Virus record (IMG/VR): IMGVR_UViG_3300023049_000209
Span: 1 to 61,484 of that record
Length of the DNA: 61,484 bases
Origin: a virus
Direction: 5' to 3' (one strand)
Part shown: piece by piece, positions 1 through 61,484 of the stretch
How the letters are laid out: each line of letters starts with the position of its first letter
Position numbering within the stretch: the first letter of the stretch is position 1
Notes under the pieces: generated by a model
What the model was told of the DNA's origin: nothing
The model's database searches: none
What the model saw: only the letters and a program-made list of their open reading frames with translations
Position numbers and translations under genes: made by a program

Positions 1-417
1 ATCGTTGGTATACATATAATCACTAGGCAATTCCCTTGTTAAGAACCTTCTGTTTGCTATGAGTCTTTGATTCTCAGAATTTGAATCATAATTATCTTTT
101 TGTTTTTCTTTTTTGCTAGATATGTGTGGTATAATTATAGCATTTGGTTTATTTTTATTTAAAAAATCAATAGTTATTGCAGTGATAGTAGCTATTACAT
201 TTATGGAATCAGGTTTTTCAAGCATTGCAAATGGAGTATCTAATGTAGTAGAGTATTCACGCTCCCAGTACTTACTAAATTGTGTGAAAATTACATTAAA
301 TTTTATATTGTCTCTATTAGTAAAAGTATATTGGATACGGAAAGGTGAGGGATTGTTTATAATCTCAAAATTATACTTCTCCGATATAAACTCGTAATAT
401 TTAATTAAGTTATTCAT
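1..417 (-). CDS. hypothetical protein, partial, paralog of the next gene
   Basis: An open minus-strand frame starts with ATG at 417 and runs off the left edge, giving 139 codons with no stop. I do not recognise a family. It is clearly a tandem paralog of the gene at 431-886: both begin around KYYEFI/KYYDFI, share YTFTNRDNI followed by a short beta-like stretch ending VIF, and share an ITIDFLN/ITIDFIN segment followed by a PHI/EHI turn and RRFL. The 13-bp spacing suggests one transcript and a recent duplication. Function unknown. Confidence 0.75.
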   Translation of the reverse strand, partial: MNNLIKYYEFISEKYNFEIINNPSPFRIQYTFTNRDNIKFNVIFTQFSKYWEREYSTTLDTPFAMLEKPDSINVIATITAITIDFLNKNKPNAIIIPHISSKKEKQKDNYDSNSENQRLIANRRFLTRELPSDYMYTND

Positions 418-430
418 GGTATTCTTTGTT

Positions 431-886
431 TTAATCTTCTATTCTAGTTATCATAGAACTTGGGCCTTCATTAGAATATTTATAATTTTTGGGTAAAAGA
501 CGTAGTAAAAATCTTCTATGGACTCTAGTTCTTTTGTTTTCATCACTTGGTCTATAGAGTTCGTCATCTTTTTCTGATTCAGAGGGTATGTGTTCTATCA
601 ATATTATTTTTGGATCATACCTATTGATGAAATCGATGGTTATCTCAGTAACTGTTTTCACAACATTTATCGCATCTGATTTATCTAATTCTCTAAATTG
701 TTTAGCACCAACTATACCATATACTCTACACCATGCATAATCTTTTAATTCAAATATTACTCTAAATTCGATATTATCTCTATTTGTGAATGTATATGAA
801 ACTCCTGTGTCATAGAGGTCTCTTGTTGTGTTTTTAAATTCATAACTTTCATTTATAAAATCATAGTATTTTAATATTCTTTCCAT
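431..886 (-). CDS. hypothetical protein, tandem paralog of the left-edge gene
   Basis: A 151-residue protein of unknown function. It is a complete copy of the family whose second member lies partly off the left edge; the shared signature is KYYDFI near residue 7, TFTNRDNI near 33 and ITIDFINRYDP near 82. The start is supported by a TTAATATATA promoter-like motif directly upstream. The C-terminus is charged and ends MITRIED. Probably an early accessory gene. Confidence 0.8.
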   Translation of the reverse strand: MERILKYYDFINESYEFKNTTRDLYDTGVSYTFTNRDNIEFRVIFELKDYAWCRVYGIVGAKQFRELDKSDAINVVKTVTEITIDFINRYDPKIILIEHIPSESEKDDELYRPSDENKRTRVHRRFLLRLLPKNYKYSNEGPSSMITRIED

Positions 887-890
887 AGAC

Positions 891-900
891 TATATATTAA
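891..900 (-). promoter_or_regulatory. phage promoter motif TTAATATATA
   Basis: A perfect copy of the motif seen before many genes in this window lies 4 nt upstream of the minus-strand start at 886. Promoter function is inferred from recurrence and position, not shown. Confidence 0.5.
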
Positions 901-906
901 AAAATA

Positions 907-1305
907 CTATGTTTTAATATAAATCCACTCTAAATCTAAGCCTTTAAAAGACTTTACGTCTTTATTATACATATACATATATTTACCACAAATAGTACAT
1001 TCTTGAACTTTTCTAGTTATTGGGTCAAAACTATTATATAAACCCCTTGCCTTTTGTACACCAACATTTTCATAGTTATGTGTGCCAAGCATACAGAATA
1101 TGTTTTTCTTTTTTATCTTATTTTTTAATAACTTAACCTCTATCAAACCATCAATATAATTTTTACTACCAATAAACCACTCATAATCACTATCTAATGG
1201 AAATCTAAATATTTCACCTGTTTTAGCATCAATTGCTAGAAGATGGTAATTCGTTATCATTAGGTCTTCGAACCTTGATGGTACATGTGCTAATATCTTA
1301 CTCAT
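907..1305 (-). CDS. hypothetical protein with a CxxC motif
   Basis: A 132-residue protein with no recognised family. It carries one CTICGKY motif near residue 100 that could be half of a zinc site; no second CxxC pair is visible, so metal binding would need other ligands or a dimer. The N-terminal half (AIDAKTGEIFRFPLDSDYEWF) looks like a small beta domain. A variant promoter motif, TATTATATAATCC, lies just upstream of the start. It sits in a run of small minus-strand genes. Confidence 0.7.
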   Translation of the reverse strand: MSKILAHVPSRFEDLMITNYHLLAIDAKTGEIFRFPLDSDYEWFIGSKNYIDGLIEVKLLKNKIKKKNIFCMLGTHNYENVGVQKARGLYNSFDPITRKVQECTICGKYMYMYNKDVKSFKGLDLEWIYIKT

Positions 1306-1376
1306 ATGGATTATATAATAAAAACACTTAAAGTTTTTAACTAAAAAGGGTTTTTGTTATTTGTGTATAATATTTA

Positions 1377-1583
1377 TTATACATCTTTGCGTAGATGATT
1401 AATCTCTTCATCTAGATGGTTTAATATTTGTCTCCTTCCGAGTTTTCTTGAAGAACTATGACATTCCCTTATTATTGGTTTAATCAAATCAATTTGTTCA
1501 TCTTTGCTCAAATCTTGATTATCTACTGCGTTTAATGTAGACCATATCAAATCGCTAATTCTTTCTAATTCGTTGTTATCCAT
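1377..1583 (-). CDS. small helical hypothetical protein
   Basis: A 68-residue, probably all-helical charged protein starting MDNNELERISDLIW. No family recognised. It lies in the minus-strand array of small genes, about 70 bp from its upstream neighbour, in the usual codon style of the region. Small size and context suggest an early phage protein; function unknown. Confidence 0.6.
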   Translation of the reverse strand: MDNNELERISDLIWSTLNAVDNQDLSKDEQIDLIKPIIRECHSSSRKLGRRQILNHLDEEINHLRKDV

Positions 1584-1640
1584 TTTTTTATTTCTGATTA
1601 ATATTATATTTAGCCATCTTGTCTTATCTATACACTAATA

Positions 1641-1844
1641 TCAACAACTTCCATACTTATTAGATACAAAGCACTCTAGTCCATAATCTACTTCAAAGCC
1701 AATACTTTCCAACTCTATTATATCTGAATTATTGACTTGTTTTGGATCAACATGTACGAACATCTGATTGTGTACACAACTAGTAGGAAACTCACTATCT
1801 GTGTATCTGTTAAAAATTTGTAAGGCTCTAACTAATTTTTTCAT
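1641..1844 (-). CDS. small hypothetical protein
   Basis: A 67-residue protein starting MKKLVRALQIFNRYTD. It resembles a small alpha/beta fold, with segment QMFVHVDPKQVNNSDIIELES followed by GFEVDYGLECFVSNKYGSC. Family unknown. It is the first gene of the leftmost minus-strand run and is divergent from the plus-strand gene at 1962. Confidence 0.6.
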   Translation of the reverse strand: MKKLVRALQIFNRYTDSEFPTSCVHNQMFVHVDPKQVNNSDIIELESIGFEVDYGLECFVSNKYGSC

Positions 1845-1929
1845 TTTATTTTGTATGTTGTTTAATAATTACTCTGTGTAAAGATATGCATGTTTGTTTC
1901 TTCAATGATTTAACATGGTTTTAACTAAA

Positions 1930-1939
1930 TTAATATATA
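1930..1939 (+). promoter_or_regulatory. phage promoter motif TTAATATATA
   Basis: A perfect motif copy 22 nt before the ATG at 1962, in the intergenic space between divergent genes. Confidence 0.5.
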
Positions 1940-1961
1940 GGTTATAAAAAATATTGTGATA

Positions 1962-2468
1962 ATGAAGTATTTAAAATTATTTGAAGACTATGATGAAAAT
2001 TTTGATGAAGATGACTATAATGAAATAGCACTTGACTACGCAAATAAATATTATCACGATGAGGTAAAGGGTGGTCCATATGGTGATTATTATGAAATTC
2101 TTGATAGATTAAATGATTTCTGTAATACTGATTTCCCATATGGAATACAAGACATTCCAAATACAGTCATCCTTTATAGATTATTGAATGTTGATAGTAT
2201 TGATGATATAAACAAAGAAGATTTAGGTAAATCTTTTGTAGGTGATAAAGATATGTATGATGATTATGATTTTGTAGAGTCTTTTTTACACCGTTACGGA
2301 GAAGAAACTAAAAAGTGGTTCATTGTAACTATTGAAATGTCATCAGAAAATATTGATATGTCTTCAACATTAGGTAATAGAGCTGAATACCCAGATGAGT
2401 ATGAAATTGCAATAATTGATGATAGGGGATTGAAAATAGTTGACATTGAGGAAGTAGAACCCCACTAA
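1962..2468 (+). CDS. acidic hypothetical protein with capsid-targeting-like N-terminus
   Basis: A 168-residue acidic protein. I chose the ATG at 1962 over an upstream in-frame GTG at 1956 because it gives the start MKYLKLFEDYDEN, matching the short MKxYxxFxxE peptide found at the start of several other proteins here. The body has many Asp, Tyr and Glu residues and a C-terminal half resembling a small beta domain (KKWFIVTIEMSSENIDMSS). Family unknown. If the N-terminal peptide works as in T4 internal head proteins, this product would be packaged in the head; that is inference. Confidence 0.7.
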   Translation: MKYLKLFEDYDENFDEDDYNEIALDYANKYYHDEVKGGPYGDYYEILDRLNDFCNTDFPYGIQDIPNTVILYRLLNVDSIDDINKEDLGKSFVGDKDMYDDYDFVESFLHRYGEETKKWFIVTIEMSSENIDMSSTLGNRAEYPDEYEIAIIDDRGLKIVDIEEVEPH

Positions 2469-2492
2469 TATAACTTATACTATATATTTATT

Positions 2493-3760
2493 AAAAAACC
2501 ATCTGTAGTAGCGTACATCGCCTATAACCTTTTGTGTACTTTAGCTTTGTTCGGGTTATCACTACTACAAATGGATAAAAAGATAATGTCGCTAGAATCA
2601 AAATTCTACTACGTTTCGTCTAATGCGTGTCACTGATTGTCTTTTTTCTGTAAATTGTTTGCCTAAGTGTATTTTGTTTTTCATAACCTCTTGGCAAAAT
2701 CCCCCAATTGAGTTCGGGCTGAGTAACTAGCTATTTCCCTATTATTACTTCCAACCTTATTACAATTAGTTGGTACACTTAATAAATATAATATGTAGTA
2801 TTAACTAAAGATTTCGACTCCTAATTTCTTATTTAATAACCAAATGGTACTTGCACCCATTTCTGTACGCTGTTAGCTAACTATCCTACTATATAGACGA
2901 TTGATTAACTTAATACTACATCTTATAACCTACCTATCTTTAGTGATTAACCTCTTATTACATTACCTCATCTAGGAGTTTATCTGTTTTGGGACTATTT
3001 AATTTAATCACACCGTATTCAAGGCTTAACGGTTTCCTTCAATCCCCCCATCTAAATCCAGGAGGAGTAGGTTTATCGGGTTTATTACCATACCTGTCTA
3101 TTAAACAACATATTATAAAAAGTATAATTGCTGATCCTACATATATTAACATTCCCTTTATATTCATAATATTTAATTTTAATAAAAAATTACTTACTTC
3201 AGGATCTTTACCTGCCTTTTATATATACATGTACTTCTCAGTTAAGAGTCAGTACGAGTTTTATTACTTTGTAAGTAATTATATAGCCTCTTCAAAACCA
3301 GCATCACTTGGGATGTTTTGCTTTCAAAGCTAGTTAAACATCATAAAAATAAACACAACTGCTGATAAACAGTATAATAATTTGCCAACACGTTGTCTAT
3401 TTGGCTTTTAATAGGTCAGGTAGTAAGTACTACATCCATATCCAGTACGTGATTACTTAAATTATTATTTACTTTTAATTAAAGGGTTAATTATTTTAAT
3501 AAAAACTCTTCTGACTAGTATCACTCTAGAATGTATCAAATAGCTTTAGCTTTTAAACTGACTTCGCAGGGCGATACACTATTATTCTTTACATATCTCT
3601 AATAAAACAACTGCTGATACAGATTCGGGTAGACAAACGCTAAACAGTGCTCTAATGAGTACTGACGGTTTTAACATCCTAGTTTATCTTCAATCAAAAG
3701 AGTTTAATTATCACTTCTTTCTTTTAATTATTTAATATAGACAAATATACAACTACTAAT
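2493..3760 (-). ncRNA. candidate long structured non-coding RNA, minus strand
   Basis: About 1.3 kb without a convincing long gene. On the minus strand the 3' end is a 13-bp stem (2562-2574 pairing with 2499-2511, one mismatch) followed directly by six U residues, so it looks like an RNA end or terminator. Inside this stem is a second helix (2524-2529 with 2554-2559). Further up, TGTATC and GATACA pair across an internal loop near 3533-3576, and the element ATCAGCAGTTGT occurs twice (near 3355 and 3608). A TATATTTG box (3742-3749), like the Bacteroidetes -7 element, could start transcription. Compare with ROOL/GOLLD-type phage RNAs; I cannot assign a class. A 42-residue reading frame lies inside (3039-3167). 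Confidence 0.4.
3039..3167 (-). CDS. possible small single-pass membrane protein
   Basis: A 42-residue frame starting MNIKGMLIYVGSA. Residues about 6-23 are a hydrophobic helix ending in CC, followed by a polar proline-rich tail (DRYGNKPDKPTPPG). The composition is that of a real small membrane protein such as a spanin or holin accessory. It sits inside the candidate structured RNA, so either the region is an mRNA with long leaders or the frame is accidental. No family recognised. Confidence 0.4.
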   Translation of the reverse strand: MNIKGMLIYVGSAIILFIICCLIDRYGNKPDKPTPPGFRWGD

Positions 3761-3792
3761 TGGTTAAAACTACGAAAAACAATAAATTTTAT

Positions 3793-4011
3793 TTAAATTA
3801 TTGATGCTCTGTTTTTAACTACGCTTCTTTCGCACTGTGTGATAGCCCAATCAATTTTATCATCTGATATTTGATCAACTGCATCATTTATCGGTAACTC
3901 TAAGTTTTTGTGACAATACATACGCTTAAATATTGTTTTCTGATCTTCTGTGCATTCAAGAAGTAAATTCTTTAAAATGTTTTCTGCTGCTAATCTTAAT
4001 GTTTTGTTCAT
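3793..4011 (-). CDS. small helical hypothetical protein
   Basis: A 72-residue protein starting MNKTLRLAAENILKNLL, mostly helical, with a C-terminal WAITQCERS segment. No family recognised. It is the last gene of the 3.8-6.1 kb minus-strand run and lies directly upstream of the candidate structured RNA, so the two may be co-transcribed. Confidence 0.6.
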   Translation of the reverse strand: MNKTLRLAAENILKNLLLECTEDQKTIFKRMYCHKNLELPINDAVDQISDDKIDWAITQCERSVVKNRASII

Positions 4012-4026
4012 ACTTTCTCTGTTATA

Positions 4027-4311
4027 TTACCATTTTTCTTCTTTGGTGACTTTGCTATATCTATTTACCTTCCCATACAAAACCCACCAAGTACCAGTAA
4101 AGTTTGGTGATAGTTCTAAAGCATCTTTCGTAAATTGATGCTTATACCAATTAACTTTGCGACATTTTCTATACCATCTAAAACCATTTAAATAATAGTC
4201 TGTAAATATTTTCTTTGTATTATTAGCTTTTCTCATGATATATAAGTTCGTTGTATAATTACTATAATCTACGTCTCCAATATTCAATAATTTGTTGGAC
4301 TTCAGATCCAT
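4027..4311 (-). CDS. small basic hypothetical protein
   Basis: A basic, Trp/Tyr-rich protein of up to 94 residues, containing WYRKCRKVNWYKHQF and TGTWWVLYGKVNRYSK. The longest start overlaps the upstream gene by 50 bp. An internal ATG at 4236 would remove the overlap and give a 69-residue protein starting MRKANNTKK, which may be the true form. No family recognised; the basic, aromatic make-up would fit nucleic-acid or cell-envelope contact. Confidence 0.55.
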   Translation of the reverse strand: MDLKSNKLLNIGDVDYSNYTTNLYIMRKANNTKKIFTDYYLNGFRWYRKCRKVNWYKHQFTKDALELSPNFTGTWWVLYGKVNRYSKVTKEEKW

Positions 4312-4486
4312 TTCTTATTTTTATTCCCTTCTGATCAACATATATTCTACCACCATAACTATATGAATCTCCTGTGTCTTCATATACATCAGTTCTTGTC
4401 TTTATACCAAAAAACCTTTCTATAAAATTTGGATATCTAGTTAATTCATATACATTGCCTTCATTTGCTATCTTAGCTATTCTCAT
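4262..4486 (-). CDS. small hypothetical protein
   Basis: A 74-residue protein starting MRIAKIANEGNVYELTRYPN, with two short beta-like segments and a basic end (IIEYWRRRL). Family unknown. It overlaps the following gene if that gene's longest start is used. Confidence 0.6.
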   Translation of the reverse strand: MRIAKIANEGNVYELTRYPNFIERFFGIKTRTDVYEDTGDSYSYGGRIYVDQKGIKIRNGSEVQQIIEYWRRRL

Positions 4487-4561
4487 TTTTAAAGTTTGTA
4501 TAATTATTAATACTGTACTCTAGGAGTCTCGTTTATAAACCAATGGTTATTATCAGCATAC

Positions 4562-4864
4562 CTAATCTACTAATTCACAATGATACTCTATCATTAGCTT
4601 GCTTTCTGACATTATTTTCATATTCATATACTTAGCTTCTTTAACCAATTTAACACTTTTTCTTTTAAAGGTTTTTTTGAACTCTTTACTATCTTCAATC
4701 ATCTTTCTTCTAAAATCTTCTTTATACTTACTGTAATCAGCAGGATAAAGTTCTTCTACATCCAACCTAATTATATCATTTAATGAGAATGGATTGCTTG
4801 TTAAGTCGTATAAAGATGTTATTGGTGTTTCTTCTCCGTTATTCAAATAAAAATGTATGTTCAT
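4562..4864 (-). CDS. hypothetical protein
   Basis: A 100-residue protein. The N-terminal half is beta-like (MNIHFYLNNGEETPITSLYD) and the C-terminal half is a Lys/Glu-rich helix ending in a beta strand (KLMIEYHCELVD). No family recognised. It belongs to the minus-strand small-gene run. Confidence 0.65.
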   Translation of the reverse strand: MNIHFYLNNGEETPITSLYDLTSNPFSLNDIIRLDVEELYPADYSKYKEDFRRKMIEDSKEFKKTFKRKSVKLVKEAKYMNMKIMSESKLMIEYHCELVD

Positions 4865-4897
4865 AAGTGTATTAGTTTTATAACTTGTTTATTTTGT

Positions 4898-4975
4898 TAA
4901 TTCAAATTTATAAGATTCTGGCTTCCATTGCTTTGAATCTTTGTCCCAGTAATACCAATTTTCTCCAATTAACAT
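4898..4975 (-). CDS. possible micro-protein
   Basis: A frame of about 25 residues starting MLIGENWYYWDKDSKQWK. The Trp-rich start looks protein-like and it continues the array of small genes. The exact 3' end is uncertain. It may be a genuine tiny protein or chance. Confidence 0.3.
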
Positions 4976-5089
4976 AGTTGTATATTTTAATATTATTTCT
5001 ATTATAGCACAAATATATACTTTTTAATTCAGACTACCAAACGAAAACAAAATATATCACTCAATATATTTTGTTTTTGATATAAAGTG

Positions 5090-5257
5090 TTAAGGTCTTT
5101 CGTACTTATTATTTTTTGCATTATTCATCCAACAATCAAAGTGTTTATTTATAGCATCCCAATCGCTTATTAAGCCATATTTAGCTATTTGATATCTAAG
5201 TTCCCTACATACCTTTTCAGAACTTTCATTTCTCCTTTGTTCTCTAGTCTTTCTCAT
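5090..5257 (-). CDS. small basic hypothetical protein
   Basis: A 55-residue frame starting MRKTREQRRNESSEK and ending MNNAKNNKYERP. The highly basic N-terminus followed by a helical segment (CRELRYQIAKYGLISDWDAI) looks like a real small nucleic-acid-binding or regulatory protein. It fills the gap between its neighbours on the same strand. No family recognised. Confidence 0.55.
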   Translation of the reverse strand: MRKTREQRRNESSEKVCRELRYQIAKYGLISDWDAINKHFDCWMNNAKNNKYERP

Positions 5258-5272
5258 ATTCGCATATATTGT

Positions 5273-5524
5273 TTAAAAATTGCCATCAGTTATTTTGTTT
5301 AATAAGTCAAATTCTATTTTGTGATTGAAACAATCACCGTTCCCACTTGCGTGAACTCCCCATCTATTTCCTTTACAATCTATTCCCTCCGCATAAGTTC
5401 TATCGATATAATCAATCGTTAAATGTTGATGATAAGTAAAATCTTCTTGCATTTCAATATATTCAGACATCGTTACACTGTTATCATTATGATATTCTTC
5501 GGTTGTCCAATAGTATGTTTCCAT
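5273..5524 (-). CDS. small hypothetical protein
   Basis: An 83-residue protein starting METYYWTTEEYHNDNS. A central beta-rich segment (TYAEGIDCKGNRWGVHASG) and two His residues in HQHLTIDY are notable, but no family is recognised. It ends 15 bp before the small basic gene at 5257, in the same run. Confidence 0.65.
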   Translation of the reverse strand: METYYWTTEEYHNDNSVTMSEYIEMQEDFTYHQHLTIDYIDRTYAEGIDCKGNRWGVHASGNGDCFNHKIEFDLLNKITDGNF

Positions 5525-5558
5525 AATTAAAAAGTTATTATATAGTTCTGTTTAAATG

Positions 5559-5738
5559 CTATTCGCCATATTCGGCTAGGATATTTCCTTTGTCATCAAA
5601 GTATTTCATTGCCCAAGTGGGGTGGCAGTTCCTAGGTTTTTTCTCCCCATCAAAAAGGATATTAAGGTTTCCACTTGTATTCCCACTTCTTACTTTACCA
5701 ATCAGAGTTTTACCATTGTAAGAATGTTCTACTGTCAT
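5559..5738 (-). CDS. small hypothetical protein, overlapped by a micro-ORF
   Basis: A 59-residue frame starting MTVEHSYNGKTLIGKV and ending YFDDKGNILAEYGE, containing a CHPTWAMKYF segment. Its ATG overlaps the stop of a 19-residue upstream frame (ATGA). The upstream peptide MINLDYVKDKRGLEFVKRG reads naturally into this frame across an A5-G4 run. Either the two are translationally coupled, or a -1 frameshift or sequencing indel joins them into one protein of about 78 residues. Family unknown. Confidence 0.55.
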   Translation of the reverse strand: MTVEHSYNGKTLIGKVRSGNTSGNLNILFDGEKKPRNCHPTWAMKYFDDKGNILAEYGE

Positions 5739-5794
5739 CCCCTTTTTACAAACTCCAATCCTCTCTTATCTTTTACATAATCTAAATTTATCAT
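5735..5794 (-). CDS. micro-ORF coupled to the next gene
   Basis: Nineteen codons starting MINLDYVKDKRG, stopping in an ATGA overlap with the 59-residue gene. The run AAAAAGGGG just before the stop could allow slippage. It may be the true N-terminus of the downstream protein rather than a separate gene. Confidence 0.35.
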   Translation of the reverse strand: MINLDYVKDKRGLEFVKRG

Positions 5795-5819
5795 ATTTTT
5801 TTTATAGAATTATCTTATT

Positions 5820-6146
5820 TTATGGTGCGATACCAAATTCATAATCATAGCTATCTTCACCATCCTCACCATTTTTTACTTCTTTTACCCAATCCCAATA
5901 TTCTTGTGGTGGTTCTTCTAAATTAAACCTTTCATTAATTGTACCATCTTCCCATTTGGTAATTTTTAGAGTCACTTCAGTTCCTTTTAATATTCTGGCT
6001 ATTTGATCAATTACCCAATCTTTGTGATGAGAACCATCTATCCCACCATACATTTCAATCCAATGTAAAGACCAATCTTGTTTGCTATACATTGTGTATT
6101 TAGTCTTGCTTATTTCTAATTTTGTTTCACCTAAGTATCCTTTCAT
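5820..6146 (-). CDS. acidic hypothetical protein
   Basis: A 108-residue protein starting MKGYLGETKLEIS. It is beta-rich in the first 40 residues, has a helical middle (KDWVIDQIARILKG), and an acidic tail (NGEDGEDSYDYEFGIAP). No family recognised. First gene of the 3.8-6.1 kb minus-strand run, divergent from the gene at 6212. Confidence 0.65.
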   Translation of the reverse strand: MKGYLGETKLEISKTKYTMYSKQDWSLHWIEMYGGIDGSHHKDWVIDQIARILKGTEVTLKITKWEDGTINERFNLEEPPQEYWDWVKEVKNGEDGEDSYDYEFGIAP

Positions 6147-6197
6147 TTTTTTTGTACAAATATAAGAATAAAATTTAGATAAACATAATATTTTTAT

Positions 6198-6207
6198 TTA
6201 ATATATA
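6198..6207 (+). promoter_or_regulatory. phage promoter motif TTAATATATA
   Basis: A perfect motif copy 4 nt before the ATG at 6212. Confidence 0.5.
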
Positions 6208-6211
6208 AATT

Positions 6212-6700
6212 ATGAAGTATTTAGCTAGTTATAACAAATTTTTTGAAGATGGTGAAGGTGGTGGTGATTCATCTAGTGGGATGGGTGCTGTTGTATCTGC
6301 ACAACCAGGGGCATTACCAGGACAAACTGGTACAACTGGTAGTGGAGATGTCTCATTTGTTTTTAAAAAAGATAGAGGAAAGAAAGGAAATCCCTCTGAT
6401 GTAAGTGATTTAAGAGATTTAGATGATGCTGATGAGATGGAAAAGATAGATGAAATATATTCTAAACAAGATATATTCTCTGAAGTCCTAGATAATCTAA
6501 AACAAAAAAACTTATCACCAATTACAATAAATAAAATAATGGACTCTTATACCGATATGATTTCTGATATGTATGACAAGGGGATAAACACAACTCAAAT
6601 AGTAGATAAAGTAATGTCTCTAGTAGATGGTGGTGGTGATAAAAACCATATAGGATTTCAAAGTCCTAATGTATCGACAAGGAATTTGACATACTTGTAA
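6212..6700 (+). CDS. hypothetical, possibly head-associated protein
   Basis: A 162-residue protein starting MKYLASYNKFFEDGE, another copy of the targeting-like peptide. It is followed by a low-complexity Gly/Ser/Thr linker (about residues 17-50) and a helical Asp/Lys-rich region (about 60-145). The linker plus helical body would fit a structural or internal head protein. It has its own promoter-like motif and convergently abuts the membrane protein at 6701 with no gap. Function unknown. Confidence 0.7.
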   Translation: MKYLASYNKFFEDGEGGGDSSSGMGAVVSAQPGALPGQTGTTGSGDVSFVFKKDRGKKGNPSDVSDLRDLDDADEMEKIDEIYSKQDIFSEVLDNLKQKNLSPITINKIMDSYTDMISDMYDKGINTTQIVDKVMSLVDGGGDKNHIGFQSPNVSTRNLTYL

Positions 6701-7297
6701 TTAACTTATTTTTAGTTTTTTAAGCTTCCTTTTTCTTTCTAATAAGATAGTGTTATATTTAGGAAGTCTCATTACATCACCTATATTATATATATTTCTA
6801 GTTATATTATATTGACTGGTAGTATTCATATCGTCTGTCCTGAGTAGGAATCTATCCAGAACTATGTAATCTATGCTATCTCTGTTCATAGTTGACCTTG
6901 TAAAGAAAACAACAGTTCTTTTCAAGGCATCATCTAGTTCATAGCCATCATCTACCAAAATTATAATAGTTATTATTACTAAGAAAGCAAATAAGACCCA
7001 CAAAATAATATTAAGACCCCCGTAGCTTTCATATGTTATAGTTCCCTTGTTAATATCAACCTTTTCTTCTAAAAATATAGTAGAAACACCATCAGTATTG
7101 TTAGCATCATGGTATACATATACATATCCAGTAGGAACTTCTACTTCCTCTATAACACTCCTAACATAAACATCATCCGTAAAACTACCAGCAAAACAAT
7201 AAGACAGAATAGTGAGTGTTATAAGGATAGTTTTTCCTATATTTTTAATTAAAATGAAAAATATATAGATTGGTAACATAGTAAGATAGACTTTCAT
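6701..7297 (-). CDS. two-pass membrane protein of unknown function
   Basis: A 198-residue protein with two strong hydrophobic segments: residues about 5-35 (LPIYIFFILIKNIGKTILI onward) and about 100-122 (LWVLFAFLVIITIIIL). The roughly 65 residues between them are polar and beta-like, probably periplasmic or luminal. The C-terminal 75 residues are basic and probably cytoplasmic. It lies directly downstream of the endolysin on the same strand, so a role in lysis or superinfection exclusion is possible, but no holin family is recognised. Confidence 0.7.
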   Translation of the reverse strand: MKVYLTMLPIYIFFILIKNIGKTILITLTILSYCFAGSFTDDVYVRSVIEEVEVPTGYVYVYHDANNTDGVSTIFLEEKVDINKGTITYESYGGLNIILWVLFAFLVIITIIILVDDGYELDDALKRTVVFFTRSTMNRDSIDYIVLDRFLLRTDDMNTTSQYNITRNIYNIGDVMRLPKYNTILLERKRKLKKLKIS

Positions 7298-7331
7298 AAT
7301 ATTTTTTTACAAATATATAAAAAAATATTAG

Positions 7332-8282
7332 TTAATCACTATACTTTATAGAATTTACTCTTTTAAGCCATCCTTTCCCATGTCTTTTGAAGGTTCTAGA
7401 TACTTTATATTTTGCTATTCTCTCTTTCTTTATGGAATTAAAGAGCTTTTGTGAATCAACTTCATTTACTAGATTTAAGAAATCTTCACTAAACGGATTT
7501 TCGCTAGATGTTATTGGTATTGAGTTTTCATTAAATGCCTTTCTTAATATTTTTCTCATACCATTTATTCCTTGGTTAACACAGCCATCATATATTATAT
7601 TAGCTATTGATTGGTTATTAAGGCTATCTAAGTTCTGTCGTTCCCAATACTTTTTTTTATATATATCTAAAGCAGTTGTATACTTTAGATTAATCATATC
7701 CTCCTTACTTGGTAATTTGTTTGTATACTCCATTAAAACTGGTGCTGATATACCGTAATTACTACCAACAAACCTTTTTCCATAAGCAGTCTTTACAAAA
7801 TTACCATAGTCACCTCTGTCATTAGAATAACCCTTTTCTATTTCCTTTACATACTTCTGTGCAGTTGTGAACTTAGCTTTAGTGATAACAACTTTACTAA
7901 ATTCTTTTATAGTATTAGAAAGTTCTTTATAGAAGTCTCTATCATTAGCTTCAACATAATCCTTATCTATATCACCATCTGGTAAATAGAAGCTTATGCT
8001 AGCAAATGTAAAGAATAATGTTGATAAAGATAATACCAGTCTTTTTCTTTTGTTCTTTGGTAATTTTTTTAGACTAGACATAAGTTTATAAAAGTATTTC
8101 TTTAAGCTACTCTTAGGAAGTTTTTCTAAAAACTTTTTTAGTTTTGATTTCTTTTCCATATTCCATTCGTATGTATTGTTATCCACCCACTCTCCTTTAG
8201 TCTCTAAAATAAATAAAGTTTCAAATAATATGGTATTAAATTCCTTGTCTAGTAAAAATTCGTTATATTTGCATGTTATCAT
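7332..8282 (-). CDS. GH108-type endolysin with N-terminal signal anchor
   Basis: A 316-residue predicted peptidoglycan hydrolase. The motif EKGYSNDRGDYGN at about residues 149-161 matches the glycoside hydrolase 108 N-terminus (Glu149 as likely catalytic acid), followed by YGISAPVLMEY and a second block DIYKKKYWERQNLDSL...NIIYDGCVNQG, as in muramidases of this family. Upstream is a basic stretch and a hydrophobic helix at about 82-100, which could act as a signal anchor for SAR-type export. The first 15 residues (KYNEFLLDKEF) resemble the window's targeting-like peptide. The membrane gene downstream may be its partner. Confidence 0.75.
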   Translation of the reverse strand: MITCKYNEFLLDKEFNTILFETLFILETKGEWVDNNTYEWNMEKKSKLKKFLEKLPKSSLKKYFYKLMSSLKKLPKNKRKRLVLSLSTLFFTFASISFYLPDGDIDKDYVEANDRDFYKELSNTIKEFSKVVITKAKFTTAQKYVKEIEKGYSNDRGDYGNFVKTAYGKRFVGSNYGISAPVLMEYTNKLPSKEDMINLKYTTALDIYKKKYWERQNLDSLNNQSIANIIYDGCVNQGINGMRKILRKAFNENSIPITSSENPFSEDFLNLVNEVDSQKLFNSIKKERIAKYKVSRTFKRHGKGWLKRVNSIKYSD

Positions 8283-8286
8283 AAGC

Positions 8287-8296
8287 TATATATTAA
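8287..8296. promoter_or_regulatory. shared divergent promoter motif
   Basis: TATATATTAA here lies within 4 nt of the minus-strand endolysin start (8282) and 1 nt of the plus-strand start at 8298. The motif orientation (TTAATATATA on the minus strand) favours the endolysin. The centre is palindromic (TATTAATA), so both directions are possible. Confidence 0.45.
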
Positions 8297-8297
8297 T

Positions 8298-8666
8298 ATG
8301 GAAATACCACTAAAAATACTTAATGACTATTTATTAAACAATAGATTTGATGGGGGAATAGCAATAAGAGTAATTAAAATAGATAATAAATTATATAATA
8401 TAAAATCATCATTTAGGTTTACCAATAACGATATATCTATAATAGTAAATACTTGGATAAGAAGGGATTCTCGTATTGATATAGTTGGTATTGTTATAGC
8501 ATCTAGATATGGTTCTGTGTTACATGATAAGGTTTATAATTTGAACATAGAGACTCTTTATGAGATTGAAGGGGTGATTAAAAAATATATATATTTAAAT
8601 GGTAAGAGTGTTCGCTCTATAGGGAGAGAGTTTAATTTGTCTAGGATTTTGGAAACTTCGGCCTAA
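8298..8666 (+). CDS. hypothetical protein
   Basis: A 122-residue protein starting MEIPLKILNDYLLNN. Predicted alternating strands and a helix (NIETLYEIEGVIKKYIYL), with a short basic end (RSIGREFNLSRILE). No family recognised. It precedes the phosphoesterase by 18 bp on the same strand and is probably co-transcribed with it. Confidence 0.65.
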   Translation: MEIPLKILNDYLLNNRFDGGIAIRVIKIDNKLYNIKSSFRFTNNDISIIVNTWIRRDSRIDIVGIVIASRYGSVLHDKVYNLNIETLYEIEGVIKKYIYLNGKSVRSIGREFNLSRILETSA

Positions 8667-8684
8667 TAAATAAGTATAATAGAT

Positions 8685-9419
8685 ATGGAAAATAAAAGAT
8701 TATTATTTCTAGGAGATATCCACGGAAAGTATTATGTTATAACTGATTTAGTGAATTTATATGATATAAGAAATGCCAATATTATACAGGTTGGTGATTT
8801 TGGTATTGGATTTAGAGATTTTGAAATTGATTATGAACTCCTTTCGCTTGTTAATGATGATTTAGTCGATAGAGATATATATTTATATGCTATAAGGGGA
8901 AACCATGACTACAAACCATATTTCGATAACGATCCATTTGGATTTAGTAATATAACCTTTGTAAAAGATTACTCGGTGATTAATATATCATCAAAAAGTA
9001 TACTTTTTATGGGTGGTGCAATAAGCATAGACAGAGTTCGTAGGATAGTAGATAATTCGAATAGTGATAAAAAAAGTTGGTGGTCTGATGAAAGTTTTGA
9101 GTTAGATGAAAAATTACTATCTAATATAGAAGGTGTAGACACTATTATATCACACACAGCACCAACATACTGTTATCCAGACAATACTAATGGATATTCA
9201 CGCCTCGTAAATGTTTTGTCAATTGATGATGATATGTTAAAGACAGATTTACACACAGAAAGGTATCTTATGTCGGAAGCATTTAACATAATAAAAAAGA
9301 AAAATAAAATAACAAACCATTATTACGGACACTATCATACTAGCAAAGTATCGGAAATGGACGGAATAACACATCACCTTTTGGGAGTTGATGAATTATA
9401 TGAAGAATATGGAAAATAA
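8685..9419 (+). CDS. calcineurin-like metallophosphoesterase
   Basis: A 244-residue protein with the complete metallophosphoesterase motif series in order: GDIHGK (about residues 10-15), VGDFG (about 38), RGNHDY (about 73), SHTAP (about 158) and GHYHTS (about 218). These are the metal-binding Asp, His and Asn residues of the two-metal site. The substrate cannot be read from sequence; related phage enzymes act on phosphoproteins, nucleotides or nucleic acids. It overlaps the start of the NUDIX-like gene, so the two are probably translationally coupled and may act on related nucleotide substrates. Confidence 0.85.
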   Translation: MENKRLLFLGDIHGKYYVITDLVNLYDIRNANIIQVGDFGIGFRDFEIDYELLSLVNDDLVDRDIYLYAIRGNHDYKPYFDNDPFGFSNITFVKDYSVINISSKSILFMGGAISIDRVRRIVDNSNSDKKSWWSDESFELDEKLLSNIEGVDTIISHTAPTYCYPDNTNGYSRLVNVLSIDDDMLKTDLHTERYLMSEAFNIIKKKNKITNHYYGHYHTSKVSEMDGITHHLLGVDELYEEYGK

Positions 9420-9990
9420 AGTAAGAGTATCTTGTGCATCATTTGCATCTATAAAAATGGGAGATGATTACCTCCTTTGTCTAAACAAAAGCCAACTATC
9501 CAAGGGATATCAAGTCTTTACACCATTTGGTGGTGCTTTAGAGTATGATAAAGAAGCCAGTGTATTTCTGGACAATATTGGTGTTGAGTATGAGAGAAAA
9601 GAACCCGACTTGAGATTGTTTATGGAAAAAGATAATATAGATCTTTTTGAAATATGGTTTAGTAAAAAGGGCAATAGAGAGTTTAGTGTTGATAGAGAAA
9701 TGATTGAAGAGATGGTAGATGAGGAAGGTGTATTTAGTTCTTTGTCTAAGGAGGATTATGCTAGTGAGTATATTAAATCTGAAAAAATAAAAACAGATAG
9801 GGAAGGATTTGAAAATTTTATGTACTTTGATATTTTTAAAATAAAGTTTAATATATCAAAAGCAAGAGAAATATTCTTATCAATGGAAAATAAGCCAAAT
9901 ATAAGATTAATATCTAAGGATGAAATACTAAGTGGAGAGACAACAGATGGTATAAAGATTGGTACTAATAGTAAATCAATAATTATATAA
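9391..9990 (+). CDS. NUDIX-like protein
   Basis: About 199 residues. The N-terminal strand pattern (VRVSCASFASIKMGDDYLLC), the FGGALEY turn and REMIEEMVDEEGV (about residues 105-120) resemble a NUDIX fold. The NUDIX box is stretched, with about 50 residues between GG and REMIEE, as in some SMODS-associated NUDIX domains. It overlaps the phosphoesterase gene by 29 bp; a later ATG at 9412 (MENKVRVS) would shorten the overlap. Nucleotide-derivative hydrolysis or binding is inferred, and a divergent non-catalytic member is possible. Confidence 0.5.
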   Translation: MNYMKNMENKVRVSCASFASIKMGDDYLLCLNKSQLSKGYQVFTPFGGALEYDKEASVFLDNIGVEYERKEPDLRLFMEKDNIDLFEIWFSKKGNREFSVDREMIEEMVDEEGVFSSLSKEDYASEYIKSEKIKTDREGFENFMYFDIFKIKFNISKAREIFLSMENKPNIRLISKDEILSGETTDGIKIGTNSKSIII

Positions 9991-10187
9991 TGAGAAATGC
10001 AAGTGTTATATGTCTTAGGTGGAAACTAACTGGTAGAATTGAAGTATTTACTAACCTAGGTAAGTTATATAAAAAACACGATTCTACTGCACTAGATATC
10101 TCTGTCCATTCCCTTAGAAAAAAGAACCTATTTAGGGGGTGGCATAATGACTACGTAGAAGTTATTAAAGTAGCACCTAACTATTAA
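9990..10187 (+). CDS. small basic hypothetical protein
   Basis: A 65-residue basic protein starting MRNASVICLRWKLTGRIEVFTNLG. Its ATG overlaps the upstream stop (TAATG), so it is translationally coupled to the NUDIX-like gene. The N-terminal half looks like three short beta strands. It ends just before a strong bidirectional terminator. No family recognised. Confidence 0.65.
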   Translation: MRNASVICLRWKLTGRIEVFTNLGKLYKKHDSTALDISVHSLRKKNLFRGWHNDYVEVIKVAPNY

Positions 10188-10200
10188 TTATTTTATTAAC

Positions 10201-10233
10201 AAAAAAAAGCTTGTGTTTCCACAAGCTTTTTTT
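10201..10233. terminator. bidirectional intrinsic terminator
   Basis: A hairpin AAGCTTGTG/CACAAGCTT with a TTTC loop is flanked by A8 on the left and T7 on the right, so it can end both the plus-strand operon (to 10187) and the minus-strand isomerase gene (to 10254). Confidence 0.85.
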
Positions 10234-10253
10234 GTACTAGATATTAAGGATTA

Positions 10254-10691
10254 TTAATCCTCTTTTTCTACATCTTCTACTGTTAATACTTCAATATCAA
10301 AAGTTAAATCTTTACCCGCTAATGGATGATTTGCATCAACTAAGACATGGTCTTCATTGACTTCTTTTACCACAACGTTAACTGGTTGACCATTATCTGA
10401 TTGTGCTTGTAGTTGTTGCCCAACTGTTACATCACCTGGTAATTGATCTTGATTTACTTTTGCATAAAGATCTTCACGAATACTTCCATATCCTTCTTCT
10501 GAAGATACATCAATAGTTACCTTATCTCCTACATTTTTACCTAGAATAGATTTCTCAAATCCTGGTATAATTTGTCCAGATCCAACTTGAAATTTAAGTG
10601 GGTCTCTATCTTTTGAACTATCAAATGCTTCTTCGCTACCTTTTACTTTTCCAGTGTAGTGAACTGAAACTAATTTTCCATTTTCTATCAT
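10254..10691 (-). CDS. FKBP-type peptidyl-prolyl isomerase, SlyD-like
   Basis: A 145-residue protein with the FKBP core in SlyD order. VSVHYTGKVKGSEEAFDSS lies at about residues 8-26 and VGSGQIIPGFEKSILGKNVGDK at about 36-57. The insert-in-flap region follows, then LVDANHPLAGKDLTFDIEV at about 116-134. It lacks the His-rich metal-binding tail of E. coli SlyD. Known members are prolyl isomerases and chaperones. A phage copy may help fold virion proteins such as the many fibres in this window, which is inference. It has its own transcript between two terminators or promoters. Confidence 0.9.
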   Translation of the reverse strand: MIENGKLVSVHYTGKVKGSEEAFDSSKDRDPLKFQVGSGQIIPGFEKSILGKNVGDKVTIDVSSEEGYGSIREDLYAKVNQDQLPGDVTVGQQLQAQSDNGQPVNVVVKEVNEDHVLVDANHPLAGKDLTFDIEVLTVEDVEKED

Positions 10692-10759
10692 AATTAAATT
10701 GTTTCTTAGTTATATACAAAAAAGGCAATTTGTTTAGTAATTTATAGAATTATTTAAAA

Positions 10760-12148
10760 TTATTTAAAATCTTTACCAAACACACTAAGTCCTTTTTTAT
10801 CACTAGCCTTGTCATCTTCTGAGTTAAACTTGGTATCAAAGAAATTCCTATCGTTATCAATAACTTTTACATTAGAATCCATACTTGCATAAGGACCTAA
10901 TTTACCAGAGCGATAAACACCTCCTCTCATATCACCATTTAAGTACCCCTCTACGAAATAGCAATCCTCTAATGTTGAAGTCTCTATATTACAATTTAGA
11001 ATTTTACTTTTATATGCATCACTTTGATATAATTTTGATCTTGTTATCTGAGAGTTCATAAGTTCAGAACCTACTATATAACAATCATAGAATATGCCAG
11101 TTAGTGTGCAGTTAACCAAATCAACAGTTTTTATAGTAGATGTTGCTTTTATATCAGCATCTATTATTTCTAATGATTGGGTTTGTGTAACGTAATTCAT
11201 TATACCTTCTTTTAATTCATCACAAGATTTTATGAAATTATAAATCTTATCATAAATACTAGTATAATAGGAGTTTACTACATCATAATTACTATTCTGA
11301 TCAATTTGTATTTGTATCTTAGGAAGCTCAACAATGAAATTATCATAACTAGATAAGTTCTTATATGATGATATGTTTTCTTCTAAATAATCTTCTAGCT
11401 TATTTTTATCTTCGTTATTAAAAGGTAGTGTTATACTATCCCTCACACTAATAACAAAACGTTCCATAAAATATATTATTTGTCCTAAATTTTTCTCATA
11501 ATCATCACCACCAATGTAACGATATTCTACCCTTTGTTCATCCCTTGGTGAGTTAATATTTAGAACATTAACACCGTAATATTTATCACTAGGTAGTCTC
11601 ATGTTATTTTTAACAACAGATAATGGAATATTAAAAAAATCATACTCTTTAAAAGGAATGACGTTTTTAACAGACTTAGCATATACATTGTTCTTTCTAG
11701 AAGGATATGCTCTGTATATTTCTTCCTCATCAGTATTTAAAATCAATTTAAGAATGTTTATATCCTTTAGATCTATCTCATCATCATTAAAAGAAACATT
11801 AAAGTGTAATGAACATTTCTCATTTGTATATCCATAATTTTGTATAAACTTTACTATTTTAACTAAAAAATACTTAGCATCGTAATAATTCATTGGACCA
11901 GTTACTAATTCTACCATATTTGAACCACCAGATAAGTCTGGTTCTATCTTAAAATTGTTAAAATCTGGTTTAAAGCTAGAGTGATACTGTCTAAAACCCC
12001 ATACCTTCACTGGGCTTAATTCTTTGTTAAGCATTTCTATTGTTTTATAGTATGACATTTCTTTCATATAAAATTCAAATTCCATACCAATAACACTATC
12101 TTTTAGCTTATGTGAATGATTTAAAAACTTGTCCGAATATTTTTCCAT
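10760..12148 (-). CDS. amidoligase-like protein with beta-helix C-terminus
   Basis: A 462-residue protein. The N-terminal 300 residues carry features of the carboxylate-amine (amidoligase) fold: GMEFEF at about 21, EPDLSGGSNMVELVTGPM at about 68-85, CSLHFNVS at about 112, and VEYRYIGG at about 207. Known families form amide bonds using ATP, for example on peptides or glutamate. The last 110 residues (from about 335) are a short-period repeat of the kind that forms a right-handed beta-helix (LVNCTLTGIFYDCYIVGSELM onward). This pairing suggests an enzyme anchored to or acting on a structure. Substrate unknown. Confidence 0.6.
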   Translation of the reverse strand: MEKYSDKFLNHSHKLKDSVIGMEFEFYMKEMSYYKTIEMLNKELSPVKVWGFRQYHSSFKPDFNNFKIEPDLSGGSNMVELVTGPMNYYDAKYFLVKIVKFIQNYGYTNEKCSLHFNVSFNDDEIDLKDINILKLILNTDEEEIYRAYPSRKNNVYAKSVKNVIPFKEYDFFNIPLSVVKNNMRLPSDKYYGVNVLNINSPRDEQRVEYRYIGGDDYEKNLGQIIYFMERFVISVRDSITLPFNNEDKNKLEDYLEENISSYKNLSSYDNFIVELPKIQIQIDQNSNYDVVNSYYTSIYDKIYNFIKSCDELKEGIMNYVTQTQSLEIIDADIKATSTIKTVDLVNCTLTGIFYDCYIVGSELMNSQITRSKLYQSDAYKSKILNCNIETSTLEDCYFVEGYLNGDMRGGVYRSGKLGPYASMDSNVKVIDNDRNFFDTKFNSEDDKASDKKGLSVFGKDFK

Positions 12149-12152
12149 ATCA

Positions 12153-12162
12153 TATATATTAA
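12153..12162 (-). promoter_or_regulatory. phage promoter motif TTAATATATA
   Basis: A perfect copy 4 nt upstream of the amidoligase-like start at 12148. Confidence 0.5.
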
Positions 12163-12196
12163 AAAGACAAACGTGGTTTGTTGATGTTCACGTATA

Positions 12197-13804
12197 TCAT
12201 TTGCTAATTGAATATTTGTAATTACCAACACCATATATTTTGTAGATTCCCATAGATTTAGTTATTTCATTCTCTGTCATGTTTGGATCATATCCTAATT
12301 TTACTAGTTTAGCTTTGTTAAAATTATAACGATGTAGTCTGATACCTCTCTTTATATAGTGGTAGTTAATGCTAGTTTCTTTTATAAATTCAAATCCAAT
12401 ACTCTCGTAGAAAGATTTAAATCCGAAAGACTTGTCATAATATGAGATAAGTTCTTTAAAATCAAAATTATTTTTAAAAAATTTTAATAATTTTGATGCA
12501 CCACCAATAACAGAATGGTTTATTTTATTGCAAAATCTATGTAATTCATAAACATCCATGCTATTCTTATTCATAAATACTCTATTTCTACCAAACGACA
12601 TAAGACTTACCAAATCATTATTATAATAAAGACCAATGTTTGTCTTAGATTTAGAACTACCCTTTAGGTGGTTATCCTCTAAAAAGCGGTTAGCTATTTT
12701 GCTAGGAACATATTCCACCTTACACTTTCTTCCAAAGATTTTATTCTCTACATTTTTTCCTAACTTATTCTTTATAACAGATTTAATTATATCGTTTTTG
12801 TATAACCAATCATCTTCCCAAATTTGAAATAATTCAATTCCTAAATCTTTACACATTTTGTGTTTATTAAAATGGTAATCTTTTGGTTTATGCATCTCAT
12901 TGTGCCAATATAATCCATTAAACTCAATAGCTATTTTTAGGTCTGGGATATAAAAGTCTAATTCTAATGGCTTTATTATCCCTCTAGTATTTGTTAATAT
13001 CTGACCATCATATATACTTTCCAAAAAGTTTAAAACTTTTGATTCATAGCTTGATTTAGAAGATAGTAGTGGATTGCATAATGTACATATATCCATGTTT
13101 AATTGAAGCCTGTTTGATAATAAAAATTTATTTATACTAAATGTCTTATTACAAGATTCACAAACAATATCATATATACTATTATCAAGGGATATAACAT
13201 CTAAGTCATATTTATCTTTATAATGATTTTTATACTGTTTAATCCAATTTTCTTTACTTTTTTTACCTATTTTATCCTTAACAATATTTGACTTTGATGG
13301 ATTATCAACACCATATTTCTTTATGTTAGTTTTCTTTATTTTATCAATTATCTTTTTATTTGAGAAAACATTATCAACACCATATTTAGTAAGAACAGAT
13401 TGTTTTATAACTTGTTTACCTTTCTTAGAACTTAAATAATATTCGTTATCATATTTATCTAAATTAGTTTTCTTAACTCTGCTTTCATACTCATTTGTTT
13501 TAGAATAATGTTCTACACCCCAATTCTCTTTAGAGGTTTTCTTAACCTTATCTTGTGAACACTTTGAACTACAAGAATAATAACCAGCATTAGATATATT
13601 TTTAATATATTTTTGATACATTATCTGTGTCTCTTTACCACATACATCACATATACAACTAACTTTCTGATGACTACCACTAGTTAGAAAAGATATTGGT
13701 ATATCCAAATAATCCCCTATTTTTAAATCTTTATTCTTACATTCTCTTAATCTTTTAATATTCCTTGTATTTGCTTTTATTCTAACTTCTTTGCTTTTTA
13801 TCAT
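12197..13804 (-). CDS. free-standing homing endonuclease 1 (Vsr-like, LERYG-repeat family)
   Basis: A 535-residue protein with four parts. An N-terminal Cys cluster (CICDVCGKE, CSSKC at about residues 49-83) looks like a zinc finger. About five tandem 23-residue repeats of the form KKTNIKKYGVDNPSKS follow at about 90-205. A nuclease region at about 275-335 reads ELDFYIPDL, AIEFNGLYWH, YHFNKHK, IWEDDW, resembling Vsr/EDxHD-type PD-(D/E)xK homing enzymes. A C-terminal domain at about 355-530 (FLEDNHLKG, VIGGASKLLKFF, FYESIGFEF) resembles GNAT acyltransferases. Two paralogs lie at 53.3 and 58.0 kb. It sits between the amidoligase-like gene and the 13927 gene. Confidence 0.75.
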   Translation of the reverse strand: MIKSKEVRIKANTRNIKRLRECKNKDLKIGDYLDIPISFLTSGSHQKVSCICDVCGKETQIMYQKYIKNISNAGYYSCSSKCSQDKVKKTSKENWGVEHYSKTNEYESRVKKTNLDKYDNEYYLSSKKGKQVIKQSVLTKYGVDNVFSNKKIIDKIKKTNIKKYGVDNPSKSNIVKDKIGKKSKENWIKQYKNHYKDKYDLDVISLDNSIYDIVCESCNKTFSINKFLLSNRLQLNMDICTLCNPLLSSKSSYESKVLNFLESIYDGQILTNTRGIIKPLELDFYIPDLKIAIEFNGLYWHNEMHKPKDYHFNKHKMCKDLGIELFQIWEDDWLYKNDIIKSVIKNKLGKNVENKIFGRKCKVEYVPSKIANRFLEDNHLKGSSKSKTNIGLYYNNDLVSLMSFGRNRVFMNKNSMDVYELHRFCNKINHSVIGGASKLLKFFKNNFDFKELISYYDKSFGFKSFYESIGFEFIKETSINYHYIKRGIRLHRYNFNKAKLVKLGYDPNMTENEITKSMGIYKIYGVGNYKYSISK

Positions 13805-13846
13805 AATAGACCTTGATTTATTTGGTGGCTAATAGTTATTATATAT

Positions 13847-13856
13847 TATATATTAA
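13847..13856 (-). promoter_or_regulatory. phage promoter motif TTAATATATA
   Basis: A perfect minus-strand copy 43 nt upstream of homing endonuclease 1; the AT-rich stretch around it holds further partial copies. Confidence 0.4.
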
Positions 13857-13926
13857 TAATGTTTAATCACACTCTATTGAGGGAAGGCTATAATACAAAT
13901 ATATATGTAAAATAATGTAAGATTGA

Positions 13927-14316
13927 ATGGACTTTTTTTGTGTATATTGTAAAACCAGAAAGAAATTTGACAAGTTTGTAAAAGTTAATAAGATAAAGAA
14001 TAAATACATAGTAGATATAAAAAAAATAGTGGATGATGAAGATGTTGATTTTAAGAAAGATAAAACATATTTAAAAATACTAATATTTAATAAAATTCAA
14101 CAGGCTATTGATAAAAATAAAGATATTTACTACATACCAGACTTTGAGAAAGAATTTTCTGTAGAAAAATTATTAAACCTTAAAAAAATATTGGGAGATA
14201 ATAACTTCAATGTCCTAATATTTTATAACGAATTCAGAAAAAATCCTAAAATAATAGACAATGTCTTGTCTAATCTATCAAAGTTTTCTAACTCACAAAT
14301 AGTTAGAGATTACTAA
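13927..14316 (+). CDS. hypothetical protein
   Basis: A 129-residue Lys-rich protein starting MDFFCVYCKTRKKFDKF. The CVYC pair near the start may bind metal but lacks an obvious second pair. The rest is alpha/beta (YLKILIFNKIQQAIDKNKDIYYIPDF, then NFNVLIFYNEFRKNP), reminiscent of a small Rossmann-like or P-loop-lacking fold. No family recognised. It precedes the baseplate operon but is separated from it by a promoter-like motif. Confidence 0.6.
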   Translation: MDFFCVYCKTRKKFDKFVKVNKIKNKYIVDIKKIVDDEDVDFKKDKTYLKILIFNKIQQAIDKNKDIYYIPDFEKEFSVEKLLNLKKILGDNNFNVLIFYNEFRKNPKIIDNVLSNLSKFSNSQIVRDY

Positions 14317-14320
14317 GTCT

Positions 14321-14330
14321 TTAATATATA
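14321..14330 (+). promoter_or_regulatory. phage promoter motif TTAATATATA
   Basis: A perfect copy 19 nt before the start of the 14350 baseplate gene. Confidence 0.5.
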
Positions 14331-14349
14331 AATAAAATTATACAAAAGA

Positions 14350-16137
14350 ATGGCTAATAGTGTAAATATATCCCCAGTATTAGGTGGATCTCCGCTTGGT
14401 TTGGTTACTAGGAGTGGACCAACACGTGATGGGATATCTAATTTCACAGGCGGTGCTACCAGAAATGTCAATGTTAATGATTATAATGCTGGTAGAAAAC
14501 AATCATCATCTAATCTAGATAGTGATGGTAATCCCATACAGTCAAGAGTTTCACTATTCACAGGTCGTTCAATACCACAATTTTGGGGGAATATTGGGAA
14601 AATGGGCACAGATCAAGATTCTACTGGATTTGATTCTTCATACAACACATTAAATAGAAGTGTACTACACAATGATGATATATATGATACTAGTATTTTA
14701 AACATAATAGAAAAATTATCATTCTCTAGTAAGGCTGCTTTAAGAGCACAAGACTTTGCATATCTAAAAGATATAGGAGTTTTTCCAAATAATAGATTAA
14801 TGATAGCTAGGCGATTTGATAAACCAATGAAGGATAATATATTAGATAAAGGTGGAACACCACCACTATCAGTACTGATTGGGTGGAAGCCACAAAGCGA
14901 AGATTTCCTAGACATAGATTTTGGTGAGAAATGGGAGGATGCAGATGCTGACTTTACAAAGGTTATAAATAATCTAGGTCAGGATTTTAGCATTGGTGGT
15001 GCAGGTAGTGGAATGGGTAGTGGAATTAACTTCATACCATTAGCAGGATTTACTGAGAATTTACAAAGGGACTTCTTGGCTAAACTAGGAATACTAGATA
15101 ACAATGACCAACCTTTACCAACTGGGAATCCTAATATAATAAAAATGGCTAAGAGAAGAAAAACAATTGGTTATGGAGAATCTGGTAGTGGACTATCATG
15201 TACCGTATCTATAAAAATGGTTGTTAAGTATGAACAAAAGTTTATATCAGGTATAGATCCAACTATTGCATGGATGGATATAGTATCTAATGCTACATCT
15301 TTTGGTACATCAAATAGTACAAACTATGGCTTATCGTCTAACTTTGCCAACAATATAAATAGATGGACTGGTAAAAATGGTATATCTAGCCTTATAGATG
15401 AAATAATAGGAGCGATTACAGAAAGTTTTGAGGAAATAAAAAGTAAAGTAGTTAATTTAGTGAACAATATAATAGAAGGCAATGCTGAAGCTGGTTTAGA
15501 TGCTATTACTGATGCTGCTGGTAATGCTGGTGGATTGTTTGATGCCATAAGTGATTCTATTTCTAAAACTATTCAAAAATATAGAGTTCAATTATTAGGT
15601 ATAACACATGCCTTATCAGGCTTACCATCTACACCATGGCATATAACAGTAGGTAATCCACTTAGACCAATATTTTGTTCTGGTGATATGTATACTGATA
15701 GAGTTAATTTAAAACTAGGCCCAACATTATCATTCAATGATTTACCATCTGATATAACAGTTGAGTTCACTCTTAGAAATGCTAGACCATTAGGGCTTCA
15801 AGAAATACTAGCTAAATTTAATACAGGATATTTAAGGACTATAAATACTAGAAAAGATTACTTATCAGATATATCCACACCACCAAATGGGGATGGTGAT
15901 TATGTTGATGGTGGTGGTTACTTCTTTAATACTGAAGATAATGTTAATCAAGTAGAAAATGTGACTGGGACAGAGGTTATCAGTAGCCAAACTACTAATA
16001 CAAATACTACAACTACAAGTAATGGTGCTACTAATAATTTACCAGTTGGTATTGGTGCATCAACAGATCCTGATTCGGTTGGACCAACACTCCCACCATC
16101 CCAAAACGGTGCATCAACAAAAGAGACCGACTTATAA
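14350..16137 (+). CDS. baseplate/tail-tube-cap structural protein (gp48/gp54-like)
   Basis: A 595-residue virion protein. The C-terminal third (about residues 405-505) has the segments STPWHITVGNPLRPIFCSGDM, KLGPTLSFNDLPSDI and FTLRNARPLGLQEI, a tail-tube-like beta domain of the sort found in T4-type baseplate proteins that nucleate the tube. The N-terminus is Gly/Ser/Asn-rich and extended, and the last 90 residues are Thr/Asn/Gly-rich. It leads a plus-strand pair with the 16151 gene and faces the hub genes. Structural assignment is firm; the exact T4 equivalent is not. Confidence 0.6.
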   Translation: MANSVNISPVLGGSPLGLVTRSGPTRDGISNFTGGATRNVNVNDYNAGRKQSSSNLDSDGNPIQSRVSLFTGRSIPQFWGNIGKMGTDQDSTGFDSSYNTLNRSVLHNDDIYDTSILNIIEKLSFSSKAALRAQDFAYLKDIGVFPNNRLMIARRFDKPMKDNILDKGGTPPLSVLIGWKPQSEDFLDIDFGEKWEDADADFTKVINNLGQDFSIGGAGSGMGSGINFIPLAGFTENLQRDFLAKLGILDNNDQPLPTGNPNIIKMAKRRKTIGYGESGSGLSCTVSIKMVVKYEQKFISGIDPTIAWMDIVSNATSFGTSNSTNYGLSSNFANNINRWTGKNGISSLIDEIIGAITESFEEIKSKVVNLVNNIIEGNAEAGLDAITDAAGNAGGLFDAISDSISKTIQKYRVQLLGITHALSGLPSTPWHITVGNPLRPIFCSGDMYTDRVNLKLGPTLSFNDLPSDITVEFTLRNARPLGLQEILAKFNTGYLRTINTRKDYLSDISTPPNGDGDYVDGGGYFFNTEDNVNQVENVTGTEVISSQTTNTNTTTTSNGATNNLPVGIGASTDPDSVGPTLPPSQNGASTKETDL

Positions 16138-16150
16138 AAATAAACTTATT

Positions 16151-16648
16151 ATGGATTTTAAATCAATTGCAGATATTAAAAAAGAATCACCAAATGGACT
16201 ATTTGACCTATCAACACCTAACCTAACATATAGGTCAGATGTTAATTTAAACAGTTATACGGTTGACCAAGGTGATATTATGAGAATTGATATAATATTT
16301 CAAAAAATATATGGACTTGAAGCCAACGAAGTTGGTATGAGTTTAGAAAACATAGATATCATATTATTTATAAACGGTATCGATAATCCACTTAATATAA
16401 TTAAGGGACAAGTAATACTTTACCCATCTTTAGATGATATGGAAAAATTTAGAAAAACAGAAGAACAAATAGACCAAAGCAGACTATCAATTAAAGAGAA
16501 GCTGATAGTTCCTAATAAAAGCACTAAAAAAGACAAAAATAGACTTAGATATATTGAACAAGACTATTCCCTCCCACCAGTTGTTTTAAGGACTCCTAAA
16601 GCACCCGTTAGGTTAGATGGTAGCAGAATGTCAGTTGGTGGATTATAA
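16151..16648 (+). CDS. baseplate wedge protein (gp53-like, tentative)
   Basis: A 165-residue protein. I used the ATG at 16151 (MDFKSIADIKKES), 13 bp after the upstream stop, rather than an earlier in-frame start inside the preceding gene. The middle (IDIIFQKIYGLEANEVGMSL then DIILFINGIDNPLNIIKGQ then ILYPSLDDM) fits the LysM-like pattern of T4 gp53-type wedge proteins. The C-terminus is basic and proline-rich. Context inside the baseplate cluster supports a wedge role. Confidence 0.5.
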   Translation: MDFKSIADIKKESPNGLFDLSTPNLTYRSDVNLNSYTVDQGDIMRIDIIFQKIYGLEANEVGMSLENIDIILFINGIDNPLNIIKGQVILYPSLDDMEKFRKTEEQIDQSRLSIKEKLIVPNKSTKKDKNRLRYIEQDYSLPPVVLRTPKAPVRLDGSRMSVGGL

Positions 16649-16665
16649 TTGAAATAAAGACAAAT

Positions 16666-16794
16666 ATGGAAGAAGATGAACAAGTAAATCCAAAGATAAA
16701 GTTAGAGGTTATAAAACCAGAAAATGTGAATATTAGGGTCAGAGAAGATATGCCTCCCATAACCGTGTTTATTGGAAATAATACTAACACTTAG
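16666..16794 (+). CDS. small hypothetical protein in the baseplate cluster
   Basis: A 42-residue frame starting MEEDEQVNPKIKLEV, 17 bp after the wedge gene on the same strand, ending 2 bp before a convergent gene. It reads like a short beta-strand peptide (VNIRVREDMPPITVFIG). Probably translated with the wedge gene; function unknown. Confidence 0.5.
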   Translation: MEEDEQVNPKIKLEVIKPENVNIRVREDMPPITVFIGNNTNT

Positions 16795-16796
16795 AT

Positions 16797-17039
16797 TTAT
16801 AACCCACCATCCGTGATGATCCAATTATAAGTATTGAGCATTATATCTTTCCCTGTTTGTCCTGAACTGTTATATTTTATTCCTTCTGCACCAATTTTCA
16901 AATTATGTATATATGCTAGATAATATGGTATAGAATAAACTATCACAGATTGTGTAACACCACCAATTATTACTTCCTCCTGATCAATTGGTCTTCTCTC
17001 ATTATATGAAATGCTAATATTGTGTTCTGTGGGAATCAT
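16797..17039 (-). CDS. hypothetical protein in the baseplate cluster
   Basis: An 80-residue protein starting MIPTEHNISISYNERRP, beta-rich (EEVIIGGVTQSVIVYSIPYY). It lies downstream of the gp5-like gene on the same strand. Small baseplate or spike-tip accessory proteins occur at this place in T4-type clusters, but no family is recognised here. Confidence 0.55.
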   Translation of the reverse strand: MIPTEHNISISYNERRPIDQEEVIIGGVTQSVIVYSIPYYLAYIHNLKIGAEGIKYNSSGQTGKDIMLNTYNWIITDGGL

Positions 17040-17087
17040 AAGTAGTATATTATTTTACTTATGTATTAAATATAAAAATCAAATAAA

Positions 17088-17897
17088 CTAAACATTAAAT
17101 TCATCTCTTGGACCATCTTTAGGTTTGTTATTATCGTCTTTTATATCGGTTAAGTTATTTTCTTCTTGTGATGAAGTCCAGGCATCTCCATATTGTGCCT
17201 CATCTTCTCTATTATTATTAGCAACTGTCCTCACACCATTGTTATCAACAACATTAACATTATGTGATAAAAATTTTAAATCTTTTGTTGCTTTAAACTC
17301 AAGTATTAACTTTACCAATGCAGGATTAGCCATTGTTGGCCCACCAGCATTATATAAACCACCATTTTGTAATGTGTCTAAAAATTTACCTAACCAATCT
17401 ATGAAGTAGTTACCAAGTATTGCTTGTTGGTCAGCAGACTCATCTCCTAGATTTAAATTAGCATTATTATCTTTTAAGTTTAAGTTTATAGAATCACTTT
17501 TTATATTAAGATTGTTATATTTATAATCTAGCTTTAAACCTTCTGTATCGTTTATATAGAACTGTGTCTTATGGTCAAAAATAATTGACTTCATAGACTT
17601 ATAATCAGAGATATCCATTGAAGCTAGCTTCTTCTCCAAATTGACATTATAATGGTCTGCATAGATATATTCTGGACTATTCTCATTACCTTGATCAAAT
17701 GTAACCACCATCACTTTGCCTATTTCTGGTAAATTAAATTCATTGCCATTTAAATCCTTCCAAGGATTTGCCCAAGGGATATCTTCGGTTAATATACCTT
17801 CATAGACATCCATGACTCTTATTTTCAACCTACCTAGCTTCTTAGGATCAGCATTATCTTCTACTACACCTACATACGTTTTACTCTTATCTGCCAT
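17088..17897 (-). CDS. baseplate central spike protein, gp5-type OB fold
   Basis: A 269-residue protein. The first 100 residues form the OB-fold domain of gp5/VgrG-type spikes: YVGVVEDNADPKKLGRLKIRV at about 8-28, DIPWANPW at about 40, and GKVMVVTFDQGNENSPEYIY at about 62-81. A beta-repeat-like region follows (about 115-155, Asn/Leu/Lys-rich, LNLKDNNANLNLGD), then a helical segment and an acidic tail. There is no lysozyme domain as in T4 gp5; the cell-wall hydrolase is instead in the hub protein at 19805. Confidence 0.75.
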   Translation of the reverse strand: MADKSKTYVGVVEDNADPKKLGRLKIRVMDVYEGILTEDIPWANPWKDLNGNEFNLPEIGKVMVVTFDQGNENSPEYIYADHYNVNLEKKLASMDISDYKSMKSIIFDHKTQFYINDTEGLKLDYKYNNLNIKSDSINLNLKDNNANLNLGDESADQQAILGNYFIDWLGKFLDTLQNGGLYNAGGPTMANPALVKLILEFKATKDLKFLSHNVNVVDNNGVRTVANNNREDEAQYGDAWTSSQEENNLTDIKDDNNKPKDGPRDEFNV

Positions 17898-17909
17898 ATT
17901 ATATTTTTT

Positions 17910-19763
17910 TTATCTTGGTGAAAATGGATTCCCACCTATTATACCACCACCACCTAAAGCACCACCTGCTGCATTACCTAAAAAGTTTATTAAATCCCCT
18001 CTAACGTCATAGAATATCCTTTCCCCAGCACTTAATGGTCTATCTGTATAAACATTTCTAGGTGGTCTTACGCCAACTATTCCATTTGCAGTTATTATTT
18101 TATTTAAAGTTCTATTAAGTATAGCAGTTCTAGTATTTACAAAAGTTTGTAACTCTCTAGTTGCTGACCTAATGGCAACATCCTCAAGTCTGTTCTTTAG
18201 TCTTTTTCCAAAAGATGTACTTTGTCTTTTAAAAGATTCAAGATTATCTAAATCCTCTGGATTGAAAGTTCTTTCTGTTCTACCATTTTCTGGTCTAGAT
18301 AATAAGAACCTACCATCTGTTCCAGTTTTGTTATATGTATTTTCATCAGTAGTATAGAAATTAGGAACAGAAGATAATATACTATTACCACCTGCCGCTG
18401 TTGTAGCACCTTTATTACCAACTTTCCAAATAGCACCACCATCATAACCAACATATTGTCCATCTCCATTTGGTGTTGGCATAAATCTTTCTAATTTATT
18501 AGAAGTGTATTTATAGTCAAACTGTATACTATATGAATCATAAACTGATGGTGTTTGTGTCATATCAATATCATTGGGGTGTGGCATCCCATTAAAGTAT
18601 AACTGACAATCTCTAAGAGAATAAACTTGCCTAGATACATTATCTTTTACTATTTCTAGCTGAGGTGGTGTTCCTTCTTGCACACTGTTAAGTGTTTTCT
18701 TAACACGCTTAAAATTTCTTATTTCAGATACTATTATATCACAATTAAACCTAAGTAAATTCTCTGGTATAATGCCCTTTCCATTAGGTTTAGACCAATA
18801 TAACAACTTGTATAGATGTGCAAGTGTGGTAACACTCTGGCTTGTATCTTCTAAGAAATCTAAGGTTATTACATCCTTATTATAATCTACTAAATATTTC
18901 TTTTCAGTAGCTGTGTTTCTCTCTGCTAAGTTCCCTAAGCCACCTACTTTTTTTAGATAATATGCCATGTATGCAGCTTTACCAGGTTGTGTTATTCCTA
19001 TTCCTTGTCCAGTTTGTAATTCTGGTGATGATGAATTTCTAGATTTGGAAATACTAGCATTATCGGTCTCTCTCTCTAATACAGTCCCCCTTGTTTTGAA
19101 GAACTTAGTAAACTGTTTTTTGAAATCTTCATAGACTGGTCTTCTTGCTGCTATTTCACTAACACCTGAATAATTATTTAAAAAATCATCTATTGCACCA
19201 TTAAGTAAAGGAGAAGATATATCATCTATTATCACTTCAAAGCCATATATAATAGGATCATTGTTTTCAAAAGATGTACCAGGTGATGAACCAAGCACAC
19301 CACTCTCCCCATTTATAACTTGAAGTCCATGTTTAAAATAATCTGTTGTATTGTCATTAAATATAGCATAGAAATCCCTAGTTGAATATGGACTATCTAC
19401 AAGGGAATCATCAGATTTTGGTATTCTTATACTTTTTTTAAACTTATCATGTTCTAGACCATCTACCTCCTTAGCAGGGTTAAGCAAATGTCCTCGCCAA
19501 TCTTTATATTCGTAGTTACCAAATCTATTTATACGTCCTTCACCATCTGCACCACCTTCACCTTCTTTGTTAATAGGTTCTATTTTTGCAGAAGGAAGGA
19601 ATCCCTTTGTTTGTCTATTAGAATTTAATCCCAAAATAGGTTGGTACTCGGTCTGTGGCCAAGGATTATTATTAGCACCTATGCCGTACTGTCTTTTCAG
19701 ACCCTCGGCAGTTGCAACTGCTGTATCTCTTAATTTATCTAAAAGGTTTTTATCCTCAGCCAT
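17910..19763 (-). CDS. baseplate/tail structural protein with tube-like domain
   Basis: A 617-residue virion protein. The middle (about residues 330-425: LRFNCDIIVSEIRNFKRV, SLRDCQLYFNG, DSYSIQFDYKY) has the strand pattern of a tail-tube-like domain. The N-terminal 100 residues are extended, and the C-terminus is basic and then Gly-rich (AAGGALGGGGIIGG). It lies 12 bp upstream of the spike gene and downstream of the hub gene on one strand, so it is probably a hub-to-tube adaptor. The exact T4 counterpart is unclear. Confidence 0.55.
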   Translation of the reverse strand: MAEDKNLLDKLRDTAVATAEGLKRQYGIGANNNPWPQTEYQPILGLNSNRQTKGFLPSAKIEPINKEGEGGADGEGRINRFGNYEYKDWRGHLLNPAKEVDGLEHDKFKKSIRIPKSDDSLVDSPYSTRDFYAIFNDNTTDYFKHGLQVINGESGVLGSSPGTSFENNDPIIYGFEVIIDDISSPLLNGAIDDFLNNYSGVSEIAARRPVYEDFKKQFTKFFKTRGTVLERETDNASISKSRNSSSPELQTGQGIGITQPGKAAYMAYYLKKVGGLGNLAERNTATEKKYLVDYNKDVITLDFLEDTSQSVTTLAHLYKLLYWSKPNGKGIIPENLLRFNCDIIVSEIRNFKRVKKTLNSVQEGTPPQLEIVKDNVSRQVYSLRDCQLYFNGMPHPNDIDMTQTPSVYDSYSIQFDYKYTSNKLERFMPTPNGDGQYVGYDGGAIWKVGNKGATTAAGGNSILSSVPNFYTTDENTYNKTGTDGRFLLSRPENGRTERTFNPEDLDNLESFKRQSTSFGKRLKNRLEDVAIRSATRELQTFVNTRTAILNRTLNKIITANGIVGVRPPRNVYTDRPLSAGERIFYDVRGDLINFLGNAAGGALGGGGIIGGNPFSPR

Positions 19764-19804
19764 CAGTATTAAATATTTTCCTTATATATAAAATATTATC
19801 AATC

Positions 19805-22222
19805 CTAGCTTAATCTATCTAAGCCCAAATCACTAAAAAATAAATTTGAGTCGTTGGCAGCTAGTTTAGAGTAAGGACCACCTTGTGAACTATTTATTAA
19901 GTTTGGTAAATAATCAAAATGCCACTCTTCACTTCTAACAGATCTAACAAATCCATACTTCCATGAGTTTTTAATTAACCAAGAATATAAAGATTCATTT
20001 AATGTATTCTTTGTTCTACTACCAGTATTTAAGTCTAAACTTATACCATTTCCATGTTTAGAAGTATATGGCTTTGCGGCTAAGTTAAATCCAGGTTTTC
20101 TAGCTACCCAGTTATCATATAGGTATTTCTGTGAACTAGCTCTAACTAAGACACCATTATTTGACTTCGTGTTTATAGTATCTATCGGTGATCTAAATCC
20201 AGAATTAACACTAAGTAATATACCATCACTTCGTGCTGCTTCTTTCATATCCAGATACTTACCAACCACTTTTACATTTATAGCACTTCCATCAATCTGA
20301 CAAACCTCTATGTCATTACCTTGGTTATCTACATAACTCCCTTCTATAAAATCTATATTATAATTCCCCTCTGATATAGGTGTTGGACTATTATTTATTT
20401 GGTTAGATTCAGTTTCATAAAGCCTTTGGTCTTCTGGTGGTATAGTAAGTTCTGATTCTTCTTCACCTTGGAATTCTCTCTCTGTGAACTCTTCACCCTC
20501 TGTGAAAGTACCACCACTAAATATAAAATCATCATTTTGTTCTTCTTGTAATTCCAATCCTTCTGTTTGTAAATTATCTAATGGATTTTCATTTATTTCA
20601 GAATTATTTTCAGCAGTATCTTCGGTTTGTTGAGTTTCTTTTTCTTTTAGTGTTTTGCCTAATTCTTTTCTTACAATAGTTAACTTCTGTGTTAAAGTTC
20701 CCCTCTTCCACACAAAAGATATATCCGTGATTAACCACTCACCAGTTAGCCTCTCATTTACAACAACCGTATTTATTGGTGTCTGTTTTTGGTTAATAAA
20801 ATTCACTCTTATTTTTTGATATCTATAAACATTAAAGTTTGGCTGTGGCATATCTAATTCAATTGATATGTTATGTAAGTTCTTAACATTTCTTTCATTC
20901 TGTGAAAGAGCATACATATAGTTTTGGTGGATGTTATCAGTATCTATCTTACCACCATAATCTGTATTATAACTTTGTTTTAATTCTTCTGTATCGTTTG
21001 GTCTTCCCTTTAAAATTATATTATCACTATTATCAGAATTTAAAGAATCTATATCAAATTTTAAGAATTGTTTTGTACTTCTATCATAAACTCTTGAAAT
21101 TGTATAAATACCACTATTTGTTGTCTGATACGTTGAATTATTCCTAAATCTATACTTATTGAAATAGAATCCAGATGCATCAGAACTAGCATCATTTGTT
21201 AGAACTAGTGGTGTTAGTTCCATGTTGCTATCTAATGAAGACAATCCTTGTGTGTTAAGACCTAGGTCATTTTTTATATCTCTATTCCACTCCTTTTCGA
21301 TATCAATGCAGTTATAACACCAATAATAATCATAATAACCTAAAATGAAAGAATTATCTGATATATACGAATGTTTGACTACATTCTTTACAAATTCTGG
21401 TATATTACTACCATTTTTTCTCCAAGTCATTGTATCGTTTGTATTTCCTATGTTTGAATTAAATCCAATACCATTCTCTACTGCTAATTCTTTTAGAACA
21501 TTGAAAGAAGTTCCTTTGTATGACTTGTAGCCTTTTTTATAAAAATTATCTACATCTAAAGTACCAGTAATTGTATATGTACCATTTTTCTTGTTTTCTT
21601 GGTTAAATTGCATTTTAAATCTAAGATGTATAGATTTTAAAATATCAGAGCCAGAATTTATAAAAAGTTCAAATTTAGTATCATTTAATGGCATACTATC
21701 TTGCGTACCTATGAATCCAAGTGTGTCTATTATAATTGCTCTACACCTTGGGATATTATTCTCATAATATAAATACAATGATTTTATATCTGATACTCTC
21801 ATCTGAACACCATTATACCAAAGAAATGGTGTAAATCCCAGACTAGTCAAAAGTTCGCTATTATCTCCCTCATTAGGACTAGCATCAAATTGCATAGCTT
21901 TTAAATCTAGAGTAGGTTCTTTTATTTGGCTTATAATAGGTCTAGACCCTTCTAATGCTTCTTGTTCTTCTTCTCCTTCTTCACTCTGTTCGATTGGATT
22001 ATCTTGTGGGATAAAATCTTCCTCTGGTGATACATTTATTTCTACTTCAGCACTTTCGACATTTATGTTATCTGGTGTTATAGTTAGTATATATGATCCA
22101 GCTTCAGTAAATTGTATTCCATTAAAGTCAGCCCTACCATTTATTGATTGGATTTCAGTGACACCAACTATATCACCAGGACCACTTTTTACCGATAGTG
22201 TTAACTTTGTATTTACAGACAT
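19805..22222 (-). CDS. baseplate hub protein with C-terminal M15 peptidase
   Basis: An 805-residue protein. Residues about 1-70 look like an Ig-like beta domain. Residues about 110-530 resemble a gp27/late-control-D-type hub (beta-barrel and tube-like domains). An acidic Glu-rich linker lies at about 535-620. The last 140 residues carry an M15 D-Ala-D-Ala peptidase signature: SGFRSP, SKHGNGISLDL (zinc His and Asp) and EEWHFDY (catalytic Glu, zinc His). It likely cuts peptidoglycan cross-links during tail penetration, replacing the lysozyme of T4 gp5. It heads the minus-strand hub operon. Confidence 0.75.
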   Translation of the reverse strand: MSVNTKLTLSVKSGPGDIVGVTEIQSINGRADFNGIQFTEAGSYILTITPDNINVESAEVEINVSPEEDFIPQDNPIEQSEEGEEEQEALEGSRPIISQIKEPTLDLKAMQFDASPNEGDNSELLTSLGFTPFLWYNGVQMRVSDIKSLYLYYENNIPRCRAIIIDTLGFIGTQDSMPLNDTKFELFINSGSDILKSIHLRFKMQFNQENKKNGTYTITGTLDVDNFYKKGYKSYKGTSFNVLKELAVENGIGFNSNIGNTNDTMTWRKNGSNIPEFVKNVVKHSYISDNSFILGYYDYYWCYNCIDIEKEWNRDIKNDLGLNTQGLSSLDSNMELTPLVLTNDASSDASGFYFNKYRFRNNSTYQTTNSGIYTISRVYDRSTKQFLKFDIDSLNSDNSDNIILKGRPNDTEELKQSYNTDYGGKIDTDNIHQNYMYALSQNERNVKNLHNISIELDMPQPNFNVYRYQKIRVNFINQKQTPINTVVVNERLTGEWLITDISFVWKRGTLTQKLTIVRKELGKTLKEKETQQTEDTAENNSEINENPLDNLQTEGLELQEEQNDDFIFSGGTFTEGEEFTEREFQGEEESELTIPPEDQRLYETESNQINNSPTPISEGNYNIDFIEGSYVDNQGNDIEVCQIDGSAINVKVVGKYLDMKEAARSDGILLSVNSGFRSPIDTINTKSNNGVLVRASSQKYLYDNWVARKPGFNLAAKPYTSKHGNGISLDLNTGSRTKNTLNESLYSWLIKNSWKYGFVRSVRSEEWHFDYLPNLINSSQGGPYSKLAANDSNLFFSDLGLDRLS

Positions 22223-22260
22223 ATAGTATATATTTTTACAAGAACGTTCTCATTAAATCC

Positions 22261-23871
22261 TTACAAATTTATTTTTATAAACTTATAAGGATATTTTCTT
22301 TTGTCATAGAAACCTTGGCGTTCTTTAAAGTGTTTCCATAATATATTATTAAAACTATTGCTATCAAATACATCAACCAAGTCAAAGATAGTTGCTACCT
22401 TTTTTTCATCATGTAACCTTAACGCTCTACCAATAGATTGTATAATAACTTGTTCAGATTTAAACGAGTCTATAAACAATATATTAAAAATAGCATTTAT
22501 AGAGACACCAGTGCTCAATGTTCCATAGCTTGCAACTAAGACCTTAGTTTTCCCATCTGTGTTTTCCATTTCTTTTTTAATCCTTTCCCTATCTTTGCCA
22601 CTAACACCACCATCAATATAATAGAACTCTTTGTCTGGTAGGCTTTCTCTTAATTCCTTTAAGACAGTATTTCCATATTCTATTGTATGGAATAACACTA
22701 ATGTGTTGTTATCACACTTATTAACTATTTTCTTTATTAAATTAAGTCTTTTATCAGATATGTGTATATAATCCTTTTCTATGCCTAATGCTTCTTTACC
22801 CATTCCAGCCTTACGTATTTGTTTAACTTTATCACCAAATTCTGGATCATTATGATTCATTATAACTGCCTTTATTTGCATATCAGATATGATTCCCTTT
22901 TTCTTTAATTCATCTGCTGATACCTCTGTTATTTTTGGACCTAATACAGATTGTATAGTCAATATCTCACAAGTATCCTCTTCTGGGAATGTACCAGATA
23001 CACCAAATCTAGAGTATGCAGTACCAAATGTCCTTTTGAGTATTTTAGTCAGTGACTTCGATTTTGCACCATGTGCCTCATCAGTAACAACTGTGTGAAA
23101 TTTTTCGAAGAATGTCTTTGGCCACTTTTCCAAGGATTGATATGTTCCTATATAGACATTGGCATTTTTTTCACCTGAATGTTTTCTAGGTTTATCTGAC
23201 ATAACTTCTTCTACCCTTATATCACATGGTTTGTGTTTTTTATTTAGTATTTCTTCAGAATCTTTCTCTTTCATATCTACTAAATTATTGTCACCAAAAT
23301 TATATTCTATAAAATTATCATAGAACTGGGTAACTAATGTTATAGAAGGTACTATTATTAGAAATTTAGCATCCTTTTTTATATTTTTCAAAGTATAGAA
23401 TAAAACTATTGATATTATAAGTGATTTACCACCAGATGTGGCAACTTCTGCCATACAATATCTGTTTTTAAGTATCTTATATGCTGACTGAATTTGGTGT
23501 TCATATGGCATAAATTTAACCCACTCGCCTTTTTTATTTTTTACTTTGTGTGTCTTAAAAAAGTTATCACAGAATTTAGTAACTTTATCTAATGTAACAT
23601 CTCTGTTTATCGGGAAATCTTCTTTATTATCTACACTAAAAGAAACGCCTATTTCAGAACACCCTCTAAGAGCTTCTTTCCACAGTCCCAAATTTATTTT
23701 ACCATCTCTAAAGTATTTCTGCTTACCATCCCACACACCCATTTTAAATGGTGGCATATACCTATATCCCTTTACGTGTCTTGTTAACCAAATACTCATT
23801 TGGTGGTATTCTATCCTAGATGCTTCTGATACTATTAATTCCTCATTTTCCTTACTATACCTAAATTTCAT
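22261..23871 (-). CDS. uvsW: UvsW-type SF2 DNA/RNA helicase
   Basis: A 536-residue superfamily 2 helicase. The N-terminal domain (about 1-105, including YRYMPPFKMGVWDGKQKYF) is typical of T4 UvsW. Walker A ATSGGKS lies at about 143-149, motif II TDEAHGAKS at about 264-272, motif III SGTFPEED at about 293, and a helicase C domain with the motif VI segment IIQSIGRALR at about 487. T4 UvsW unwinds R-loops and remodels branched DNA, switching origin-dependent to recombination-dependent replication. It is adjacent to the primase and polymerase genes, with its own promoter-like motif. Confidence 0.85.
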   Translation of the reverse strand: MKFRYSKENEELIVSEASRIEYHQMSIWLTRHVKGYRYMPPFKMGVWDGKQKYFRDGKINLGLWKEALRGCSEIGVSFSVDNKEDFPINRDVTLDKVTKFCDNFFKTHKVKNKKGEWVKFMPYEHQIQSAYKILKNRYCMAEVATSGGKSLIISIVLFYTLKNIKKDAKFLIIVPSITLVTQFYDNFIEYNFGDNNLVDMKEKDSEEILNKKHKPCDIRVEEVMSDKPRKHSGEKNANVYIGTYQSLEKWPKTFFEKFHTVVTDEAHGAKSKSLTKILKRTFGTAYSRFGVSGTFPEEDTCEILTIQSVLGPKITEVSADELKKKGIISDMQIKAVIMNHNDPEFGDKVKQIRKAGMGKEALGIEKDYIHISDKRLNLIKKIVNKCDNNTLVLFHTIEYGNTVLKELRESLPDKEFYYIDGGVSGKDRERIKKEMENTDGKTKVLVASYGTLSTGVSINAIFNILFIDSFKSEQVIIQSIGRALRLHDEKKVATIFDLVDVFDSNSFNNILWKHFKERQGFYDKRKYPYKFIKINL

Positions 23872-23878
23872 ATAATGT

Positions 23879-23888
23879 TATATATTAA
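23879..23888 (-). promoter_or_regulatory. phage promoter motif TTAATATATA
   Basis: A perfect copy 7 nt upstream of the uvsW start at 23871. Confidence 0.5.
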
Positions 23889-23964
23889 ATTAGGTGGTTT
23901 GTTTACTATTTTTAACAAAAAGGGATTTGTATTCTATAATATATACTGAAAAAATAAACTAAAA

Positions 23965-24258
23965 ATGATAAAAGCAATTATTAAATTTTTCAAGAAATTA
24001 TTTGGTATTAAAACAGATAAAAAAGAACCAAGCATTGGAGTGGCACAACCTATTGTGAAAAATCCTAGTAAGCCTTTACAAAAAGTTGAAAAAGTAAAGA
24101 AAAAGACTTTAAAAGATGGTGATTTTAAAAAGAAAAAACCTAATAAGAAGAAAGTCCCTAAGAAAGATGTTAAGAAAGATGTTAAGAAAGATGTTAAAAA
24201 AGTATCAACTAAGAAGACACCTACTAAAAAAGCACCTACTAAAAAAACTAAGAAATAG
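23965..24258 (+). CDS. lysine-rich histone-H1-like protein
   Basis: A 97-residue protein, very Lys-rich. Residues 1-15 (MIKAIIKFFKKLFGI) form an ideal amphipathic helix. Residues about 40-97 are low-complexity Lys/Thr/Pro with KKDVKKDVKKDV and TKKTPTKKAPTKK repeats, as in bacterial histone H1-like proteins. Non-specific DNA binding or compaction is likely. The N-terminal helix could bind a membrane. It is followed by a strong terminator. Confidence 0.65.
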   Translation: MIKAIIKFFKKLFGIKTDKKEPSIGVAQPIVKNPSKPLQKVEKVKKKTLKDGDFKKKKPNKKKVPKKDVKKDVKKDVKKVSTKKTPTKKAPTKKTKK

Positions 24259-24278
24259 GTAAAGGAACAAATATACCA

Positions 24279-24315
24279 GATCCACTTGTTTATGTTAAAA
24301 ACAAGTGGATTTTTA
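24279..24315 (+). terminator. intrinsic terminator
   Basis: A hairpin ATCCACTTGT/ACAAGTGGAT (extended by T-A pairs) followed by a T-run, 21 bp after the H1-like gene. Confidence 0.8.
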
Positions 24316-24338
24316 TTATATAAAAGGGATGTAGATTT

Positions 24339-24348
24339 TTAATATATA
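24339..24348 (+). promoter_or_regulatory. phage promoter motif TTAATATATA
   Basis: A perfect copy 19 nt before the acidic protein gene at 24368 and directly after a terminator, so it opens a new transcription unit. Confidence 0.5.
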
Positions 24349-24367
24349 ATAAAAAATAATTAATTAT

Positions 24368-24676
24368 ATGAAAACTAAAATTGAAATAGGCGATTACTGT
24401 ATCGAAGTTTGTGAAAAAGACGGATTTATTGAGGTAAAGGCAGAAAAAGACGATGAAGTAGTAGAAGAATTTACTATTGAATTGACAGAAGGTGATCAAG
24501 AAGAAGGACAATCACAAGAAGAAGGTGATGATGTTCAAGGCTTTGATGACTTTGAAAAAGAGGATGACTTCGATGAAGAAGGACAGGCTCAAGGAGATGA
24601 TGATGAAGATGATGATGAAGCACAAGAGCTTCCTGCATTAGAATCTTTTGACTCTTTTTCAAAAAGGAAAAAATAA
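24368..24676 (+). CDS. highly acidic protein
   Basis: A 102-residue protein. The first 45 residues form a small beta domain (KTKIEIGDYCIEVCEKDGF). Residues about 46-90 are almost entirely Asp/Glu/Gln/Gly. The end ESFDSFSKRKK repeats the SFxxF peptide seen in other proteins here. Acidic proteins of this size serve as prohead core proteins (gp67) or DNA mimics in T4-type phages; neither can be proved. It lies 5 bp upstream of the HAD-like gene. Confidence 0.65.
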   Translation: MKTKIEIGDYCIEVCEKDGFIEVKAEKDDEVVEEFTIELTEGDQEEGQSQEEGDDVQGFDDFEKEDDFDEEGQAQGDDDEDDDEAQELPALESFDSFSKRKK

Positions 24677-24681
24677 TACCA

Positions 24682-25803
24682 ATGCTCAAAAGCTTTAACC
24701 AATACATATCCGAATCTAGTTCGGATAAATACCTCCTATATTATAGTTTCGATTGGGATGATAACGTATTAGATATGTCAACACCGATACATATGGAAGA
24801 GTTGGTTGATGGTAAATGGGTTGAAAAAAGCATTTCTACATCTTTTTATGCAAATGTTAGAGATGCTTCTGATAAATGGCGATTGTCTAATAACAATCCA
24901 GAGAAAGCCTTTTCTGAATTCAGAGACGATGGACTCAGGGAAGATAATGCTTTTTTATTAGATGTGAAGGAAGCTATTAGTAAAGAAAATTATGGACCAT
25001 CTTGGCAAGACTTTAAAGAGTGTTTGACAAATGGTTCAATTTTTTCTATAATTACTGCAAGAGGACATGAAAGAGAATCCATAATTAAGGGTGTTTCTTG
25101 GATTATAGACAATATACTAACAGAGGAAGAGTTGTACCTAATGTACAATAACTTACTAAAATTTGCATATTTGTTCAATTATGAAAAAGAATATGAGAGA
25201 GTTTTAGTGGGAATACCCACGGAAAACGAATTAGTTAAAAAATATTTAAAGAATTGTGAGTTTATTGGTGTTTCATCACCTTCTAGGGGTGGTATAACCA
25301 CCAATACAGAAGTACTTAAAGGAGAAGCACTTCTAGAGTTTAAGAATAGGATAAATGCATTTTCTGATAGAGTTGGTATAAAGGCTATATTAGGATTTTC
25401 TGATGATGATTTAAAAAATGCCAAACACATAGAAGATTTAATAGCTAACATAACCAAAGAAAAGTTTCCCAATATTATAAAGTATGTTGTTAAGAGAACT
25501 AAAAATCCTGACAATGTTACTAAGACCATTAAAAAGTTTGATGAAGAAATATCAACACCTGGTAAAGAAAGTTCAGTACTATCACTTACACAATTTGGAA
25601 ACATGACTAGTAGGCTTTATCCACAAGGACCAGATAATAGACAAGACGACTTTGCTAATCAACATAACCAACAAACAGAATATTTAGCTAAGTTATCTAA
25701 AGAACTAGTTGATAAAAGAAGAGAACTTAATAAGGAATTTAAAGGAAAGAAATCTCGAAAAAGCATAGATAAGAATAAAAATTCTAAGAAAGAGGGAAAC
25801 TAA
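24682..25803 (+). CDS. HAD-like phosphatase-fold protein with targeting-like N-terminus
   Basis: A 373-residue protein. It starts MLKSFNQYISES, close to the T4 capsid-targeting consensus. HAD motifs follow: FDWDDNVL at about 24-31 (DxD nucleophile), SIITARGHE at about 117 (motif II), and FSDDDLKNAKHIEDLI at about 236 (motif IV). The last 70 residues are basic and low-complexity. The fold points to a phosphatase or a degenerate structural relative. Co-packaging in the head is inferred from the N-terminus only. Confidence 0.65.
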   Translation: MLKSFNQYISESSSDKYLLYYSFDWDDNVLDMSTPIHMEELVDGKWVEKSISTSFYANVRDASDKWRLSNNNPEKAFSEFRDDGLREDNAFLLDVKEAISKENYGPSWQDFKECLTNGSIFSIITARGHERESIIKGVSWIIDNILTEEELYLMYNNLLKFAYLFNYEKEYERVLVGIPTENELVKKYLKNCEFIGVSSPSRGGITTNTEVLKGEALLEFKNRINAFSDRVGIKAILGFSDDDLKNAKHIEDLIANITKEKFPNIIKYVVKRTKNPDNVTKTIKKFDEEISTPGKESSVLSLTQFGNMTSRLYPQGPDNRQDDFANQHNQQTEYLAKLSKELVDKRRELNKEFKGKKSRKSIDKNKNSKKEGN

Positions 25804-25875
25804 TCAACATTATACCAAATTATAGTTAAATGTCAATCATATAGTGAACTTAGTTACATTAAAACTATATATATA

Positions 25876-27072
25876 ATGATGGATAAAGATTACATAAAAA
25901 ATATAATACAGAAGGTAGTTAGTAAAGAATTTTCTAACACACAGAAAAGAAAAGTCATTGATTATAATGATAGATTCAATTTTGCATGCCCTTACTGTGG
26001 AGATAGTCATAATAATAATAATGCTAAGAGAGGGAACTTATATTTGAATAGACTTTTTTACGTATGCTTTAACTGTGATAAAAAAACTACATTAGATAAG
26101 TTTGCCAAAGACCATAATGAACAAATAGATCCTGATAAGAAATTAGAAATGATTGAATATCTAGATAGTGTTATGACATATACTGATTATAGTAATGATT
26201 TTGTAGATGCTAAGTTTGATGACTTAATTGATTTATCAGAACTTGAAAGAGTATTCAATGAAAATATAACACCGATATCAGATTTTAAGCCAATTGTTAC
26301 TAATAGTGGTATATATAAGTATCTAGTAGATAGAGGAATACCACCTTCTGCACATACTAACATTTATCAAGGTAAATTTTGGATAAACGAAAATGAATCT
26401 CAATGGATTATAATAATGCTCAACAAAAGAGATGATAAGGTTCTTGGTATGCAAATTCGTAATTTGAAGATGGGGAAAAGAAGAATGTTTAAAATATACA
26501 ATTATGAAAACCTTTTAGAATGGACCAACCATGGTAAAGAAAATGTTGAAGAACCAGATATAAATCAGATGGTTATCTATAATAAACTATCTTACTATTT
26601 TAATATATTAAATGTAGACTTTTCTAGTCCACTAACTATATTTGAGGGATATTTAGATTCTTTATTTTTTCCTAATAGTCTTGGTATGGTTGGTATAAAC
26701 ACCGATTATCGCTTCTTAGAAACTAATGACTTAGATTTAAGATATTTTTTCGATAATGACCTAGCAGGGTTTAAGAAATCACAAGAAAAAATAATAGAAG
26801 GATATCCTGTATTTTTATGGAAAAAGTTATTTGAAGATATTGTTGATAAAAAAAATGTTGAAGACCCATTTAGATTGTTACATAAAATATCAAAAGTTAA
26901 GGACTTAAATAAACTATGTGAGGTAAAACCAAATGCTTACAAAAGCCTTGACCTAGAGGGTTTCTTTAGCAAGGATGTCATGGACTTAAAATGGATTCCT
27001 AAAAACAAATATAAGCCAAATTATAACGATATTGATTATTCCAAGAAGATAGAGGCTTTAAAATACTTATAA
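25876..27072 (+). CDS. DNA primase (zinc finger plus Toprim)
   Basis: A 398-residue protein. An N-terminal zinc ribbon (CPYC at 38-41, CFNC at 64-67) is followed by a core with IYKYLVDRGIPPSAH, a QIRNLKMGKRRMFK segment and a Toprim-like region IFEGYLDSLFFPNSLG at about 255-270 with FDNDLAGFK at about 294. This is the order of DnaG/gp61-type primases, which make RNA primers for lagging-strand synthesis. The start may be the second ATG (MDKDYIKN). It lies between replication genes uvsW and polymerase and is followed by an HNH endonuclease gene on the opposite strand. Confidence 0.75.
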   Translation: MMDKDYIKNIIQKVVSKEFSNTQKRKVIDYNDRFNFACPYCGDSHNNNNAKRGNLYLNRLFYVCFNCDKKTTLDKFAKDHNEQIDPDKKLEMIEYLDSVMTYTDYSNDFVDAKFDDLIDLSELERVFNENITPISDFKPIVTNSGIYKYLVDRGIPPSAHTNIYQGKFWINENESQWIIIMLNKRDDKVLGMQIRNLKMGKRRMFKIYNYENLLEWTNHGKENVEEPDINQMVIYNKLSYYFNILNVDFSSPLTIFEGYLDSLFFPNSLGMVGINTDYRFLETNDLDLRYFFDNDLAGFKKSQEKIIEGYPVFLWKKLFEDIVDKKNVEDPFRLLHKISKVKDLNKLCEVKPNAYKSLDLEGFFSKDVMDLKWIPKNKYKPNYNDIDYSKKIEALKYL

Positions 27073-27075
27073 ACA

Positions 27076-27543
27076 CTATATGAATTTTATACTTCTATAG
27101 TTTTTGTTTTTATATCTTAAGTATTCTCTAAATGGAGTATTTCCCCTTTCGTTGTTACAGTATCTACAACACACAATTAAATTAACCTTCGTGTTATTAC
27201 CACCACTACTTATTGGTATTATATGATCAGAAGTAGCATTATCATAATTTAACTTATCATCACAATATATACATCTATAATTTCTATGTCGGTTTATATA
27301 TCTTTTAGCAAATCCCGAAGTTCTCCTCTTAACATTTTCACCACTATATTTTAACCCAACAACCACAAAGTAATTTAGTCTTTTATACCTTTTTCTGTAT
27401 ATAACACAATGTTTATAATTTGGATTCATTTTCATAATAAGTATAATAATATATTTCCATCTTTTGAAAAACTTATTATCAACCGATATAAAGTGTTTGT
27501 TTTGCTCTTTTAGCAAAGATTGTAATGTTTTCGTTAAGCCCAT
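27076..27543 (-). CDS. HNH homing endonuclease
   Basis: A 155-residue protein using the ATG at 27543 (MGLTKTLQSLLKEQ), which is preceded by the phage promoter motif; longer frames upstream are unlikely. Residues about 90-140 hold a complete HNH site: CIYCDDKL, SDHIIPISSGGNNTKVNLI, CCRYCNNERG, with two CxxC zinc pairs. The N-terminal part is basic. A free-standing HNH enzyme 3 bp from the primase stop, on the opposite strand, looks like a mobile insertion beside an essential gene. Confidence 0.8.
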   Translation of the reverse strand: MGLTKTLQSLLKEQNKHFISVDNKFFKRWKYIIILIMKMNPNYKHCVIYRKRYKRLNYFVVVGLKYSGENVKRRTSGFAKRYINRHRNYRCIYCDDKLNYDNATSDHIIPISSGGNNTKVNLIVCCRYCNNERGNTPFREYLRYKNKNYRSIKFI

Positions 27544-27557
27544 AATCAAATATGGCT

Positions 27558-27567
27558 TATATATTAA
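27558..27567 (-). promoter_or_regulatory. phage promoter motif TTAATATATA
   Basis: A perfect copy 14 nt upstream of the HNH endonuclease start. Confidence 0.5.
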
Positions 27568-27598
27568 TAATCTATTTTCATAAAATAATATATACTGT

Positions 27599-28123
27599 AT
27601 GGAAAACAAGAAATCAAAGAGATACGTAATTAACCTAGATGTGTCAAAGAGTAGATCAAGAGGCAATAAAACTATTCAAGTAAATTTAAAAACAGGTACT
27701 AGTAAAAGAAGATGTAGTGACAATTGTACTGATACTAAAAAAAATAGAAACATATTTATATACGGATTCTTTGGTTGGATGAATTTGAAATGGGTGATTA
27801 GAGAATTTTGTAAAATATATTCTGATGAGCCATCATTTTTCTCTAAGAAAAGGTTTGAATCATCAATTGGTTTTATAATAGGACAGACTGGTATGGTATT
27901 ATATTTATTACACCATTATAAATTTATGACAATGTCAGAGTTTTTACTTTGGGCTGGTACTGAATTTATAATCGCTGGTTATTATGTTAATCAGATACAG
28001 AAAGAAAAAAGAAGAAAATCTGATGAATATTATTTAGAGGAGGAAGACTTTTATAGCGATTTAGAGGATGATGAGAATATAGAGCCAGAAGATACAGATG
28101 CTGACTTACCCAGAAATCTTTAA
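27599..28123 (+). CDS. membrane protein of unknown function
   Basis: A 174-residue protein with a basic N-terminal 50 residues. Two probable membrane segments lie at about 92-108 (SIGFIIGQTGMVLYLLHHY) and about 113-132 (SEFLLWAGTEFIIAGYYV), followed by a basic and then very acidic tail (LEEEDFYSDLEDDENIE). A motif variant AATAATATATA precedes the start. No family recognised. Confidence 0.65.
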   Translation: MENKKSKRYVINLDVSKSRSRGNKTIQVNLKTGTSKRRCSDNCTDTKKNRNIFIYGFFGWMNLKWVIREFCKIYSDEPSFFSKKRFESSIGFIIGQTGMVLYLLHHYKFMTMSEFLLWAGTEFIIAGYYVNQIQKEKRRKSDEYYLEEEDFYSDLEDDENIEPEDTDADLPRNL

Positions 28124-28133
28124 AATTTAAACC

Positions 28134-28634
28134 TTAAACCTTTGATTCGAAATCATTATTAGTTATCTCACCTATTACATAATCAATAAACATATCTAAT
28201 TCATATTCTAGTCTAGAACAGAACTCAAATACATCGTAATGTGTTTTATTATCAATAAAATGATAAAAGTCTGGTGATGTAGTACCATTATGGAATAATA
28301 TTATTTTACCACTTAATATACCTTCTATTTTATGTCTTTTATTTAAAATCATATCTGGTACATATAGAGTACCTATAAAATGCCTCTCTTCATCAAGAAT
28401 TTCAGTATGTGAATACTCAAACCTAAAGTTACTATCATCATCTTCAAAAACCTTTTCAGATTCTTCTTTTATTATAATATTATGTATGGATTCTTCTTCA
28501 TTACATGAATATGAGTCTAAAAATGATATTTCAAGTTCTGTTATAGAACCAATTCCATATCTTAATATTTTATCTAGTAAATCATCCACTCTATCACTTG
28601 ATGTATAACCATCATATCTCATAAGGGCATTCAT
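28134..28634 (-). CDS. protein with a DUF6576-like N-terminus
   Basis: A 166-residue protein. Residues about 10-45 (RVDDLLDKILRYGIGSITELEISFLDSYS) match the helical segment that ends many Bacteroidetes rhomboid-family proteins (DUF6576-like), supporting a Bacteroidetes host. The rest is acidic with a beta-rich middle (HFIGTLYVPDMILNKRHK then GILSGKIILFHNG). Function unknown. It has a promoter-like motif upstream. Confidence 0.6.
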   Translation of the reverse strand: MNALMRYDGYTSSDRVDDLLDKILRYGIGSITELEISFLDSYSCNEEESIHNIIIKEESEKVFEDDDSNFRFEYSHTEILDEERHFIGTLYVPDMILNKRHKIEGILSGKIILFHNGTTSPDFYHFIDNKTHYDVFEFCSRLEYELDMFIDYVIGEITNNDFESKV

Positions 28635-28654
28635 ATTTTACATTATTTTTATAT

Positions 28655-28664
28655 ACTATATATT
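28655..28664 (-). promoter_or_regulatory. phage promoter motif TTAATATATA
   Basis: A perfect minus-strand copy 21 nt upstream of the 28634 start. Confidence 0.45.
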
Positions 28665-28688
28665 AATTTATAAAATCATGTCGTGAAA

Positions 28689-28711
28689 CACATTGGTCTT
28701 CAGCCGATGTG
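28689..28711. other. hairpin, possible IS605-type left end
   Basis: CACATTGG and CCGATGTG pair (one G-T wobble) around the loop TCTTCAG, about 76 nt before a truncated tnpB. IS200/IS605 ends carry such subterminal hairpins; assignment rests on position. Confidence 0.4.
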
Positions 28712-28772
28712 ATGTAAGGCGTAGGCAAATATACAAATAAAATCTAGAATAGTAATAGAGAAGGGATATTTA

Positions 28773-28782
28773 TTAATATATA
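28773..28782 (+). promoter_or_regulatory. phage promoter motif TTAATATATA
   Basis: A perfect copy 4 nt before the truncated tnpB start, showing that the mobile gene carries or acquired a phage-type promoter. Confidence 0.5.
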
Positions 28783-28786
28783 CATT

Positions 28787-29095
28787 ATGTTAAGAGCATT
28801 TGAGTACAGATTATATCCAAATAAGGAACAAGTAGAACTAATCAATAAACATATTGGTTCTGCTAGATTCATATATAATATAGGGTTGGAGGTAAACAAT
28901 TCTTCTAACGAAAATAAAACAACTCCTTTTGATTGTTACTACCTAATAAAGCAAATACCTGGTCTTAAAAAAGATGTTGAGTGGTTAAAAGAAATAAATA
29001 GCCAAACCTTACAAGCACCAATTAAAAACCTAGATAATGCTTTTAAAAGATTTAGAAGAATATACATAAACCCATCTGTGCCTTCGTTACAGTGA
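28787..29095 (+). pseudogene. tnpB: truncated TnpB (IS605 OrfB) N-terminus
   Basis: The first about 95 residues are a good TnpB start: FEYRLYPNKEQ, ARFIYNIGL, LPGLKK-like and NSQTLQAPIKNLDNAFKRF. The frame then breaks down, so the RuvC-like nuclease and zinc parts (over 250 residues) are missing; it cannot be an active guide nuclease. The next 75 bp on the minus strand (to 29172) contain a fragment MHIRKEIIQGVEYNFYNDID that may be the 5' end of a gene the element deleted or interrupted. TnpB family known; inactivation inferred from truncation. Confidence 0.7.
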
Positions 29096-29175
29096 TTTAA
29101 GACAGTTTTATAATCTATATCATTATAGAAATTATATTCAACACCTTGTATTATTTCCTTCCTTATATGCATAAT

Positions 29176-29214
29176 TAAAAAACTCTTACTATTATATGAA
29201 ATAGTAAGAGTTTT
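29176..29214. terminator. bidirectional terminator after DNA polymerase
   Basis: A perfect 15-bp stem AAAACTCTTACTATT/AATAGTAAGAGTTTT with a 6-nt loop, 8 bp beyond the polymerase stop; T-runs flank it on both strands. Confidence 0.85.
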
Positions 29215-29221
29215 GTTCTAA

Positions 29222-30538
29222 TTACCATGGAAAATCATCACCATCATCGTGAATATCTCCCAAATCATCATCGACATTTTTCTTTTTATTTGGTGACATA
29301 CCAAACCCAGAGAATATATCCATTACCACTGATAACCTTTTGGTTATTTCAGGCATCCCTAGTGGCTCTATAATAGAATTTATAGGTGATAGTATAGACT
29401 TAGAAAATTGTGTATCATAGTCAATCTCTGGTGCTATTTCGATAGGATAAGATCCTCTTATATAAGCAAACATACCTGTTATCTTTTTATCCTTACAAAC
29501 ATAGTACTTTATTTTAGTCCCAGATTTTATAAACTCGTACTTATTTTGTAGTGACTTGTTCTCGTTTAATAGATAGTTGTGATGTGCTGCCGACTTGACT
29601 GCAAAATGTGCACCACTTACAAATTGAAGTGGTAACGACTTATCGTTTATAACCTTAACATCATATTTAGAAACGGAAGATTGCATTGATATATCATCAA
29701 TATCTGCTAATTCAAACTCATTTCTAAGGTCTTTAACTAATCTTAACAAATCCTTTATATTAAATGTATCTGGGTGAGAAAATAAATACTTTACAATATC
29801 AACAATCTTAGTTCTAGCAAATGCGGGTGTTGATGATCTAACTAATTCAACACCTTTTGGGAATATATAATCCATTCTTTCATAAGGAATTCCATCTTCG
29901 AATAATATGTGTTGGATATACTTTTTCTTAGCTATATTGATAATAGACTCTGATATTCTTTCTAATTCAAAATCTTCTTTATTCTCAACACCATAACTAT
30001 CAGCATGTTCATCAAGCATTTGTTTGAAGAAGTTAGCAAATCTTATTTGGTCAATCCCGTTGATAAAGTCAACTTCATTAGACCAGTTCCAGATTAGATT
30101 ATCACCAAAGTTCATGTCTTTAACAATTTTTACTATATCTCTGTTATTAGAGTAAAACCCATCCATTAAAATTAAATCATGTGGCTTTTTTAAAAGTTCT
30201 TCAAATTTATCAATATCATCTTCCGTGTTATTATTAGATATAATCTTCCCAACTAAATTTGGATTGTCTATATCTAGTTTAGTTCTTGATAATACTATGA
30301 ATGGTTTATCAATAGAGTTTAAATACTCTTTGTTAAATACTTTATTTTTCCAATCACAGTGATCCATACATGGTTTGAATGATACAAAAATTGAATCTGT
30401 GTTATGTACTAATATATCATTTGCTATGAAGGTATGTGATTCGTCTTCCATTTCTAAATCATATACGTATTCATCCTCAAAGCTTCCAATTTCTTCTACA
30501 CTTTCAATTTCTAAAAGTTTATAATTTTCTTTTTTCAT
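29222..30538 (-). CDS. DNA polymerase B C-terminal fragment with split-intein C half
   Basis: 438 residues. Residues 1-46 are the C-terminal half of an intein: block F VYDLEMEDESHTFIANDILVHN, ending in the conserved His-Asn. Residue 47 onward is the polymerase: TDSIFVSF completes the YGDTDS catalytic motif. KKKYIQHILFEDG and FPKGVELVRSSTPAFARTK form the rest of the palm and thumb, ending in an acidic DDFPW tail likely to bind the clamp. Protein trans-splicing with the product of the next ORF upstream should join YGD to TDS. A terminator follows. Inactive alone because motif C is incomplete. Confidence 0.85.
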   Translation of the reverse strand: MKKENYKLLEIESVEEIGSFEDEYVYDLEMEDESHTFIANDILVHNTDSIFVSFKPCMDHCDWKNKVFNKEYLNSIDKPFIVLSRTKLDIDNPNLVGKIISNNNTEDDIDKFEELLKKPHDLILMDGFYSNNRDIVKIVKDMNFGDNLIWNWSNEVDFINGIDQIRFANFFKQMLDEHADSYGVENKEDFELERISESIINIAKKKYIQHILFEDGIPYERMDYIFPKGVELVRSSTPAFARTKIVDIVKYLFSHPDTFNIKDLLRLVKDLRNEFELADIDDISMQSSVSKYDVKVINDKSLPLQFVSGAHFAVKSAAHHNYLLNENKSLQNKYEFIKSGTKIKYYVCKDKKITGMFAYIRGSYPIEIAPEIDYDTQFSKSILSPINSIIEPLGMPEITKRLSVVMDIFSGFGMSPNKKKNVDDDLGDIHDDGDDFPW

Positions 30539-30567
30539 ATGCTAGTTCTATTCTGTCTATAGTCTTT

Positions 30568-31146
30568 TTAATTATGTATTATAACTCTATCACCACTTTT
30601 TAATTCCTTTGGTTTTATTTCCATTTTTTCACCATTTCTAAAAACAATTAGGGAATGATCTTCTGTTATAATGATTTCCTTACCACCACTCTTTATTTTC
30701 CATTTCTTTTTAGAAGTTTTGTGTCTAATTATATTCTTCACCTTAGAATAATGTATTTTTTCATCATCAGTCCAATTTAATGACTTAAAGTTAACAGGTA
30801 TAACTTCTTTATCTTTTCTGATAGATAATTTATTTTGTTTATCATAAAGATCTTTTATCGTAAATTTACCCTCTAGTGTATTTATAATGGACTTCCCATC
30901 TACACTATCACCATATATACTAACTGGTTCTTTTTCAGATATTTGTGTTACATTATCAATGTATAGTTTTTTATGCAATTCAAAGTCTAAGTGCCATTGT
31001 TTGTACCAATAGTCCTCATTATCTTTGTCCATCTTTTTTGTAAGTTCCCTACCTTCTGATGTAATAGTACCAGCAACGTGGTTATTATATAAGATAAAGT
31101 AAGGAGCAGCAAAAGCACCATAGCTTCCGTTTAATACTAATTTTAG
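30568..31146 (-). CDS. DNA polymerase B motif-B/palm fragment with split-intein N half
   Basis: The frame encodes KLVLNGSYGAFAAPYF (motif B), a linker, then YGD and the intein N half. From its only good ATG (31032, 154 residues) translation would start after motif B and be useless; reading from 31146 needs entry from the short upstream ORF across the 38-nt insert. The intein starts at Ser (SVDGKS, block A), has block B with TEDH (GGKEIIITEDHSLIVF) and spans about 112 residues; no endonuclease domain. The stop is 29 nt before the ORF with the C half. Polymerase and intein assignments are strong; the mode of expression is inferred. Confidence 0.8.
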   Translation of the reverse strand, partial: LKLVLNGSYGAFAAPYFILYNNHVAGTITSEGRELTKKMDKDNEDYWYKQWHLDFELHKKLYIDNVTQISEKEPVSIYGDSVDGKSIINTLEGKFTIKDLYDKQNKLSIRKDKEVIPVNFKSLNWTDDEKIHYSKVKNIIRHKTSKKKWKIKSGGKEIIITEDHSLIVFRNGEKMEIKPKELKSGDRVIIHN

Positions 31147-31184
31147 TCATCCACCCCCCCTAAATAAATTAGCGGGGGTTAACA
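31147..31184 (-). other. 38-nt hairpin insert in the polymerase gene, bypass candidate
   Basis: Between codons CTT (Leu, 31185-31187) and CTA (Leu, 31144-31146) lies a 38-nt insert beginning TGT TAA. It then holds CCCCCGCTAA, which pairs with TTAG and the run of seven G residues (10-bp stem, one mismatch), and ends TGGATGA. Removing it gives LQLALKLVLNGSYGAF, the expected polymerase sequence. There is no U-run, so it is not an intrinsic terminator. The layout (matching leucine codons, stop beside the take-off site, hairpin, G-rich sequence before landing) resembles T4 gene 60 bypassing. Confidence 0.55.
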
Positions 31185-31283
31185 AAGAGCAAGCTGTAAG
31201 GCGTTGTAGTAATCAACTTCCTTTTTTAGCTTGCTCGCTTGTTTTTTCAATGACTCTATTTCTTTTTTGGTTTCAGCCTTCAT
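31179..31283 (-). CDS. DNA polymerase B fingers fragment (short ORF)
   Basis: 34 codons, MKAETKKEIESLKKQ then DYYNALQLALC and stop. The segment YNALQLAL is the conserved end of the polymerase fingers helix just before motif B. An in-frame stop upstream (about 31307) shows that translation starts here, so the N-terminal exonuclease and first palm part of the polymerase must be encoded elsewhere. A T4-late-like TATAAATA lies about 25 nt upstream. It is probably the start of the second polymerase polypeptide, as in split gene 43A/43B phages. Confidence 0.65.
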   Translation of the reverse strand: MKAETKKEIESLKKQASKLKKEVDYYNALQLALC

Positions 31284-31347
31284 AGAGTTTTTGTTTATTA
31301 TTCGTTTTTATTTATAGTTTTTACTAAGTACTATGTTTAATGTAATT

Positions 31348-32100
31348 TCATAAATTTTTATTAATTTCTAATCTTTTCAATATAATATTATAATACTCTA
31401 TTTCCTTTTCAATGACTATATAATTTCTTTCTAAGTTCTCACACGCAACGGCAACTGTTCCACTACCCGCTACATTATCTAATACTAAGTCATCCTTATT
31501 TGTATACGATTTTATGAAAAACTCTATAAGTTTTAACGGCTTTTGTGTTGGGTGTATAGTTCCATTTAATTTGCTTTTTTGCTTATCAGAAGGGAATATC
31601 TGTACACTTCTAGGATACCTTATTGTTTCACCACCCCCACTTACATCTTTATCTACCTTCCCATATATTTTTGTCTTATTCTGAACAGATGCTTTCTTAG
31701 TATATGAATTCATAGGTTTATGCCCATTTGTCATCTGTGGATTGTAAGTTGGTAGTTTTTTGTAAAATACCAAAATATTCTCATGCGATTTCATAGGCAT
31801 TTTCTTTGCATTAAAAAACCCAGTAGATTGTGTTTTCTCCCATATCCATTCATATCTTAGCATTTCTAAATTAGAGCTTCCCAAAACTTTATCAAATGGT
31901 GTCTGAGCAAACAATAATATAGCACCATCATCTTTGATTATTCTCTTATATTCTAACCATAGTTTATCTAGTGGTAAAATACAATCCCACTTACACTTAG
32001 TAGTCCCATATGGTAAATCTGCAAATATCAAGTCTATACTTTTACTTGCTATATTTGGCATATAGTCAAAACAGTCGCCGTGTATTACTTTTTTATTCAT
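31348..32100 (-). CDS. DNA methyltransferase (N6-adenine/N4-cytosine type)
   Basis: A 250-residue enzyme. Motif IV is DLPYG at about residues 29-33; motif I is NVAGSGTVAVA at about 212-222; HPTQKPLKLIEFFI at about 190 is the usual conserved segment between them. This order (IV before I) is that of the beta class. VIHGDCFDYMP at the start is typical. It methylates DNA using S-adenosylmethionine; the target sequence cannot be read here. No restriction partner is adjacent, so self-protection or regulation is likely. Its ATG overlaps the preceding stop by 8 nt, so translation is coupled. Confidence 0.85.
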   Translation of the reverse strand: MNKKVIHGDCFDYMPNIASKSIDLIFADLPYGTTKCKWDCILPLDKLWLEYKRIIKDDGAILLFAQTPFDKVLGSSNLEMLRYEWIWEKTQSTGFFNAKKMPMKSHENILVFYKKLPTYNPQMTNGHKPMNSYTKKASVQNKTKIYGKVDKDVSGGGETIRYPRSVQIFPSDKQKSKLNGTIHPTQKPLKLIEFFIKSYTNKDDLVLDNVAGSGTVAVACENLERNYIVIEKEIEYYNIILKRLEINKNL

Positions 32101-32440
32101 CTAGTATATCTTCTATTAGATATTTTCTTAACTTTCTTTTTATGTTAGCATCTGTAATATCTTCGGATACCACTTCATATATTTTACACATACTTTTCTT
32201 TATCTTATCAATATCAGTTTGTAGTAGTTGATCAGATTTCATGTAATCACTACCATTCCACACTATTTCTAATGAATCCCTATCGGATACAATAACAACA
32301 AGTGTTATATTATCCTTTTCTAAGTAATGCTTGTAATGATCTATCTTTTCTTCTGTATTATGTCTTGAATATCCTTCACCATTAACATATAGAACAAAAA
32401 TAGGTTTTTTTAAGTCTAAGTCGTTATCTCTATCAATCAT
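32093..32440 (-). CDS. hypothetical protein coupled to the methyltransferase
   Basis: A 115-residue alpha/beta protein: KPIFVLYVNGEGYSRHNTEEK, then TLVVIVSDRDSLEIVWNG, then a helical C-terminus. No family recognised. It lies between the sliding clamp and the methyltransferase on the same strand and overlaps the latter by 8 nt. The position among replication genes suggests a replication or modification role, but this is only context. Confidence 0.65.
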   Translation of the reverse strand: MIDRDNDLDLKKPIFVLYVNGEGYSRHNTEEKIDHYKHYLEKDNITLVVIVSDRDSLEIVWNGSDYMKSDQLLQTDIDKIKKSMCKIYEVVSEDITDANIKRKLRKYLIEDILDE

Positions 32441-32455
32441 ATATTTTTTATTTTT

Positions 32456-33241
32456 TTATAAATCTTCATCTGAAAAATCTTGTTCATATGACAACATCAG
32501 ATTGTTATCGTTGTTTTTGACAAGTATGAAAGTGTCGAACAAACTAAACTCTATGTTTTCCATTGTTTCATCAACACACTTTAAAAACCTCTTATTAAAT
32601 ATAAAGTTCTTATCAATATTTTCTATCATCCCAATTTCTAAATCCCATGCTGCTCTTTCAAATATAGATACTTTTCCTTTATCAACATTGAACGTTATTA
32701 TATTGTCAGTGTTTATTTTTGATAGCTTCTTCACATCACTAAATTGTGATTGTGTAAGAGAAAAGTTCCAAGTTCTATTGTCTAAGTCAAGATTTTCTTC
32801 TAATTTTTCTTTGGTTAAATCTCTCACCTCATAGTACTCACCTGCTAGCCAATTTACTTTTAGTTTACCACCCTTTATTTCTATTTTTCTAGCAACCCTA
32901 ACATCATCATCCTCATTAGAATCTCTATGTGTAATAACCATACCAATTAAATCTTCTTCTTTTATAAAACTAAGATTCTTTACAAACTTATCACAACTAG
33001 TGATAATAATATCGTATGTGTATTCTATATCTTCTTTTGTTTCTAGATAATCGCTAGTCTTTAGGATATAATTTTTAAAAGCTACCATTATAGAACCACT
33101 ACCTAGCATAGAGTACATAAGTATATTATCCCTGTCTATTTTTAACTTTATTGTCTTATCAATATTCGTTAAGTCTTTTAATTTTGATATGAAATCGGGA
33201 AACATATCATTTTTAATTTTGAATTTTATTTTATCAGACAT
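32456..33241 (-). CDS. sliding clamp, gp45-like
   Basis: A 261-residue protein starting MSDKIKFKIKNDMFPDF (33241), preferred over a longer frame starting with low-complexity residues. It has the duplicated alpha/beta pattern of processivity clamps: LKDLTNIDKTIKLKIDRDNILMYSMLGSGSIMVAF in the first half and VKKLSKINTDNIITFNVDKGKVSIFERAAWDLEIG in the second. The C-terminal acidic DFSDEDL is typical of T4-type clamps. The clamp tethers the polymerase and, in T4, also activates late transcription. Same strand as the polymerase cluster. Confidence 0.7.
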   Translation of the reverse strand: MSDKIKFKIKNDMFPDFISKLKDLTNIDKTIKLKIDRDNILMYSMLGSGSIMVAFKNYILKTSDYLETKEDIEYTYDIIITSCDKFVKNLSFIKEEDLIGMVITHRDSNEDDDVRVARKIEIKGGKLKVNWLAGEYYEVRDLTKEKLEENLDLDNRTWNFSLTQSQFSDVKKLSKINTDNIITFNVDKGKVSIFERAAWDLEIGMIENIDKNFIFNKRFLKCVDETMENIEFSLFDTFILVKNNDNNLMLSYEQDFSDEDL

Positions 33242-33420
33242 TTTATTTATTTGTATTTGTATTTGAAAAAAATAATTTGTTGTCATAAATAAACTATAAT
33301 GTATTACACAACAGACATTATAATGTTATAGACCATAAATATTAAATAGTTGAATATATCATTATAAGTTTTGCCATACTTCTTATTTAATATATATTTG
33401 TATAAAAAAAATAACACAAG

Positions 33421-33828
33421 ATGAAAAACATAGATAGCTTTAAACAAAGAATGATGAAAGAAAGTAAAAAAAGTAAAATACTTAGCTTATTTGGTAGAAA
33501 AGTAGAGATTAATACTAGAGGCAACATTGTTGTTGATGGTGTTGAGTTTTTTTCCGATATATCATCTGGTGCTGTTAAGAAAGGCACACCACCAAACTCT
33601 TCATCAAGACATGCACAGTACTCTCCAAGTAATTTTGAAGGACAATTACAAGGACGTGTATATACTGGTTTATATTCAATTTTTAAAAAATCGATACTGA
33701 ATGGAATGAGTGAAGGTGATATTGTAATGGAACTCACTGGCTACTTCAGTAAAGAAGATACTAATAATGCAATAGGTGAGTTTATGGATTATTTAGGCTT
33801 AGAAGATTTAGATTATGATAATATGTAA
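33421..33828 (+). CDS. hypothetical protein with targeting-like N-terminus
   Basis: A 135-residue protein starting MKNIDSFKQRMMKESKKS, a basic variant of the SFxxF...ES peptide. A beta hairpin (GRKVEINTRGNIVVDGVEFF) and a Ser/Asn-rich loop follow, then a helical acidic end. No family recognised. A motif TTAATATATA-like copy lies about 30 nt upstream. Followed by another protein of the same N-terminal type. Confidence 0.65.
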   Translation: MKNIDSFKQRMMKESKKSKILSLFGRKVEINTRGNIVVDGVEFFSDISSGAVKKGTPPNSSSRHAQYSPSNFEGQLQGRVYTGLYSIFKKSILNGMSEGDIVMELTGYFSKEDTNNAIGEFMDYLGLEDLDYDNM

Positions 33829-33861
33829 CAAATACAAGTTTTGAAAATAATATATAGTATT

Positions 33862-34683
33862 ATGATAAAGAAATATTTAAATTTTATAAACGAAAGTAAA
33901 GACTCTGATAATATAAATGCTAAGATGCAGGAGTTGAGTGATTTGTTGAAAAACTCTACAAATGGATCTGACCTTATGTATCAATGGGAAGGGGATAATG
34001 ATAATGAACTAATTGTAAATTTTGTGATAGATGATAACCCAATAAGATTTGAGTTTGAGATTGATGATTTGTTTATGATGAAGATTGTTGGGAATAAAAT
34101 AGATTTTAGTAAAAAGGTATCTTCTGTTGATGAAGGTCTTTCTATGATAGAGAAAGAGATACAACAATTGATAGGTGTTATGGAAGATAGAAAAACTTTA
34201 ATTAAATTTCAAGATTTTTCGAAAAATGAGTCCAAAGGAAACACTGCAACTGATAAAAAACTTTGGCAGAAAGCACTTAGATGGGTTAAGGGAACTAGAC
34301 ACGGTGGTGTTGCATCTGTTAGACACAAAGGCGAGACATACGACTCTCCGAATGATGGTAAAGGCTTTGATGTATATCCTAGTGCTTACTCAAATGGTGC
34401 AGCAGTTAAAAAATATAATAGTTGGGGTGGTTCTTGGAAGAAGAATGAAGCTCTAGACAAATGGTTTGACGATGATTGGGTTAGAATAGATACACAAGGT
34501 AATATAGCAGGATCTTGTGGGAGTATGCCAGAAGGAAAAAGTATACAAAGGTGTTTACCTAGGAAAAAAGCCGAGTCATTATCAAAGAGTGAAAGAAAGG
34601 CTACTGTTACCAAAAAGATTAAAGCTGGTAAGAAAGGTAAAAAAAGTGTTAGTAATACAAAGAAGGCAAAGGTTAAGAGTTAA
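33862..34683 (+). CDS. DUF5872-like protein, possible internal head protein
   Basis: A 273-residue protein using the ATG at 33862, which gives MIKKYLNFINESKDS, nearly identical in pattern to the T4 capsid-targeting peptide. A second copy of the motif occurs inside (IKFQDFSKNES at about 115). Residues about 170-240 (FDVYPSAYSNGAAVKKYNSWGG, LDKWFDDDWVRI, SCGSMPEGK, RCLPRKKAESLS) match a DUF5872-like domain known from phages and large viruses; its function is unknown. The tail is Lys-rich (VTKKIKAGKKGKKSV). Head packaging is inferred. Confidence 0.65.
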   Translation: MIKKYLNFINESKDSDNINAKMQELSDLLKNSTNGSDLMYQWEGDNDNELIVNFVIDDNPIRFEFEIDDLFMMKIVGNKIDFSKKVSSVDEGLSMIEKEIQQLIGVMEDRKTLIKFQDFSKNESKGNTATDKKLWQKALRWVKGTRHGGVASVRHKGETYDSPNDGKGFDVYPSAYSNGAAVKKYNSWGGSWKKNEALDKWFDDDWVRIDTQGNIAGSCGSMPEGKSIQRCLPRKKAESLSKSERKATVTKKIKAGKKGKKSVSNTKKAKVKS

Positions 34684-35033
34684 AGAATTGGATATATATG
34701 CTTTTCAATTAATACCTGAACTTCTTTGAGCTTACTTTTAGTAGTTTTGACATCAAGTTGTATTCTCCAGTTATTAACAACTTCATCATTAGTTACCTCA
34801 TCATCAGTATTAGTTATATTCATATTATGTTGCTTTACTTCCATAAATTTATCATGTTCTCTCATCTGTTCTAGCGAGAGTGTCCTAGTACCAACTGGGC
34901 TACTTATCACATATAAACTATTTTCATCTGGTTCGAATATATGACCCTCATAGAAGATAATTTGAGATCCATTTTCAAGTAAGTCAGACTTAATTTCCCA
35001 ATTTTTTTTCAACTTAAAACTTATATTATTCAT
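34680..35033 (-). CDS. hypothetical protein
   Basis: A 117-residue protein: beta-rich N-terminal half (NNISFKLKKNWEIKSDLLENG, IIFYEGHIFEPDENSLYVIS) and an acidic/helical C-terminal half. No family recognised. It overlaps the end of the convergent DUF5872-like gene by 4 bp and lies 12 bp downstream of the UvsY-like gene, so it is probably in that operon. Confidence 0.6.
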   Translation of the reverse strand: MNNISFKLKKNWEIKSDLLENGSQIIFYEGHIFEPDENSLYVISSPVGTRTLSLEQMREHDKFMEVKQHNMNITNTDDEVTNDEVVNNWRIQLDVKTTKSKLKEVQVLIEKHIYPIL

Positions 35034-35045
35034 ATTGCGTTCTCT

Positions 35046-35552
35046 CTATTGGCTACCTAAGTAGTTTAATAATTCAATTATGTTTTTAATACTATATCCA
35101 AAGGATTCAATATTTTTGACAGTATCTCTTAGAAACTGAATGTAAGACTCTATAAGTTCCATAGTTCTTTGATTTTGTGCTATATGACCATCTATCAATA
35201 TGCCCTTTTCTCCTAGATTGGTTTTTATACCAAAGCCTGTTGCATAGAATATAAACTTCTCTTGCTTTAATCCCTTTAACTTTACAGACTCTTTGCTCCT
35301 TTTATTAAGGAATAGGTTTATTTGGTCATTTATATCTTGTCTATATACCAATGCCATAGATTGGTAGTCTAGTAATTTTTTAGAGTTACCAGGATTTGTT
35401 GGATCTAATTTCAAAACCTCAAATATTGGCTTCACTTTATTGTTCCAATCTTTCCTTTTGTTTTCAAAAAAAATTTCTAGCTTTTCGTTAGTCTCTTTTG
35501 CTTTCTCTATTCTATCTACCTCAGCTTGGTCATATGATTTACTTGTACTCAT
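35046..35552 (-). CDS. possible UvsY-like recombination mediator
   Basis: A 168-residue helical protein. The helical layout and the C-terminal segment YIQFLRDTVKNIESFGYSIK with NIIELLNYL parallel the T4 UvsY C-terminus (a helix, then GFAIKHIQDM). UvsY loads UvsX recombinase onto single-stranded DNA. No uvsX is in the window. The match is weak at sequence level and rests on length, charge and that segment; a baseplate chaperone or other helical protein cannot be excluded. Confidence 0.4.
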   Translation of the reverse strand: MSTSKSYDQAEVDRIEKAKETNEKLEIFFENKRKDWNNKVKPIFEVLKLDPTNPGNSKKLLDYQSMALVYRQDINDQINLFLNKRSKESVKLKGLKQEKFIFYATGFGIKTNLGEKGILIDGHIAQNQRTMELIESYIQFLRDTVKNIESFGYSIKNIIELLNYLGSQ

Positions 35553-35593
35553 ATCAGTTATATTATTATATTATATTTTGTTGGGTATAATTC

Positions 35594-35623
35594 AAAAAAA
35601 AGACCAAACTAATGGTCTTTTTT
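35594..35623. terminator. bidirectional intrinsic terminator
   Basis: AAAAAAGACCA and TGGTCTTTTTT pair around AACTAA, giving A- and T-runs on both sides, between two minus-strand transcription units. Confidence 0.8.
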
Positions 35624-35752
35624 CTTATAAATTTTATTCTATTATTTAAAGTCTTTAAACTTATAGATTTTCTGAAATCTTATATCAAAGCAGGTCAACC
35701 CAATCTAAATAAGAGAGATGATAGAGGTAAATAATAACATAATAACTATCTC

Positions 35753-36421
35753 TTAAACACCTGATACTTCATACTCATACAAAGAAAATGGTACTTCTTC
35801 ACCATCCACAGTCTCAAAGTCCATAAGTGCTTGAGGTGAAACACTTTCATCATAACCTGGGTGCTGATCTGTGTTATATGCAATGTGTGTCACTACAAGT
35901 TTTTTATCTAAAAATTCTGTATAGTTTTCATTATCTGATATTATCTCAACAAAATCACCTTTTTTAAAATATCCATCATTAGATTCATGTATTTTAATAT
36001 CTCTTTTTTTATGACTCTTCCAAGATTCGAATGTTTTAATAATTTTTTCCGAGACAATTTCTTGTTCGCTATGCATATCATCATCGTGCATTTCACCACT
36101 ATGCGTATCATGCCCTTGTGTGTCATCACTATGCATATCGTGGTGCTGTGTGTCTCTACACTCTTCTGGTACTTCTGGATTTTCACCCTTTTCACATGCT
36201 AATAGAAAATTATAAACATGTTGTATTGACTCCATAGATTTAGATAGGTGGTCATTTGCCCAATCATGTTCTTTTAAGATTTCATCTACATCACCCTTAT
36301 CCATACACATCATCTCTGATACCATTCTACAAACATGATTTAGGTTAGCAAAAAACATATAGTTCTCACTTTTCTCTTCACTATGTGACTCGTTAAACTT
36401 TTGTATTTTTATTTTTTTCAT
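35753..36421 (-). CDS. His/Asp-rich protein with targeting-like peptides
   Basis: A 222-residue protein. It starts MKKIKIQKFNESHSEEKS and contains a second similar peptide (IIKTFESWKSHKK, about 130-142). A His/Asp/Met-rich repeat at about 92-120 (HHDMHSDDTQGHDTHSGEMH) is likely to bind divalent metals. The last 70 residues look like a small beta-barrel (KKGDFVEIISDNE, KKLVVTHIAYNTD). No known family. The preceding helical part may be a separate domain. Confidence 0.65.
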   Translation of the reverse strand: MKKIKIQKFNESHSEEKSENYMFFANLNHVCRMVSEMMCMDKGDVDEILKEHDWANDHLSKSMESIQHVYNFLLACEKGENPEVPEECRDTQHHDMHSDDTQGHDTHSGEMHDDDMHSEQEIVSEKIIKTFESWKSHKKRDIKIHESNDGYFKKGDFVEIISDNENYTEFLDKKLVVTHIAYNTDQHPGYDESVSPQALMDFETVDGEEVPFSLYEYEVSGV

Positions 36422-36446
36422 ATTAGTTGATTATTTTCTTTATATA

Positions 36447-36848
36447 TTATTTCTTATTTACGTATTTTTTCCAAGTATCAAATCCCTTAATAGATTCAAT
36501 CTCTTTATTAACCTTATCTTTTTTAATATTTTCTAGATAAGCATAATATCTTTTAAAAGTGTTAATTACTAACCTTCTAGAATGTTTGTTATCTTGTCTA
36601 AGTATTTCATTTATGTTTAAGATAAAGCTTGTTAGTTTAAGCTCTTTTATAAACTCGTCTGTAAATTCATTTCTTAACTCTCTAATTATTATCTTAACAT
36701 CAATAGATTTTAGCTTTTCTGCATCTTCTACTATATAGCTTTCATATTCACCTAGTCTAAATAATAGGTTGTCTATGTACTTATTAAGGTTTTTGTGATT
36801 TAAATCAGAAATGCTTAGTTCTTCGTATATGTGGTTTAGATATTTCAT
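36447..36848 (-). CDS. helical hypothetical protein with targeting-like peptides at both ends
   Basis: A 133-residue all-helical protein. It starts MKYLNHIYEELSISD and ends IKGFDTWKKYVNKK, both resembling the short peptide shared by several neighbours. The middle is amphipathic helices (LKLTSFILNINEILRQ). Family unknown. It lies 25 bp from the His-rich gene in the same direction and 5 bp from the 36854 gene upstream, so these three form one operon. Confidence 0.65.
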   Translation of the reverse strand: MKYLNHIYEELSISDLNHKNLNKYIDNLLFRLGEYESYIVEDAEKLKSIDVKIIIRELRNEFTDEFIKELKLTSFILNINEILRQDNKHSRRLVINTFKRYYAYLENIKKDKVNKEIESIKGFDTWKKYVNKK

Positions 36849-36853
36849 AGATA

Positions 36854-37756
36854 TTATAATTTTTTATCAAATACATAAAGGTCATATAATTTATTTCCCT
36901 TTACTGCTTTTATATTCTTTAATACTTGCCCAGTTATAGAATCTAGTACTTTAAAGACACCTACTTGCTTATTGTTTTGGTCTAAAACTTTTACTGTATT
37001 ACCAGGTTGTCCCAATGCTCCTAATATAGCAATATATTTTGACCCATATACTGATTTACAAAAAGAAATTCTAATACTTTGTAAATCCTTTGCATTATTT
37101 ATATAAGCATTGTCCATTGGTTTGTCTAAGTTTAGTTGTGTGTCAGTTGTTTCTGCAACAACTGTTGCAAATTTCCTTTTCTCATCACCAATAGTTATAT
37201 CATCTCTATTTTGTATTGTATTCTGCTTAACTAAGTTCTGTTGGTTTCTCCTTATCTGATTAAAATCAGCTTTAGCTATTATACCACCTCTCATTCCCTT
37301 ATCATTAGCATTATAACCACTAGGTGGTAATCTATAAAAAGAGCCTGTAAATGTCATTGATAATATTCTATCAGTTCTAAAAAGCCTCCAAATTTTATTG
37401 ATATGTCTTTTATTAGACACTGACCAACCATTCATGTGCCACCCTCTAAGCAAAGGCTTACCTTTAGATGAACGACCAAGCACCATAAAATAAACAACTC
37501 TTTCGTGTCCAGCAAAGTGGTCATCTTCTGCACCTTTATAGTTTACTAAAAAAATCATACCATATTTTATGGCTTTAATTGCTATTTTTTCAGAATATTT
37601 TATTGGTTGGTTAATCGGAACATCTTGTATTTCTTTAACATTTTTAAGCGAAAATCTAGGGATGTATTCCCTATCCTCTACTAAGTTATAGTTTTCCTTT
37701 AAAACAAACTCAACTGGTTTAGTATTATAATAAGCTCTTACCTCTCTTAAATTCAT
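36854..37756 (-). CDS. conserved-looking phage protein of unknown function
   Basis: A 300-residue protein. The dense central block (HERVVYFMVLGRSSKGKPLLRG, HMNGWSVSN, IWRLFRTDRILSMTFTGSF, YRLPPSGYN) looks strongly constrained and somewhat like a WYL/Sm-type ligand-binding fold, but no family can be named with confidence. The C-terminal 90 residues are a beta domain (SKYIAILGALGQPGNTVKVL). First gene of a three-gene minus-strand unit with a perfect promoter-like motif. Confidence 0.65.
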   Translation of the reverse strand: MNLREVRAYYNTKPVEFVLKENYNLVEDREYIPRFSLKNVKEIQDVPINQPIKYSEKIAIKAIKYGMIFLVNYKGAEDDHFAGHERVVYFMVLGRSSKGKPLLRGWHMNGWSVSNKRHINKIWRLFRTDRILSMTFTGSFYRLPPSGYNANDKGMRGGIIAKADFNQIRRNQQNLVKQNTIQNRDDITIGDEKRKFATVVAETTDTQLNLDKPMDNAYINNAKDLQSIRISFCKSVYGSKYIAILGALGQPGNTVKVLDQNNKQVGVFKVLDSITGQVLKNIKAVKGNKLYDLYVFDKKL

Positions 37757-37760
37757 AGTC

Positions 37761-37770
37761 TATATATTAA
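37761..37770 (-). promoter_or_regulatory. phage promoter motif TTAATATATA
   Basis: A perfect copy 4 nt upstream of the 37756 start. Confidence 0.5.
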
Positions 37771-37849
37771 TATATTGTTTTGCATTAACAAGTTTTAATT
37801 TGCTAATAAGTAGTTTGAACTATATATATTAATTATAAGCTATTCGTTT

Positions 37850-37859
37850 TTAATATATA
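37850..37859 (+). promoter_or_regulatory. phage promoter motif TTAATATATA
   Basis: A perfect copy 23 nt before the 37883 start. Confidence 0.5.
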
Positions 37860-37882
37860 AAGACATAAAAATTAATAACATA

Positions 37883-38611
37883 ATGTCTATAAATAACAGA
37901 GAGGATGCTAATAAGTACTATGAAATTATCAATTCTTTAATTGATCAATATATAGAAAAGTGGAAAATAAAACCAAGTCGGTTAAAAAGGTATTTAAAGC
38001 CTGGTACAAAGAGGTTTGATAACTTCCTTACAAAGAATAAGTTAAATGGTATTAAAGGTGCTGATAAGGTCTTAAAAGACGTTATAGAAGATAGAGTAGC
38101 TATGGAAAAAGATAGTATAATGACATTTGAAAATTATAAGTTCTTTGAATCAGAGGATTATAATTTAATAGAACTAGAAACTACTTTATACAAAGGTCTG
38201 GGTAAGGCAAATGTTTCTATGGAAAAATACCTTGCAGATTACTATGACACTAATCTAAGTGATATAGATATAGTTGATACTGATAAAAGACTTTTTAGAG
38301 TCAGTGCTTGGTCTTATAAGGATGTAAATGTTATTATTTATACAGATGAAGATATGGAGGTCATAAAAGGTAATGTAATAGACTTCTATTATAATGAACT
38401 AAAGAATAAAGATGTTATGCTAAGTGATAACATAACAATAAGAATGTTTGATTTAATGACAAGAGAAAACTTAGAACGTGTTCTTTCAAAAAGATTAGAA
38501 TTTGGAAGTGATAGTAATTTAATAGATATTATATCAGATATTATAAATGGTGATTTAGTGAAGAATGATAACAATAAATACTTTATATGGGAGTTAAAGG
38601 ATAGAATATAA
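37883..38611 (+). CDS. hypothetical protein with internal targeting-like peptide
   Basis: A 242-residue, mainly helical, acidic protein. Residues about 79-92 (IMTFENYKFFESED) are another copy of the shared peptide. An ATG there (38121) could be an alternative start giving a shorter, peptide-led product. The C-terminal half is alpha/beta (DVNVIIYTDEDMEVIKGNV). No family recognised. It precedes the tail-fibre cluster. Confidence 0.6.
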   Translation: MSINNREDANKYYEIINSLIDQYIEKWKIKPSRLKRYLKPGTKRFDNFLTKNKLNGIKGADKVLKDVIEDRVAMEKDSIMTFENYKFFESEDYNLIELETTLYKGLGKANVSMEKYLADYYDTNLSDIDIVDTDKRLFRVSAWSYKDVNVIIYTDEDMEVIKGNVIDFYYNELKNKDVMLSDNITIRMFDLMTRENLERVLSKRLEFGSDSNLIDIISDIINGDLVKNDNNKYFIWELKDRI

Positions 38612-38680
38612 ACATATTGAATAAATCTTACATAAACTGAAATTCTAAAATTAATATATAATAAAAAGTATTAATTTTAT

Positions 38681-39673
38681 ATGGCAGTACGTACAGTAGG
38701 AAGTGGATCAACATTATCTAACGAGTTAGATGATTTACTTGTAGTAATAAATAAATTAAAAGACAACAATACTAACCTTATAGCAGCAAAAGATATTAGG
38801 GATAGTATATATACTCTATGGTTACGCTCAGAGGATGCAAATGGTTCGAATGACACAACATTCGTGAATTCAGATCCAGTACCTGTTAAAGTTGGTGGTA
38901 TAGATGCTGGGACAACATTTGAGAATCCAACTGATATGCAAGAAATGTGGAATAAATTATTATATCCCTATATACCATTATCATCATCATTAACCTTATC
39001 AGGTGCTAGTATTAGAGAATTTGGCAATCCTTCTGGTTTATCAACTAATAGCTTAACATTAAATTGGAGTGTTGATAAAAAAACAGATCCCATAACACTC
39101 ATAACAGTTGATGGACAAACTTTTACACCAACTGGATTAGACGAAAGTGGTACTAAATTAACATCTGGTACACACAGTGTAACTGGTAGCTCACAAGAAA
39201 CTAACCAATTTTCTATGTCATCATCAGATGGTACAGAAACAAGTAATAGTTCTGTTAACCTAATATGGCAAAATAGAATATATTGGGGTAGAATAGATTT
39301 AAGTAGTCTAAATAATCCTAATCTAAGTAGTAATCCAGGAGCAGTTGTTGCCATATCAGGTCTTGTAACTTCTGAACTTATAAAGGGTCTTAATGGTGCT
39401 GGTGTTGGGAATGGGAATGAGTTATCGAACTCTAAAAATAAAAACTATAATGGCATAGATGGGGATGAACAACATTTGATATTTGCATGGCCAAGTTCTG
39501 TAATTGGATCAAAAACACCTAGTTTCACAGTTAATGGACAACCAAATAGTGCATTTACTAGAGTTAGAACAGATTGGACATTTGAAAATATACACGGATT
39601 TGTATCAAATTATGAGATATGGATAACAAACACGGTTCAAAATTCACCGATAGGAACTTTTCAAATAAGTTAA
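38681..39673 (+). CDS. tail structural protein, fibre cluster
   Basis: A 330-residue Ser/Thr/Asn-rich beta protein. The N-terminal 55 residues are helical (LDDLLVVINKLKDNNTNLIAAKDIRD), typical of a virion attachment segment; the rest looks like Ig-like or receptor-binding beta domains (SLTLNWSVDKKTDPITLITVDG). It leads a plus-strand pair with the 39702 gene, 28 bp apart. Probably a baseplate-attached fibre or its connector; no enzyme motif seen. Confidence 0.6.
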   Translation: MAVRTVGSGSTLSNELDDLLVVINKLKDNNTNLIAAKDIRDSIYTLWLRSEDANGSNDTTFVNSDPVPVKVGGIDAGTTFENPTDMQEMWNKLLYPYIPLSSSLTLSGASIREFGNPSGLSTNSLTLNWSVDKKTDPITLITVDGQTFTPTGLDESGTKLTSGTHSVTGSSQETNQFSMSSSDGTETSNSSVNLIWQNRIYWGRIDLSSLNNPNLSSNPGAVVAISGLVTSELIKGLNGAGVGNGNELSNSKNKNYNGIDGDEQHLIFAWPSSVIGSKTPSFTVNGQPNSAFTRVRTDWTFENIHGFVSNYEIWITNTVQNSPIGTFQIS

Positions 39674-39701
39674 TATAAAGAATTAAAAATAAAATAAGCA
39701 A

Positions 39702-41267
39702 ATGAGTCAAAATACTGGAACACTAATAACTGCATCAATAAGACCGAATGATTCTTTAGATCCAATAGCATCTGCATTTTCCTCGGAGATAAAGGGTGGT
39801 GTACATTCCAAGGATGATATATCTAATAGAAATAGTATTATCGAGGAAAGAAGGGATTGGGGTATGCTTTGTTATGTAAAATCAGAAGATAAAACATACC
39901 AATTAATATTTGACGAGGTAGATGAGGTAATAACAAATAATAATAACTGGGTTGAGTTTAGTAGTGGAGAATCTTCTGGATCTTCACAATGGTTAGACTC
40001 TGTTAAATCAATTATAACATCACCAGTTAACACACCCCAAACTGGTTCTAGATATCTAGGTGGTTTAGGAGATGGTGATTCATTGAGTGGTATATGGGAT
40101 AGTAAATCTCCTGGTATAGTATTCGAGTGGAATTCATCTGAATGGTTAGAAACAGAACCTAACAATGGTGATTCTATCAGGATTAATGACCAAAAAAATG
40201 CAGTTTATAGATATGATGGTGTATACCCAGATGGTGTCTGGATTAAAGAGAATTTAAACCAAGTTATAGAAGTTAATACAACATCACAAGATGGTATTTC
40301 ATACCAATCAACAACAGAGACTGAGTATAGTGAATATGTCAAAAACACTATATTACTTACATCATTTGATATTGACAATACTAGCGTACAATCGACTATT
40401 AATATAAATGGATTAGGTGATATTATTATAAAAAAAGCTAGCGATGATGGTTTAGTAAATATAGTACCTAATGATATTAAATCAGGAGTGATATACTCAC
40501 TTTTATATAATGGTCAATTTTTTCAACTAATACAACATTATTCAAATGATTCTTTAAAGGTACAAAATAAAATTGCAGCTGATGATTATATTATAGTACC
40601 AGAAAATCACCAATATTTGATATATGGTGATTTAGAAATAGAAGGAACTCTATTAAACTATGGTGAGGTTTTAATATCCAACGGCTCTCTTGTAATCATA
40701 AACGATGGTGTATTTGATAATCAAGGAGAGTATAAACTTATATCGCTTATAGAGTCATCATCACTAGAATTTTCAAGCACAGATACTATTCAAGTAACAG
40801 AGGTACAAAATAGTGATGATACATCTTATTCATTTGATGTAATAGATAATAGTATAGATGTTGGTAAATTGGACACTAGTATTCATGGTGATGCTATTAA
40901 TGGATATATATTATCAAATGAGGATGGTAAATTCAAGTGGTTGCCAAGTACTGAAATTGTATCTTCTGATACTATATCCCAAAGAGAAAATCCATTAGGA
41001 GCAACTAGTGATATTAATCGATATACTGGTATTGATATAAGTGGAACACCTAATCTAATAACAAGTGTTAGAGTATTTATAAATGGACAAGCTCAGGCAA
41101 TAGGAAACGGGGTTGTTACTGAACCATGTTATTTTAGTGATGATAATGGTGCTTCAGTGCTTTCTTATAGTCAAATAAAACAAGGGAGTGGTTTATATTT
41201 CAATGGTAATGTAGCTGGTTATCACTTATCTACAGCAGACACAGTGTTAATAATATATGAAACTTAG
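39702..41267 (+). CDS. tail fibre protein with shared C-terminal module
   Basis: A 521-residue beta-rich protein. The N-terminal half carries DSIRINDQKNAVYRYDG-like segments usual in phage fibre shafts. The last 100 residues (SVRVFINGQAQAIGNG, CYFSDDNG, DTVLIIYE) are the same module that ends the fibre proteins at 41278-42075 and 44449-46161, so probably an interchangeable tip or trimerisation domain. It converges on the next gene with a 10-bp gap. Confidence 0.65.
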   Translation: MSQNTGTLITASIRPNDSLDPIASAFSSEIKGGVHSKDDISNRNSIIEERRDWGMLCYVKSEDKTYQLIFDEVDEVITNNNNWVEFSSGESSGSSQWLDSVKSIITSPVNTPQTGSRYLGGLGDGDSLSGIWDSKSPGIVFEWNSSEWLETEPNNGDSIRINDQKNAVYRYDGVYPDGVWIKENLNQVIEVNTTSQDGISYQSTTETEYSEYVKNTILLTSFDIDNTSVQSTININGLGDIIIKKASDDGLVNIVPNDIKSGVIYSLLYNGQFFQLIQHYSNDSLKVQNKIAADDYIIVPENHQYLIYGDLEIEGTLLNYGEVLISNGSLVIINDGVFDNQGEYKLISLIESSSLEFSSTDTIQVTEVQNSDDTSYSFDVIDNSIDVGKLDTSIHGDAINGYILSNEDGKFKWLPSTEIVSSDTISQRENPLGATSDINRYTGIDISGTPNLITSVRVFINGQAQAIGNGVVTEPCYFSDDNGASVLSYSQIKQGSGLYFNGNVAGYHLSTADTVLIIYET

Positions 41268-41277
41268 TATTTTTTTA

Positions 41278-42075
41278 CTAAGCTTCATATGCATATACTA
41301 TATCAATTATATCATCAGTGTCTAGTTCAAAGCCCGATCCATCTGCATTCCATACAAATGCATCATTTGAACTCAAATTTGTAAATAAAATAGCACTATT
41401 TACAGTACCAAACCAACAATTTGATGTATTAGTTTCACCAAGGCTTTGTCTTTGTCCATTAACATATATTTCAACAGTAAATGCGATAGATGGTGTTTGT
41501 GTTAACACTATACTAGTTAGTGATGCAGTTCCATTATGTGTTGTAGATGGTGATACTGTTTGGTATACTGGTTGTAAAGAACTTGTTCCTAGACCTTTAG
41601 TACCTATATATTTATAGAAACTAATCTTTGGTGGATTTGATGCACTAACACCACTTGGTAAACTACCATAAAATGTAAGAAGTCCAGCTGAAGTATCAAG
41701 TAACCAATCTCCTTCACCAAAATTTATCACAGTTGTTCCATTGTTCTTAAACAGACCATAATTATAACTACCATCACCAAAGTTAAATGGTATAGCATCT
41801 ATTAGTTCTGATGAGAAGTAAGATAAATTATTAGATCCAGCAACATGTGTTAATTCTAATAGTTCTAAATATTTAACAACACCATCTTCTCCATTGTTTG
41901 AAAGTGTTGGTGCAGTTGAAGGTATAGTTCCCGCTTCTGTCCATATTTGTTCAGGTAGAACAGTAGCACTCCCTAACCTAGGTTCTTCGAAAAATTGTCT
42001 AGATAACAAAGTTTCCCCTGCTCCCAAAGACTTTTTAAATAATCTACTCGATTTTTGTTCTGATGATAATGCCAT
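41278..42075 (-). CDS. tail fibre protein with shared C-terminal module
   Basis: A 265-residue protein. N-terminus MALSSEQKSSRLFKKSLGAG is helical and basic, a likely attachment segment. The middle is a beta domain (YSPSYNYGLFKNNG-like, GDWLLDTSAGLLTFYG). The last 100 residues (FTVEIYVNGQRQSLG, CWFGTVNSA, DAFVWNADGSGFELDTDD) match the shared C-terminal module. It lies 22 bp downstream of the large fibre gene on the same strand. Confidence 0.65.
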   Translation of the reverse strand: MALSSEQKSSRLFKKSLGAGETLLSRQFFEEPRLGSATVLPEQIWTEAGTIPSTAPTLSNNGEDGVVKYLELLELTHVAGSNNLSYFSSELIDAIPFNFGDGSYNYGLFKNNGTTVINFGEGDWLLDTSAGLLTFYGSLPSGVSASNPPKISFYKYIGTKGLGTSSLQPVYQTVSPSTTHNGTASLTSIVLTQTPSIAFTVEIYVNGQRQSLGETNTSNCWFGTVNSAILFTNLSSNDAFVWNADGSGFELDTDDIIDIVYAYEA

Positions 42076-42097
42076 TTCTTATTCTCTTTTATTTTTA

Positions 42098-44260
42098 TTA
42101 TATACCACTTACTGTTATGCTTCTAAAAGTCTTAGAAGAACCAGCAGTAAATCCTATTCTTATTATTAAATCGCCTGTATAGGCAGCAGATCCAAATGTT
42201 ATTCTTCTAGAAGTTGGAGTAGAACTTGCTACAACAACTGATGCAACACCATCAGCACCAGAGCCTGGATTACCAACACCAGCATAACCACTATCAGCAT
42301 CAACCCAAGATGAAGAAGTAGATCCTTCTATTTTTACTTCCAATAACATATCTGATTCATTGGTTGTTTGTGTTATACCACTAGAGGTATTAATATTTAA
42401 TGTAAAAGCTGAGTTGTTAGTAAATGCATTAGGGAACTTGAATGTCGCAAATCTAGTTCCAGTAGCATTATCATAATTATCTGCACCAAAAGCAGTATAG
42501 TCACCAGTTGGATACTCATAAGTACCATTAATTAAAAGTAACTCGTTTACATAACTACCTGTTAATAAAGATTGTGTCGAGTCATAATTGTTACCAAATC
42601 CAGTTGTTGGATAGGAACCTGCACCAGATGTAAATCTATTACTTTCATCAGATACTGTATCTATTCTAGTTGTATTAGATGATACTGTTTCTGTACTACC
42701 ATACACACCTATTGAGTTTCTTCCTCTTATTGAAAACGATACACTCGTATCACTAAATTGAGCATTTCTTATTGTTGTTGAATTACCAGTTGATACACCA
42801 GTCTCCCCATTTGTTGTTGGTACTGCATCTGGATCACCAGTTTGTGAGTTTACCACACCTTGTTGTATCTGCCAAACATCATTAGGTGAGTAGAAGAATG
42901 AAGCAACATTTTCAATATCAAAGGCTATATTTGTTATAGAATCCCCAACGCTCAAAGATGGTAGACCACTTATAAAATTATTCATAGCTGGGAAATCAGC
43001 ACTTGCATTTGATATGCTTACTGCTAATGGCGAATCAATATAATAATCTAATTCAACTGGTGAATTATTACCTGGATAAGTTAGTGTAACTGTTCTTTCA
43101 GTACTAGAAGGTGTTATTGCTGGAAAAGCAGTAGAACCGAATGAAAAGCTAGTTATACCTGTCCAAAACCCAGCCTTACCAGCTTGACCATCATAAGTAT
43201 CAACAGATGCACTATGTCTTAAATATCCACTAGTATTAGCTGTTGTATTTTCACCATCTAATGTAAAAGTCTCTAAAGATACACCATTGTCTAATAATTC
43301 AAACACACCAGTTGTTACTCTTGCATCTTCCCCTATTCCTATATTTTGAGAACCACTATAACTAGAAAGTGTTGGTGTATTATCAGTATATAAATTATTT
43401 ATAGTTGTACCAGATGTTAAGGTTCTAGCATTTCTAGGACTCTCTACAAACGATAGTGAAGTAATTGTATTATTCCAATTCTTTGGTGGTGCTGGTGCTA
43501 ATAAAAGCAAAACCTCATTAAATCTATCTACTGCTGTTCCAACTGGTGTAGTTTCAGTAAAATCATTAAAAATACCATCTGTGTAAGAACCATCCTCAGC
43601 AGCACCTATTCCTAAATTTATTGTATATGAACTAGCACTTGTAATTCGACCTTTAGAATCTACTGTAAAAGTTGGAACAGTATTGGTTGTCTCATCACCA
43701 TAAGTATCTGGTGTTACACCAGTATTCACTAGACTAGCATTAGTAAATTGTGTCCATGATAGTAATGGCGTTACTTCTGCTAAATCTTCATCAGAAGTAA
43801 TTAGAACAAAGCCACTATTAGAGAAATCACCCTCTTCTATAAAAACAAAAGAACCAGATGTTAAAGTATCATTAGGAACTGCATCTAAAGCAACTTCCCA
43901 TGCACCACTTCTTACTATATATAAATTACTATCAGTAGTTGCGGTTGTTCTGTTTACCAAAACTCGATCACCATCAACCAAAACAACACTTTGTATAGTT
44001 TGTTCACCAGTTAATACAGTAGCATCATCAAATATTCTAAGAATCACAGATTCTTTTACGTCTAATCCTTCTACAACGGAGTCTACATATTGTTTATTTA
44101 CGACTGAATTTGGTGCTGATATGGAGTCAGCACTTATTGTTAGTACAGATCCTGTGTTAAAATTAAGAGTTGTTCCTACTGAAAATGTTTGGTCACCACC
44201 CGTTAATTTATTAAGGGTAATAGAATCATTTTTAATTTGCTTTCCGTCTAATTGGCTCAT
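42098..44260 (-). CDS. large tail fibre protein, shared N-terminal anchor
   Basis: A 720-residue Ser/Thr/Gly-rich fibre. It begins MSQLDGKQIKNDSITLNKLTG, the anchor module also found at 44449 and 46522, so these proteins probably compete for, or occupy, equivalent sites on the virion. The anchor ends with VNKQYVDSV, and a long beta-rich shaft follows (SFVFIEEGDFSNSGFVLIT at about 130). It is transcribed divergently from the 44449 gene. Confidence 0.7.
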   Translation of the reverse strand: MSQLDGKQIKNDSITLNKLTGGDQTFSVGTTLNFNTGSVLTISADSISAPNSVVNKQYVDSVVEGLDVKESVILRIFDDATVLTGEQTIQSVVLVDGDRVLVNRTTATTDSNLYIVRSGAWEVALDAVPNDTLTSGSFVFIEEGDFSNSGFVLITSDEDLAEVTPLLSWTQFTNASLVNTGVTPDTYGDETTNTVPTFTVDSKGRITSASSYTINLGIGAAEDGSYTDGIFNDFTETTPVGTAVDRFNEVLLLLAPAPPKNWNNTITSLSFVESPRNARTLTSGTTINNLYTDNTPTLSSYSGSQNIGIGEDARVTTGVFELLDNGVSLETFTLDGENTTANTSGYLRHSASVDTYDGQAGKAGFWTGITSFSFGSTAFPAITPSSTERTVTLTYPGNNSPVELDYYIDSPLAVSISNASADFPAMNNFISGLPSLSVGDSITNIAFDIENVASFFYSPNDVWQIQQGVVNSQTGDPDAVPTTNGETGVSTGNSTTIRNAQFSDTSVSFSIRGRNSIGVYGSTETVSSNTTRIDTVSDESNRFTSGAGSYPTTGFGNNYDSTQSLLTGSYVNELLLINGTYEYPTGDYTAFGADNYDNATGTRFATFKFPNAFTNNSAFTLNINTSSGITQTTNESDMLLEVKIEGSTSSSWVDADSGYAGVGNPGSGADGVASVVVASSTPTSRRITFGSAAYTGDLIIRIGFTAGSSKTFRSITVSGI

Positions 44261-44266
44261 TTCGTT

Positions 44267-44364
44267 ATTTAATTTTGTTTATATATTAAATATCAAATAC
44301 CTTTTTTTCTTAAAAGTTATAAATAGTGGTATTTAATTTTGTTTATATATCAAATATCAAATAG
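44267..44364. repeat. direct repeat in the divergent fibre promoter region
   Basis: Two near-identical copies of ATTTAATTTTGTTTATATAT followed by (T/C)(A/C)AATATCAAATA lie at 44267-44300 and 44331-44364. They flank the divergent fibre genes and contain or resemble the promoter motif; they could duplicate a control site. Confidence 0.6.
44280..44289 (-). promoter_or_regulatory. phage promoter motif TTAATATATA
   Basis: A perfect minus-strand copy 19 nt upstream of the large fibre start at 44260. Confidence 0.5.
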
Positions 44365-44401
44365 CTCTTTTATCAAGATATATAAATAAGAGTTTTAATA
44401 T

Positions 44402-44411
44402 TTAATATATA
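44402..44411 (+). promoter_or_regulatory. phage promoter motif TTAATATATA
   Basis: A perfect copy 37 nt before the 44449 fibre start. Confidence 0.45.
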
Positions 44412-44448
44412 ATCTATAATAAGTCAATATACAAAAAAAAATAACGAA

Positions 44449-46161
44449 ATGAGCCAATTACACGGAAAGCAAATTAGGGATAATTCTATTGTTCTTAACA
44501 AATTAACAGGTGGTCAAGTATCTTTAGATAGTACTACTGAAATCAATTTTTTAACAGGAGCTAAACTGCTTTATACAGATGCTCCAACAACAGATGATGA
44601 ATTAGTCAACAAACTATATGTTGATGGACTGGTATCACAAGCATCACAAGATGCAATATACGTAGCTGGTGATGGTTTAGAACTCACAAATTTAACATTT
44701 AGCCTAGATCCTCTTAGTGCAGGTGGTGGGTTAGCATACACAACTGGTGTATATAGCGTTAATGTTGATTCAGATGCATTAGAAGTAACTAGTGATACAG
44801 TTACATTGAAAAGTACTATAGCTGGTAACAGAACATTTTCAAATAATTTAATAGTTGATGGTGATTTTACAGTCAATGGAACTACCACTTTTGTAAATAC
44901 GACTCAATTAGAAATAACTGATGATATTATAACATTAGCCAAAGGAAATTCCGCAGGAAGTGGAGTTGATGCTGGTATAGAAATAGACAGAGGTACAGAT
45001 CCACGAGCCAATCTTATATGGGATGAATCTGCATCTGTTTGGGTTGCTGGTATCGATGGTTCTGAGTTAGCACTGTTAACGGATATTGGTACAGGTTTAT
45101 CAAGAAATAATAATGTAGTTTCTTTAGATACTGCACAAGTTGCTAGTGATTTAGCTGGTCTTGGCTTAACTGACAATGGGAGTAAGATAGATATTGTTCC
45201 AAATGAAGGCATTATCGCTGATGTGAATGGTGTATCAATAAATCCCCTAGCAGCTGGTGGTGGACTTAGCTTTACAACAGGTGTTTTTGCAGTAAATGCT
45301 AGTGGTGGGCTTGTAATTGATGGTGATGATGTAACACTTGCTTCTAGTACTGCTGGTGATGGTCTTACGCTAACGAATGGTGTATTTAACGTGGGTGCTA
45401 GTGGTGGACTTACTGTAGATGGTACTAATGTATCTATTGCTTCTAGTGCTGCTGGGAATGGCTTAACACTCAATTCTGGCGTATTAAGCGTAGGTGCTAA
45501 TAATGGACTTACCGTAAATGGTACTAGTGTATCTATTGCCTCTAGTGCTGCTGGTGCAGGACTTAGCTTCACAACAGGTGTTTTTGCAGTAAATGCTAGT
45601 GGTGGACTTGATGTTTCTGGTGATAATGTAGTAATTGCTTCTAGTCTAGCTGGTGCTGGTCTAGCACTTAATTCAGGTGTATTAGACGTAAATGTTGGAG
45701 TAGGTCTAGAAATATTAACTGATGCAATAGCTATTGATTTAGCAACTAGCTCTGGATTAGCTTTTAACGGAAATGGATTAAAAGCAAATATAGATAATAG
45801 TACATTAACAATAAATGGAAGTGGACAGATTGAAGTTGATAATGCTTTTTTAAATGCAACACCTGTATATAATCTTACAACATTAGCAACATCATATACT
45901 TCCAACGATTCTGTTACAACTATAGCACTTAGTGATACACCTAGTGATTTTTCTAGAGTTTCGGTATTAGTAAATGGACAAAAACAAAAAGTTGCAGATG
46001 GTAGCAATTCTTTAGATGCTTACTTTGTTGCATCAAATGCAACTAGTGTACCACTTGCTCTTGATAACTTAAATAGCGGTGATTTGTTAGTATGGAATGC
46101 TGGGAATGCTGGTTTTAGTTTGGGATCAGGTGATGATGTAGAAATAGTATATGAAGCATAA
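44449..46161 (+). CDS. repeat-rich tail fibre with shared anchor and shared tip
   Basis: A 570-residue fibre combining both modules. Residues 1-60 are the anchor (MSQLHGKQIRDNSIVLNKLTG ... LVNKLYVDGL) and the last 100 are the shared tip (SRVSVLVNGQKQKVADG ... SGDLLVWNAGNAGFSLGSGDD). Between them, about residues 265-430, are beta-repeats of about 39 residues of the type AAGNGLTLNSGVLSVGANN then GLTVNGTSVSIASS. No enzyme motif. It is the only one of these proteins with both modules and illustrates the domain shuffling. Confidence 0.7.
   Translation: MSQLHGKQIRDNSIVLNKLTGGQVSLDSTTEINFLTGAKLLYTDAPTTDDELVNKLYVDGLVSQASQDAIYVAGDGLELTNLTFSLDPLSAGGGLAYTTGVYSVNVDSDALEVTSDTVTLKSTIAGNRTFSNNLIVDGDFTVNGTTTFVNTTQLEITDDIITLAKGNSAGSGVDAGIEIDRGTDPRANLIWDESASVWVAGIDGSELALLTDIGTGLSRNNNVVSLDTAQVASDLAGLGLTDNGSKIDIVPNEGIIADVNGVSINPLAAGGGLSFTTGVFAVNASGGLVIDGDDVTLASSTAGDGLTLTNGVFNVGASGGLTVDGTNVSIASSAAGNGLTLNSGVLSVGANNGLTVNGTSVSIASSAAGAGLSFTTGVFAVNASGGLDVSGDNVVIASSLAGAGLALNSGVLDVNVGVGLEILTDAIAIDLATSSGLAFNGNGLKANIDNSTLTINGSGQIEVDNAFLNATPVYNLTTLATSYTSNDSVTTIALSDTPSDFSRVSVLVNGQKQKVADGSNSLDAYFVASNATSVPLALDNLNSGDLLVWNAGNAGFSLGSGDDVEIVYEA
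45240..45700 (+). repeat. tandem coding repeats in fibre shaft
   Basis: About four copies of a 117-bp-class unit encoding GLTV(D/N)GT(N/S)VSIASS-type beta-repeats; two near-identical stretches (GACTTAGCTTTACAACAGG at 45264 and its copy at about 45559) show recent duplication. Confidence 0.65.
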
Positions 46162-46178
46162 AAAATAAATAAAAACTT

Positions 46179-46445
46179 ATGAAAAAATATTTCAAAAAAC
46201 CGCAATATCATTTAAATATAATTGTTGGAATTATATTGGGGATTATTTCTTGCTCAATCATAGCATATGTATTTGAGGACTTATCAAACCAACAACCATC
46301 TAGCATTACTATTATTTCCATCTTACCAGCTCTTTTAATTGGTTATATATGGGAAAGATTTCAGAAAAAGATAGACAAACATGCTATTCTAGTTAGTGGA
46401 TTTTCGATTTCACTAGGTGTATATCTAGCAACATTATTCTTTTAA
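46179..46445 (+). CDS. small multi-pass membrane protein, possible holin
   Basis: An 88-residue protein with a basic start (MKKYFKKPQYH) and three hydrophobic segments: about 13-30 (IIVGIILGIISCSIIAYV), about 43-57 (ITIISILPALLIGYI) and about 70-88 (AILVSGFSISLGVYLATLF). The size and topology fit a class I holin, but no family signature is visible and the endolysin gene is 38 kb away. It lies 17 bp after the fibre gene. Confidence 0.5.
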   Translation: MKKYFKKPQYHLNIIVGIILGIISCSIIAYVFEDLSNQQPSSITIISILPALLIGYIWERFQKKIDKHAILVSGFSISLGVYLATLFF

Positions 46446-46521
46446 TTAGAGTAAGTAAGTATTTCAACATAAATGGAGAGTTGGTTTAATAATATATACT
46501 TAAAATAAAGTACTAGGTCAG

Positions 46522-47844
46522 ATGAGAGGAAAACAAATTATAAATAACTCAGTAAGTTTAGAAAAGTTAGATGGTAACGGTAGTGTATCATTAAACAGTG
46601 GTGCAATAATTGAGTTTTTGTCTGGTGCAAAGTTATATTATGTCGGAAGTCCTACTGAAGCAGATGAGATTGCAAATAAGGATTATGTTGATTCGGTTAA
46701 TAATAGTATATCATATATATCTCAATGGAATCCAACAACCAATACACCAACACTTACTGATGATAGTGTATCAGAAGCTAGGAATGCATATATATGCACA
46801 ACTGTATTTACTCGTTTTGGAATAGATTGGGAAAAGGGAGATTATTTGGTTTATGATGTAAATGGTAATATATTCAAAGAAGATAACCCTCTTTTGGGAA
46901 TCTATAGCAATGATTATAATGATTTAGATAATAAGCCATCTATTAAAGAAAAACTAATAACAGTTAGTCTAGGAGACATAGGGGCTTCAAATTTTGAAGA
47001 TGATATTCCCACAAAAATAAAAGCTTATGCAATATCTAATAGTATTACAAGGGAATTAAACACCTTACATAAATGGAAACTAACTGAAAATCCATTTGAG
47101 TATGCTGCAAATGGTGTAACCGTAGTCTTAAAATCTAGTTTTCCAGCAGGTTCTTCAGGAACAGTGGATGGAGATAATAGTGGTAAAATTTACACGGCAG
47201 TAAATGAAACACAGTTAAGAGATATAGTACTTACAGGTGATGCTAACACAGATTTAACAGGGTTTTGCACGACTCTAATAACTAATATGGAACAAAATGG
47301 AGTAAACACCTTTTATCCATCACCATTCATAAACTCTGGTTCTAATCAAAACATTTCAAGTTGGGACGTAAGTAATGTTACATCTATGCAAGGTATTTTT
47401 AGTGATGCAACCGCATTTAATCAACCACTGGATAATTGGGATGTAAGTAGTGTTACTAATATGAGAGCTATGTTTTATGGTGCAACATCATTTAACCAAC
47501 CCCTTGATTCTTGGGATGTAAGTAATGATGTTAATATGTTTCAGATGTTTTATGGTGCAACATCATTTAACCAACCTTTAAATAGTTGGGATGTAAGTAA
47601 TGTAAATTCATCTAATATGAATAGTATGTTTGTGAATGCAACTTCATTTAACCAACCCCTTGACAATTGGGATGTAAGTAATATGAGTCATATGAGACGT
47701 ATGTTTGAGGGGGCATCTTCATTTAACCAAGATTTATCTGGTTGGTGCGTAACTAATATAGGTAGTGAGCCATTTAATTTTGACCTTGGAGCAAGCGACT
47801 GGGTGCTTGCAAACTCAAGACCAATATGGGGAACTTGTCCATAA
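46522..47844 (+). CDS. tail fibre/adhesin with BspA-like repeats
   Basis: A 440-residue protein. Residues 1-55 are the shared fibre anchor in short form (MRGKQIINNSVSLEKLDGNG ... ANKDYVDSV). Residues about 275-425 contain six DUF285/BspA-like repeats of about 25 residues, of the type WDVSNVTSMQGIFSDATAFN and QPLDNWDVSSVTNMRAMF. In bacteria these repeats form leucine-rich-repeat-like solenoids that bind surfaces. Here they are very likely the receptor-binding end of a fibre. The C-terminus ends WCVTNIGSE followed by a short tail. Confidence 0.75.
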   Translation: MRGKQIINNSVSLEKLDGNGSVSLNSGAIIEFLSGAKLYYVGSPTEADEIANKDYVDSVNNSISYISQWNPTTNTPTLTDDSVSEARNAYICTTVFTRFGIDWEKGDYLVYDVNGNIFKEDNPLLGIYSNDYNDLDNKPSIKEKLITVSLGDIGASNFEDDIPTKIKAYAISNSITRELNTLHKWKLTENPFEYAANGVTVVLKSSFPAGSSGTVDGDNSGKIYTAVNETQLRDIVLTGDANTDLTGFCTTLITNMEQNGVNTFYPSPFINSGSNQNISSWDVSNVTSMQGIFSDATAFNQPLDNWDVSSVTNMRAMFYGATSFNQPLDSWDVSNDVNMFQMFYGATSFNQPLNSWDVSNVNSSNMNSMFVNATSFNQPLDNWDVSNMSHMRRMFEGASSFNQDLSGWCVTNIGSEPFNFDLGASDWVLANSRPIWGTCP

Positions 47845-47866
47845 AATAAATAACAAACAAAAAACC

Positions 47867-47971
47867 ATGAAAGAACATAAAAAAACATTTAGTGAAGAAG
47901 AAAGCCTTTTACAGTTTAAAGACGCTGAAGGGTTCACAGGTGATATTACAAATTGGGAAACAGAAATATAA
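47867..47971 (+). CDS. small hypothetical protein between fibre genes
   Basis: A 34-residue frame MKEHKKTFSEEESLLQF ending TNWETEI, 22 bp after the BspA-type fibre and 3 bp before the next fibre gene. Tight spacing in the same direction supports translation. It may be an assembly factor or an N-terminal leader split from the next fibre. Confidence 0.5.
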   Translation: MKEHKKTFSEEESLLQFKDAEGFTGDITNWETEI

Positions 47972-47974
47972 AAA

Positions 47975-49753
47975 ATGAAACACCAAATATACTTATTAGA
48001 CAACACATCAGAAACAGACTATAGTAATATAGATGCTGATAATATTGTTTTGCTTGTAGATAATTCCATAAGCATATCAGGACTAGTTTCAGACACAGGT
48101 ACACCTGCGATAACTTCTAATGGATCAACACCAACTTTAAATACGGGCATAACTGACATTCAAATCAGAACTCTTATTGGTGCTGGAACAAGCTCTAATG
48201 ATACTACTTACACTCCTGGTGCAGGATTAGATTTAACAGGATTAGTCTTTAGTCATGAAGATACTTCTTCACAAGGTTCCAGTAATAATTCTGGTAGAAC
48301 TTATATCCAAGATATAGTTTTAGATGATTTTGGTCATATAACTGGTATTACTACTGCTACTGAGACAGTTACTAATACAAATACAACATATACAGCAGGG
48401 AATGGTTTAGATTTATCAGGTACTGTATTTTCACACACAGACACATCATCTCAAGCTTCTATTAATAATTCAAATGGTGTCGTTATTCAAGATGTTACTT
48501 TGGATACGTTCGGTCATGTAAGTGGTTTAAATTCGGTTGATTTAGATGGTAGATATGCTCCAATATCACATTCGCTAGATTCACACAATAATGTAACAAT
48601 AACAAGTAATACCAATGGTGAAATACTTAAATGGAATGGTTCTGCTTGGATAAATAATACCTTAGCACAAGCAGGTATACAACCAGTAGGTAATTATGAT
48701 AACTACGTCTCTTGGAATTTAAAAAGCAACGGTTTTCAAAGAAAAGGAATATTTTCAGATGACTCTATAGATTTAGTAGAGGGTGATGGAATAGGTATAA
48801 GTTATTCAGCTGGAGGTGTAATTAATATAGCTTCAACTTTCAGTGAGTCTGTTTTAGGTTTAGATTATAATAACAGTTCAGGTGTACTATCTACAACAGA
48901 AGGTTACGGAATATCAACATTAACTAAACAATCTCAATGGGATACTTCTTATAATGATGGTATTACTTCATTGGCAGTTACGGGTACTAATACTAAAACT
49001 ATCACGCTTACACAAAGAGATGGTAGTACAATATCTACTACTTGGACTGATTTAGACTCACCACCAGACGGAGATGAATATGTTGATGCTCTATCCTTTG
49101 GTAATACTACTGGTATCTTAACTGCAGGAAGAACTGGAAGCTTACCTGATATTACTACATCTTTAGATGGTAGGTATTCTTTACTAGATCATGTTCATGA
49201 AAATTTAACACCTGGTGCAGGTTTATCAGGTGATATTTATAATGGAACTGTGGTAAGAACTTTTGCAGTAATATATGGTACAACAGCAAATACAGCAACA
49301 GAAGGAGACGATTTTAGACTATCTGATGCTAGAACACCTTTAGGTCATTCACTAGATTCACATGACAATGTAATAATAACAAGTAATACCAATGGTGAAA
49401 TACTTAAATGGAATGGTTCTGCTTGGATAAATAATACCTTAGTACAAGCAGGTATACAACCAGCAGGTGATTATGCATTGGACAACAATGTAGTTAAGAA
49501 AACAGGGGAGACAACTCAATCTATAGAAGGTAAAGTAGGTATAGGAACTACAAACCCTAAATCTAAATTAGATGTTGATGGTGGAATAAAGATGTCTGAT
49601 GATACTGATGCACCCTCTTTAGATAAGGTAGGCACAATGAGGTATAGAAAAGATGGGAGTAATACATATTGTGAGATGTGTATGCAAACCAATGATAATA
49701 CTTATGCTTGGATAACAATAATACAAAATAATTGGACAAGCCTAATCGTTTAA
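47975..49753 (+). CDS. tail fibre protein, repeat-containing
   Basis: A 592-residue fibre. The start MKHQIYLLDNTSETDYSNID differs from the other anchors. The shaft contains repeated ITDIQIRTLIG/TYTPGAGLDLTG/FSHEDTSSQ-type blocks and two copies of a segment GEILKWNGSAWINNTL (about 210 and 469), matching two 125-bp DNA repeats. The last 100 residues (KVGIGTTNPKSKLDVDGGIK, TMRYRKDGSN) resemble fibre C-termini found in flavobacterial phages and cell-surface proteins. No enzyme motif. Confidence 0.65.
   Translation: MKHQIYLLDNTSETDYSNIDADNIVLLVDNSISISGLVSDTGTPAITSNGSTPTLNTGITDIQIRTLIGAGTSSNDTTYTPGAGLDLTGLVFSHEDTSSQGSSNNSGRTYIQDIVLDDFGHITGITTATETVTNTNTTYTAGNGLDLSGTVFSHTDTSSQASINNSNGVVIQDVTLDTFGHVSGLNSVDLDGRYAPISHSLDSHNNVTITSNTNGEILKWNGSAWINNTLAQAGIQPVGNYDNYVSWNLKSNGFQRKGIFSDDSIDLVEGDGIGISYSAGGVINIASTFSESVLGLDYNNSSGVLSTTEGYGISTLTKQSQWDTSYNDGITSLAVTGTNTKTITLTQRDGSTISTTWTDLDSPPDGDEYVDALSFGNTTGILTAGRTGSLPDITTSLDGRYSLLDHVHENLTPGAGLSGDIYNGTVVRTFAVIYGTTANTATEGDDFRLSDARTPLGHSLDSHDNVIITSNTNGEILKWNGSAWINNTLVQAGIQPAGDYALDNNVVKKTGETTQSIEGKVGIGTTNPKSKLDVDGGIKMSDDTDAPSLDKVGTMRYRKDGSNTYCEMCMQTNDNTYAWITIIQNNWTSLIV
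48568..48692 (+). repeat. first copy of a 125-bp repeat within a fibre gene
   Basis: Near-identical to 49345-49469; both encode HSLDSHxNVxITSNTNGEIL followed by KWNGSAWINNTL. Homologous recombination between copies could shorten or lengthen the fibre. Confidence 0.7.
49345..49469 (+). repeat. second copy of the 125-bp fibre repeat
   Basis: Partner of 48568-48692, 0.78 kb downstream in the same gene and frame. Confidence 0.7.
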
Positions 49754-49782
49754 GTATTAACAAAAAAAATTAATAAATAATT

Positions 49783-51210
49783 ATGGCAACTAAATTAATA
49801 GCAGATATCGTAGAAGCACCTACAATTAAATTAACATCAGGAGCAGTAGATGGTTACTTTTTAAAAACAGACTCTGATGGAAACGCAACATGGACACCAA
49901 TATCTGCATCACAAGTTTATAAAGGCACTTGGGACGCAGATACAAATACTCCTACTTTAGCAGATAGTACAGGCGTTCAAGGACATTACTATAGAGTTAC
50001 AACAGCAGGTACTTCTGATTTAGACGATTCAGGAAGTTCTGGATATAGGTCTATATCATATGATGTTGGAGATGACGTTATTCACAATGGTACTTTTTGG
50101 GAGAGGATACCAGGTGTAGGTTATACCCTACAAACAGCAACGGATGCAGTTCTAGGAGGTGTAAAAATTGGTAGTGGAGTTATTATTTCAAACGGTATTA
50201 TTTCTGTAAGTACGGATGCAGAAACTTTAGATGGTTTTGATAGTACGAATTTTGTTAGGGCGACTGGAAGTGTAGTTGAAACTATTAATGGTGAGAAGAC
50301 TTTTTCTAATAAAATTTTAATACCAAATGGATCTGGTATTAAGGGTTCTACTGAAACAGGTCTTCCAGGAAGTAATAGCTCTTCTTTTTATTCATTTTAT
50401 CAATCTAACGGAACAACACGCAAAGGTTATATTGGATTTCCTATAACTATGTTCTCGGATCTTAGCATACGAAATGATGCTTCTAACAAATCTCTAACTT
50501 TAAGAGAAAACGGTAATTTGGATTATAATGGCGATGTTACAGCACAAAACTTTATTGGAAATGGATCACAGATTACAAATGTAGATGCTGCAACTTTAGA
50601 TAGTTTAGATAGTACAGATTTTGTAAGAAGTACTGGAAATACCAGTCAAAATGTTAATGGAAATAAGACATTTTTAAATAAAGCATTACTACCTAATCAA
50701 AGTGGAACTAAAGGAGCAGGAATAGGAAGTAATAGCTCTTCTTTTTATTCATTTTATCAATCTAACGGAACAACACGCAAAGGTTATATTGGATTTACTA
50801 CAGGTACGAACTCGGATCTTAGCATAGGAAATGATGCTTCTAACAAATCTCTAACTTTAAGAGAAAACGGTAATTTGGATTATAATGGTGATTTTACAGC
50901 AGATAACTTTTTCGAAGGCTCTGACAAAAGGCTTAAAACCAATATTAAAAAGATATCAAAATCAGTATATTCTTATGAATTAAAAACTCAACCAGGAATT
51001 ACTGTATATGGTACTATAGCTCAAGAAATAGAAAAAACAAATCCAGGAGTTGTTAAGAAACCAGAAGACGGTGGAATGATGTCTGTTAATTATAATAGTT
51101 TCTTATCTCTAAAACTTGCAGAGCAGGAAAATGAGAATAAAGAGCAAAATAATAAGATAGATAGCTTACAACAGCAAATAGACGAATTAAAGGAACTAAT
51201 AAAAAACTAG
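49783..51210 (+). CDS. tail fibre with C-terminal S74 intramolecular chaperone
   Basis: A 475-residue protein. Residues about 385-475 form a Peptidase_S74 domain: SDKRLKTNIKKISKSVYSYE, TVYGTIAQEIEKTNPGVV, VNYNSFLSLKLAEQ, then a coiled coil. In endosialidase-type tailspikes this domain folds the trimer and cuts itself off at the serine before DKR, using a Ser-Lys pair. Earlier, a GFDSTNFVRATGSVVETINGEKTF block occurs twice, matching an internal 165-bp DNA repeat (50369-50533 and 50726-50890). Receptor-binding fibre. Confidence 0.8.
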   Translation: MATKLIADIVEAPTIKLTSGAVDGYFLKTDSDGNATWTPISASQVYKGTWDADTNTPTLADSTGVQGHYYRVTTAGTSDLDDSGSSGYRSISYDVGDDVIHNGTFWERIPGVGYTLQTATDAVLGGVKIGSGVIISNGIISVSTDAETLDGFDSTNFVRATGSVVETINGEKTFSNKILIPNGSGIKGSTETGLPGSNSSSFYSFYQSNGTTRKGYIGFPITMFSDLSIRNDASNKSLTLRENGNLDYNGDVTAQNFIGNGSQITNVDAATLDSLDSTDFVRSTGNTSQNVNGNKTFLNKALLPNQSGTKGAGIGSNSSSFYSFYQSNGTTRKGYIGFTTGTNSDLSIGNDASNKSLTLRENGNLDYNGDFTADNFFEGSDKRLKTNIKKISKSVYSYELKTQPGITVYGTIAQEIEKTNPGVVKKPEDGGMMSVNYNSFLSLKLAEQENENKEQNNKIDSLQQQIDELKELIKN

Positions 51211-51299
51211 CGGAAACGGTGGGTGTCGATCCCACTCGCCCTTTTACAGACCTACTGGTTTAGCAAACCAGCCTCTTTGCCAACATTGAGTACGCTTCC
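51211..51299 (-). tRNA. tRNA-Ser (GCT)
   Basis: Full cloverleaf on the minus strand: acceptor GGAAGCG/CGTTTCC, anticodon loop TTGCTAA between CTGGT and ACCAG, long variable arm as in tRNA-Ser, T-arm GTGGGATCGACACCCAC. CCA is not encoded. Last of the seven tRNAs in transcription order. Confidence 0.85.
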
Positions 51300-51311
51300 A
51301 TTAAAATTATG

Positions 51312-51401
51312 CGGAAGATGTGGGATTCGAACCCACACGCCCTAAAGCAAACGGTTTTCAAGACCGTCTCCGCTACCCAGAATCTTTCGGATAAATCTTC
51401 C
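51312..51401 (-). tRNA. tRNA-Ser (TGA)
   Basis: Acceptor GGAAGAT/ATCTTCC, anticodon stem ACGGT/ACCGT with loop CTTGAAA (anticodon TGA), long variable arm, T-arm with GGTTCGAATCC. The D-arm is slightly unusual. It reads TCA serine codons. Confidence 0.85.
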
Positions 51402-51410
51402 ATAATTAGT

Positions 51411-51480
51411 AGTTCTAAGAGGATTCGAACCCCTATCTCTCGGTCCGTAGCCGAGTATTCTATCCGTTGAAATATAGAAC
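51411..51480 (-). tRNA. tRNA-Arg (ACG)
   Basis: Anticodon stem CTCGG/CCGAG with loop CTACGGA (anticodon ACG, normally edited to ICG). T-arm GGGGTTCGAATCCTC. Acceptor GTTCTAT/TTAGAAC with a mismatch in the last pair. Slightly degenerate but plausible. Confidence 0.75.
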
Positions 51481-51481
51481 T

Positions 51482-51512
51482 AAAAAAGCCTTTCAAATAA
51501 ATTCGAAAGGCT
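51482..51512 (-). terminator. minus-strand hairpin terminator
   Basis: AGCCTTTC and GAAAGGCT form an 8-bp stem followed by T6 on the minus strand, between tRNA-Arg and the micro-ORF at 51534. Confidence 0.65.
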
Positions 51513-51533
51513 AATAATATTTTTAAAAAATAA

Positions 51534-51605
51534 TTACACACACAATCGAATCTCTTTCGAAATTATTAAGCGACTTGAACTACTCGATGTGTTTATAAGT
51601 TTCAT
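51534..51605 (-). CDS. possible micro-ORF inside the tRNA cluster
   Basis: Twenty-three codons, MKLINTSSSSSRLIISKEIR, with a promoter-like AATATATAGTATA directly upstream and a terminator directly downstream. It has the same arrangement and a similar start (M-x-x-INT) as the micro-ORF at 52023. Sequence may alternatively be a decayed tRNA (ACACAT/GTGTGT ends). Confidence 0.3.
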   Translation of the reverse strand: MKLINTSSSSSRLIISKEIRLCV

Positions 51606-51636
51606 TATACTATATATTATTTTTATTAAACTCTAG

Positions 51637-51708
51637 CACGGACGGAGAATTTCGAAATCTCATCTACGATTTTGGAGATCGTTATTCTAGCCTTTGAACT
51701 ACGTCCGT
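51637..51708 (-). tRNA. tRNA-Trp (CCA)
   Basis: Acceptor ACGGACG/CGTCCGT, anticodon stem ACGAT/ATCGT with loop CTCCAAA (anticodon CCA), T-arm GAGATTTCGAAATTCTC. Full cloverleaf. Confidence 0.9.
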
Positions 51709-51717
51709 ATTATTTAG

Positions 51718-51791
51718 GGTGTATGAGGGGTTTCGAACCCCCGACCTTTGGCACCACAAGCCAACGCTCTACCTACTGAGCTACACACACC
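51718..51791 (-). tRNA. tRNA-His (GTG)
   Basis: Acceptor GTGTGTG/CATACAC with the extra G-1 facing C73, as in bacterial histidine tRNAs; anticodon loop TTGTGGT (GTG); T-arm GGGGGTTCGAAACCCC. Confidence 0.9.
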
Positions 51792-51802
51792 ATTTAATAT
51801 TG

Positions 51803-51875
51803 TGGAGAAGGTGGGGTTCGAACCCACGACACCTTGGTCTTCAACCAAGTGCTCTACCTACTGAGCTACTACTCC
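51803..51875 (-). tRNA. tRNA-Phe (GAA)
   Basis: Anticodon stem CTTGG/CCAAG with loop TTGAAGA (GAA), D-arm GTAGCTCAGTAGGTAGAGC, T-arm GTGGGTTCGAACCCCAC, acceptor GGAGTAG/CTTCTCC with one mismatch. Confidence 0.9.
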
Positions 51876-51880
51876 ATGTG

Positions 51881-51955
51881 TAATCCTGGTGGGGTTCGAA
51901 CCCACGACCCTCTGTTTAAAAGACAGATGCTCTAAACCAACTGAGCTACAGAATT
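51881..51955 (-). tRNA. tRNA-Lys (TTT)
   Basis: Anticodon stem TCTGT/ACAGA with loop CTTTTAA (TTT), D-arm GTAGCTCAGTTGGTTTAGAGC, T-arm GTGGGTTCGAACCCCAC, acceptor AATTCTG/CAGGATT. First tRNA of the cluster in transcription order; suits the AAA-rich phage. Confidence 0.9.
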
Positions 51956-51964
51956 ATATAAAAC

Positions 51965-51997
51965 AAAAAAGCCGAATTTCTTTCGAAGCTCGGCTTT
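51965..51997 (-). terminator. minus-strand hairpin terminator
   Basis: AAAGCCGA/TCGGCTTT stem followed by T6 on the minus strand, between the micro-ORF at 52023 and tRNA-Lys. It may also act as an RNA processing site before the tRNAs. Confidence 0.65.
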
Positions 51998-52022
51998 AAA
52001 TATATTTTTTACTATTTTTATA

Positions 52023-52121
52023 TCAAATCATAAAATTAGAACAAATAACATTCTTTACCGAGTTTGGACTAAACCAAAACGACTTTTTACTAAAATGCTT
52101 AAATGTGTTAATTGTTCTCAT
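52023..52121 (-). CDS. micro-ORF with phage promoter and terminator
   Basis: Thirty-two codons starting MRTINTFKHFSKKSFW. A perfect promoter motif lies just upstream (52127-52136) and a hairpin terminator just downstream. The peptide INTFKHFSKKS resembles the targeting-like motif of other proteins. Possibly a real micro-protein, or the leader of the tRNA transcript. Confidence 0.45.
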   Translation of the reverse strand: MRTINTFKHFSKKSFWFSPNSVKNVICSNFMI

Positions 52122-52126
52122 TATTC

Positions 52127-52136
52127 TATATATTAA
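52127..52136 (-). promoter_or_regulatory. phage promoter motif TTAATATATA
   Basis: A perfect minus-strand copy 5 nt before the micro-ORF start; the only strong candidate to drive the tRNA cluster. Confidence 0.5.
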
Positions 52137-52244
52137 AATTATTTTCTCTCTTTGTACTTTTCTTTAAAAATCTTATATTTATTTTACTATGCAAATATAA
52201 AACTATTAAATGGTTCTCACAAGTTTTATTATAATTATTTTTAA

Positions 52245-52454
52245 TTATCCACCATATACATCAGTAACTCTATCATTACTAATAATAAAATTCATTCTAT
52301 TCTGATTAGCATCCATATCTAACATAGGAGAATTGCCATTGTTACTAACCACCCTTGTGACGTAGCCACCATTTTCTGCATGTTTAGTAGCTTCGCCCAA
52401 AGTTTTACCAATATAGTCTGCTTTAGTTATAATTCCATTGTCTCTAAGTTTCAT
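52245..52454 (-). CDS. I78/potato-inhibitor-I-like protease inhibitor
   Basis: A 69-residue protein: IGKTLGEATKHAENGG at about 15-30, then VTRVVSNNGNSPMLDMDANQ and NRMNFIISNDRVTDVYGG. This order (a G-x-x-x-x-A helix, R-V strand, D-x-x-x-x-R-x-N strand, and terminal V-x-x-V-x-G) is that of I78/chymotrypsin-inhibitor-2-type proteins. The reactive loop would be around SNNGNSPMLDMD. It has no signal peptide, so the target would be a cytoplasmic protease of host or phage. Inferred from pattern only. Confidence 0.5.
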   Translation of the reverse strand: MKLRDNGIITKADYIGKTLGEATKHAENGGYVTRVVSNNGNSPMLDMDANQNRMNFIISNDRVTDVYGG

Positions 52455-52518
52455 ATCTTTTGTTATTTAGTATTATATTAATTTAAAACAATAAGTTTAG
52501 AAATGTGGTCTTAATATT

Positions 52519-52528
52519 TTAATATATA
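52519..52528 (+). promoter_or_regulatory. phage promoter motif TTAATATATA
   Basis: A perfect copy 5 nt before the nucleotidyltransferase start at 52534. Confidence 0.5.
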
Positions 52529-52533
52529 TAATT

Positions 52534-53277
52534 ATGAAAGTAACTAAGTTTTTAGAATTTGTGGAAAAGGATTTCGATGCAGTTAAATCTTTTCACATAA
52601 AAGATGAATTAAACACTAAAGTTTGGGAAGATAAAAGTATGAAAGAAGAGGTGCGTGAAAAGTTATTAACTATATCACAAGACTTTTATAATACAACTAG
52701 CCTAAATGTTGAAATAGATGATATTACCTTAACTGGATCACTGGCTAACTTTAATTGGTCTGATAAATATTCAGACTTTGATTTACACATAATAATAGAT
52801 TTTGAAAAGGTTAACTCTGATACTAAATTAGTTAAGAAGTTTACAGATTCTGCTAAAAATCTATGGAACAAATCACACGATATATATGTTGATGGATTTG
52901 AAGTAGAAGTCTATATACAAGACATTAAAGAACCACATAGGTCTTCTGGTGTGTATTCAGTACTTAATACTAAATGGAACATAGAACCTGTTAGAGTAGA
53001 CTTTATACCCGATGAGATGGATATTAGAGAGAAAGCTAAGGGTGTTATGATGCTCGTTGATGACCTAGAAGACGAAATAAACAAATACGACTATAATGAC
53101 TATAAAAAGCGTGTCAAAAAAGTTTGGGATAAAATAAAAAAATACAGAAAGTCTGGTCTAGAGAGTGAGAGTGGGGAGTATTCTACAGGTAATTTAGTTT
53201 TTAAGCTTTTAAGGCGCAACGGTTACATAGAAAAGGTTCTTAACTTAAGAAAAGAGTCTTATGAAAAACAATTTTAA
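52534..53277 (+). CDS. nucleotidyltransferase-fold protein with targeting-like N-terminus
   Basis: A 247-residue protein. It starts MKVTKFLEFVEKDFD (targeting-like). The polymerase-beta-type catalytic site is clear: TGSLANFNWSDKYSDFDLH at about 67-85, with the GS motif at 68-69 and metal Asp residues at 81 and 83; a third acidic residue lies in GFEVEVYIQD at about 121-130. The C-terminal part is helical and basic. Such enzymes add nucleotides to RNA, proteins or small molecules; the substrate is unknown. Homing endonuclease 2 begins 3 bp after its stop. Confidence 0.7.
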   Translation: MKVTKFLEFVEKDFDAVKSFHIKDELNTKVWEDKSMKEEVREKLLTISQDFYNTTSLNVEIDDITLTGSLANFNWSDKYSDFDLHIIIDFEKVNSDTKLVKKFTDSAKNLWNKSHDIYVDGFEVEVYIQDIKEPHRSSGVYSVLNTKWNIEPVRVDFIPDEMDIREKAKGVMMLVDDLEDEINKYDYNDYKKRVKKVWDKIKKYRKSGLESESGEYSTGNLVFKLLRRNGYIEKVLNLRKESYEKQF

Positions 53278-53279
53278 TA

Positions 53280-55196
53280 ATGGTCAAGACTGAAAAAATT
53301 ACTATAAAAAGAAGAAATTGTTATAAACTAAAATTATATACAGAGTTAGGTTATAATGTAAATGATGATGAGTTTGTAATTGATATAACACACCTCAATA
53401 AAGGTTCTAGGATAAACATATCAGTATTGTGTGATAATTGTAATATTTCAAAAGAAATGCCTTATAAGGACTATAATCGCTTTAATACATATCCTAAATA
53501 TACTTGCCCTAAGTGTAAAAGAAAGGAAACAAATGTAAATAGGTATGGTAAAGAGTATGTTGGTGCAGTAGAAGAATTTAAGGAAAAGACAAAGAAGACC
53601 AATTTAGAAAAGTATGGATTCGAATATCCTAATAAATCTAAAGGTGTGAAAGATAGAATAAAAGAAACTAACTTAGAAAGATATGGTGTTGATAACACTT
53701 TTAAGTCAAGTGTTATCAAAAATAGAATAAAAGAAACTAACTTAGAAAGATATGGATTCGAATATTATTCTAAAACTGATGAGTATAATGATAAGGTAAA
53801 GAGCACTACTTTAGAAAGACATGGTGCTGAACATTATTCTAGAACAATTGAATATAAGACTAGAACAGAAAGTACTAATTTAGAAAGATATGGAGTAACA
53901 AACCCTATGATGTTAAGAGAAAATAAGGATAAAGTAAGAGATACTTTTAATGAAAGGTATGGTGGATTTACACTAAATTCAGAAGTACTTATTAACAAAG
54001 TTAAATGTACTAATTTGGAAAGATATGGTGTTGAATATTATTCTAAAACTGATGAGTATAAAAATAAAGTTAAAAGTACTAATTTAGAAAGATGGGGTAA
54101 CGAGTATTACACAAAAACAGATGACTATAAGGTAAAGTCTAGGAAAACTTTCCATAATAATTGGGGCGCAAACCATACTCATTTATCATCATTATATAGA
54201 AAAAATAATTTTAAAATAGATAATGATGGTAGTTTTATAGAATACATAGGGGAAAGTATGTCAAGGTTTAAATGTGATTTAGGTCATAATTTTGAAATTA
54301 GTTGCACAAACTTTACAGACAGAAAAAAAAATAACATACCACTCTGTACTGTTTGTCATCCAATAGGTAACTCTACTTCATTAAAAGAGATTGAGTTATA
54401 TGACTATATAAATTCAATTTACAATGGAAAAATTATACAATCCTATAAAGATGGTTTAGAGATTGATATATATCTTCCCGAGTTAAATTTAGGATTTGAG
54501 TTTAATGGAATATATTGGCATTGTGATAAATATAAGGATAAATATTACCATATAAACAAAACGAAACATTTTAAGGACAAAGGGATTAGGATTATACACA
54601 TATGGGAAGATGATTGGGTAGATAGGAAATATATAATAAAAAGCCAAGTGAGAAATTGGCTAGGTTTAGTACGTAGTAAGATATGGGGTAGAAAATGTGA
54701 GATAAAAGAAGTTGATTATAATATATCTAGTTTGTTTTTAGAGAAAAACCATATACAAGGAAGTAATAAATCTTCTTTGAAGGTAGGATTATATCATGAA
54801 GGTGTATTAGTAAGCCTTATGTGTTTTGATCATTTTGAGGGTAGAAAAAAAATGCTTGATAACCATTGGAATATAAGTAGGTTTTGTAATTCATTAGATA
54901 CGTCCGTAGTTGGTGGTGCTAGTAAACTATTTAAATATTTTATAAGGAAATACTCACCTGAAAGAGTAGTGAGTTATTCTGATTTAGATTGGAGTCAAGG
55001 TGATATATATTATAAGTTGGATTTCAGTATGGTTAAGATTATAAAACCAGATTATAAATATTTGGTTGGTAAGGAAAGAAAACACAAATCTAATTTTAGA
55101 AAATCTAGAACTAGTATAAGTGAATCTAAATTAGATTTGCACAAAATTTGGGACTGTGGTAAATATAAGTTTGAGATTAATTTAAAAAATAAGTAA
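53280..55196 (+). CDS. free-standing homing endonuclease 2 (Vsr-like, LERYG-repeat family)
   Basis: A 638-residue paralog of homing endonuclease 1. It has an N-terminal zinc site (CDNC, CPKC at about 39-79) and then about nine tandem 23-residue repeats of the type KETNLERYGVDNTFKSSVIK (about 85-300). The nuclease region at about 395-455 reads EIDIYLPEL, GFEFNGIYWH, YHINKTKHFKDKGI, IWEDDW. A C-terminal GNAT-like domain follows at about 475-630 (FLEKNHIQGS, VVGGASKLFKYF, YYKLDFSM). It has the most repeats of the three. It lies directly after the nucleotidyltransferase gene and 5 bp before the next gene, so it was inserted cleanly between two plus-strand genes. Confidence 0.75.
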   Translation: MVKTEKITIKRRNCYKLKLYTELGYNVNDDEFVIDITHLNKGSRINISVLCDNCNISKEMPYKDYNRFNTYPKYTCPKCKRKETNVNRYGKEYVGAVEEFKEKTKKTNLEKYGFEYPNKSKGVKDRIKETNLERYGVDNTFKSSVIKNRIKETNLERYGFEYYSKTDEYNDKVKSTTLERHGAEHYSRTIEYKTRTESTNLERYGVTNPMMLRENKDKVRDTFNERYGGFTLNSEVLINKVKCTNLERYGVEYYSKTDEYKNKVKSTNLERWGNEYYTKTDDYKVKSRKTFHNNWGANHTHLSSLYRKNNFKIDNDGSFIEYIGESMSRFKCDLGHNFEISCTNFTDRKKNNIPLCTVCHPIGNSTSLKEIELYDYINSIYNGKIIQSYKDGLEIDIYLPELNLGFEFNGIYWHCDKYKDKYYHINKTKHFKDKGIRIIHIWEDDWVDRKYIIKSQVRNWLGLVRSKIWGRKCEIKEVDYNISSLFLEKNHIQGSNKSSLKVGLYHEGVLVSLMCFDHFEGRKKMLDNHWNISRFCNSLDTSVVGGASKLFKYFIRKYSPERVVSYSDLDWSQGDIYYKLDFSMVKIIKPDYKYLVGKERKHKSNFRKSRTSISESKLDLHKIWDCGKYKFEINLKNK

Positions 55197-55201
55197 ATAA
55201 A

Positions 55202-55894
55202 ATGATAAAAATATCTGAAATAGAAAATGTAATTAGCGATATATTTGATGAGAATAGCGGAATGGTTAATTCTGTCGAAACTTTATATGAATCAACTATT
55301 GATAAAAAGTTTTTAAAACTAGTTATTTCAATACATGGGTTAAAGGCTGAGGATGTATCTATAATACACACTAAATTTATATTTAAAGTAGATTTAGACA
55401 AAACTGTGTTAGAAGATAATTCATTTGTATATTTATATGATATAAATTGCATTTACCATAAGGTAGATTTTGATTCAATTATAGATTTAAAGAAAAGAAT
55501 GGAGGATATAATAGAGTCAAATGATTTTGGTGATGATTTACAAACACTATCAGACTTTATAGAAGCACCTGCAATGTTTTTAAATTTTTATATGAGGAAA
55601 AATAAGATAACAGACTATTCAGTATTTGAGGTTAAGTACCAGCCTAAATTTAAAACAACACCATGTTCTAAAACTACTTTTGATTTCGAAATAAACATAA
55701 ACAATAGCTATAAGATAGACTTATCAATTAAAAAAGAGATACCAGAGGATTTGGACTCTAGCGTATATTATAGATTTTTTTATAAGTTTATGGGTGAAAT
55801 CGAAGAGGTTGAATCAGATGATATAAAAAATATACATATGACTATTGGATCTAATATTTCTAAAATTCTAGATAGAAAACTTAAGAATAAATAA
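55202..55894 (+). CDS. hypothetical protein
   Basis: A 230-residue protein starting MIKISEIENVISDIFDEN. Alternating strands and helices with a central beta-rich block (LKLVISIHGLKAEDVSIIHT, KFIFKVDLDK) and a similar second block (KTTFDFEININNSYKIDL), suggesting an internally duplicated domain. No family recognised. It was probably next to the nucleotidyltransferase before the homing enzyme arrived. Confidence 0.65.
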   Translation: MIKISEIENVISDIFDENSGMVNSVETLYESTIDKKFLKLVISIHGLKAEDVSIIHTKFIFKVDLDKTVLEDNSFVYLYDINCIYHKVDFDSIIDLKKRMEDIIESNDFGDDLQTLSDFIEAPAMFLNFYMRKNKITDYSVFEVKYQPKFKTTPCSKTTFDFEININNSYKIDLSIKKEIPEDLDSSVYYRFFYKFMGEIEEVESDDIKNIHMTIGSNISKILDRKLKNK

Positions 55895-55900
55895 GATATC

Positions 55901-56116
55901 CTAAAACATTTTAAAGTCTTTATAACCCTTATTATGATCAAACCTAGATTCTAGGTATTTATCTAGTTCAATACACATCTCATATTCTTCATAGTCTGAT
56001 AGTAATTCTATCACAATCTTTATTATATCTTTTGAGTATATTTTTAAGTTTTTACCATAAGGTCTGTTTGTGAAAATTCTTTCATAAACCTCATACGCAT
56101 CAATGGTCTCAGTCAT
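55901..56116 (-). CDS. small helical protein coupled to gp47
   Basis: A 71-residue acidic helical protein starting MTETIDAYEVYERIFTN. Its start overlaps the end of the gp47-like gene by 8 nt, so it is translationally coupled. In T4 a small gene (46.1/46.2) lies between 47 and 46; here this protein could be an accessory of the recombination nuclease. No family recognised. Confidence 0.65.
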   Translation of the reverse strand: MTETIDAYEVYERIFTNRPYGKNLKIYSKDIIKIVIELLSDYEEYEMCIELDKYLESRFDHNKGYKDFKMF

Positions 56117-57248
56117 TATCGTTTTTGTTAAGCTTAAAGTTATCTTTATATATTCCTATTATGTTAGAATAATGCTCTAATATCCCATCCTTAAATTTAT
56201 TATTATCATATTTTTGCTTTAGAATATACTCCTTTACATAATCTTCATAATCTAGTTGAATAGATATATCTAAGTTATCTTCATTAAATTCTTCATTTAC
56301 TGAATCTACTTCATCACCATCCTCTAAATCATTTGTTATATCGTCTATATAGTCCACAGAGGCAAACTTACCACTTTCTAGTAGTATTTCTAATTTTCTT
56401 CTAAGTTTCCTATCATTAATCAATAAATTATTAGATATGAATAAGTCTATATAGTCTTTAGTATCCTTTAATTCTTCTAAAGTATCTAAATCGCTCTCTT
56501 GTGTTACTTTAACTCTTTTAAATACTGGCGAGACATTGTTTTCTATAAATTCTTCTTTATCATTTTCTGTATCAATAACAAACATACCTTTTTGGTCACC
56601 ATAATCATTTCTATCCATCTGAAAGTTAGAGCCTATAAATGTGAAGTTCTTATTCCTTTGAACTAAATGTATATGACCAGAATAAACACCTTTAAATCCT
56701 TTAAATTCATCAACACCAATCATATCATTGTTTTTATGACCAACTGATGTTAAATGCATTTTAGCACCATTTAAATCAGAATGACAAAGAACATAATCAC
56801 AATCCTTATTCTCATTTAAATGTCTTATCTGTTCACTCTTTTTCTCAAAATAAGGCATCATAAGGAACTTATAACCATTATACTCTAGTGTTGATACCTT
56901 ATCGTAAATACTAACACCTGGTATGTACTTAAAAGGTCTTATAGTGTTTATCTCATCGCTACTTCTAGACCAACAGTCATGGTTACCAACAAGTATATGA
57001 AATGGTGCTATTTGTGCTATCCTTTCAACTTGATCCATTCCAAAATTTAATAGATTAATGGGTACAACATTTCTATTATCAAAAAAATCACCTAGGTGGA
57101 TAATTATATCACCTTCTTTTACCTCCCTCTTTAGAGTAGGTATTAAGAAGTCATCAAAGTACTCCTTGTGAACTTTCAACCACTTGTCAGTCTTATTGGG
57201 ATAACCCAAACCAATGTGTGTATCTCCTATCAAAAATATCTTTGCCAT
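56109..57248 (-). CDS. gp47/SbcD/Mre11-type recombination nuclease subunit
   Basis: A 379-residue metallophosphoesterase. Motifs in order: FLIGDTHIG (about 5-13), HLGDFFDNRN (about 51), VGNHDCW (about 87), CHSDLNG (about 155) and SGHIHL (about 191), giving the two-metal nuclease site. After the core a C-terminal region of about 130 residues should bind the ATPase subunit gp46/Rad50, which is not in the window. The T4 46/47 complex resects DNA ends for recombination-dependent replication. Length fits the family. Confidence 0.85.
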   Translation of the reverse strand: MAKIFLIGDTHIGLGYPNKTDKWLKVHKEYFDDFLIPTLKREVKEGDIIIHLGDFFDNRNVVPINLLNFGMDQVERIAQIAPFHILVGNHDCWSRSSDEINTIRPFKYIPGVSIYDKVSTLEYNGYKFLMMPYFEKKSEQIRHLNENKDCDYVLCHSDLNGAKMHLTSVGHKNNDMIGVDEFKGFKGVYSGHIHLVQRNKNFTFIGSNFQMDRNDYGDQKGMFVIDTENDKEEFIENNVSPVFKRVKVTQESDLDTLEELKDTKDYIDLFISNNLLINDRKLRRKLEILLESGKFASVDYIDDITNDLEDGDEVDSVNEEFNEDNLDISIQLDYEDYVKEYILKQKYDNNKFKDGILEHYSNIIGIYKDNFKLNKNDND

Positions 57249-57331
57249 ATTGCTTATTTATATAATTATACCATATTTAATGTAAAAGTTGTTTTTTTGA
57301 TTTAATATATATACTAGAGAGATAAAATACA

Positions 57332-57341
57332 TTAATATATA
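57332..57341 (+). promoter_or_regulatory. phage promoter motif TTAATATATA
   Basis: A perfect copy 24 nt before the tail-tube start, with a second partial copy at about 57302-57311. Confidence 0.5.
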
Positions 57342-57365
57342 AAATATAAAAAATAACTAAAAATT

Positions 57366-57995
57366 ATGCCATTACCACATTTTACACAAATATCAAACGT
57401 AGGAAGTCCAGGTGGACCAGGGACACTCCCAGATGAGGTTGTATATCTAAACCTATTTGAAGTAACCTTTATTTTACCAGTTATCTTACAAGCACAAGGT
57501 AGAGATCCTATTCTTTTGCTAGAAAATGCCACTAAAATAGATTTAAATGCAGCCAACCTAACTGCCTTTGATATTCAGAGCGTAACGCAACGTTACAAGT
57601 ACTCTACAAGAGAGTTTCTAACCACACCTACTAAAACATCTGGTGAGGTAAATATACCTTTTCAGGTAAATGTTAATCAAGAAGGTGCTATGGAGACATG
57701 GAACACAATGAAAGCATGGTATGATTTAGTATTTAATTCACAAAATGGCTCACTTCACTATAAGAGTGACTTAATTGGGACTATAATAGTTAACCAACAT
57801 GATAAAAAAGGTGTTGTATTAAGACGAGTTACCTTCCAAAACGTTCAAATGAAAAAGTTAGACGGATATGACTTAGATTGGAGTTCTAATGATATCATCA
57901 AAGAAGTCACTGCAAATTTTGCATGGGATTACTTTATTGATGAATACATAGACCAAAACTTTACTATTAACCCACCATTAGTATCGGGTTACTAA
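57366..57995 (+). CDS. tail tube protein, gp19-like
   Basis: A 209-residue beta-rich protein. Pattern: VVYLNLFEVTFILPVILQ, NLTAFDIQSVTQRYKYSTR, NIPFQVNVNQEGAMETWNTM, RRVTFQNVQMKKLDGYDLDW, KEVTANFAWDYF. This is the fold order of T4 gp19-type tube subunits (two sheets forming the hexameric ring). Pro-rich start and end may be flexible. The strong promoter motif before it and the terminator after it suggest high-level single-gene expression. Confidence 0.75.
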   Translation: MPLPHFTQISNVGSPGGPGTLPDEVVYLNLFEVTFILPVILQAQGRDPILLLENATKIDLNAANLTAFDIQSVTQRYKYSTREFLTTPTKTSGEVNIPFQVNVNQEGAMETWNTMKAWYDLVFNSQNGSLHYKSDLIGTIIVNQHDKKGVVLRRVTFQNVQMKKLDGYDLDWSSNDIIKEVTANFAWDYFIDEYIDQNFTINPPLVSGY

Positions 57996-58010
57996 TAAAT
58001 AATAATTTAT

Positions 58011-58047
58011 AAAAAAAGCCAAATAATGATTTATTTGGCTTTTTTTT
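58011..58047. terminator. bidirectional terminator after the tail tube gene
   Basis: AAAAAAAGCCAAATAA and its complement pair around TGAT, with T8 downstream. It also overlaps the end of the convergent homing endonuclease 3. Confidence 0.85.
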
Positions 58048-59689
58048 GTTTTAATAATTCATATTTTATTTTACCACAATCATAAACTTTGTAAATATTA
58101 TTAGATTTTGTATATTCACTCTCTGTCATAGATGTTTTAATATTACTATTCTTATAGTTGGACTTATGAACCCTCTTACCATTTACAATATATTTATAAT
58201 CTGGCTTTGTGATATACTTTTCTTTAAAGCCAAGCTGTTCGTATAAATTACCATCACTCCAATAGTAATCTGCATAGCTTATAATTCTAATTGGACTCTT
58301 CTCATTTATGAAATGTTTTAGTAATTTAGAAGGTGCACCAACTATATTATGGTATGTTTTAGAACAGTATCTGTTTAAATTCCAACCACCTTCTTCCATT
58401 TTCTTTCTCCCCTCAAATTTATCGAACGTCATAATAGAAACCAATTCGTCATTATAAAACAAACCTATTTTATATACACTATTACATGTACCTTGTATAT
58501 GGTTTTCGTTTAGAAATATAGATGAAGCTTTAGTACATATTTCCTTAACAATGCATTTTCTAGCATATACTCTATTTTCTATTTTGTTAAGATTATATAG
58601 TATTTGAGATTTTATTATTTCCTTTCTATCTACCCAATCATCTTCCCATATATGTATAATCCTTATCCCTCTGTCCTTAAAATAGTTCTTCTTTACAATA
58701 TGATAGTTATTCTTTTTAAACTTGTTAGAGTGGTAATAAAGACCGTTAAATTCAAAGCCTATGCTAAGTTCTGGTATGTAAACATCTATTTCGTATTTAT
58801 CCCTATAATTCTTAACAACATTATGTGATGATATGCTTTTGGCATATTCATATAGTTCTTTTTCCTTAATGGAATCTAAGTCAGAAATAGGACTACATAC
58901 AGTGCATAACTTATTAGAATTATAAAGCCTACCAAAGTAATTATCAGTGCTTATATCAAAGGTGTGTAATTTATCATCATCACACTTAAATTTACTTATA
59001 CCATTACCTAGATACTTTACATATAAATTGTTTTTACACATTTCAAAGTTCTCTCCTCTATAATTCTCTCCACCAAAGCAAGAACCAGAATTGTATTTAC
59101 CCATCATTGTTTTAGAAAACTTTTCTTTGAACTCATCCGTTTTAGAGTAGTGGGAAACTCCATACTTTTTAAATGATGTGTTTCTAGATATTATATTATA
59201 TTTTTCAGTCTTTGTAAATGAATCAACACCATACTTTTTAAGATATGTTTCTTTAGACTTATTTACATAGTCTTTGGTTTTGGAATAGTTGTCAACACCA
59301 TATTTATCCAAACTAGTTTTTTTATATTTTTCTTTAAACTCATCAGTTTTAGAGTAGTGGGAAACTCCATACTTTTCTTCAATTGTATTTTTTGCCTTTT
59401 CTTTAACACTTGGTGAGTTGGAAGAACATTTGTTAGAACAATATTCTTTATATCCACCTTTCCAAGATTGTCCAAATGATACCTTATTACCACAGTAGCA
59501 TTTTATGAAATTAGTGTTATTATAAACCCAATGCCAAATTCTTTGTTTAAATGAGAAATCCTTATCCCTAGTTATATCTATTATTTGATCAAATACTATT
59601 GGATAATGTTTGCTTACATAAGATTCTTTAATCCTATTAGGTGAATTTTTTAATACATTCTCTATAAAGTATAATCTTTCTTTTTCCAT
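58031..59689 (-). CDS. free-standing homing endonuclease 3 (Vsr-like, LERYG-repeat family)
   Basis: A 552-residue paralog of endonucleases 1 and 2. N-terminal Cys cluster CYCGNK, CSNKC at about 60-89. Five tandem 23-residue repeats (KNTIEEKYGVSHYSKTDEFK type) lie at about 95-205. The nuclease part at about 300-360 reads EIDVYIPEL, GFEFNGLYYH, YHIVKKNYFKDRGI, IWEDDW. The GNAT-like C-terminus at about 380-530 reads FLNENHIQGT, IVGAPSKLLKHF, LYEQLGFKEKY. The stop codon lies within a terminator shared with the tail tube gene. Inserted between the tail tube and hub-assembly genes. Confidence 0.75.
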   Translation of the reverse strand: MEKERLYFIENVLKNSPNRIKESYVSKHYPIVFDQIIDITRDKDFSFKQRIWHWVYNNTNFIKCYCGNKVSFGQSWKGGYKEYCSNKCSSNSPSVKEKAKNTIEEKYGVSHYSKTDEFKEKYKKTSLDKYGVDNYSKTKDYVNKSKETYLKKYGVDSFTKTEKYNIISRNTSFKKYGVSHYSKTDEFKEKFSKTMMGKYNSGSCFGGENYRGENFEMCKNNLYVKYLGNGISKFKCDDDKLHTFDISTDNYFGRLYNSNKLCTVCSPISDLDSIKEKELYEYAKSISSHNVVKNYRDKYEIDVYIPELSIGFEFNGLYYHSNKFKKNNYHIVKKNYFKDRGIRIIHIWEDDWVDRKEIIKSQILYNLNKIENRVYARKCIVKEICTKASSIFLNENHIQGTCNSVYKIGLFYNDELVSIMTFDKFEGRKKMEEGGWNLNRYCSKTYHNIVGAPSKLLKHFINEKSPIRIISYADYYWSDGNLYEQLGFKEKYITKPDYKYIVNGKRVHKSNYKNSNIKTSMTESEYTKSNNIYKVYDCGKIKYELLKQKKAK

Positions 59690-59735
59690 TTAATTATATA
59701 AATTAAAAAGGATAGGCTATAAACCTATCCCTTTC

Positions 59736-59951
59736 TTAATATTTAGGCTTTGGTATGTTATTGGTCATACTTTGGGCATTTTTCATCATTGAGTTAGCAT
59801 CAAAGTTAGAAGATTGTTGTTGTTCTTGCTTTCCTTGGTTCTTTTCTTCTTCCTCAACTATTTCATTTACTATCTTAATGTTTTCCTCAAACATCCAAAA
59901 TGGCCAAGAGTCTATTGAATACTCTTGTAAGTGGAAATGTTTTTGTAACAT
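59736..59951 (-). CDS. small protein downstream of the gp26-like gene
   Basis: A 71-residue protein with the start at 59951 (MLQKHFHLQEYSIDSWPFWM), 4 bp past the upstream stop; a longer frame overlaps the neighbour and is less likely. The segment SIDSWPFWMFEENIKIVNEI followed by a Glu-rich coil and a Gln-rich tail looks like a small chaperone or hub-assembly factor. In T4 a short hub-assembly gene (51) follows 26; equivalence is a guess. Confidence 0.55.
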   Translation of the reverse strand: MLQKHFHLQEYSIDSWPFWMFEENIKIVNEIVEEEEKNQGKQEQQQSSNFDANSMMKNAQSMTNNIPKPKY

Positions 59952-59955
59952 TAAT

Positions 59956-60915
59956 TTATTCTTCAAGATATGCTTCAAAGGCATCTTGAACAACGAAAAT
60001 ACTTGATGCTCCGCTGGGAAACTTCATGGGTGTGCGTACCTCCTCACCACACTCTGATATTTTTTTAAGTTCTTTAATACCAAATGAAAGCTTGCTAACT
60101 GCTGAATTTAAAAATTGGAATGAAACCTCATCCATATCTTTAAAGTCTTTTAGCTTAGCCTTAATACCCTCATATGAGATACTAGTTCTGTTAGCTAATA
60201 AAAAAGGAATTATTTTAAGAAAAGCTAAATTAGGTTTTTTATCTGCATTAGTTTCTTGGATTATATAATCACTAAATGATTTCTGTATCCCTATTGTTGG
60301 TGGAGCAAGTTCAAAGCTCTTTTTATTAGTTAATTTAAAATTGTAAGTACCATTACTAGGTGCAAAGTATTTTTTAAGACTATCACTTATTTCGTGAAAC
60401 ACAAAGTTATCTCTAACTAACTCAATAGACATTTCCTCTTCTTCATTACCACATGGCGATGGAACTTTAACTGTTAAAGAATTACCTTTTTGGAATGTAA
60501 GTTCTCTTATTAGAAATATGGTATATAATCTATCTTGGTCTTTTAATTCCAAATAAGATCCAATCTTATTATCTGGAAACTTTATACGGACACAAGATTG
60601 TAACATCCCATTCATTTTTTCAACAACATCATAGAAGTTGTTATCATCTACAGTAGAGTATGCTTGTATTTCAACAACTTCTGCTGGTCTAATCATAAGC
60701 ATTGATCCACTTGGGTAAAACTTACCACATGGTAGCATATCTACACTAAATGAGAAATATTTTAAATCACTTACTTTAATACCTTCTGAATCTTCACCTT
60801 GTTTATAATCACTAGTTGGTATATCACTATTCGTTTGATTATTACCATTAGAGTCTTGGTTTCCTAGGTGTTTTTTTAAGTAATCTTCTTCACTAAGATT
60901 TTCTTTATCTGACAT
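59956..60915 (-). CDS. baseplate hub/tail assembly protein (gp26-like, tentative)
   Basis: A 319-residue protein. After an acidic N-terminal 50 residues, a conserved-looking domain reads DMLPCGKFYPSGSMLMIRPAE, VEIQAYSTVDDNNFYDVVEK, LKDQDRLYTIFLIRELTFQ, which fits baseplate hub assembly proteins of T4-type phages. The C-terminal part has CGEEVRTPMKFPSGAS and ends VQDAFEAYLEE. Position beside tail tube and a small assembly gene supports this role. The exact homologue is uncertain. Confidence 0.45.
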   Translation of the reverse strand: MSDKENLSEEDYLKKHLGNQDSNGNNQTNSDIPTSDYKQGEDSEGIKVSDLKYFSFSVDMLPCGKFYPSGSMLMIRPAEVVEIQAYSTVDDNNFYDVVEKMNGMLQSCVRIKFPDNKIGSYLELKDQDRLYTIFLIRELTFQKGNSLTVKVPSPCGNEEEEMSIELVRDNFVFHEISDSLKKYFAPSNGTYNFKLTNKKSFELAPPTIGIQKSFSDYIIQETNADKKPNLAFLKIIPFLLANRTSISYEGIKAKLKDFKDMDEVSFQFLNSAVSKLSFGIKELKKISECGEEVRTPMKFPSGASSIFVVQDAFEAYLEE

Positions 60916-61016
60916 TTTTTATTTCTTTTATTTTATATATATTTTATTGTACTTTTCCCTATTTATATACAAATATTATGATAAGTTTAAATATATATTT
61001 TACTATCTTAGAGGAT

Positions 61017-61484
61017 TTATTCTATTATTTTATAGTGTTTTTTAATTTCATCTAAATCAGGCATTTCTAAATCATTATCCCTTATAAATGTTTGTAGCCT
61101 ATCCAACATAACAGTATCCCCGTTTCTAACTATCTCATAATCTATAAAGTCTTCTATCATAAAGCTATCAGTTTTTGGTTTAAAAATAAACGTATTTATT
61201 AGATTGTATATTGGATTATTTTCTATGTATATGGTATGACTATCTTCTGGAAAGTGTTCTAAGTCTGTTATTTTATTATAAGAGCAATTAAAACTACCAC
61301 GTACTGTTTGTGGACATCCTTTCAACGATGCTAAAAAATTATTAGAACAGGAAAAAGACCTACCTACTGTTTGTGGACAACCTTCTAATGTTTTTAATTC
61401 ATTATCAAAACATAGAAATGCACCACTCACATAACTAAATCTAAGTGGTAAGTATTCTAAATTTTTACTATATAAATGAACATC
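61017..61484 (-). CDS. leucine-rich-repeat-like protein, partial
   Basis: The frame is open to the right edge, so the start is outside; 155 codons are visible. It holds short repeats of about 20-22 residues of the type LEGCPQTVGRSFSCSNNFL, LKGCPQTVRGSFNCSYNKI and LEHFPEDSHTIYIENNPI, a solenoid found in several large phages, followed by an acidic helical C-terminus. It probably mediates protein binding. Earlier repeats continue off the edge. Confidence 0.65.
   Translation of the reverse strand, partial: DVHLYSKNLEYLPLRFSYVSGAFLCFDNELKTLEGCPQTVGRSFSCSNNFLASLKGCPQTVRGSFNCSYNKITDLEHFPEDSHTIYIENNPIYNLINTFIFKPKTDSFMIEDFIDYEIVRNGDTVMLDRLQTFIRDNDLEMPDLDEIKKHYKIIE

Follow-up and report, generated by a model that had tools for sequence, protein, structure and literature searches.

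A 41-nt insert at motif B of a split phage DNA polymerase gene and a family of putative translational-bypass elements in polymerase and terminase genes

The 61,484-nt stretch of DNA analysed here (IMG/VR record IMGVR_UViG_3300023049_000209; the window) comes from a giant bacterial virus whose family-B DNA polymerase is split in two; the gene for its C-terminal half, PolC, is interrupted at motif B by a short insert. This insert is very probably a programmed translational-bypass element, an interpretation reached without protein, ribosome-profiling or cDNA evidence. Comparison places it in a family of at least 63 loci, with at least 41 distinct sequences, 20 of them in PolC, that fall into 11 gene/site classes. 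The best explanation for the family is a mobile element, probably linked to endonucleases, that works like the bypass of phage T4 gene 60 and differs from it in anatomy.

The insert and the PolC gene of the window

On the minus strand, ORF1 encodes MKAETKKEIESLKKQASKLKKEVDYYNALQLAL up to a CTT codon that is followed by TGT TAA, and 38 nt plus the triplet CTA separate this CTT from ORF2, whose frame begins KLVLNGSYGAFAAPYF (Table 1). An intact relative (L004, in G003) reads QLALKLVLNGSYGAF without a break, and the same gene is also uninterrupted, with a similar start point, in LR745206.1 (W01) and LR756502.1 (W02). Relative to L004 the window has 41 additional nt, made up, in order, of TGT TAA, the C5/G7 hairpin, a 7-nt spacer and CTA. 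The initial annotation had described a frame ending in QLAL-C-stop and, 38 nt further on, a frame opening with motif B, with leucine codons at both edges and a hairpin between them. That description was confirmed, the insert being 41 nt against L004; family-wide comparison supports a skipped non-coding insert with synonymous edges, and the hairpin is real as judged by its stability against shuffled sequences and its uniqueness in the window. For the 44 nt of the hairpin region the folding energy is -19.4 kcal/mol (z -3.44), a value equalled by 1 of 200 shuffled sequences, and the 24-nt core occurs only once in the window, with no occurrence at up to 3 mismatches in 100 shuffles. A 9-nt inverted repeat beside the take-off site was set aside because L004, which has no insert, shows a similar pairing by eye.

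The insert is also present in two related records. Over 39,356 bases G001 has 8 mismatches to the window. G002 represents a different strain, which matches the window at 95.4-99.6% identity over long blocks; it has 8 Gs where the window has 7, and its insert is therefore 42 nt long.

In this phage group the polymerase is divided between two genes, which is why PolC starts about 33 codons before motif B. The initial annotation was right that a polymerase gene is split at motif B, but the gene naturally begins only about 33 codons before it. The exonuclease and palm part lies about 100 kb from PolC in W01, about 130 kb in W02 and about 10 kb in W03; W01 and W02, with this two-gene family-B polymerase, are phages of 635 and 642 kb. 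The closest named records to the window's PolC are uncultured phages of 635 and 642 kb, and in the 61-kb window only PolC gave a polymerase match.

Table 1. Features at and around the interrupted PolC gene of the window
Feature	Position	Strand	Remarks
PolC C-extein (TDSIFVSFKP... to stop)	29222..30400	-	
Split intein, C-terminal half	30401..30538	-	own ATG; Pfam Intein_splicing E 1.5e-6, below curated cut-off
Split intein, N-terminal half (SVDGKSI...IIHN, stop)	30568..30906	-	Pfam Intein_splicing E 3.6e-11, above cut-off; absent in L004
ORF2, motif B to YGD (KLVLNGSYGAF...SIYGD)	30907..31143	-	frame opens at 31143
Presumed landing codon CTA (Leu)	31144..31146	-	read from the sequence and compared across the family
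Insert, 41 nt	31144..31184	-	absent from intact relatives; gap proper 31184-31147, 38 nt
Spacer TGGATGA, 7 nt	31147..31153	-	between G run and landing codon
C5/G7 hairpin CCCCCGCTAATTTATTTAGGGGGGG	31154..31178	-	from folding and core scan; inner stem pairs co-vary across elements
In-frame stop TAA	31179..31181	-	second codon past take-off, after TGT
Presumed take-off codon CTT	31185..31187	-	Leu33 of ORF1; Leu32 in L004 numbering
ORF1	31185..31283	-	33 codons from ATG at 31283; natural N-terminus of PolC to motif B (...NALQLAL); intact homologues begin at about the same place
N6/N4 DNA methylase gene	31348..32100	-	Pfam PF01555 E 2.5e-32; in the slot of the DUF7487-type gene of 8 other carriers; absent there in L004

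When ORFs of at least 60 codons from W01 and G003 were compared with the window, PolC alone came out split, and its other break relative to G003 is a 506-nt split-intein region. ORF2 is in two pieces because the downstream frame enters this split intein at YGD/TDS, where two ORFs lie 29 nt apart; L004 lacks it. The second frame does continue the polymerase, as had been claimed, but is itself broken at this point. An intein at motif B was looked for as well: there are stops inside the insert and no open frame, the intein being found at YGD/TDS instead. Because the split intein is also present, a working PolC subunit would depend on three steps: the bypass, splicing of the protein in trans and association with the other subunit. 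Extra sequence at the YGD/TDS point is seen in L093, L102 and L103 as well. Elsewhere in the window is a cluster of seven tRNA genes on the minus strand (51210-51955), and relative to window 33841-34683 the homologue in G003 (about 40820-40521) is broken by about 307 nt, another possible insert.

Distribution and shared design of the elements

Intact PolC proteins used as queries found 42 loci, which were judged by tblastn and by reading. An insert of the same design is carried by 23 and 18 read on unbroken, three of the latter being distant (26-36% identical) and judged only by one unbroken match; the remaining locus (L090) starts inside the gene. The same polymerase is therefore found both with and without the insert, a comparison that had been proposed at the outset. 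The insertion sites number four, all around motif B, after Ala31, Leu32, Val35 and Tyr40 (L004 numbering). Eighteen of the 20 distinct PolC elements came from the protein search and two (L158 and L277) from DNA scans; the counts leave out the duplicate PolC rows L069, L089 and L095 as well as L435, which shares its element with L462, and the window is counted as L083, which has the same element as the window. The pattern CCCCCN{8,22}GGGGG lies at PolC in 17 of the 17 carrier records searched and nowhere in 9 of 9 insert-free records. Matches to C and G runs away from PolC in G009, G013 and G017 were excluded, two looking by eye like intergenic terminators and one lying within an open frame.

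DNA-pattern scans, in one of which 80 of at least 119 stretches were examined, revealed the same design in several families of terminase large subunit (TerL) genes and in one small ORF, which resembles an ORF of Pelagibacter phages. In the first TerL family the element follows the Ser, Ala or Gly of Walker A (GGTSSS/KTF, GGTSA/GKT, GGTSAG/KTY), in the second an Ala (GGAA/GGGKS), in the third, distantly related to the second, an Arg (YGGAIR/GGK), and in the fourth a Cys before Walker B (ANASC/VIYDEL); Walker A, Walker B and motif B are here the names of what we take these sites to be. Over the 37 alignment columns displayed, the junctions are ungapped against intact relatives (Flavobacterium phages 11b and FpV9, Cellulophaga phage phi10:1, PV036458.1 and HTVC115P). 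Hosts of the named relatives of the carriers' genes are Flavobacterium, Cellulophaga and Tenacibaculum, or Pelagibacter in the case of the small ORF, the carriers' own hosts being unknown; the fourth TerL family has relatives in phages of many bacteria. In bacterial genomes (80 of at least 114 stretches) no clear element was seen among the best 60 of 82 matches. The pattern matches L260, L298 and L422 look like chance, and L107 and L110, two of the seven stretches of one scan, have no C5/G5 hairpin and were left out of the counts.

In the common design a take-off codon is followed, in most cases, by one further codon and a stop; next come a hairpin with C5 and G5 arms, a spacer that usually measures 5-9 nt, and a landing codon. 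Among the 41 distinct sequences the C run begins 6 nt past the take-off codon in 40, the spacer from G run to landing codon measures 5-9 nt in 39, and the gap is 33-45 nt long. A stop is found in the first two codons of 18 of the 20 distinct PolC elements, and as the very first codon of two (L067 and L103). Because the scan pattern used for TerL fixed the bases that precede the C run and follow the G run, the stop and the spacer start in TerL are partly chosen. Conservation of the hairpin is supported by its inner stem pairs, which are canonical in 95 of 100 cases, whereas swapping the arms gives a mean of 49.6 (none of 20,000 permutations did as well); the 3' arm was taken at the best-fitting G run, which slightly favours pairing, and the hairpin of L430 is weak, with one of four inner pairs canonical. 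The element of L084 has a longer stem, of 17 pairs and -34.5 kcal/mol, that includes the stop codon.

The final ORF1 codon in agreement with the conserved protein was taken as the take-off codon, and the triplet preceding the remainder of the protein as the landing codon. So defined, the two codons share their first two bases in 36 of the 41 distinct sequences and encode the same amino acid in 34; outside the Tyr40 class both kinds of match are complete (34/34). By class the match holds in 10 of 11, which none of 100,000 permutations equalled, and it covers Leu, Ala, Val, Ser, Gly, Cys and Arg sites; with the landing site shifted 1-6 nt upstream only 0-3 of 41 match. For L426, L430, L462, L466 and L467 the landing site was initially picked by codon match; homology later agreed with it for L426, L430 and L467, of which last L462 and L466 are close copies. 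At Leu32-type sites the ORFs overlap by one residue, and a pair one codon upstream (GCT versus TGA and others), whose codons are mismatched, would yield the same protein. All five mismatches and both TAT/TAA half-matches fall among the seven distinct Tyr40 elements, in which TAT or TAC faces AGC, AAC, AAC, AAC, GAC, TAA and TAA, never a Tyr landing triplet; the failure in five of seven remains unexplained. A review (PMC3014915, available in part) cites a paper whose title states that minimal re-pairing can be sufficient. A 2-nt target duplication at insertion could itself yield matched codon starts, but the spacers adjoining the landing codon vary while the codon stays.

Reading frame, selection and competing explanations

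Comparison bears out both indifference to frame and purifying selection. Gap length modulo 3 is 0 in 12, 1 in 22 and 2 in 7 of the 41 distinct sequences. In the Ser-type TerL genes, where 28 full-length loci gave 24 distinct downstream sequences, gaps of 36 nt (13 sequences) and 37 nt (11 sequences) occur, and the tree requires six switches between these lengths, five of them forced by well-supported branches. Of the 276 pairs in this set, 40 are saturated in dS; the remaining 236 have a median dN/dS of 0.072 and reach at most 0.19. Values for PolC carrier pairs are 0.015-0.13 in seven of eight, the eighth being saturated. The conserved flanks evolve as one protein despite their changing relative frame, and readthrough and frameshifting are therefore excluded as general mechanisms. 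Translation of the insert, by readthrough or a single frameshift at take-off, could draw on the 16 of 41 elements whose gap is open in the downstream frame, but the gap is closed in the other 25, the window's included, close relatives would need different frames (36 versus 37 nt), and about 12 extra residues would be set into a catalytic motif. Frame switches and stops rule this reading out, and it must be rated extremely improbable.

The initial annotation had also allowed for a dead gene or an assembly error. All carriers are metagenomic contigs and no isolate with the element has been seen, which leaves some room for either, but at least 63 carrier loci on different contigs and the second strain contradict an assembly error, and the strong purifying selection in carriers, with dN/dS far below 1, contradicts dead genes. 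A second intact polymerase, which was to have counted against bypassing, did not appear either: at E up to 0.01 there is no other copy of motifs B and C in 15 carrier records of up to 464,605 bases, which may be incomplete. Virtually no credence is left for these two possibilities.

A further reading is that the product consists of separate polypeptides, ORF1 ending at its stop, ORF2 being restarted in or after the insert, and the parts assembling in trans. This would not be foreign to a phage group whose polymerase is already encoded in two genes, here with a split intein besides, and an ATG in some frame lies within the gap of 11 of the 20 distinct PolC elements. The other nine have none, however, and the window's ATG, which overlaps a TGA, is not in the frame of motif B; re-initiation at the insert ATG was rejected because the ATG is in the wrong frame and not conserved. 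The break would moreover fall inside motif B, inside the P-loop or beside Walker B, and neither ungapped junctions nor matched codons would be expected, so that this arrangement is considered highly unlikely.

The main rival is excision of the insert from the mRNA, as a new kind of miniature intron of about 40 nt with a single hairpin, after which a continuous message would be read. It would account equally for the exact restoration of the protein, the frame indifference, the conserved hairpin and the mobility with neighbouring endonuclease genes, and splicing, named initially as an alternative, remains possible, but no intron family matches. At the gathering threshold no Rfam intron model, group I or group II, matches in the window (tRNAs only), and near the insert at E up to 1 there is no intron match, the two Rfam matches there belonging to unrelated families below their cut-offs. 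To our knowledge, known self-splicing introns are far longer than about 40 nt. Excision would explain most of the facts, but not the codon matching: it predicts no synonymous edge codons, yet these match in 10 of the 11 site classes, and the stop right after the edge would have no role. It is accordingly regarded as unlikely.

Bypassing is favoured because it needs matched codons, which are seen, ignores the frame, as is also seen, has a phage precedent and operates efficiently over gaps in this range; in the T4 system sliding is efficient up to about 56 nt (PMC11194080, available in part). The ribosome would make 33 PolC residues and stop with peptidyl-tRNA-Leu on CTT, having ahead of it TGT, TAA and, 6 nt downstream of CTT, a strong hairpin. 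Codon-anticodon pairing would then break, the ribosome would slide across 38 nt, re-pair on the leucine codon CTA and go on to decode AAA TTA GTA, and the product would be the ancestral QLAL-KLVLNGSYGAF, unchanged. The G run, mostly 5-9 nt ahead of the landing codon, may aid landing by pairing with the 16S anti-Shine-Dalgarno sequence, as inferred here; the same role in landing has been proposed for GAG in T4 gene 60 (PMC3014915, in the part available). Of the bypass reading put forward initially, then, the skipped non-coding insert is supported by comparison, while skipping on the ribosome, and the manner of take-off and landing, remain inferences for which there is no protein or RNA evidence.

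Mobility, known systems and meaning

Elements and sites are scattered over the PolC tree. With 43 rows the site labels need 16 changes, against a mean of 21.6 when shuffled (as low in 0 of 200). L080 and L086 are identical in the columns of the tree, yet carry the element at Ala31 and Tyr40 respectively; at the DNA level the two loci share 92% identity, and a single amino-acid change was counted across the C-extein. The element-free L076 is sister to L079 (support 92/87). In L067-L103 the bases beside Leu-site elements (GCTCGCTCTT, GACTAAAATTAGT) show, by eye, a closer likeness than the remainder of the gene, a pattern that co-conversion during homing would be expected to leave.

Neighbouring genes point in the same direction at a fraction of the loci. 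A DUF7487-type gene lies directly upstream of PolC, on the opposite strand, in 8 of 16 non-duplicate carrier loci and in none of 10 empty ones (Fisher p 0.009, relatedness ignored), three of the 16 (L080, L093 and L103) holding only about 1 kb upstream. Four of the six PolC-neighbour proteins scanned match Pfam DUF7487, a family of unknown function; none of the six matches an HNH family, and their ends look HNH-like by eye. Because of the unknown function and the missing HNH match, their endonuclease nature is only an inference, albeit a probable one. The case is firmer at TerL, where an HNH-type gene stands just before the take-off codon in 11 of 36 carrier loci, the match ending 49-88 nt before the codon; all four of these genes that were scanned match HNH_3. 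Two of the 36 loci hold under 800 nt upstream, and the count stands without a control from empty TerL loci. Half of the PolC carriers and 25 of the 36 TerL carriers have no such neighbour. The window's insert likewise has no neighbouring HNH homing-endonuclease gene, its slot holding the methylase gene. Three large Pfam DUF7487 genes occur elsewhere in the window, at 12197-13804 (-), 53280-55196 (+) and 58031-59689 (-); they are probably free-standing homing endonucleases, and one has a sub-threshold match to a restriction-enzyme family. The elements are mobile, and free-standing homing-endonuclease genes next to the host gene are probably associated with them; by inference, an insert would spoil the cleavage site, and bypassing it would keep the essential gene alive.

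The best-known precedent is phage T4 gene 60, with a 50-nt translational bypass and the homing-endonuclease gene mobA (PMC5009743, PMC11194080, PMC3014915, PMC2988022; consulted, like the sources below, as far as available). The likeness to gene 60 noted in the initial annotation holds for function but not for anatomy: the stop usually comes one codon later and the hairpin lies 6 nt after take-off. In T4 the take-off GGA is followed directly by UAG, whereas here one sense codon usually intervenes; the T4 stem-loop lies at the take-off codon and stop, whereas here the C run starts 6 nt after take-off in 40 of 41; and the T4 gap measures 47 nt plus the landing GGA, against 33-45 nt here. The present elements also repeat one design across several genes, with codons that are often synonymous rather than identical, and no shared upstream motif comparable to the KKYK-type nascent peptide of gene 60 was noticed, by eye and with no formal test. 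The position of mobA near gene 60 resembles that of the endonuclease-neighboured elements. Bonocora and colleagues have reportedly worked on the mobA cassette. Protection from cleavage has been suggested in a review as a possible past role of the T4 gap (PMC5009743).

The mobile byp elements in mitochondria of Magnusiomyces capitatus are likewise many short inserts skipped by the ribosome, with landing codons not always matched; they work under relaxed mitochondrial decoding and seemingly independently of mRNA context (PMC5009743), in contrast to the fixed hairpin and HNH or DUF7487-type neighbours in these bacterial viruses. A bypass has also been suspected in a phage terminase, that of Streptomyces phage Hau3, where it is tied to a UUA codon (PMC5009743). 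Homing introns and inteins in conserved phage motifs share with the present elements the insertion into catalytic motifs, the neighbouring endonuclease genes and the patchy distribution, but here the insert is about 40 nt, codes for nothing and matches no intron model. Prevotella loescheii belongs to the Bacteroidota. A 29-nt hop reported for its adhesin gene is a bacterial case (PMC5009743). Apart from the suspected Hau3 terminase, the literature searched, which left out most subscription journals and was partly available only in excerpt, did not describe elements of this kind in the polymerase or terminase genes of phages, and one review, in the part available, calls efficient bypass apparently unique to gene 60 among T4-related phages (PMC3014915).

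Efficient bypassing of tens of nucleotides in a bacterial system has so far been studied mainly in T4 gene 60. The 41 distinct elements, spread over several essential genes, vary naturally in codon, spacer, stem and frame, so that comparison and simple reporters can test what governs take-off and landing; there is also a warning here, in that gene finders split or lose such genes. It seems likely that phages carry widespread mobile "translational introns", hairpins of about 40 nt spread with or by free-standing homing endonucleases, which sit in the catalytic motifs of essential genes for DNA polymerase and terminase and are harmless because ribosomes jump them, T4 gene 60 being a single relic of a general strategy. 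Homing endonucleases would then be seen to persist in essential genes by another route, in addition to introns and inteins.
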